DNA from: Candidatus Iainarchaeum sp.
GTDB taxonomy: Archaea > B1Sed10-29 > WALL01
Reading direction: 5' to 3'
NCBI GenBank assembly: GCA_016939415.1
Contig: JAFGGZ010000035.1
Span: 1 to 33,239 of the forward strand
Length of the DNA: 33,239 bases
The notes beneath the pieces are model-generated. The model was given only the letters and a program-made list of their open reading frames with translations, made no database searches and was not told the origin of the DNA. A program made the position numbers and the translations under genes. Below, piece after piece: positions 1 through 33,239 of the stretch. Each line of letters starts with the position of its first letter. Position 1 is the stretch's first letter.

Positions 1-232
1 CATGAGCCACCTCCGCAGACTCATCTCCCCACTATCGAAAGTGCACCCCCACTTCGAAGCAAGGGACCTCCACCCCACCCACTACGGAAAAGTCTGCCCC
101 AATGAAACCCCAGAAGGACAGAGCTGCGGCCTCGTCAAAAACTTTGCCATAGGAACCATCGTCACCTCAGGCATCGACGAAGAGCGCGTGGAAAAAGACC
201 TCCAACAAATGGGAGTGATCCTGAAGAAGTAG
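1..232 (+). CDS. rpoB2: DNA-directed RNA polymerase subunit B'' (C-terminal end, 5' truncated by window)
   Basis: Translation SHLRRLISPLSKVHPHFEARDLHPTHYGKVCPNETPEGQSCGLVKN matches the conserved RNAP beta motif; frame is open to the window edge; stop at 230-232 just before B'. Confidence 0.95.
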   Translation, partial: MSHLRRLISPLSKVHPHFEARDLHPTHYGKVCPNETPEGQSCGLVKNFAIGTIVTSGIDEERVEKDLQQMGVILKK

Positions 233-242
233 GTGACAGAAC

Positions 243-2057
243 ATGGAAGGCGCCAGCGTTTACCTCAACGGAAAACTCATCGGATTCCACAACAAGCCCA
301 CGGAACTCGTCGAAAACCTGCGCAGAAAGAGACGCGCAGGAGCATTGCCGCACGAACTCAACGCCGCATACTACGCGGAAAACGACGAGGTCTACATCAA
401 CACGGATGCGGGCAGGGCACGACGCCCGCTCCTCGTCCTCGAAAACGGCAAGCTCAAACTCACGCAAAAGCACATCGAAGAACTTAAGGCAGACAAGATC
501 GGGTGGAAGGACCTGCTGAACGAAGGCGTCGTCGAGTACCTGGACTCCGAAGAAGAAGAGAACGCGTACATCGCAGTGAGAGAAGAGGACGCCACACCAG
601 AGCACACCCACGTCGAAGTGCACCCCTCGCTCATGCTGGGCGTCGTCGCGGCATGCGCGCCATTCCCAGACCACAACTCATCCCCGAGAGTAACGATGGC
701 AAGCGCGATGCTCAAACAGGCCCTCGGAGTATACCAGAGCAACTACGCACTCCGTATGGACACCCAAAGCCATGTCATGCACTACCCTCAGAAGCCACTG
801 GCGAGAACGAAGCACGCGGAGATCATCGGCTCCAACGACAGGCCAGCAGGTCAGAACATCGTGCTCGCAATCATGCCGTTCGGCGGCTATAACATGGAAG
901 ACGCGCTCATACTGAACAAAGCAAGCGTGGAGCGCGGCCTCGGCAGGACCACATTCTACAGGACGTACACAGCAGAAGAGCGCCGGTACCCCGGAGGACA
1001 GAAAGACAGATTCGAACTGCCAAAGCCGGAGATACAAGGCTACCGCGGAGACGAAGCGTACCGGTTCCTCGGAGAGGACGGGATCATCCTGCCCGAATGC
1101 AAGGTCGATGGAGGAGACGTGCTCATAGGGAAGACCTCCCCGCCAAGATTCCTGGAAGAAGTCGGGGAACTATCCATGATAGAGGAGAAGCGCCGCGAAA
1201 ACTCCGTGACACTAAGACCAAGCGAGGCAGGCGACGTCGACGCAGTCATAGTGACAGAAGCCACGACAGGAAACAAGCTCGTGAAAGTCCGTGTGCGCTC
1301 ACTCAAGATACCGGAGATAGGAGACAAGTTCGCGAGCAGGCACGGACAGAAAGGCGTTGTGGGAATGATCGTCCCGCAGCACGACATGCCCTTCACGGAA
1401 AATGGCATAACACCGGACATCATCATGAACCCCCACGCAGTGCCATCGCGTATGACAGTCGGCCACGTGCTCGAAGTCCTCGGCAGCAAGGCTGTCAGCC
1501 TTGAAGGAGAGGACTTCCTGAACGCAACAGCATTCGACAGACTGGATTACGGCGGCTTGAAAAAGATGCTGTTAAAGCACGGTTTCAGGCACGACGGCAA
1601 GGAAGTCCTGTACAACGGCGTGACAGGAGAAAAGATCGAGGCGGAGATATTCATAGGAGTGTGCTACTACCAGAGACTGAAGCACCTAGTCTCGAACAAG
1701 ATACACGCACGCAGCCGCGGCCCGGTCCAGATACTGACCAGGCAGCCGACAGAAGGCCGCGCGAGAGAGGGTGGCCTCAGGTTCGGTGAGATGGAACGCG
1801 ACACGCTGATAGGCCACGGCACAAGCATGCTCCTGCTCGAGAGATTGCTGAAAGAGTCCGACATCGTGACAGAACTCATTTGCGAGAAGTGCGGCACCAT
1901 CGCAGTGGACGACCAGATACGGAAAAAACAGTATTGCCCCATCTGCGAGAGCACAAACGTGAAACCAATAGAGATGTCGTACGCATTCAAACTACTGCTA
2001 AACGAACTCAAGGCACTGAACATAAGACCAAAAGTGGTGCTTGAGGACAAGGCCTGA
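243..2057 (+). CDS. rpoB1: DNA-directed RNA polymerase subunit B'
   Basis: 604 aa; contains FGGYNMEDALILN, GDKFASRHGQKGVVG, GGLRFGEMERD and the C-terminal zinc motif CEKCG..CPIC typical of archaeal B'. Confidence 0.97.
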   Translation: MEGASVYLNGKLIGFHNKPTELVENLRRKRRAGALPHELNAAYYAENDEVYINTDAGRARRPLLVLENGKLKLTQKHIEELKADKIGWKDLLNEGVVEYLDSEEEENAYIAVREEDATPEHTHVEVHPSLMLGVVAACAPFPDHNSSPRVTMASAMLKQALGVYQSNYALRMDTQSHVMHYPQKPLARTKHAEIIGSNDRPAGQNIVLAIMPFGGYNMEDALILNKASVERGLGRTTFYRTYTAEERRYPGGQKDRFELPKPEIQGYRGDEAYRFLGEDGIILPECKVDGGDVLIGKTSPPRFLEEVGELSMIEEKRRENSVTLRPSEAGDVDAVIVTEATTGNKLVKVRVRSLKIPEIGDKFASRHGQKGVVGMIVPQHDMPFTENGITPDIIMNPHAVPSRMTVGHVLEVLGSKAVSLEGEDFLNATAFDRLDYGGLKKMLLKHGFRHDGKEVLYNGVTGEKIEAEIFIGVCYYQRLKHLVSNKIHARSRGPVQILTRQPTEGRAREGGLRFGEMERDTLIGHGTSMLLLERLLKESDIVTELICEKCGTIAVDDQIRKKQYCPICESTNVKPIEMSYAFKLLLNELKALNIRPKVVLEDKA

Positions 2058-2070
2058 GGGTGATGAAAAA

Positions 2071-4743
2071 ATGATGGGAAAACCGCAAGTGACCAAAAAG
2101 GTTAAGTGCGTCGAGTTTGGCATCCTGAGCCCCGACATCGCGAGGAAGATGAGCCAAATTCGCGTGGTTACTCCAGACACGTACGACGAAGACGGCTATC
2201 CGATCGAAGGCGGACTGATGGACCTGCACCTCGGAGTCATTGACCCCGGCCTCAGGTGCAAGGCATGCGGCGGCAGGATGGCAACATGCCCCGGCCACTT
2301 CGGCCACATAGAACTCGTCAGGCCGGTCATCCACGTCGGCTACGTCAAAATGATTTACACGCTCCTTAAGACAACATGCAGGAGCTGCGGAAGACTCCTC
2401 CTCACGCCGGAAAAGCTGGAGCAGTACAGAACCCTGCTCATGGAGGCGGAAAGCACGGAAGAGGAAGAAGACCAGAGCCTCGAAATCATAGAAAAGAGCA
2501 AGAAAGCCAGCGAGTGCCCTCACTGCAAAGCCAAACAATCCCAGATCAAGCTCATCAAACCAACCACGTTCTACGAGAAAGAGCAGAGACTCCTTCCCTC
2601 AGACATACGCAGGAGAATGGAACTCATCGCAGACGACGACCTCAAACTCATGGGAGTGGACGCTGATAACGCCAGGCCTGAGTGGTGCATACTAACCGCC
2701 CTGCCCGTCCCTCCAGTCACCACGAGACCATCCATCACGCTTGAGACAGGCGAACGCAGCGAAGACGACCTAACGCACAAGCTCGTTGATATACTGAGAA
2801 TAAACCAGCGCCTCCGCGACAACATCAGCGCAGGAGCGCCGCAACTCATCATAGAAGACTTGTGGGACCTCCTGCAGTACCACGTCACGACATACTTCAA
2901 CAACGAAGTCAGCGGCATACCTCCAGCAAGACACCGCAGCGGCAGACCGCTCAAAACGCTGGCCCAGCGCCTCAAAGGCAAAGAAGGCAGGTTCAGGTAC
3001 AACCTCTCAGGAAAGCGCGTGAACTTCTCAGCGAGGACCGTGATCTCACCAGACCCCAACCTCAGCATAAACGAAGTCGGCGTGCCATACGAGATTGCTG
3101 AAGAACTCACAGTGCCGGAAGCAGTCACCGAGTGGAATCTCGACTACCTGAAGAAGTTCGCGGAGACGGATAAGTACCCGAAAGCGAACTACGTCATAAA
3201 ACCGGACGGGAGGAGGAAGAAAGTCACCGAGATAAACAGGGCGGATGTCCTCGAAGAGCTCGCTCCCGGATATACAGTGGAGCGCCAGCTCATGGACGGC
3301 GACATAGTCCTGTTCAACAGGCAGCCATCACTGCACAGGATCTCGATGATGTGCCACAGGGTGAAAGTCCTCCCCGGAAAGACCTTCAGGCTGCATCCCG
3401 CGGTCTGCAAGCCCTACAACGCAGACTTCGACGGTGACGAGATGAACCTGCACGTCCCGCAGACAGAAGAAGCGAGGGCAGAAGCCCTAAGTCTCATGCT
3501 CGTCCAGGACCAGGTAATCTCCCCGCGCTTCGGGGCGCCCATCATAAAGGGGGATGAAGACATCATCACCGGCGGTTACTTGATGACGCAGAGGAACGTG
3601 AAGTTCTCAAAGAACGACGCCGAGCGGATCCTGATGAAGGCAGGCATAACAGACATCCCAGAGCCAGACCTGCCGGACAATCAATACTCCGGCAAGCTGC
3701 TTTTCTCGCAGTGCCTCCCGAAGAGACTGAGCATAGAATACAAAGCAGAAGTGTGCAGGAAGTGCCCTGAGTGCAAGAAGGAAAAGTGCGAGTACGACGC
3801 GTACGTAAAGATAAAGAGCGGCCGGATAATCACGGGCGTCATGGATAAAGTGGGCTTCCAGGGCACGCTTCTCAATGATATTACGAGAAAGTTCGGCACA
3901 GACGAGTCGAGAAGGTTTATAGACCAGAGCACTGCCCTCGTGCTGGCAGCGCTCATGGACCGCGGCTTCACCGTATCGCTCGCGGACATGGAGATACCTA
4001 AAGACGCCCAAACAGAGATTGCTGCAGTTCTCAAGGACGCTAAGGAGCAGACGAACGCATTCATACGGAAGTACCATGCCGGTGAACTGAAGCGCATCCC
4101 GGGAAAGACCCTGGAAGGAACGCTGGAAGACAACATCATGGCAATACTCGGAAAAGCCAGGTACAACGCAGGAAACATAGCGGCGAAGTACTTGGGGATC
4201 GACAACTCATCAATGATAATGAGCCGCGTTGGCGCGAGGGGCTCGCTGCTCAACGTGACGCAGATGAGCGCGGTCGTCGGACAGCAAGCAGTGCGTGGCG
4301 GCAGAATCCTCAGGGGCTACAAGAGCAAGACCCTGCCGCACTTCAAGGAAGGCGAGATAGGCATGGAAGCGAGGGGTTTCGTCAACTCGTCATTCTACGA
4401 CGGCCTCACGCCAATCGAGTATTTCTTCCACGCCATGGGTGGCAGGGAAGGCCTCGTCGACAAAGGAATCAGGACCGCGAAGTCGGGTTACATGCAGCGC
4501 AAGCTCATCAACGCGCTGCAAGACCTCGTCCTCAGGAGTGATGGCACAGTCAGGGACGCAAGCGACACAGTCGTGCAGTTCACTTACGGAGAGGACGGAG
4601 CAGACCCGATGAAGTGCCACGGAGATGACTCCGTGAAACTGCGGGAAGAGTCGTACATCGAAGAGCGACGCGAAGAAGAAGGCAGCGAGGGCGAAGAAGA
4701 AGTTGAGTATGAGACCGGCGAGGAAGATATGGGGTTTGACTGA
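2071..4743 (+). CDS. rpoA1: DNA-directed RNA polymerase subunit A' (A1)
   Basis: Contains NADFDGDEMNLHVPQ catalytic motif, N-terminal zinc motifs, FNRQPSLHRISMM; ATG at 2071 (or 2074) preferred over the TTG at 2041; acidic C-terminal tail. Confidence 0.97.
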   Translation: MMGKPQVTKKVKCVEFGILSPDIARKMSQIRVVTPDTYDEDGYPIEGGLMDLHLGVIDPGLRCKACGGRMATCPGHFGHIELVRPVIHVGYVKMIYTLLKTTCRSCGRLLLTPEKLEQYRTLLMEAESTEEEEDQSLEIIEKSKKASECPHCKAKQSQIKLIKPTTFYEKEQRLLPSDIRRRMELIADDDLKLMGVDADNARPEWCILTALPVPPVTTRPSITLETGERSEDDLTHKLVDILRINQRLRDNISAGAPQLIIEDLWDLLQYHVTTYFNNEVSGIPPARHRSGRPLKTLAQRLKGKEGRFRYNLSGKRVNFSARTVISPDPNLSINEVGVPYEIAEELTVPEAVTEWNLDYLKKFAETDKYPKANYVIKPDGRRKKVTEINRADVLEELAPGYTVERQLMDGDIVLFNRQPSLHRISMMCHRVKVLPGKTFRLHPAVCKPYNADFDGDEMNLHVPQTEEARAEALSLMLVQDQVISPRFGAPIIKGDEDIITGGYLMTQRNVKFSKNDAERILMKAGITDIPEPDLPDNQYSGKLLFSQCLPKRLSIEYKAEVCRKCPECKKEKCEYDAYVKIKSGRIITGVMDKVGFQGTLLNDITRKFGTDESRRFIDQSTALVLAALMDRGFTVSLADMEIPKDAQTEIAAVLKDAKEQTNAFIRKYHAGELKRIPGKTLEGTLEDNIMAILGKARYNAGNIAAKYLGIDNSSMIMSRVGARGSLLNVTQMSAVVGQQAVRGGRILRGYKSKTLPHFKEGEIGMEARGFVNSSFYDGLTPIEYFFHAMGGREGLVDKGIRTAKSGYMQRKLINALQDLVLRSDGTVRDASDTVVQFTYGEDGADPMKCHGDDSVKLREESYIEERREEEGSEGEEEVEYETGEEDMGFD

Positions 4744-5883
<1,140 letters not shown>

Positions 5884-5887
5884 CAAA

Positions 5888-6187
5888 ATGGAAGCAGTTG
5901 ACGTGATCAAGAGGATCATGGAGACGGGAAGAGTCACGATGGGGACGCGCAGCGTCCTGAAACAGATAGCCGCTGCCAAGCCCAAACTCATCGTGGTAAG
6001 CAGTAACTGCCCGAAGAAAACATGCGACGGCATAAGGGAGAAAGCGCAGAAGACCAAAGTCCGCGTGTACACGTACCCAGGCACTGCATACGAGCTAGGC
6101 GAAGCCTGCAGAAAGCCGTTCCCGATAAGTGCTATGGCCGTGCTGGATCCGGGCCAAGCAGACCTAACCGCGCTCAAGAAGGAATGA
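5888..6187 (+). CDS. rpl30e: 50S ribosomal protein L30e
   Basis: 99 aa; L7Ae/L30e-like fold sequence (AAAKPKLIVVSSNCPKKT...YELGEACRKPFPISAMAVLDPG) at the canonical position after rpoA2. Confidence 0.93.
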   Translation: MEAVDVIKRIMETGRVTMGTRSVLKQIAAAKPKLIVVSSNCPKKTCDGIREKAQKTKVRVYTYPGTAYELGEACRKPFPISAMAVLDPGQADLTALKKE

Positions 6188-6597
6188 CAATGAAGCTTGG
6201 AATGGAAGAACTTGCGTACATCAAGGTCGTGGAGAACATGACCAAAGCGCGGGTAAAGGACTGCGTCGTAAGCGACGGAGAACTCATCATAGTCGTCCAG
6301 GAAGGGGATATGGGGCTTGCCATCGGCAGGAACGGAGACCACATAAACCAGGTCAGGGAGAAGATAGGGAAGAAGATATCCATCATCGAGTTCAGCCCGG
6401 ACATGGAAAAATTCACGAGAAACCTGTTCAACCCCGCCGTCCTGACAAAGATAAGCATGGAAGATGGCGTCCTGACCCTGAAGGCGAAGGACGAGAAAAG
6501 GATCATAGGAAAGAACGGGAAGCGCATAAACCGCGCGAAGGAATTGCTGAACCGACACTTCGGCGTAAAAGATATAATCATTGAGTCAGGTGAATGA
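6184..6597 (+). CDS. nusA: NusA-like transcription elongation protein (KH domains only)
   Basis: [27 protein letters not shown]... with two KH-type motifs ([32 protein letters not shown]); start 6184 or 6190; archaeal str-cluster position. Confidence 0.93.
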
Positions 6598-6598
6598 G

Positions 6599-7024
6599 AT
6601 GCCAGGCGAACATTCCGCACGAAAACTTAAGTCAAACCGCCAGAAGCAGAAGTGGAAATCCATTGACTACAAGCGGAAGAAACTCCGACTGAAGAAGAAG
6701 CACGACCCACTGAAGGGATCCCCACAAGCAAAAGGCATAGTGCTCCAGAAAGTGGCGATGGAAGCCAAGCAGCCGAACTCCGGCCTCAGGAAATGCGTCA
6801 GAGTGCAACTCATAAAGAACGGCATCCAGATAACGGCGTTCGCCCCCTACGACGGCGCGATCAACTTCATAGACGAACACGATGAAGTCGTGGTCGAAAA
6901 ACTCCGCGGCTCCAAGCGTGGAACGCTCGGAGACCTGCCGGGAGTCAGGTGGAAAGTCATAAAAGTCAACAACGTCCCCCTCGAGATGATGAGGAGAGGT
7001 AAGAGAGAGAAGCCTAGCAGGTGA
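6599..7024 (+). CDS. rps12: 30S ribosomal protein S12
   Basis: [31 protein letters not shown] motif; ATG at 6599 preferred over the upstream TTG. Confidence 0.96.
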
Positions 7025-7617
7025 TTCAGATGAGAGTTTTAGGCAAGTGGGAAACTGATGGCGTGGAAGTGCGAGACCCAGGGCTGGTCAAGTACATAAC
7101 GCTGGGTGGCAGCACGCACACGCACGGCAAGCACAGGAAACAGTTCGCGAAGAGCAGGATAAGCATAGTTGAGAGAATGATCAACACAATCATGCGCTCA
7201 GGGTCTGGAAAGAAAATCGAGGGCCACCTCATTGACGGAAGAGGAGGCTGCGGAAAGAAGATGCAGGCCAGGAAAACCATCATGGAGGCATTCGACCTGA
7301 TCCACAAAAAGACAGGCGAAAACCCCATGCAGGTCCTCATAAAAGCCATTGAGAACGCCGCGCCCCGCGAAGAAACAACGCGCGTGCGCATGGGCGGCAT
7401 GAGCAAGCACATCGCAGTGGACATATCACCCCAGAGACGCGTCAACCTCGCGCTGTCAACCATAGGCGTCGCAGCATTAGGCAAAACGTACAAAACAAAG
7501 AAGAGCAGGGCGCAAGTCCTCGCCGACGAGCTAGTGGCCGCTGCGAACAATGACAACGCAAGCATGGCAGTCTCAAAGAAGATTGAGATAGAACGCATCG
7601 CCAAAGGAGCTAGGTAG
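7021..7617 (+). CDS. rps7: 30S ribosomal protein S7
   Basis: [36 protein letters not shown]; start may be GTG 7021 or ATG 7030. Confidence 0.96.
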
Positions 7618-7618
7618 G

Positions 7619-9814
7619 ATGGGACGAAGAGAAGAGATGGTCGAGAAAGTAACCACTCTCATGGACCAGCAGGAACAGATAAGGAACATAGGAATAATCG
7701 CCCACATAGACCACGGTAAGACAACGCTGACAGACAACTTCGTGAGCGGTGCGGGCCTGCTGTCAGAAGACCTGTCCGGAAAAGCGTGCGTCATGGACTT
7801 CCACGCCGACGAGCAGGAACGCGGCATCACAATCAACACGGCGAACATCTCTCTCGTGTACAAGAAGGAGAACAAGGATTACCTCGTCAACATCATTGAC
7901 ACGCCCGGGCACGTCGACTTCTCTGGTGAAGTCACGCGCGCCATGCGCGCAGTCGACGGCGCGATCGTCGTGGTGTGCGCAGTCGAAGGCGCCATGCCTC
8001 AAACCGAAACAGTGCTGAGGCAGGCCCTAAGGGAGCGCGTGAGACCAGTGCTCTTCATAAACAAGGTCGACCGCCTCATCAACGAGCTGCAAGTCACTCC
8101 AGAAGACATGCAGAAGAGATTCGCCAAGATCATCGGCAAGTTTAACGACACAGTCCAGAAGATGGCGCCGCCAGAGTTCAAAGAAAGCTGGCAGGTAAAG
8201 CCGGAAGACGGTACTGTCGCATTTGGCTCCGCTTACCACAACTGGGGGATAACAGTTCCGTACATGAAGAAGACAGGCATGAGCTTCAAAGACATCTTCG
8301 ACCACTGCAAAGAAGAGAAGCAGAAAGAGCTCAGCAAGAGACTCGTGCTCTACGACGCCATAATCGAGATGGTGATAGCGCACCTGCCGAACCCAGTCAA
8401 GGCACAGCAATACAGGATCCCGGTCATCTGGCACGGGGATCAAGCCAGCGAAACAGGGAAAGCAATGGTCAGCTGCAACCGAGAAGGCCCGCTTTCGCTT
8501 ATGGTCACGAACATATGCATTGACCCGCACGCAGGACCCGTGTCAACGTGCCGGGTCTTCTCAGGCACAGTGAGGAAAGGCCTGAAGCTCAGGCTATCGA
8601 ATGCGTCAGTGGAGAACACGGTCCAAAGCGTCGGCCTGTACATGGGCGCAGAAAGACTGAACGTGGAGCGCGTTTACTCCGGGAACATAGTCGCGTTGAC
8701 AGGACTCAGAGACGCCTACGCAGGAGAAACCGTTTCGGAACAGGGCGTAGACCCATTCGAAGCGATGAAGCACTTCTCAGAGCCGGTCATAACAAAGAGC
8801 ATAGAAGCAAAGAACACGTCAGACCTGCCCAAACTCGTTGAGATACTCCGCCAGGTAGCAAAAGAAGACCCCATGATCCGCGTGGAGATCAACGAAGAGA
8901 CCGGCGAGCACCTGATCTCGGGCATGGGCGAGCTTCACCTTGAGATAATCGAGAACCGCATAAAGACGGAGCGACACCTCGAAGTCGAGACATCGCCCCC
9001 GATCATTGTGTACAGGGAAACCGTGACAATGACCAGCCCGCAAGTCGAGGGCAAGTCCCCGAACAGGCACAACCGGTTCTACTTCACTGTAGAACCTTTG
9101 CCTGAAGCTGTTTTCAAAGCCCTTGCCGAAGGGGAGATAACCGAGAAGGACATGAAGCAGCCGAAGGAACTGCAGCAGAAACTCGTTGATTTGGGCATGG
9201 ATCGTGAGGAGACGAAGAAAGTGTGGGGCATCCACAACAAAAACCTTCTCCTCGACAACACTAAGGGCGTGCAGTACCTGAACGAGACAAAAGAACTCAT
9301 CGTCCAAGGATTCAAGGAAGCAATAGACAAGGGACCGCTCGCGAACGAGAAAGTGCTGAAAGTGCTTGTCAGGCTGCACGACGCAAAACTCCACGAAGAC
9401 GCGGTCCACAGAGGCCCTTCACAAGTCCTGCCGGCAATCCGCAAGCCAATATACGCGGCAATGCTCTCGGCAGCACCAACACTCATGGAGCCTTACCAGA
9501 AAGTGTTCATAACTGTGCCCCAAGACCTCATGGGATCAGTTACTAGGAACATCCAGGGAAGGCGCGGACGCATCGGCACGATGGAGCAAGACGACGAGAA
9601 CATCATCGTCGAGGGATTGACTCCGCTCGCAGAGATGTTCGGCTTCGCCGGTGACATCCGGTCCGCGACAGGAGGAAAAGCCATTTGGAGCACTGAGTAC
9701 GCAGGCTACGAACGCATGCCCAGCGAGCTCCAGCCCCGCATCGTGAAACAGATTCGCGAGAGGAAGGGGCTCAAGGCAGAGGTTCCTCAACCCAAGGACT
9801 TCATGGAACCATAA
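7619..9814 (+). CDS. fusA: Translation elongation factor 2 (EF-2)
   Basis: 731 aa; G1 AHIDHGKTTL, RGITI, DTPGHVDF, NKVDRL; C-terminal DAVHRGPSQ containing the putative diphthamide His. Confidence 0.98.
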   Translation: MGRREEMVEKVTTLMDQQEQIRNIGIIAHIDHGKTTLTDNFVSGAGLLSEDLSGKACVMDFHADEQERGITINTANISLVYKKENKDYLVNIIDTPGHVDFSGEVTRAMRAVDGAIVVVCAVEGAMPQTETVLRQALRERVRPVLFINKVDRLINELQVTPEDMQKRFAKIIGKFNDTVQKMAPPEFKESWQVKPEDGTVAFGSAYHNWGITVPYMKKTGMSFKDIFDHCKEEKQKELSKRLVLYDAIIEMVIAHLPNPVKAQQYRIPVIWHGDQASETGKAMVSCNREGPLSLMVTNICIDPHAGPVSTCRVFSGTVRKGLKLRLSNASVENTVQSVGLYMGAERLNVERVYSGNIVALTGLRDAYAGETVSEQGVDPFEAMKHFSEPVITKSIEAKNTSDLPKLVEILRQVAKEDPMIRVEINEETGEHLISGMGELHLEIIENRIKTERHLEVETSPPIIVYRETVTMTSPQVEGKSPNRHNRFYFTVEPLPEAVFKALAEGEITEKDMKQPKELQQKLVDLGMDREETKKVWGIHNKNLLLDNTKGVQYLNETKELIVQGFKEAIDKGPLANEKVLKVLVRLHDAKLHEDAVHRGPSQVLPAIRKPIYAAMLSAAPTLMEPYQKVFITVPQDLMGSVTRNIQGRRGRIGTMEQDDENIIVEGLTPLAEMFGFAGDIRSATGGKAIWSTEYAGYERMPSELQPRIVKQIRERKGLKAEVPQPKDFMEP

Positions 9815-9859
9815 GTAATATTAAAAAAACGTTTACAAAATGAAACTGGAGGACTTTGT

Positions 9860-11149
9860 ATGGCAGACAAACCACACCTGAACCTCGTGTTTATCGGCCA
9901 CGTCGACCACGGCAAGTCCACTATGGTCGGCCGCATCCTGTACAACACAGGAGCAGTGGATGAGAACACTATGAGGAAGCTTAAAGAGGAGGCAGCCAAG
10001 GTAGGGAAAGCTACCTTCGAGTACGCCTTCGTGATGGACAACCTGAAAGAAGAAAGGGAGCGCGGCGTCACCATAGACCTGGCGCACAAGGAATTCAACA
10101 CCCAGAAGTACTACTTCACGATAATCGACGCGCCCGGACACAGGGACTTCGTCAAGAACATGATCACCGGCGCATCGCAAGCAGACGCCGCAGTCATTGT
10201 TTGCGACGTCGCTTCAGGCGTCCAACCCCAAACCAAGGAACACGCATTCTTGGCGAGGACGCTCGGCATTAAGCAAGTGATCGTTGCGATCAACAAGATG
10301 GACTCTGTGAAATACGACCAGGGTAAATTCAACGAGACTAAGGGACAGATCGAGACCCTGCTCAAGACCATCGGCTACAACCCGGCGGACATCCCGTTCA
10401 TCCCAACCTCTGCTTACGGAAGCGAGAAGACGAGGGCGAAGGGAGACAACGTGACTGAGAAGAGTTCCGAAACACCGTGGTACACCGGACCAACGATACT
10501 CGACGCGCTCAACGCGCTCAAGGTCCCTGAGAAACCCGTGGACAAGGCACTCAGACTGCCCGTCCAGGACGTGTACACCATCACAGGAATTGGAACCGTG
10601 CCAGTGGGACGCGTTGAAACAGGTATCCTGAAGATCGGACAGCAAGTCATCGTAATGCCTTCCGGATCCAAAGGAGAAGTGAAGACCATTGAAATGCACC
10701 ACCAGCAGCTCCAGCAGGCCGAACCCGGAGACAACGTCGGATTCAACGTGCGCGGCCTAGGAAAGAACGACGTGAAGCGCGGTGACGTGATCGGTCCTGT
10801 GGACAGCCCGCCAACAGTGGCGAAGGAGTTCACGGCACAGATCGTCATCCTGCAGCACCCCAGCGCCATCACCGCAGGGTACACGCCAGTGTTCCACTGC
10901 CACACAGCGCAGACTGCGTGCACGGTAGTCGAGCTGCAGAAGAAGCTTGATCCCAAGACGGGCGGCGTCGCTGAAGAGAACCCCAAGTTCCTGAAGACAG
11001 GTGACGTGGCTATTGTCAAGATAATGCCCACGAAGCCCTTGTGCATCGAGAGCGCGAAGCAGTTCCCGCAGATGGGCCGCTTTGCGGTAAGGGATATGGG
11101 TATGACAGTGGCTGCAGGCGTTGTCTTGGAAGTCACGCCAAAGACGTGA
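9860..11149 (+). CDS. tuf: Translation elongation factor 1-alpha
   Basis: 429 aa; [34 protein letters not shown]; ggagg SD upstream of ATG 9860. Confidence 0.98.
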
Positions 11150-11168
11150 AGGGAGCAATTCCCTTCAC
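11146..11168 (+). terminator. Hairpin overlapping the EF-1alpha stop codon, followed by a T-rich tract
   Basis: Perfect 9-bp stem GTGAAGGGA-gcaat-TCCCTTCAC followed by ...ctttattttt. Confidence 0.5.
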
Positions 11169-11199
11169 CCAAACCCCCTTTATTTTTGAGTGATTTGAA

Positions 11200-11508
11200 A
11201 TGCAGGTTGCAACAGTAAAGCTGACAGGTCCGGACTACAAGAAGCTGGACGACGTGTGCGCGCAGATAAAGGATATCTGCAAGAGAACCGGCGCCAAGGT
11301 TAGCGGGCCGATTCCGCTACCAACCAAAAAACTGAAGATTCCGACCCGGAGAAGTCCTTGCGGGGATGGGTCTGAGACCTTCGAGCAATGGGAAATGCGC
11401 ATCCACAAAAGGCTCTTGAACATAGAGACAGACGAGCGCACTCTGCGCCAGGTCATGCGCGTTCAAGTGCCGGACCAAGTCAGCATTGAGATCGAGCTCA
11501 AGGAATGA
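11200..11508 (+). CDS. rps10: 30S ribosomal protein S10
   Basis: 102 aa; GPIPLPTKKLKIPTRRSPCGDGSETFEQWEMRIHKRL. Confidence 0.97.
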   Translation: MQVATVKLTGPDYKKLDDVCAQIKDICKRTGAKVSGPIPLPTKKLKIPTRRSPCGDGSETFEQWEMRIHKRLLNIETDERTLRQVMRVQVPDQVSIEIELKE

Positions 11509-11619
11509 ACTTGATCTTTAGAGGTAAAGAGCAGAAGCTCCTCTTTCTGCTAATCGGTAGCCCACCCAGCCATCAACATTTTTAAGAAAGCGACTAATAG
11601 AGGTATCAGCGAACATTTT

Positions 11620-11704
11620 GCTGCGGTGGCGGAGTCCGGTTAACGCGCTGGCCTTGAGAGCCAGTGGGCGCAAGCCCGTGCAGGTTCAAATCCTGCCCGC
11701 AGCG
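11620..11704 (+). tRNA. tRNA-Ser (anticodon UGA)
   Basis: Acceptor GCTGCGG/CCGCAGC, anticodon arm CTGGC-CTTGAGA-GCCAG (TGA), long variable arm (TGGGCGCAAGCCCGT), T-arm GCAGG-TTCAAAT-CCTGC; CCA not encoded. Confidence 0.95.
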
Positions 11705-11717
11705 CCTTTCCAAGGAA

Positions 11718-11735
11718 GGGGAACACTGATTCCCC
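11718..11735. other. Short inverted repeat downstream of tRNA-Ser
   Basis: GGGGAA-cactga-TTCCCC. Confidence 0.5.
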
Positions 11736-11779
11736 AAAGCATCCTCCCCACTACAAAACAGCGAGCGTGAGCGAGCAAG

Positions 11780-11800
11780 TGCTTGCTTGCAAAGCAAGCA
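11780..11800. other. Perfect 9-bp hairpin with 3-nt loop
   Basis: TGCTTGCTT-gca-AAGCAAGCA. Confidence 0.6.
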
Positions 11801-11817
11801 ACGATAGATTTCCCAGG

Positions 11818-11844
11818 CTTTTTCCGCTCTAAAAGCGGAAAAAG
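11818..11844. terminator. 11-bp inverted repeat between convergent transcription units, possible bidirectional terminator
   Basis: CTTTTTCCGCT-ctaaa-AGCGGAAAAAG immediately downstream of the minus-strand stop at 11849; T-tract on both strands. Confidence 0.55.
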
Positions 11845-11848
11845 GCTG

Positions 11849-12754
11849 TTACACAATCTCCACTCTTCGCATGTTCGGCACCTTCTCGCGCGAAGTCGAA
11901 AAAGGCGACGTGAACCTGCCGGGGAGAGTCACCAGCCACAAAGACTGACCCTCCTTTACGTGCGAGTCCACAACAAGCGAGGGAAAGCCCTGCTTTAACA
12001 CAGTCCTCAGGCTACTGGACGCCGGGCCGGGAGGCGTGGCGGCAGAAGCAGACTTGAACTGGATGTGGAGTGCAGCCACTCCATTGTTCTCAAGAAAAGG
12101 CACTAAGTTACGGTAGCCCATATTCTCTTTCCTCGACAAGTACGGCGGCATAGGCACGAGCTCAAGACTGCCATCATCCTGCCTCACAGCCCTCACAAGC
12201 CTCCGGCCCTCCGCATCAGACAAGGAAGCAGTCGATGAGAACGCTTTACTGCCCTTCTTCTCATCCCAATCGCTCATCGAAAACAGTTTCCTGGCATGTT
12301 CACTGCGAATGAATACCCTGCGCGCCGAATCGAACATGGACGAGATTTCAGCCCACCTGGGGGTGTTCGTTACGCTTTCGCGCAGCTCGGCCAGGGGCTT
12401 GACCACGCGATCCTCGAAATCCTTGTACATTGCATCCTTTTTCAACGCATCCCCGACAGCCGGGTTATCATCATAGCCAGCGCCATGCGCAAGGTTAGAA
12501 AAATCGCGCTCCACCTCCGGCTTGCTTTCCAAGACATCGTGGTTGTCGTAAAACAAGTAATGATGAAGATCAGTCAAGACATCGTGGACGCGGGCGAGCG
12601 CAAGAAGCGAGCCCTCGACCTCGTAATCCGAAAGCGCGTTCTCCAGCTCCTTAAAGCCTTGCTTGGCCTCAGCAGTAATGACGAACCGTTTATCGCGCTC
12701 GAGTTCCTGAGCCAGGTGAAGCATTTGCCTCAGCCTTTGAGGGTCAATATGCAT
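11849..12754 (-). CDS. Hypothetical protein (orphan, only minus-strand gene in the window)
   Basis: Open from MHIDPQRLRQMLHL (start near 12754, alternative 12769) to TAA at 11849; hydrophilic, mostly helical composition; TATA-like sequence about 28 nt upstream on the minus strand; terminator-like hairpin downstream. Confidence 0.7.
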   Translation of the reverse strand: MHIDPQRLRQMLHLAQELERDKRFVITAEAKQGFKELENALSDYEVEGSLLALARVHDVLTDLHHYLFYDNHDVLESKPEVERDFSNLAHGAGYDDNPAVGDALKKDAMYKDFEDRVVKPLAELRESVTNTPRWAEISSMFDSARRVFIRSEHARKLFSMSDWDEKKGSKAFSSTASLSDAEGRRLVRAVRQDDGSLELVPMPPYLSRKENMGYRNLVPFLENNGVAALHIQFKSASAATPPGPASSSLRTVLKQGFPSLVVDSHVKEGQSLWLVTLPGRFTSPFSTSREKVPNMRRVEIV

Positions 12755-12777
12755 GCATAAGTAATGCAAAACCAGGT

Positions 12778-12807
12778 TTTAAAAGCTGTCGGGGAAACCA
12801 TTATTTA
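12778..12807. promoter_or_regulatory. Divergent promoter region with TATA-like elements for both directions
   Basis: ggttttaaaag (minus strand TATA about 28 nt from 12754) and attattta (plus strand, about 20 nt from ATG 12825). Confidence 0.4.
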
Positions 12808-12824
12808 CCTCAGCGCCCCCAAAC

Positions 12825-13598
12825 ATGAGTATGCGGTTGCTTTTGGCAATACTCTTGGTTTCAGCCGCGCTGGCTGCTTGCGACTACTCAGTTACGAGCA
12901 TGGCCATCGGCTCGAAAGCAGACTGCTCAGACGCAATGCCTGTGGAACAGGCACGCGTGTACGCGGGCGAAGACTACTACGTGTGCGGCGCTCTGGACAT
13001 CGGAGGCGCGCGCATAAGCGCTTACGAAGAGAGCATCATGCCGCAGCAGGAAGCAGACACTCGCGCGCAAGGCAGGTTCATACTACACGGCAAGGCCAAC
13101 ACAGAAAAGTGGGGAGTGTACTACATCAAGCTTGAATTGGAAGAACCGTGCGAAGGAGAACTGATGCAAGTGCCTGTCGAAGTCAGGACGCGGTGCGTCC
13201 AACTACCTCCCAGCACAGTCCAAGCAGTGCCGAACGCGGTCGAGGAAGGTAAGTCATTCGCGATAGAAGTCGCGAACGCAGACAAAGACCTGGACATGCA
13301 GATCCAGGGACTGGCAATGCCGATAACAGCAAGGATAGTGCAGGGAGAGAAGTGGACGCGCAGCGTGACAAGCCAAGAGTGCGCGCCAGCAGGACAGGCC
13401 TGCACCTTGCGCTTCAGCTTCGTTGAGGCCGAGCACCCCATCTGCAGGCACGACGGCAGCGCAATAGAAGTCAGGGTGCGTGAGGAGCAGCAGGCAACAA
13501 GCACAAGCATCACGGACCCCACGCTCGGCATAGCAGTGATGGCCGCAGTCGTCATAGTCGGCACTGGAGCGGGCGTGTTCGCGCTCTCCAGAGCGTGA
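12825..13598 (+). CDS. Hypothetical secreted/membrane-anchored protein
   Basis: N-terminal hydrophobic signal MSMRLLLAILLVSAALAAC (lipobox-like), ~210 aa Cys-containing ectodomain, C-terminal hydrophobic segment IAVMAAVVIVGTGAGVFALSRA. Confidence 0.75.
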   Translation: MSMRLLLAILLVSAALAACDYSVTSMAIGSKADCSDAMPVEQARVYAGEDYYVCGALDIGGARISAYEESIMPQQEADTRAQGRFILHGKANTEKWGVYYIKLELEEPCEGELMQVPVEVRTRCVQLPPSTVQAVPNAVEEGKSFAIEVANADKDLDMQIQGLAMPITARIVQGEKWTRSVTSQECAPAGQACTLRFSFVEAEHPICRHDGSAIEVRVREEQQATSTSITDPTLGIAVMAAVVIVGTGAGVFALSRA

Positions 13599-13650
13599 GC
13601 GGGGCTAAGTCAGGGTGCGGCCCCTGAACTTAAGGCATGCTAACGAAGGG

Positions 13651-14073
13651 ATGAGTATGGGCTACAAGTACGTTGATGAAATCACGTCAGACGTCATGTT
13701 CGAAGTCAAGGCAAAGACCTTCGAAGAAGTGCTTTCAGACGCGGCGAAAGCAATGCTCAACATCATGTACGACATCAGCAAGGTCAACCCGCAAAAGGAA
13801 GTCATCATACGGACAGAAGGCGATGACGAGAAAGAAGCCCTGCACAACTGGCTGTCGGAAGTGCTTGCCCAGTGGGAGATAGCGGGCCTCATGCTCTCGG
13901 AATTCGACGTGAAAGTTACCAGGAAAAACGGCGTGGGAATAGAAGCAGTGGCGAGAGGCGAGCCCACCAAAAACGACATGATCCAAACACTGGTGAAAGG
14001 CGTGACATACTACAAGTACGACCTCAAGAAGGCGAAAGACGGGTACACAGCAACAGTGGTAGTGGACATATGA
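13651..14073 (+). CDS. Archease (RtcB cofactor family)
   Basis: MSMGYKYVDEITSDVMFEVKAKTFEEVLSDAAKAMLNIMYD...LHNWLSEVL resembles the archease family; located next to rtcB. Confidence 0.85.
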   Translation: MSMGYKYVDEITSDVMFEVKAKTFEEVLSDAAKAMLNIMYDISKVNPQKEVIIRTEGDDEKEALHNWLSEVLAQWEIAGLMLSEFDVKVTRKNGVGIEAVARGEPTKNDMIQTLVKGVTYYKYDLKKAKDGYTATVVVDI

Positions 14074-14615
14074 TGCAGGGCTCGAGCTACAGGGAAAGAG
14101 AACTAGAACTCATAAGACTAAAACTGGTAATGAGGCTGAGGATCAAGAAAGGAGACGAAGTCTTGGAGATAGGTTCTGGGAAAGGAGGGACATCCCTGCT
14201 GATAGCCGCAGCCACCCACGCCAAAGTCACGGGAGTAGAACCAGACAAGGAGTTCCTTCGCATTTCCAGGAAGTGGGCGAAAGACCTCGGTATAAACGCG
14301 GCTTTCAAGCCCATGCCATTCGATGGAACAATCTCCCTCAAAGACAAGTACGACTTCGTGATCCTATCAGCGGTACTGCACCACACAGAAGAAAGAACAG
14401 GATTGAGGATAGTATCAGAAGCAGTCCGACTCACCAAGAAAGGAGGATGCATCGGCATCCTGGAGCATAGGAAAGTAAGCAAGAGCCGCGTGCACAAAAG
14501 CCAGTGGAGCGTTGCGAAACTAAGGAAATCCCTCGGAAAGAGCAGCGCCAAAGTCATCAGCACGGAAAGCGCCGGAAAGAACAGCTTCATAATCGTGGCG
14601 AAGGTGATGGAATGA
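14070..14615 (+). CDS. Class I SAM-dependent methyltransferase
   Basis: Motif I VLEIGSGKGGTSLLIA and downstream GVEPDKEF, DFVILSAVLHHTE; ATG at 14070/14073 overlaps the archease stop. Confidence 0.85.
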   Translation: MMQGSSYRERELELIRLKLVMRLRIKKGDEVLEIGSGKGGTSLLIAAATHAKVTGVEPDKEFLRISRKWAKDLGINAAFKPMPFDGTISLKDKYDFVILSAVLHHTEERTGLRIVSEAVRLTKKGGCIGILEHRKVSKSRVHKSQWSVAKLRKSLGKSSAKVISTESAGKNSFIIVAKVME

Positions 14616-17521
14616 AGGAAAAACTCGAGAAAGTGTCGGACTGCAAGTGGAGAATCCCGAAGACCGCGCGAGACAGGATGCGCGTGGACGCAGTCGTGTA
14701 CGGCTCGCAAAAGATCATTGACCAAGCAGAAGACGCTGCAATAGAGCAACTCACCAACGTAGCCTGCCTCCCAGGCATCATGGAGCCAGTCGCAGGCATG
14801 CCGGACATTCACTGGGGCTACGGCCTCCCCATGGGCGCGGTAGGCGCGTTCGACGCGGAAGAAGGCGTTATCAGCGCGGGCTGCACGGGCTTCGACATAA
14901 ACTGCCTTCCTGCTGGGACAAAGGTTCTGCATGAATTCGGTTACAGAAAGAACATAGAATCATTCGAAGAGACATTTACAAAGGACAGGATTAAGTGTTT
15001 GAACCCCACGTCAAAACTAAAGAACACGGAGATTGCACTGTTTCTTAAGAAGAAGCAAAAAACTGTCATCGAGCTCGTGACAAAGGCAGGGCATAAGATC
15101 CAGGCAACGAAAGACCACCCATTCTTTACAAGAATGGGCATGAGAGAACTCAGGTATATTGCAGAAGGAGAAAGCGTTTCCGTCTTCCCGTTCCAAGGAG
15201 TCGAATACGAAAAGCCAGCAAGCGGCATAATCATTGAACACGAGCAGGTTGGCGCGAGTGTTCGCAAAGAACTGGAACAGAAGCACTTGCTCCCTCTGAC
15301 GCATGACAACGAAAAACTTCCTTATCTTCTCAAGTTGATGGGGTTCATAACCGGAGACGGCTGTGTGTACTGCAGCAAGGGACATTTCTTTGTATGCTTT
15401 TATGGAGAAAAAGAAGATCTTGAAGTAATAAGAGAGGATGTCAAGCGATTGGGATTCAAACCCGGGGTGATAAGCTCGAGAAATAGGAAACACAACATAA
15501 AAACATCATACGGCAACGTGGTCTTTGAACATCTAGAGAACACGTTCCGAGTATCCTCGAAAGCCCTATACGTCCTGCTTGAAACCCTTGGATTGACAAC
15601 AGGCAACAAAGTCAGAAAGGAAATGCTCGTCCCCGCGTGGGTGCTCAAGTGTCCTAAGTGGCAAAAAAGGCTTTACTTGGCAACGTTGTTCGGAGCTGAA
15701 CTTACCACTCCTTCCACCGTGACAAAACACGGTTATAACTTTTACGGACAAGTGCTTTCAATGAACAAAGAGAAAGGCCTGCTAGCAAATGGAAAGCGAT
15801 TCATGAAGCAGGTACAGGATCTCCTGAAAGAATTCGGTATTAAGAGTACGCTGCTAAAGGAGCGGAAAGAGTATGTTAACAAGGAAGGGATCGAATCGTA
15901 TAGGTTAAGGCTGCAGATCTCTGCCACGTCAGATAATTTGCTAAGACTATGGAGCACCATCGGGTTTGAATACAACAAAGAAAAGATGTTCAAAGCAAAT
16001 GCTGCGCTACAATACCTAAAGCTTAAACAGATAATAATATCCGAAAGGGAAAGAGCCCAAGATCAAATAAGGAAAATGAAAAAGCAGCACAAGCCATTCA
16101 AAGAAACTCTCTCCCTCAAAAGCGAGTACGTGAACCAAAGATTCCTCCAACGCTCATACTACGAAAAAAGTGGGATGCCAAGAGTGACCCATAAGTTTGA
16201 AACATTCGAAGAGTTTCTGAAGAACAGCACCGAAGGATTAGGAAAAACAGGGCAAGTATGGGACGCCATCGTAAAAATGCGGGAAATACCACACAATGGC
16301 CTTGTTTATGACTTCACAGTCGCTGATGAGAACCACAACTTCATCGCAAACAATTTCATGGTCTCTAACTGCGGCATCCACATGATACGAACAGACCTCA
16401 CAGCAAAAGAAGTGACCCCCAAACTCGATGAACTCGTGGAAACACTGTTCACCAAAGTCCCGTGCGGCGTCGGGTCGGAAAGCAAGCTACGCATCACAGG
16501 AGACGAATTCGACGAAGTCCTCACCACCGGCGCGGTCTGGGCGAAGGAAAACGGCTTCGCGACAGAAGACGACATCAAGCACATGGAAGAAGAAGGCAGG
16601 ATGGACGGCGCGGACCCATCAAAAATCAGCGACACAGCGAGAAAGCGCGGGCGCTCGCAGATGGGCACGCTCGGAGCGGGGAACCACTTCCTCGAAGTAC
16701 AGAAAGTGGACGACATCTATGACAAGAAAGCGGCAAAAGCCTTCGGAGTGGAGAGCAAGGACCAGGCAATCATCATGCTTCACTGCGGCTCTCGCGGATT
16801 CGGCCACCAAGTCGCCACAGACTACCTGAAAATCCACGAGAAAGCAGCCAAGAAATACGACATCTGGCTGCCGGACCCGCAGCTCGTGTGCGCGCCGACC
16901 ACGAGCCCGGAAGGACAAGCATACTTCAAGGCAATGAAGTGCGCAGTCAACTACGCCTTCTGCAACCGCACAGTCATGACGCACTGGGTGAGGGAAAGCT
17001 TTGCCCAAGTCTTCAAGCAGGACTGGGAATCGCTGGGAATGAAAACCATTTACGACGTCGCGCACAACATATGCAAGCTCGAGAAGCACAAGATCGGCGG
17101 CGAGACAAGGGAACTGTACGTGCACAGGAAAGGCGCGACCAGGTCACTGCCAGCAGGCCACGAACTGGTGCCGGACACGTACCGGCAGGTCGGCCAGCCA
17201 GTGCTCATCGCAGGATCCATGGGCACTGCATCGCACATACTAGTAGGCGCGGAAAAAGCAGCAGAGTCGTTCTACTCATCGTGCCACGGCGCGGGAAGAA
17301 CCATGTCCCGCCACGCAGCCATACGAGAGTTCTGGGGGGAGGACGTCAGGAAAAAACTCGCTGAAAAAGGCATAAAAGCCAAGTCCACCCACCCGAAAGT
17401 GCTATCAGAAGAAGCGCCGGAAGCGTACAAGGACGTTGATGAAGTCATAGAATCAGTGCACTGCGCAGGCCTATCCTCAAAAGTCGTGCGCGTAACACCC
17501 ATGGGCGTTGTCAAGGGCTAA
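14612..17521 (+). CDS. rtcB: RNA-splicing ligase RtcB, intein-containing precursor
   Basis: N-extein ...PDIHWGYGLPMGAVGAFDAEEGVISAGCTGFDIN joined to C-extein CGIHMIRTDL; later HCGSRGFGHQVATDYL, GAGRTMSRHAA; ATGA overlap with the methyltransferase stop; 969-aa precursor, 480 aa without intein. Confidence 0.96.
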   Translation: MKEKLEKVSDCKWRIPKTARDRMRVDAVVYGSQKIIDQAEDAAIEQLTNVACLPGIMEPVAGMPDIHWGYGLPMGAVGAFDAEEGVISAGCTGFDINCLPAGTKVLHEFGYRKNIESFEETFTKDRIKCLNPTSKLKNTEIALFLKKKQKTVIELVTKAGHKIQATKDHPFFTRMGMRELRYIAEGESVSVFPFQGVEYEKPASGIIIEHEQVGASVRKELEQKHLLPLTHDNEKLPYLLKLMGFITGDGCVYCSKGHFFVCFYGEKEDLEVIREDVKRLGFKPGVISSRNRKHNIKTSYGNVVFEHLENTFRVSSKALYVLLETLGLTTGNKVRKEMLVPAWVLKCPKWQKRLYLATLFGAELTTPSTVTKHGYNFYGQVLSMNKEKGLLANGKRFMKQVQDLLKEFGIKSTLLKERKEYVNKEGIESYRLRLQISATSDNLLRLWSTIGFEYNKEKMFKANAALQYLKLKQIIISERERAQDQIRKMKKQHKPFKETLSLKSEYVNQRFLQRSYYEKSGMPRVTHKFETFEEFLKNSTEGLGKTGQVWDAIVKMREIPHNGLVYDFTVADENHNFIANNFMVSNCGIHMIRTDLTAKEVTPKLDELVETLFTKVPCGVGSESKLRITGDEFDEVLTTGAVWAKENGFATEDDIKHMEEEGRMDGADPSKISDTARKRGRSQMGTLGAGNHFLEVQKVDDIYDKKAAKAFGVESKDQAIIMLHCGSRGFGHQVATDYLKIHEKAAKKYDIWLPDPQLVCAPTTSPEGQAYFKAMKCAVNYAFCNRTVMTHWVRESFAQVFKQDWESLGMKTIYDVAHNICKLEKHKIGGETRELYVHRKGATRSLPAGHELVPDTYRQVGQPVLIAGSMGTASHILVGAEKAAESFYSSCHGAGRTMSRHAAIREFWGEDVRKKLAEKGIKAKSTHPKVLSEEAPEAYKDVDEVIESVHCAGLSSKVVRVTPMGVVKG
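14903..16369 (+). mobile_element. Intein with LAGLIDADG homing endonuclease domain, inserted at RtcB Cys98
   Basis: 489 aa; block A CLPAGTKVLHE, block B GHKIQATKDHPFFT, HEN motifs LLKLMGFITGDG and LYLATLFGAELTT, block F VYDFTVADENHNFIANNFMVSN followed by Cys+1; host RtcB motif GFDIN/CGIH is restored by excision. Confidence 0.95.
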
Positions 17522-17523
17522 GA

Positions 17524-17531
17524 TTTAAATA
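17524..17531 (+). promoter_or_regulatory. TATA-box-like element
   Basis: tttaaata about 24 nt upstream of ATG 17555, consistent with a leaderless transcript. Confidence 0.5.
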
Positions 17532-17554
17532 AACGCTCCTCGTTGCAGAAAGCA

Positions 17555-18100
17555 ATGGTGGAGCAAGAAATCATCGACGAAGTCAAGCGATTCATCAGCG
17601 GAGGCTATGATAAGCACACCATAATCCAGACCCTGGAAGGCTTAGGGTACACAGCAAAAGAAATCGTCGAGATCATTGCTGCAGCGACGCCCGCTCAAGA
17701 AACTGCCGAAAAACCGAGGAGAGAAGTGCCGAAGATAGAGGAAGAGGAAGAACTGCCAGAAGGCTTCGCCAAGGCACCAGAAGAAGAGAAAGAAGAGGAA
17801 ATCCCGCCAGAAGCCGAACTAGCACTCGAATTCGAAGAAGAATTGGGTGCGCTGGAAGGGCCGCAGGTCGTGAAGCCGCTGCCGCTCGCGCGAAAGCCAG
17901 CGAAGAAAGAAGTGCCCGCAGCACCGGAAAAAGCGAGGACGCCAGCTCCTAAACCTGTTCAGGAACCGCCGGCCGGGGAAGAGCAAGTCCAGAAAAAGCG
18001 CGCCACGATGAGCATCGTCATCTTCATCGTAGTGTTCGTCATCATCGGACTGCTCGCGTACCTCGCAGCCCCGAAACTCGGCATCAAAGTGCCGTTCTGA
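17555..18100 (+). CDS. Hypothetical tail-anchored protein with acidic/Pro-rich linker
   Basis: N-terminal helical module EIIDEVKRFISGGYDKHTIIQTLEGLGYTAKEIVEII, low-complexity E/P/A/K linker, C-terminal TM SIVIFIVVFVIIGLLAYLAA. Confidence 0.75.
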   Translation: MVEQEIIDEVKRFISGGYDKHTIIQTLEGLGYTAKEIVEIIAAATPAQETAEKPRREVPKIEEEEELPEGFAKAPEEEKEEEIPPEAELALEFEEELGALEGPQVVKPLPLARKPAKKEVPAAPEKARTPAPKPVQEPPAGEEQVQKKRATMSIVIFIVVFVIIGLLAYLAAPKLGIKVPF

Positions 18101-18142
18101 AAACCCCATTCTTTTTTTAACAGCATGCACAATACCCTACGC

Positions 18143-18466
18143 ATGCCAAAACATGAAACCATTTTCAGGATGCGCGTGGGCGTGCCGCACACGCACCCGC
18201 AAGCCAAAGAACGAGCCGTCGCAAGACTGAACACGCTCCTCAACCAGGCGAAGAACAGCAAAGGCAACCTGCTCGCGCTGGAATCAGCAGAAACCGAAGC
18301 AGGCAGGAAGCTTGCCAGGCTCCACGAAGCAGAATACGTCGACTCAACGAATGAGATGCGCGAACTCGTGAGCGCGGTCGACGCGCTGCTCAGAGGCGTG
18401 AACACCAACGCGTACAAGGCCATGCTGGAAACCCCGCAGACCCAAGGCAAAGCAAAACCTTTATAA
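18143..18466 (+). CDS. Hypothetical protein
   Basis: MPKHETIFRMRVGVPHTHPQAKERAVARLNTLLNQAKNS...; T/A-rich promoter-like tract at 18112-18120; alternative start ATG 18125. Confidence 0.55.
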   Translation: MPKHETIFRMRVGVPHTHPQAKERAVARLNTLLNQAKNSKGNLLALESAETEAGRKLARLHEAEYVDSTNEMRELVSAVDALLRGVNTNAYKAMLETPQTQGKAKPL

Positions 18467-18467
18467 A
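18460..18467 (+). promoter_or_regulatory. TATA box for the rpl3 operon
   Basis: tttataaa, with predicted transcription start about 25 nt downstream near 18485-18490. Confidence 0.55.
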
Positions 18468-18489
18468 CAGAGTCCCGCAGAACAATGGC

Positions 18490-18570
18490 ATACTGTACGG
18501 AACCCGTATGGTGTCACAACTTCTGTTGTTGTTTGGAATGGAACGCTTACGACCTAGAGTCCGCGTTCTG
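18490..18570 (+). promoter_or_regulatory. Putative structured 5' leader of rpl3 (three consecutive hairpins)
   Basis: P1 18490-18500/18504-18514 (11 bp incl. 3 G.U, loop AAC); P2 18516-18520/18525-18529 (ACAAC-ttct-GTTGT); P3 18541-18546/18563-18568 (GAACGC/GCGTTC) with inner GAC/GTC. Confidence 0.45.
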
Positions 18571-18584
18571 CACGGGTGATCAGA

Positions 18585-19583
18585 GTGACAAAACTATCAC
18601 GTCCCCGGAGAGGTTCTCTTGGGTTCTCACCGAGAAAGCGCGCGAAGCGCCCCTACGCCAGCCCCCGCTCTTACACAAAGAGCGAAGCGGCCAAGGCACT
18701 GGCATTCCCGGGATACAAAGCAGGCATGACGCACGTCATGGCAGTCGACAAATACCCCACCTCGCCATCCTTCGACCAGACCGTGTTCATCCCCGCAACC
18801 ATCATCGAGTGCCCGCCCATGACTGTGTTCGGCATCAGGGCGTACGAAATGACGGTTAACGGCCTAAATGCAGTCACAGAAGTTTGGGCCGAAAAACTCG
18901 ACAAGAACCTCAAACGCAAAACATCCACGCCCAAAGAACACAACCACGACACCAAAAAGATCGAGGAAAAACTCGGAACTCTTTCTGAAATCAGACTCCT
19001 CGTGCACACGAACCCCACATTCAAGAAAAAGCCAGAGGCATTCGAAGTCCTCGTCGGAGGGGACGTGAAAGCCGCATGGGAGTACGCCAAAAGCGTGCTC
19101 GGAAAACAAGTCAAGGCCAGCGACGTGCTCAAGGCAGGAGACTGCGTCGACGCAATCGCGATCACCAAAGGCAAAGGCATTCAAGGCCCTGTAAAGCGCT
19201 GGGGCACAAAAATACAGTACAGGAAAGCCCACGGCAAGCGCAGGCACGTCGGCGTCGTGAACCCATGGACGCCGAACCGGACCATGTGGACCGCGCTGGA
19301 AGCCGGCCAGATGGGATACCACCGCAGAACCGAATTCAACAAGCGCATACTTGCCATAGGCGAAGACGGCAAGGCCATCACCCCGAAAGGCGGCATACCC
19401 AACTACGGCGTGGTCAAGAGCGAGTACGTACTCGTGAAAGGAAGCCTTCCAGGCACGAAGAAAAGACTGGTTGTCATGAGGCCGCCCGCAAGACCGACAG
19501 CAGAGAAGCCAGCCTATGAAGTGAAGAGCATTTCAACAGACTCTCAGCAAGGCAAGCGCTCTTGGAAGGGGGTTGAAGCATGA
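18585..19583 (+). CDS. rpl3: 50S ribosomal protein L3
   Basis: VTKLSRPRRGSLGFSPRKRAKRPYAS...; GTG 18585 gives the usual N-terminal spacing to RPRRGS and has gggtgat upstream; GTG 18576 is an alternative. Confidence 0.95.
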   Translation: MTKLSRPRRGSLGFSPRKRAKRPYASPRSYTKSEAAKALAFPGYKAGMTHVMAVDKYPTSPSFDQTVFIPATIIECPPMTVFGIRAYEMTVNGLNAVTEVWAEKLDKNLKRKTSTPKEHNHDTKKIEEKLGTLSEIRLLVHTNPTFKKKPEAFEVLVGGDVKAAWEYAKSVLGKQVKASDVLKAGDCVDAIAITKGKGIQGPVKRWGTKIQYRKAHGKRRHVGVVNPWTPNRTMWTALEAGQMGYHRRTEFNKRILAIGEDGKAITPKGGIPNYGVVKSEYVLVKGSLPGTKKRLVVMRPPARPTAEKPAYEVKSISTDSQQGKRSWKGVEA

Positions 19584-20374
19584 AAACCCAGATCTACTCA
19601 ATCAAAGGGGAACAAGTCAAGAGCATGGACCTACCCAAAGTGTTCAAGACAGGCTATAACCCGGCACTCATCAGGAGAGCAGTCGTGACAGAGCAGAGCA
19701 CGAGGCTGCAGCCGAAAGGCAATGACATAACCGCAGGACTCAAGACGAGTGCTGAGTACATAGGCCGCAGACAGGCATTCAGGAGCGGCATAAACAAAGG
19801 CATCTCCAGACTGCCACGCGTCAAGCTCGGCGGCGGAGGCCTCGGGGAAGTGCGCATAGTCCCGCACGCCAAAGGCGGAAGGAGAGCGCACCCTCCGAAG
19901 GTCGAAAAAGTGCTTGAGAAGCACATGAACAAGAAAGAAAAGAAACTCGCACTCATGTCGGCCATAGCCGCAACAACCCAAAAAGAACTCGTGAAGGAGC
20001 GCGGCCACGAACTCAACGGAATCAAGGACGTGCCGATCATAGTCGAAGACAAGTTCCAATCACTGAAGAAGACCAAGGAAGCAGTGGAAACACTCACGAA
20101 ACTAGGTCTCGGAAAAGACCTGAACCGCGCGAGCAAGAAGAAGGTGCGGGCAGGAAAGAAGCGCGTCGCAAAACATGAGAAGAAGAAGAGCGTTCTCATC
20201 ATCGTCGGCAAGGACGACGGCGCGATAAAGGCGTGCAGGAACATACAGGGCGTGGACATCGCCACAGTCGAGCGACTGAACGTGGGATTGCTCGCTCCCG
20301 GAGCGCACGCAGGAAGACTCACTGTCTGGACAGAGTCCGCAGTGAAGCAGGTCGGTGAGAAATATGGCGCTTAA
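19580..20374 (+). CDS. rpl4: 50S ribosomal protein L4
   Basis: RRAVVTEQSTRLQPKGNDITAGLKTSAEYIGRRQAFRSGINKGISRLPRVK...GGRRAHPPKVEK. Confidence 0.96.
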   Translation: MKTQIYSIKGEQVKSMDLPKVFKTGYNPALIRRAVVTEQSTRLQPKGNDITAGLKTSAEYIGRRQAFRSGINKGISRLPRVKLGGGGLGEVRIVPHAKGGRRAHPPKVEKVLEKHMNKKEKKLALMSAIAATTQKELVKERGHELNGIKDVPIIVEDKFQSLKKTKEAVETLTKLGLGKDLNRASKKKVRAGKKRVAKHEKKKSVLIIVGKDDGAIKACRNIQGVDIATVERLNVGLLAPGAHAGRLTVWTESAVKQVGEKYGA

Positions 20375-20612
20375 GTACCCTCTCACTACGGAAAAGTCTG
20401 TCAACAGCATCGAAGGCGAGAACAAGATCGTGTTCGTCGTGGACAAGACCGCGACAAAGAACGAGATAAAGAAGGAAGTGGAAGACACTTACAAGGTCAA
20501 AGTGAAGCAAGTGAACACAAGCATTGACCGCAGGGGAAAGAAGAAAGCCTTCATCACGCTCACAAAGGAGAGCAAGGCAGCAGACCTTGCAACGAAACTC
20601 AACCTGATATGA
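20364..20612 (+). CDS. rpl23: 50S ribosomal protein L23
   Basis: MALKYPLTTEKSVNSIEGENKIVFVVDKTATKNEIKKEVEDTYKVKVKQVNT; overlaps the end of L4. Confidence 0.95.
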   Translation: MALKYPLTTEKSVNSIEGENKIVFVVDKTATKNEIKKEVEDTYKVKVKQVNTSIDRRGKKKAFITLTKESKAADLATKLNLI

Positions 20613-20622
20613 GGCGGTGCAA

Positions 20623-21327
20623 ATGGGAAAACGAATAGGAACGCAACGCAGGGGACGTGGAGCAGCTAGGTACACAGCCCCTTCCCACAGGTTCAAAAGC
20701 GAGGCCAAGTACAAGCCCGGAAACCTGGAAGGCGTCGTGACAGACTTCGAGAAAGACGCATCCAAGACCACGGTCATGATGAAGATCGCGTGGAAGGACG
20801 GAACAGACTCATACTACCTCGCTCCCGAAGGCGTGTTCACCGAGCAAGGGGTAGTTCAAGGCACGGGGCCAGTCAACATCGGTAACATCCTGCCGCTCGC
20901 GAGCATTCCGGAAGGCACGCCCATATTCAACATAGAGAACGTGCCGGGCGACGGCGGCAAGACAATCCGCAGCTCCGGGACGAACGGCATCATAATCAAC
21001 AGGGTTGGCGACAAGGTCAATGTCAAACTGCCCTCAAAGAAAATAATGGTATTCAACGCGCAATGCAGGGCGACTGTAGGGATCGCTGCCGGAGGAGGCA
21101 GGCTTGAGAAGCCGCTCCTGAAGGCAGGCAACGCAGTGAAGAAGAACAGGGCGCGCGGCCACAGATACCCCCACGTCAGGGGAGTCGCCATGAACCCAGT
21201 CAACCACCCACACGGAGGCAAGGAACACCACACAGGAAAGCCGACTACAGTGAGCAGGAACGCCCCCCCAGGACAGAAGGTCGGGCACATCGCAGCTCGG
21301 AGAGTGGGCAGGAAGAAGAGGAAGTGA
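20623..21327 (+). CDS. rpl2: 50S ribosomal protein L2
   Basis: MGKRIGTQRRGRGAARYTAPSHRF...RGVAMNPVNHPHGGKEHHTGKPTT. Confidence 0.97.
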   Translation: MGKRIGTQRRGRGAARYTAPSHRFKSEAKYKPGNLEGVVTDFEKDASKTTVMMKIAWKDGTDSYYLAPEGVFTEQGVVQGTGPVNIGNILPLASIPEGTPIFNIENVPGDGGKTIRSSGTNGIIINRVGDKVNVKLPSKKIMVFNAQCRATVGIAAGGGRLEKPLLKAGNAVKKNRARGHRYPHVRGVAMNPVNHPHGGKEHHTGKPTTVSRNAPPGQKVGHIAARRVGRKKRK

Positions 21328-21333
21328 GTTGAT

Positions 21334-21720
21334 ATGGTAAAAGAGTTCCTGTACAAAGGCAACACCATCGAACAACTGCAGGCAAAGACAGAGGAAGAGC
21401 TCATGAACCTGTTCCCGAGCAGGGAGCGCAGGCACATGAAGCGCGGGTGGACAGAAGAAGAAAAGAAACTCCTCAAGAAGCTGCGCAGCAGCGGGGAAGA
21501 CGCCGTAGTACGCACGCACTGCAGGAGCATGATCGTGCTGCCCGAAATGGCTGGCAGGAAGATAGCAGTATACAACGGAAAGGAATTCACTTACCTGACG
21601 ATAGTGCCGGAGATGGTTGGGCACAGGCTCGGGGAGTTCGCTCTAACGAGAAAGAACGTCAAGCACTCGGCCGCAGGAATCGGCGCGACGAGGTCCACAA
21701 AATTCATCTCTGTGAAATGA
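21334..21720 (+). CDS. rps19: 30S ribosomal protein S19
   Basis: RTHCRSMIVLPEMAGRKIAVYNGKEFTYLTIVPEMVGHRLGEFALTRKNVKHSAAGIGATRSTKF. Confidence 0.97.
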   Translation: MVKEFLYKGNTIEQLQAKTEEELMNLFPSRERRHMKRGWTEEEKKLLKKLRSSGEDAVVRTHCRSMIVLPEMAGRKIAVYNGKEFTYLTIVPEMVGHRLGEFALTRKNVKHSAAGIGATRSTKFISVK

Positions 21721-21730
21721 GGTTGATTGC

Positions 21731-22153
21731 ATGGCTTACAGCACTGACATGGAAGGCGCACGCGCTATGGGAAGGGGGATAGACATGTCCCCAAAGCACG
21801 CCATCGAGGTGTGCACAGCAATCCGCGGAAAGCGCGTCGAAGCGGCCAAAAAGTTCCTTGAGAACGTCATGACCAAAGAGGAGCACGTGCCATTCAAGCG
21901 ATTCAACAAACAGGTGCCGCACAGGAGCGGCGGGCCGGGCAGGTACCCAGTCAAGGCCGCGAAGCACATCTTGGGCATCCTAAAGAATGCCGAAGCCAAT
22001 GCGGACAGCCGGGGCATGGACACAGAAAGACTGTACATCGCCCACGCCAAAGCCGATAAGGGCAGGGCGTACGCCCGCAGGGCCGCGAAGGGACGAATGA
22101 AGACGCACACGTTGCAGACAGTCAACGTTGAAATCGTGCTCAAGGAGGCATGA
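21731..22153 (+). CDS. rpl22: 50S ribosomal protein L22
   Basis: DMSPKHAIEVCTAIRGKRVEAAKKFLENV...; follows S19. Confidence 0.96.
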   Translation: MAYSTDMEGARAMGRGIDMSPKHAIEVCTAIRGKRVEAAKKFLENVMTKEEHVPFKRFNKQVPHRSGGPGRYPVKAAKHILGILKNAEANADSRGMDTERLYIAHAKADKGRAYARRAAKGRMKTHTLQTVNVEIVLKEA

Positions 22154-22848
22154 ACTTGATTGAAAGAAAGTTCATTCAGGAAGGCATCGTGAGGAGCAAC
22201 ATCAACGAGTTCCTCAAAAGGAAGCTCAGGAGAGCGGGCTTTGTCGGCGTTGACATACAGAAGACGCCGATCATGACCCGCGTGGTCATACAAGTAGAGC
22301 GACCCGGACTCGTCATAGGAAAGAAAGGCTCCACGATAAGAACGCTCACTACTGACTTGGAGAAGCGGTTCGGCCTCGACAACGTTCAGATAAAGGTTGA
22401 GGAAGTAGGCGTGCCCGAACTCAACGCGGCAGTCATGGCAAGGCGCATAGCATCAAGTTTGGAGCGCGGCGTGAACTTCAGCCGCGTCATTAATTGGACG
22501 CTGGAAAAGATCATGGGGGCAGGCGCGCGCGGAGCAGAAATCATTGTCGCAGGAAAGCTCGTGGGCAAGGGCGGCAAGTCGAAGAAGCAGCGCGTCAATG
22601 CCGGCTACATGATGAAGGCAGGCGAGCCCTCAAAGCTCGTGCAGACGAGCCAGACGCAGGCCATAATGAAGGCAGGCATCATAGGCGTCACTGTCAAGAT
22701 AGTGCCGCCGGACGTGAGGCCGCCGGACAAGGTAAGCATAGAAAAGCACGCGAAAGGAGGTGAAACCGTTGGCAATACTAAGACCCCCGGAAATCCGGCA
22801 GATGAGTCCGGAGGAAAGGAAGGAGAAGTTGCAGCAGTTGAAGAGTGA
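22150..22848 (+). CDS. rps3: 30S ribosomal protein S3
   Basis: RAGFVGVDIQKTPIMTRVVIQVERPGLVIGKKGSTIRTLT KH motif; C-terminal Gly/Glu-rich tail. Confidence 0.97.
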   Translation: MNLIERKFIQEGIVRSNINEFLKRKLRRAGFVGVDIQKTPIMTRVVIQVERPGLVIGKKGSTIRTLTTDLEKRFGLDNVQIKVEEVGVPELNAAVMARRIASSLERGVNFSRVINWTLEKIMGAGARGAEIIVAGKLVGKGGKSKKQRVNAGYMMKAGEPSKLVQTSQTQAIMKAGIIGVTVKIVPPDVRPPDKVSIEKHAKGGETVGNTKTPGNPADESGGKEGEVAAVEE

Positions 22849-23035
22849 ATTCTCGAAAGAGAAAGCTGCGGTTGTCAGCGGCACGCGCCCAGAGAACGCC
22901 GGCCGCATTAAGGAAGTAAGGCGGACAATCGCGCGCATACTCACAATCCAGAAAGAACCCGGCAAGAAAGCCGCGGAAAAAACCACAACAAAAAAAGAGG
23001 CAAAGAAAGAATCGGAGGTCGTTAAAAAGAAATGA
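22769..23035 (+). CDS. rpl29: 50S ribosomal protein L29 with basic C-terminal extension
   Basis: (M)AILRPPEIRQMSPEERKEKLQQLKSEFSKEKA; TTG 22769 preferred since ggaggtga is upstream; GTG 22760 lies within that SD. Confidence 0.9.
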   Translation: MAILRPPEIRQMSPEERKEKLQQLKSEFSKEKAAVVSGTRPENAGRIKEVRRTIARILTIQKEPGKKAAEKTTTKKEAKKESEVVKKK

Positions 23036-23337
23036 CAGAGATGTGTCCAGCGTGCGGTCTGCCAAAAGACCTGTGCGTCTGTCAGGAAATTGCCAAAGAA
23101 AAGCAAAAGATTCGCATAAGGGTCGAGACGAAGAAGTACCAGAAGAGGATGACCGTCATCGAGAACCTGGACCCTGACACGGATCTGGAAGACATCTGCA
23201 CGCAGCTCAAGAGAAAGCTTGCGTGTGGTGGCACAGTCAAGAACGGGCGCATAGAGCTTCAGGGTGGGCGCACTGACCGCGTGAAAGAAGCACTCATAAA
23301 ACTAAACTTCCCAGAGGATCGGATTGAAACATCTTAA
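23032..23337 (+). CDS. Translation initiation factor aIF1 (SUI1 family)
   Basis: MTEMCPACGLPKDLCVCQEIAKEKQKIRIRVETKKYQKRMTVIENLD...CGGTVKNGRIELQG. Confidence 0.95.
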   Translation: MTEMCPACGLPKDLCVCQEIAKEKQKIRIRVETKKYQKRMTVIENLDPDTDLEDICTQLKRKLACGGTVKNGRIELQGGRTDRVKEALIKLNFPEDRIETS

Positions 23338-23599
23338 GGCGCTGGCGATGAACCCCATCATCGGGTGCCCTGTCGAGGTCGTGAGGACGACTTCGCCCGG
23401 CCCCATCGTGAAGGGAGTCATTGCCGACGAAACGCTCAAGACCATCACGGTCCGAACCGAGAAGGGTGACAAGCAGCTTCAGAAACGGTCAATACGACTG
23501 CGCATCGGAATGCCCTCTGGCATCGTGGAGGTGGAAGGACACCAACTCATGCAGAGGCCCCACGAACGCCTCAAAAAGCTGTGGAAAAATATTCGGTGA
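23324..23599 (+). CDS. rnp1: Ribonuclease P protein component 1 (p29/Rpp29)
   Basis: NPIIGCPVEVVRTTSPGPIVKGVIADETLKTITVRTEKGDKQLQKRSIRLRI; start TTG 23324 or ATG 23348; operon position typical for archaea. Confidence 0.88.
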   Translation: MKHLKALAMNPIIGCPVEVVRTTSPGPIVKGVIADETLKTITVRTEKGDKQLQKRSIRLRIGMPSGIVEVEGHQLMQRPHERLKKLWKNIR

Positions 23600-23603
23600 G
23601 AAC

Positions 23604-23915
23604 ATGACTGAAGAAACCAGTTGCATGGACGTAAACTGCCCGAGGCACGGAAGCCTCAAGCTTAGGGGCAACACATTCACAGGAGTAGTTGTGAGCGACA
23701 AGATGAACCGCAGCGTTGTGGTCGAGCGGAAGTACTTGAAGAAAGTGCCGAAGTACGAGAGGTACGAACGCTCAAAGTCCAAGATAACTGCTCATAACCC
23801 TGACTGCGTCGCCGCCAAGGCGGGTGACGAGGTCGTGATAAGCGAATGCAGGAAGATAAGCAAGACGAAGAGCTTCGTAGTCACTGGAATAAAGAAGAGG
23901 GGTGAGGCAAAGTGA
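23604..23915 (+). CDS. rps17: 30S ribosomal protein S17
   Basis: CMDVNCPRHGSLKLRGNTFTGVVVSDKMNRSVVVERKYLKKVPKYERYERSKSKITAHNPD. Confidence 0.95.
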   Translation: MTEETSCMDVNCPRHGSLKLRGNTFTGVVVSDKMNRSVVVERKYLKKVPKYERYERSKSKITAHNPDCVAAKAGDEVVISECRKISKTKSFVVTGIKKRGEAK

Positions 23916-24310
23916 AAGCAGTAGCAGCGCACATCACGAAGTGCCTGGGAATCCAGAGCATACTGAAGTGCGATGACAACACGGGCGCCAAAGAACTTCA
24001 GATCATCGGGGTTGTGGGATACAAGGGGCAGCGAAGGCAAGTCCCAAAGGCAGGTATCGGCGACGTAGTGGTCTGCAGCGTGAAGAAAGGCAAGCCTGAC
24101 GTCCGGAAGAAGATTGTCAAGGCCGTCATCGTGCGGCAGAAGAAGGAGTTCCGGCGCAGGGACGGCACTCACATAAAGTTCAACGACAATGCGGCAGTGC
24201 TCATTGATGATACGGGCATGCCCAAAGGCACTGAGATCAAAGGGGTTGTGGCCAAGGAAGTGGCCGAGCGATTCGCCAAAGTCGCGACGCGGGCCAAGAA
24301 CGTGGTGTAG
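23912..24310 (+). CDS. rpl14: 50S ribosomal protein L14
   Basis: CDDNTGAKELQIIGVVGYKGQRRQ...VIVRQKKEFRRRDGTHIKFNDNAAVLID. Confidence 0.97.
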   Translation: MKAVAAHITKCLGIQSILKCDDNTGAKELQIIGVVGYKGQRRQVPKAGIGDVVVCSVKKGKPDVRKKIVKAVIVRQKKEFRRRDGTHIKFNDNAAVLIDDTGMPKGTEIKGVVAKEVAERFAKVATRAKNVV

Positions 24311-24313
24311 GTG

Positions 24314-24670
24314 ATGGGGATGGATTCCAAGCAACCGAGAAAGCAGAGAAAAGCGCACTTCGGCGCTGCGATGCACGAGCGGCAGAAGAAGGTAGCTGCG
24401 CCCCTCTCAAAAGAACTGCGCGAGAAGCACAAGAAGCGCAGCATGGCCGTGAGGAAAGGGGATACAGTGAAGGTAGTGCGCGGCCAGTATAAAGGCATCA
24501 CTGAGAAGGTCATGGAAGTCGACTTGAAGAGGTACAGGATATTCGTCAAGGGCGCGGAGCGAAAGAACGCCAAGGGCAAGGAATCTCCGTACCCTATTCA
24601 CCCATCAAACGTGATGATTACCGAGCTCAGCCTTGACGACGAGCTGAGGAAAAGCAAGCTGAAGGGATGA
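24314..24670 (+). CDS. rpl24: 50S ribosomal protein L24
   Basis: KOW-type motif RKGDTVKVVRGQYKGITEKVMEVDLKRYRIFVKGAERKNAKGKE; start choice among 24311/24314/24320 uncertain. Confidence 0.95.
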   Translation: MGMDSKQPRKQRKAHFGAAMHERQKKVAAPLSKELREKHKKRSMAVRKGDTVKVVRGQYKGITEKVMEVDLKRYRIFVKGAERKNAKGKESPYPIHPSNVMITELSLDDELRKSKLKG

Positions 24671-24674
24671 TTGT

Positions 24675-25400
24675 ATGGCAAGCAGAGGAGAATCAAAGAT
24701 CCTGAAGAGGTTGCCGGCACCCAAGACGATGCACGTGCTCAGGAAAGAGCACAAGTTCACTGTAAAAGCCAGTTCAGGACCTCACGCGATCAGGAACAGC
24801 GTTCCGATGGCCACTGTCCTCAGGGAACTGACCGGAATGGCTGACAACCTGCATGAGGTGAAGCGCATACTCCAGGACGGCAAGGTGCTCATCGACGGGA
24901 AGATTGTCAAGGACTACGCTTTCCCGATCGGGTTCATGGACGTGGTGAGCATACCGAACGTGGACAAGTACTACCGCGCGGTGTATGACCGGAAGGGCCG
25001 GCTAAAGCTTACTGAGATCAACAGGCAGAACGCAGGATTCAAGCTGTGCAAGATACGCAACAAGACAGTAATCGGCGGAGGGAGGATACAGCTCAACCTC
25101 CACGATGGAAAGAACATACTGATGGAGAAGAACAAGTACAACGTGGGGGACGTGCTCAAGATAGAAGTCCCTAGCTTGAACGTGCTAGACTCATACTCCC
25201 TCGCCAAGGGCAGTGTTGCCTATGTAACAGGCGGCAAGCACGCAGGAGAAACAGGGCGGATCGAGGACTTGGTTCCGGGCACGATGGCCCGCAGGCCGCT
25301 GGCAGTGATAAAGAGCGGGGAAGAGCAGTTCGAGACGCAGAAGGACTACGTGTTCGTGCTGGGAACGAAAGAGGCCGCTGTGAAGGTCCAATTGGAGTGA
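24675..25400 (+). CDS. rps4e: 30S ribosomal protein S4e
   Basis: LPAPKTMHVLRKEHKFTVKASSGPHAIRNSVPMATVLRELTGMADNLHEVKRIL. Confidence 0.96.
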   Translation: MASRGESKILKRLPAPKTMHVLRKEHKFTVKASSGPHAIRNSVPMATVLRELTGMADNLHEVKRILQDGKVLIDGKIVKDYAFPIGFMDVVSIPNVDKYYRAVYDRKGRLKLTEINRQNAGFKLCKIRNKTVIGGGRIQLNLHDGKNILMEKNKYNVGDVLKIEVPSLNVLDSYSLAKGSVAYVTGGKHAGETGRIEDLVPGTMARRPLAVIKSGEEQFETQKDYVFVLGTKEAAVKVQLE

Positions 25401-25406
25401 TGACCT

Positions 25407-25901
25407 ATGATTAACGTGAGCAAGGTCACCGTCAACATCGGCGTTGGAAACGCCGGAGAACAGCTGGAGCGAGCGGAGAAATTGCTGAACATACTCTGCG
25501 AACAGAAACCCATCCGCACCAAGGCCAGACAGAGAATTCCGACTTGGGGCATTCGCAAAAATGAAGAGATCGGCGTCAAGGTAACGCTCCGCGGGAAAAA
25601 GGCAAAGGACTTCGTTGACAGGGCCATTAACGCCAGGGAAAGGAAGCTCAAGGCAACGCAATTCGACGATGTAGGCAACTTCGCGTTCGGCGTGCCCGAG
25701 TACATCGACATACCCGGCGTGAAGTACGACCCTACAGTAGGGATATTCGGGTTCGACGTATGCGTCACTCTCGGGAAGAACGGTTACAGGATAAAGAGCA
25801 GGAAGCGCGCGAAGAGGAAAGTCCCTAGCTCACATAAGCTCACCAAAGAAGAGGCAATTGAGTGGGTGCGCAACAACATGAAGATCCAAGTGGAGGAGTG
25901 A
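25407..25901 (+). CDS. rpl5: 50S ribosomal protein L5
   Basis: [59 protein letters not shown]. Confidence 0.96.
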
Positions 25902-25906
25902 GCGCC

Positions 25907-26092
25907 ATGGTAAAGAAGAAACAGCAGAAGGGCGGAACAAAGCAGAAGGGAAAGAAAGTCCCGAAAGGCACCAAGCAAAGGCAGTGCAGGATATGCAGGG
26001 CGCGAAGAGGAATTATCCACAGGTACGGGCTGCACATCTGCAGACGGTGCTTCCGCGAGCAAGCAGAGAGCATGGGGTTCAAGAAGTATTAG
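25907..26092 (+). CDS. rps14: 30S ribosomal protein S14 (zinc-binding type)
   Basis: [38 protein letters not shown], two CxxC pairs. Confidence 0.95.
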
Positions 26093-26101
26093 GTGATTAA
26101 C

Positions 26102-26494
26102 ATGGTTCTCAACGATCCGTTGCTCAACGCCATGAGCACAATGAAGAACGCCGAGAAGGTGGGAAAGAGCGAGTGCAAGATAAACCCCGCGTCAAAGATG
26201 ATAGGCGACGTGCTCAAGGTCATGCAGAAGGAGAAGTACATCGGCGAGTTCGAGTTCGTCGACAACGGCAAGAGCGGCCACTACAATGTCAAGCTGCTCG
26301 GCAAGATAAACAACTGCGGAGTCATCAAGCCGAGACTTGCAGTCAAGCGCGAGAGCTACGAAGAATACGAGAATAGGTTCCTGCCGGCAGAGAACATGGG
26401 AGTGCTTGTCGTGTCAACATCGTACGGCGTGATGACGCAGCGCGAGGCAACCACAAGAAAGGTTGGGGGACGGCTGCTGGCCTTCGTTTACTGA
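26102..26494 (+). CDS. rps8: 30S ribosomal protein S8
   Basis: [39 protein letters not shown]...[15 protein letters not shown]. Confidence 0.96.
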
Positions 26495-26505
26495 GGTGAT
26501 TTCGG

Positions 26506-27042
26506 ATGAGTATGGCTGTCGATATAAGAGAGGAAATCCCGATCGAGGACGGGGTGCAGGTGTCAGTGGAAGGTGACACAGTCAAAGTTAAGGGTCCTAA
26601 AGGCAGCTTGGAGCGCAATTTTGACCTCAGGAACATCCACGTCGCAACCGAGGGCAACAACGTCATTGTCTACTCCGAGTTCCCGAAACGCCAGCAGAAG
26701 GCGATGGTGGGAACAATCGCGTCGCACATAAAGAACATGATTCACGGCGCTAAAGAAGGGTTCGCGTACCGCCTGCAAGTGGTGTACGCCCACTTCCCCG
26801 TAAACCTCGGCGTGCAGGGGAACAAGGTCATCATCAAGAATTTCATGGGTGAGAAGCACCCCCGGGAATCACAGATTGCCGGCAATGTAAAAGTGGATAT
26901 ACAGGGGCAGAACATAACAGTCACGGGCGCCAACAAAGAAGACGTCGCCCAGACCTCCGCGAACCTCGTCGAGGCCACGCGCATAAAGCGCAGGGACCCG
27001 AGGGTGTTCAAGGACGGCATATACATAATAGGGAAGGAGTGA
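26506..27042 (+). CDS. rpl6: 50S ribosomal protein L6
   Basis: GVQVSVEGDTVKVKGPKGSLERNF...IKNMIHGAKEGFAYRLQVVYAHFPVN...RDPRVFKDGIYIIGKE. Confidence 0.96.
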   Translation: MSMAVDIREEIPIEDGVQVSVEGDTVKVKGPKGSLERNFDLRNIHVATEGNNVIVYSEFPKRQQKAMVGTIASHIKNMIHGAKEGFAYRLQVVYAHFPVNLGVQGNKVIIKNFMGEKHPRESQIAGNVKVDIQGQNITVTGANKEDVAQTSANLVEATRIKRRDPRVFKDGIYIIGKE

Positions 27043-27047
27043 GCCGC

Positions 27048-27398
27048 ATGGTAAAAAAGAGCTCACCGAAGAAGAGGAAAGTACCTACATTCGCGAGACA
27101 GAACGCTTCCGAGAAGAAGAGAGTCGGGAGCCGCTGGCGGAAACCTCGTGGCATCGACTCGAAGCAGCGCCAGCAACGCCAGGAGAAGGGAGCGCACCCG
27201 AGGATTGGATACTCCCAGCCGCGCGCAATCAGGGGAATGCACCCAACGGGCGTCAGGGAAATCCTCGTAAACAACCTCGCGGGACTTGAGGGATGCGCCG
27301 GCAAGGCCGTTCGCATCGCGTCAGCAGTGGGAAAGAGGAAGCGCGAGGGGATACTCAAGAAAGCGGAGGAGATGAAGCTCAGGGTGCTGAACCCCTGA
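27048..27398 (+). CDS. rpl32e: 50S ribosomal protein L32e
   Basis: RWRKPRGIDSKQRQQRQEKGAHPRIGYSQPRAIRGMHPTG. Confidence 0.95.
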   Translation: MVKKSSPKKRKVPTFARQNASEKKRVGSRWRKPRGIDSKQRQQRQEKGAHPRIGYSQPRAIRGMHPTGVREILVNNLAGLEGCAGKAVRIASAVGKRKREGILKKAEEMKLRVLNP

Positions 27399-27411
27399 GG
27401 AGTTGATGGTC

Positions 27412-27828
27412 ATGGAAGTCGGCAAGGTAAAGAAGCTCGCGGCTCGAACGCTCGGGGTTGGCGTCCATCGCGTCAAGGTGATGAACGCAGAGCGTGCGGC
27501 AGAAGCAATCACGAGAGAGGATATCCGGACAATGGTGAAGGAGAAAGCCATCAAGCTAACGCCTGTTGTCGGGACGAGCCGCGCACGCGCCAGGATCCTG
27601 GCAGCAAAGAAGAAGGCGGGACGCAGGACCGGCGCAGGAAAGCGCAAGGGCACCAAAAAGGTGCGGCAGAAAAAGAAGCGAACGTGGATGGTTCGCGTGC
27701 GCGCGCAGCGCAGGAAGCTGCGCGAACTGAACCCGACGAATTACAGGCAGGTATACCGCATGATAAAGGGCGGGTTCTTCAAGTCAGTAAAGCACTTGCA
27801 GGAATACGTCAGGAAAGGGGGGCAGTAA
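27412..27828 (+). CDS. rpl19e: 50S ribosomal protein L19e
   Basis: MEVGKVKKLAARTLGVGVHRVKV...RARILAAKKKAGRRTGAGKRKGTKKVRQKKKRTWMVRVRAQRRKLRELN. Confidence 0.95.
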   Translation: MEVGKVKKLAARTLGVGVHRVKVMNAERAAEAITREDIRTMVKEKAIKLTPVVGTSRARARILAAKKKAGRRTGAGKRKGTKKVRQKKKRTWMVRVRAQRRKLRELNPTNYRQVYRMIKGGFFKSVKHLQEYVRKGGQ

Positions 27829-27829
27829 A

Positions 27830-28351
27830 ATGACCCAGAACACGACTTACACAATGCGATTCAGGAGAAGGCGGGAGGGTAAAACAGATTACCACAGGCG
27901 CCTTAGACTGCTGAAATCGAGGATTCCCAGATTTGTCGTCAGGGTCCTGCCGCGCCAAGTGATCACCCAAGTCATAAACTTTAACGAGAAGGGCGACAAC
28001 GTCGAAGCATGCGCATCCTCACTCGAGCTCAAGAAGTACGGCTGGAAGGTTCACACGGGAAACGTGAGCGCTGCTTACCTCACGGGGTTCATGTGCGGCC
28101 TGAGGGCGAAGAAGAGGGGCATATCCGAAGCCGTGCTGGACATAGGCCTGCACACCCCAGTATATGGCTCGAACGTCTTCGCTGCCCTTAAGGGCGCGCT
28201 GGACGCGGGCATAAACATTCCACACGACGAGAAGTGCCTGCCAGCAGAAGAAAAGATAAAAGGCAGGATTCTGGCTCAGAACCTGGGCCGCGAAGAGATC
28301 CAAAAGCAGTTCGAGGCCGTCATGAGCGAGATAGAGAAGAAGGTGAAGTGA
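27830..28351 (+). CDS. rpl18: 50S ribosomal protein L18
   Basis: FRRRREGKTDYHRRLRLLKSRIPRFVVRVLPRQVITQVINF; NVSAAYLTGFMCGLRAKKRG. Confidence 0.96.
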   Translation: MTQNTTYTMRFRRRREGKTDYHRRLRLLKSRIPRFVVRVLPRQVITQVINFNEKGDNVEACASSLELKKYGWKVHTGNVSAAYLTGFMCGLRAKKRGISEAVLDIGLHTPVYGSNVFAALKGALDAGINIPHDEKCLPAEEKIKGRILAQNLGREEIQKQFEAVMSEIEKKVK

Positions 28352-28352
28352 A

Positions 28353-29015
28353 ATGCCACCAAAAAGAAAGAAGAGGGAAAGCCGGAGACAAGAAGACCGT
28401 GAGGCAATGCTCACGGCATGGGTTCCGAGAACCAAGGCAGGCAAGCTTGTGCAGGCACAGGAGATCACTTCGCTCGACCAGGTATTCAAGATGAACATCC
28501 CCGTCATGGAGCCGGAGATAGTGGATTACCTCATGCCGAACATTTCCGAGGAAGTCCTTAACGTGGCAGCTGTCCAGCGCACGACTGATGCTGGGCGCAA
28601 GAGACAATTCCAAGTGACTGCGGTCGTCGGCAACAAAGACGGCTTCGTCGGCGTCGGGGTCGGAAAGGGCCCCAATGTCAAGCAGGCAATAGAAAACTCA
28701 ATGCGGAAGGCCAGACTGAACATCACCCCCATACAGCGCGGTTGCGGTTCGTGGCAATGCGGTTGCGGCTCAGAACATTCAGTGCCATTCAAATGCGTTG
28801 GGAAGTGCGGGTCTGTGAGGATTTACCTGATGCCCGCACCGAAGGGAACAGGCATCATGGCCGGGGACACAACAAAAAAAGTCCTGGAACTGGCCGGAGT
28901 GAGAGACGTGTGGACCCGCAGCAGCGGGAACACGAGAACAGTCTTCAACGCAGCCAGGGCAACTGTCGAAGCGCTCAAGAACACGAAAGAACTCAAGACA
29001 GGTGAGGTCATATGA
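28353..29015 (+). CDS. rps5: 30S ribosomal protein S5
   Basis: GNKDGFVGVGVGKGPNVKQAIENSMRKARLNITPIQRGCGSWQCGCG. Confidence 0.97.
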   Translation: MPPKRKKRESRRQEDREAMLTAWVPRTKAGKLVQAQEITSLDQVFKMNIPVMEPEIVDYLMPNISEEVLNVAAVQRTTDAGRKRQFQVTAVVGNKDGFVGVGVGKGPNVKQAIENSMRKARLNITPIQRGCGSWQCGCGSEHSVPFKCVGKCGSVRIYLMPAPKGTGIMAGDTTKKVLELAGVRDVWTRSSGNTRTVFNAARATVEALKNTKELKTGEVI

Positions 29016-29476
29016 ACAGGATAGCTGTCGTCATGGTGAAAGGACTCATCAACACCCCGCAGACAGTAAAGGACACGCTGAAGATGATTAACCTCACGAA
29101 GGTTAATCACTGCGTTGTTATAGACGACAGGAAAGAGTACAAGGGAATGCTCCAAAAAGCCAAGGACTGCATCACGTGGGGCGAGGTCAGCGGCGACATT
29201 GTTGTGAGGCTTCTGGACAAGAGAGGTAGGATCGTTGGTGACAGGAAGCTGAGCGAGGAATGGCTCAAAGACCACAACTTTAAGTCGATTCAGGCATTCG
29301 CAGACTCATTTATGAAGTTCGAAGCAGAGCTCAGGGATTTGGATGTCAAGCCCGTCTTCAGGCTCGGCCCTCCAAAGAAGGGATACAAAACCACAAAGAA
29401 GACGTTCAGGCAGGGCGGCGACCTGGGATACAGGGGGGAAGCAATAAACGACTTGCTTGCCAGGATGGTGAGGTGA
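29012..29476 (+). CDS. rpl30: 50S ribosomal protein L30
   Basis: NRIAVVMVKGLINTPQTVKDTLKMINLTKVNHCVVID...FRLGPPKKGYKTTKKTFRQGGDLGYRG. Confidence 0.95.
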   Translation: MNRIAVVMVKGLINTPQTVKDTLKMINLTKVNHCVVIDDRKEYKGMLQKAKDCITWGEVSGDIVVRLLDKRGRIVGDRKLSEEWLKDHNFKSIQAFADSFMKFEAELRDLDVKPVFRLGPPKKGYKTTKKTFRQGGDLGYRGEAINDLLARMVR

Positions 29477-29869
29477 ATGGCGCTCAAGAGCAGGAAGATC
29501 AGGACGAAGCAGAGAGGCACGCGAGTGTGCGGCAGGGGAAAAAAGGGATCACGCAGGCGCGACTCTGGCCGCGGTCTGGCAGGCTCCAAGAAGCACATGT
29601 ACTCCTGGATCCTCAAGAACGACCCTGACCACTTCGGCCGCAGGAAAATGAAGTCCCTGCAGAAGAAGCTCAAGGTCGTCAACGTAGGCTATTTAAATAA
29701 CCTCGCTGTAATGAAGGATGTTAAAGAGCTGGACGTCACAGAGCTGGGCTTCGAGAAAGTGATCGGCGGCGGCAAAGTCGACCAAGCGCTGAAAGTCACC
29801 GCCAAGTCCGTTACAGAGGCTGCCAAGCAGAAGATAGAGACTGCAGGCGGCTCAGTGACACTGGCTTGA
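29477..29869 (+). CDS. rpl15: 50S ribosomal protein L15
   Basis: RKIRTKQRGTRVCGRGKKGSRRRDSGRGLAGSKKHMYSWIL; VIGGGKVDQALKVTAKSVTEAAKQKIETAGG. Confidence 0.94.
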   Translation: MALKSRKIRTKQRGTRVCGRGKKGSRRRDSGRGLAGSKKHMYSWILKNDPDHFGRRKMKSLQKKLKVVNVGYLNNLAVMKDVKELDVTELGFEKVIGGGKVDQALKVTAKSVTEAAKQKIETAGGSVTLA

Positions 29870-29886
29870 GTAAAGCAGGTGTTCCA

Positions 29887-31410
29887 ATGGCCTTTGAGTT
29901 CCTTGACCCGATAATCAAAATGCTTCCAGAGGTGAAGCGGCCTTCCCAGACACCGGACATGAAGAAGCGCATGATATGGGTCGCTGGAGCGCTGCTCATA
30001 TTCTTCATCCTCGGCCAGATAAATCCTGTGGGACTCCTATCGCCAGGAAGGCTTAACGAGATAAAGCTGAGTGACCCTGTGCGATACCAGCAGATCATAG
30101 ATTCACAAGGCGGAGTCATGCAGAGGGTTGGGTTCCTGGAAAGCGTTCAAACCATTCTCGCGTCAAAGATAGGCTCGCTCGCAACCCTGGGTATCGGACC
30201 CATAGTCATGGCATCGATCATCCTGCAACTGCTGGCAGGAGCCGAAATACTCTCCATAGAAAAAGAACGGTACCAGGGAGTGCAAAAGCTGTTCGCGATC
30301 CTGTTCTGCTTCTTCGAAGCAGCCATATACGTGTTCACCGGCTTCATTCCGATCGAGCCATCAGGCATAACGCTGTTCCCTGTCCCGGCGCTGGCAGGCT
30401 TCTTCGAGATGAACGCCATGCTCGTGCTCGCTCAAATCGCGTTAGGCTCCATAGTCCTGCTGTACTTAGACGAAGTCGTGTCCAAGTGGGGATTCGGCTC
30501 GGGAATAGGCTTGTTCATAGTGGCAGGCGTGTCGCAATCAATCATCTACCGCTCGGTGAATCCAGCCGCCGGACTGATACCCACATTCTTCAACACAGTC
30601 ATGTCGACTGGAGCTCTGGACTTCGACCTGCTGGCACCGCTAATCTTCACCTTCATCGTATTCATGGTAGTGGTCTTCGCAGAAGCCATGCGCATAGAAA
30701 TACCGCTGACGCTCGGGCGCATCAGGGGCGTGGGAGGACGATACCCACTCAAGTTCCTGTACGTGTCAAACCTGCCTGTCATACTCGCAGCCGCGCTGTT
30801 CGCAAACGTGCAGCTCTTCGCGTCAGTGCTCAGTAACTGGGGATTCCCGCTGCTAGGCCAATTCGGTCCTGGAGGACAGCCACTCCCCTCGCTCGTGCTA
30901 TCCCTTGACCCGAGCCAATTGTCCTTGCCGCTGGCGTACCTGGTAAAAGCACCCTACGGCATCGTAGGGACGACGACGGCGATACAACAGTACATACTCA
31001 GCCCGAGCGTCGTCGTGCTAGGTTTCATTCCATTGGAGCTCATCCACCTGCTGGGATACGCAACCATACTAATCGCGTGCTGCGTTGTGTTCGGCAAATT
31101 CTGGGTAGAGACCACGAACATGGGATCGTCGCAAGTGGCGAAGCAACTCCAGCAAGTCGGGTTCAGCGTGCCGGGCTTCCGCAGGGACGTGCGCGTCATA
31201 GAGCGCGTGCTGGACAGATACATACCAATAATCACTGTGCTGGGGTCGGCTGCGGTGGGGCTGCTCGCTGCCGGCGCAGACATCACCGGCGCGTTGGGTA
31301 CGGGAACGGGAATTCTGCTGAGCGTAGGCATACTGTACAGGCTGTACGAGGAACTGGCTGCAGCACAACTCTCGGAACTCCATCCTGCGCTGAAGAATTT
31401 CTTGGGGTGA
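29887..31410 (+). CDS. secY: Protein translocase subunit SecY
   Basis: About 507 aa polytopic; FGSGIGLFIVAGVSQ, LGRIRGVGGRYPLKFLYVSNLPVI; ATG 29887 preferred. Confidence 0.97.
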   Translation: MAFEFLDPIIKMLPEVKRPSQTPDMKKRMIWVAGALLIFFILGQINPVGLLSPGRLNEIKLSDPVRYQQIIDSQGGVMQRVGFLESVQTILASKIGSLATLGIGPIVMASIILQLLAGAEILSIEKERYQGVQKLFAILFCFFEAAIYVFTGFIPIEPSGITLFPVPALAGFFEMNAMLVLAQIALGSIVLLYLDEVVSKWGFGSGIGLFIVAGVSQSIIYRSVNPAAGLIPTFFNTVMSTGALDFDLLAPLIFTFIVFMVVVFAEAMRIEIPLTLGRIRGVGGRYPLKFLYVSNLPVILAAALFANVQLFASVLSNWGFPLLGQFGPGGQPLPSLVLSLDPSQLSLPLAYLVKAPYGIVGTTTAIQQYILSPSVVVLGFIPLELIHLLGYATILIACCVVFGKFWVETTNMGSSQVAKQLQQVGFSVPGFRRDVRVIERVLDRYIPIITVLGSAAVGLLAAGADITGALGTGTGILLSVGILYRLYEELAAAQLSELHPALKNFLG

Positions 31411-31417
31411 ACAAGAC

Positions 31418-31930
31418 ATGATGGAATTGCTAGGGATAAAACTGATTTACCCAACATCCGCCGCGATAGTCGCTGTAGCAGCCATAGGCGTGTCGCTTGT
31501 GTCGATTATGCTGCACGGCAAGATGGTAGACCGATCGAAGATGGACGACGTGAGAAAGCGGGTTGAGGAACACCAGAAGCAGTTCCTCGAAGCGCAGAAG
31601 AACAACGACACGAAGAGAGTGGCCAAGCTGGAGCGCGAACAGGAAGCGATCATGAAAGAAGTGCGCCAGAACATGACAGCCAGCATGAAGCCCACACTCA
31701 TCACCATGCCCATCGTCCTGCTGCTCATATGGTTCCTCGGAGACCAGTTCGGAAAGGTCGGGCCACTGATGGACCTCCCGTTCGGCATTCCATTCCTGAC
31801 GAAAGCAGTCGCAGACGCAGGCATCGTGAACGGCATGGACTGGTTCGCGGTATACCTCGTGTGCGCCCTCACCACAAGCCTGTCGATAGAACTCGTGTTC
31901 CGAAAACTATGGAAAAGGTTGAAGGGATGA
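31418..31930 (+). CDS. DUF106 / EMC3 family (YidC/Oxa1-like) membrane insertase
   Basis: N-terminal TM, coiled-coil HGKMVDRSKMDDVRKRVEEHQKQFLEAQ, MTASMKPTLITMPIVLLLIWFLGD; located directly after secY. Confidence 0.9.
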   Translation: MMELLGIKLIYPTSAAIVAVAAIGVSLVSIMLHGKMVDRSKMDDVRKRVEEHQKQFLEAQKNNDTKRVAKLEREQEAIMKEVRQNMTASMKPTLITMPIVLLLIWFLGDQFGKVGPLMDLPFGIPFLTKAVADAGIVNGMDWFAVYLVCALTTSLSIELVFRKLWKRLKG

Positions 31931-32466
31931 TAATCACCATAGGCGGCCTTCACTGCGCCGGGCGCTCCACTGTCGCAAAGCTTCTCTCGGAAAAAACAGG
32001 GTTCAGGCACGTCAGCGTGGGGGACGTGGCAAGAAAGATGGCCATGGAAAAGGGCATGAGCATAGAAGAGTTCAATACGTACTTGGAGAAGCACTTGGAA
32101 GAAGACAAGGAACTCGACCGACGGATGCTCGCAGAAGCAAGCGGCGACGTCATCCTGGAAGGCAATCTCTGCGGCGCGCTCCTCCCGAAAGCGGATATAA
32201 AAATCTGGTTGACAGCAGATCCCCGGACCCGCGCCGAGCGAAGGATGATCAAGCAACGCTTCGGCGACAAGCCGTCAGGAAGCATTGAGGATGCGGAAAA
32301 AGAGCTGAAGCAGAGGGAGGAGAGCGAGAGGAAGAGGTACGAGAAGATGTACGGCATCAATCTCTCTGACCTCAGTGCGTATGACTTGATAATCAACACA
32401 GGCGAGTGGCCCGCCAAAAGCGTGGCCAGCATCATTCTCGAAGCTGTGGAAAGGAGGAATGAGTGA
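31927..32466 (+). CDS. cmk: Archaeal-type cytidylate kinase
   Basis: MIITIGGLHCAGRSTVAKLLSEKTGFRHVSVGDVARKMA P-loop; 179 aa; ATGA overlap with the preceding gene. Confidence 0.92.
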   Translation: MIITIGGLHCAGRSTVAKLLSEKTGFRHVSVGDVARKMAMEKGMSIEEFNTYLEKHLEEDKELDRRMLAEASGDVILEGNLCGALLPKADIKIWLTADPRTRAERRMIKQRFGDKPSGSIEDAEKELKQREESERKRYEKMYGINLSDLSAYDLIINTGEWPAKSVASIILEAVERRNE

Positions 32467-32621
32467 TGTTGTTAAAGAAAGGAACTAAGTGCGTGAAGAC
32501 ATCCGGACGCGAGAAAGGCAAGAACGTCAGGATAGTCGAGGTAATCGACGAGAACTTCGTCCTCGTAGAAGGGGATGGCGTCAAGAAGCGCAGATGCAAC
32601 GTCAAGCACCTGAAGTGTTGA
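32466..32621 (+). CDS. rpl14e: 50S ribosomal protein L14e-like (short, KOW-containing), absent from ORF track
   Basis: Manual translation MLLKKGTKCVKTSGREKGKNVRIVEVIDENFVLVEGDGVKKRRCNVKHLKC*; sits between cmk and cbf5 as in many archaea; ATG overlaps the cmk stop. Confidence 0.85.
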   Translation: MLLKKGTKCVKTSGREKGKNVRIVEVIDENFVLVEGDGVKKRRCNVKHLKC

Positions 32622-32623
32622 CG

Positions 32624-33239
32624 ATGGATGGTTTCATAGTCCTCAACAAGCCGTTGGGGCCTTCCTCACACGAAGTCACTGCGTGGGCGGGGAAGCTTCT
32701 GGATTCGAAAGCGGGCCACGCAGGAACGTTGGACCCTCAGGCCGGCGGAGTCCTCGTCATCGCCCTTGGGAGAGCGATGAAGACCCTACTGGCGTTGTCA
32801 GAGTGCGACAAAGAATACGTTTGCGTGGCCAGGTTCGAGAAGGACGTTGACGCAGAACAACTGAAGAAAACACTGAAGGAGTTCACCGGCAGGATATACC
32901 AGACCCCCCCGAAAGAGAGTGCTGTGAGGAAAGTCATGCGCACGCGCGTCGTGCACCGGACCAAGCTCCTGGAAGTGGCTGGTCGGCTGGCATTGTTCCG
33001 CGCGCACGTCCAGCACGGCACGTACATACGAACACTATGCTCTGACATGGGAGAGGTGATGGGGAACGCCTGCGAGATGCTTGAGCTGCTGCGCACGCGA
33101 GCAGGGCCGTTCTCAGAGATGGTCACGCTGCAGGATGTGGCGGACGAGCCGGATAAATTCATCATGCCAATAGAAGCAGGAGTAAAGCAATTGAAGAAGA
33201 TAGTGGTGAGAGATTCGGCAGTGTCTGCTATCGCGCACG
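32624..33239 (+). CDS. cbf5: tRNA/rRNA pseudouridine synthase Cbf5 (H/ACA RNP), 3' truncated by window, absent from ORF track
   Basis: Manual translation MDGFIVLNKPLGPSSHEVTAWAGKLLDSKAGHAGTLDPQAGGVLVIALGRAMKTL...HVQHGTYIRTLCSDMGEVMG; catalytic Asp in GTLDP. Confidence 0.93.
   Translation, partial: MDGFIVLNKPLGPSSHEVTAWAGKLLDSKAGHAGTLDPQAGGVLVIALGRAMKTLLALSECDKEYVCVARFEKDVDAEQLKKTLKEFTGRIYQTPPKESAVRKVMRTRVVHRTKLLEVAGRLALFRAHVQHGTYIRTLCSDMGEVMGNACEMLELLRTRAGPFSEMVTLQDVADEPDKFIMPIEAGVKQLKKIVVRDSAVSAIAH

Follow-up and report, generated by a model that had tools for sequence, protein, structure and literature searches.

The window, meaning the whole 33,239-nucleotide stretch of DNA analysed here, is contig C48 of an archaeal genome (0.84 Mb, 85% complete) that was the sole member of its genus among the genomes compared. 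Its named relatives comprise Candidatus Diapherotrites AUK171 together with bins that bear the label Micrarchaeota or DPANN. The window carries an operon of ribosomal protein (r-protein) genes in the order L3, L4, L23, L2, S19, L22 and S3, followed by the genes for the RNase P p29 subunit, S17, L14, L24 and S4e, with SecY further downstream. The first gene, rpl3 (uL3), is preceded by a leader of approximately 95 nt, which lies between the TATA box (18461–18467) and the GTG start codon at 18585. The features of this region are as follows.

18461–18467, + strand: TATA box (TTTATAA) in the promoter of the uL3 operon, with a BRE-like AAACC just before it (sequence; counterpart upstream of the hairpin 1 core in 10/10 genomes)
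18490–18514, + strand: hairpin 1, ATACTGTACGG-AAC-CCGTATGGTGT, at the predicted mRNA 5' end (sequence, fold, compensatory changes, and one covariance model match per genome upstream of uL3)
18516–18529, + strand: hairpin 2, ACAAC-TTCT-GTTGT, with a pyrimidine loop (fold; recurs right after hairpin 1 in relatives)
18541–18568, + strand: hairpin 3, GAACGC...GCGTTC with inner GAC/GTC, lineage-variable and not conserved (sequence; comparison with relatives)
18575–18580, + strand: Shine-Dalgarno sequence GGTGAT, the complement of AUCACC at the 16S 3' end (sequence; 16S 3' ends of relatives)
18585–19583, + strand: rpl3 (uL3), operon gene 1, GTG start at 18585 (Pfam Ribosomal_L3, E 2.3e-79; start aligned with relatives)
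19580–20374, + strand: rpl4 (uL4), operon gene 2, candidate leader ligand (Pfam Ribosomal_L4)

Upstream of this region, a 113-aa ORF without a Pfam match (18125–18466) extends at its end into the uL3 promoter's TATA box. An RtcB RNA ligase gene (14504–17521) contains an intein with a LAGLIDADG domain and has an archease gene nearby (13615–14073), and the only tRNA gene within the window is that for tRNA-Ser (TGA, 11620–11706).

The GTG at 18585 is a better candidate for the uL3 start codon than the in-frame GTG at 18576, because relatives have their ATG at this alignment position (M-T-K-L-T in G002) and the alternative lies within the Shine-Dalgarno sequence. Each of the ten genomes that carry the element described below has a TATA-like box, which begins 32–35 nt 5' of the hairpin 1 core and in several of them reads AAACCTTTWTAWA; the core lies 74–92 nt before the start codon. 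Archaeal promoters have a usual spacing between TATA box and transcription start, and the constant distance therefore places the start at most a few bases from hairpin 1, which is predicted to form the 5' end of the mRNA. A preliminary description of this DNA had proposed a TATA box, transcription from near 18485–18490, a leader of about 90–100 nt before GTG 18585 and a likely ribosome-binding site, gggtgat. The TATA box was found at 18461–18467, the predicted start fits the spacing seen in the ten genomes, alignment with relatives supports the GTG, and GGTGAT is complementary to the 16S 3' end.

The three end-to-end hairpins that the preliminary description had placed in the leader are present (18490–18568). 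Hairpin 1 pairs ATACTGTACGG (18490–18500) with CCGTATGGTGT (18504–18514) across an AAC loop, giving 11 bp of which several are G-U. Hairpin 2 pairs ACAAC (18516–18520) with GTTGT (18525–18529) across TTCT, and hairpin 3 pairs GAACGC (18541–18546) with GCGTTC (18563–18568), enclosing GAC (18551–18553) and GTC (18559–18561). Folding of the whole leader was no better than that of dinucleotide shuffles (z −0.54 and −0.82). The core consisting of hairpins 1 and 2 folded at −15.9 kcal/mol (z −2.80), a value matched by 3 of 200 shuffles. Folding energy by itself is insufficient to decide the matter, and comparison with relatives is the decisive evidence.

We compared uL3 loci from the family and the order to which the window genome belongs. 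The leader is shared by three families: f1 (the window genome, G001, G002, G003 and G004), f2 (G005 and G006) and f4 (G008, G009 and G010). The hairpin 1 core reads CUGUACGG-AAC-CCGUAUGG in the window and CUGCAUGG-AAC-CCAUGUGG in G001, and it is CUCCGCU-GGACC-AGCGGGG in G003, CCGUGUG-AAAUCC-CACACGG in G008 and CCGCGUG-AAAUCC-CACGUGG in G009. Covariation was scored on a MAFFT alignment (A3) that was built without use of structure. Pairing was kept in 79 of the 80 cells of this alignment (98.8%), and six of the eight pairs had changed on both sides. The covariation score was 0.797, against 0.369 ± 0.058 for shuffles (0/500 reached the observed value) and a maximum of 0.339 for slid partners. RNAalifold returned the same eight pairs from a further alignment, A4, which had been fitted to the model. 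When sites were simulated independently on an assumed tree with hand-set topology and branch lengths, no more than 1 of 20,000 runs reached the observed pairing, and none the observed covariation. The loop letters of hairpin 1 were kept in kind (GAACC, GGACC, AGGUCC and AAAUCC), which is what a binding site would be expected to show. Compensatory changes in relatives had been set beforehand as the test that could refute the proposal of a structured leader; they were found, and they are strong in hairpin 1. These results indicate that the shape of the hairpin, and not its letters, is conserved across ten related genomes, and that the element is a conserved RNA structure. G-U pairs are common in hairpin 1, which argues for a constraint on RNA rather than on a DNA palindrome.

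Hairpin 2 kept its position directly 3' of hairpin 1 in most relatives, with a combined p of 4e-5 against shuffles; the ten leaders behind this value are not fully independent (G003 and G004 are non-independent, and the stems of G008 and G010 are weak). Its loop is pyrimidine-rich; it reads CCCCUUCU in f4, and UUCU or a similar sequence in the other two families. A clear counterpart of hairpin 3 was confined to G002, G005, G008, G009 and G010 (combined p 0.027); among the ten leaders it was otherwise absent or poor in several, and its sequence was not kept. Hairpin 3 is therefore a lineage-variable feature, since its counterparts are limited to five genomes and have unrelated sequences. Thus the structured element proposed at the outset held for hairpin 1, which covaries, and for hairpin 2, which recurs, but not for hairpin 3.

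Of the 11 genomes in the order, ten had a single match to a covariance model of hairpin 1 and the hairpin 2 region (R1), in each case immediately before uL3. The eleventh, G007 of family f3, has a leader with a different, single hairpin. R1 had no match in the eight genomes sampled from other orders of the phylum (19 genomes in the phylum sample). Across 297 archaeal genomes the ten members scored 35.8–53.8 bits and everything else at most 22.9 bits, with no convincing match outside the order. A scan of 80 uL3 loci from other archaea gave strong matches only in relatives already counted. The element is therefore consistently upstream of the r-protein gene uL3 and not elsewhere, and its secondary structure, supported by compensatory changes, lies in the 5' UTR of that gene; both properties characterise r-protein leaders. 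On present data this is a candidate r-protein leader family confined to one order of Diapherotrites-type DPANN archaea.

Because this conserved RNA structure occurred nowhere but ahead of the uL3 operon, a regulatory leader of that r-protein operon is the best explanation of the element. We consider it probable, though well short of certain, that this is a new r-protein leader, a cis-acting RNA at the mRNA 5' end that exerts feedback on the L3-L4-L23-L2 operon. The association with a single operon, together with the conserved loops, suggests a platform to which a protein product of the operon would bind to exert feedback, and the long r-protein operon 3' of the leader is consistent with this. 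Binding of an r-protein, the identity of that protein, and the direction and level of control are inferred. The putative ligand is most likely uL4 and next uL3; L4 is a candidate because E. coli L4 controls its own operon (PMC7186457) and because the leader that precedes this operon in Archaeoglobi has L4 as its presumed ligand (PMC7247131), and L3 because it is the product of the first gene. The proposed mechanism would begin with hairpin 1, formed from the first nucleotides of the transcript, and the adjoining hairpin 2 acting together as the platform. An operon r-protein (most likely uL4, then uL3) present in excess over rRNA would bind it, and binding would either lower the rate of translation initiation at the GGUGAU/GTG site, some 60 nt further 3', or shorten the lifetime of the mRNA. 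In consequence, r-protein synthesis would track rRNA supply, and the leader would probably be a previously undescribed switch that matches the supply of ribosomal proteins to demand.

R-protein leaders are widespread as a kind, and each is typically restricted to particular lineages. Their resemblance to the rRNA site of the ligand is common but not obligatory. Plausible rRNA mimicry was reported for only a quarter of the new r-protein leaders in PMC7247131. The candidate autoregulatory leader of the preliminary description stands as a conserved structure found only at the uL3 operon, but no rRNA mimicry that would name L3, L4 or L23 was upheld.

The nearest precedent is L4-Archaeoglobi (RF03135; Eckert and Weinberg 2020, PMC7247131), likewise a lineage-restricted archaeal leader predicted by comparison upstream of the rpl3-rpl4 operon. 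It belongs to another lineage, however, and its consensus is a closed multi-stem structure of 85 positions with an outer CUGAC/GUCAG stem, whereas the present leader consists of end-to-end hairpins. Searches with RF03135, up to E 10 for the window leader and up to E 5 for the ten leader loci, found no match. One RF03135 match, in locus L046, was just above threshold and inside an upstream coding ORF, and is probably false. The comparison with Rfam r-protein leaders that had been proposed for this leader gave nothing, as no Rfam family matched it. The E. coli S10-operon leader, bound by L4, offers a parallel to the control proposed here, in that an operon for L3, L4, L23, L2 and further proteins is controlled through its leader by its own product; that leader is bacterial and experimentally proven to act by transcription attenuation and translation (PMC7186457). 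The eL15-Euryarchaeota, S15-Halobacteria and S15-Methanomicrobia leaders (PMC7247131) are also predicted, lineage-restricted archaeal r-protein leaders, but they precede other genes and have other structures, and several resemble an rRNA site, which the present leader does not clearly do. L7Ae leaders (PMC5539422) are archaeal mRNA leader RNAs recognised by a ribosomal protein, as is proposed here. L7Ae, however, recognises kink-turns (a 3-nt bulge, then tandem G-A pairs), and no kink-turn-type internal loop was seen in hairpins 1 and 2 on inspection of the folds. The words DPANN and Diapherotrites are absent from PMC7247131. Our literature search, which mostly did not cover subscription papers, found no published description of the element, and it found no cis-regulatory RNAs from DPANN lineages.

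The position of hairpin 1 at the predicted transcript start in 10/10 genomes would also suit a 5'-terminal stabiliser, in which the hairpin caps a highly expressed mRNA for protection from 5'-3' exonucleases or for promoter escape, with no feedback by an r-protein. We regard this as unlikely. Conserved loop letters would be superfluous in a plain cap, as would a second hairpin whose pyrimidine loop is also kept, and restriction to one operon per genome would be unexpected of such a cap.

The leader might instead be a decoy of the 16S rRNA 3' end, with hairpin 1 in the role of helix 45 and the pyrimidine-rich hairpin 2 loop in that of the anti-Shine-Dalgarno tail, so that a small-subunit 3'-end factor rather than L3 or L4 would bind it. 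Such a factor would then control a large r-protein operon and couple it to small-subunit assembly. The top R1 match in rRNA operons did come from G006, at its 16S 3' end (11.8 bits, E 0.18; E 0.1 with filters off), a second match lay at the same place in G008 (8.4 bits), and family f4 has AUCCCCUUCU against AUCACCUCCU. These matches were, however, chosen post hoc and score at chance level, partly from bases past the rRNA end. In the opposite direction, a helix-45 model retrieved none of the leaders, even at E 10, sequence similarity was weak (shuffle p 0.02–0.55), other rRNA windows ranked higher, and the hairpin loop is not GGAA. We therefore consider the decoy very improbable.

There is equally little to recommend a riboswitch, or another small-molecule or RNA-based sensor, that precedes the operon by happenstance: a compact conserved leader structure would fit, but the hairpins are short, with neither a multi-stem junction nor a highly conserved core, no Rfam riboswitch matched, and the element occurs solely upstream of the r-protein operon. 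Chance hairpins, or a DNA palindrome bound by a transcription factor, are the least credible, since the arms covary with pairing kept and many G-U pairs, where a DNA site would retain its letters, even though the whole leader folds no better than shuffles and the element adjoins the promoter.

Several further structures and constraints were considered. Ungapped similarity, loop-plus-stem pattern and covariance model searches for 23S mimicry gave chance-level matches only. In the minimum-energy fold of the window leader, GUCAC pairs with GUGAC, joining the hairpin 2 region to the start codon; across relatives, sequestration of the Shine-Dalgarno sequence or start codon by this region was no better than in shuffles (combined p 0.37). 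Kissing between the purine loop of hairpin 1 and the pyrimidine loop of hairpin 2 is feasible on paper in most leaders, its covariation being inseparable from loop composition. A coding constraint (an ATG at 18485 opening an ORF to 18859) was rejected: differences in loop and leader length among relatives break any frame, and there was no Pfam match.

Few archaeal cis-regulatory RNAs are known, and four archaeal r-protein leader motifs were added in 2020 (PMC7247131). Here the biggest r-protein operon carries a conserved leader structure with good support, for which a start site is predicted and ten sequences are available for building a covariance model; feedback control of ribosome synthesis thereby becomes testable in a genome-reduced archaeon. 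The leader also adds a further case in which sister lineages appear to employ different RNAs at one operon.

Other leaders were noticed at uL3 loci. In family f5 of the same phylum (loci L019, L020 and L021 of G013, G012 and G011, respectively), a different conserved leader lies about 40–160 nt before uL3 and reads CCCAAACUACAACG...CGUUGAAAGUGGGUUU...AAACCUACUU. Its AGUGGG has two alternative pairing partners, CCCAAACU on the upstream side and CCUACUU on the downstream side; compensatory changes occur in L019, and for this reason the leader looks like a two-state switch. The leaders of loci L016 and L022 (G018 and G016, respectively) share GGUCYAG ... GCGAUGAAGAC, and GCGAUGAAGAC resembles GAUGAAGG(A/G)CG near the 23S rRNA 5' end. 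At the 23S rRNA locus of G001 (L122), the positions of the sarcin-ricin and PTC motifs are shifted about 1.1 kb in the 3' direction compared with relatives, a displacement that points to an insertion or intron in this gene.
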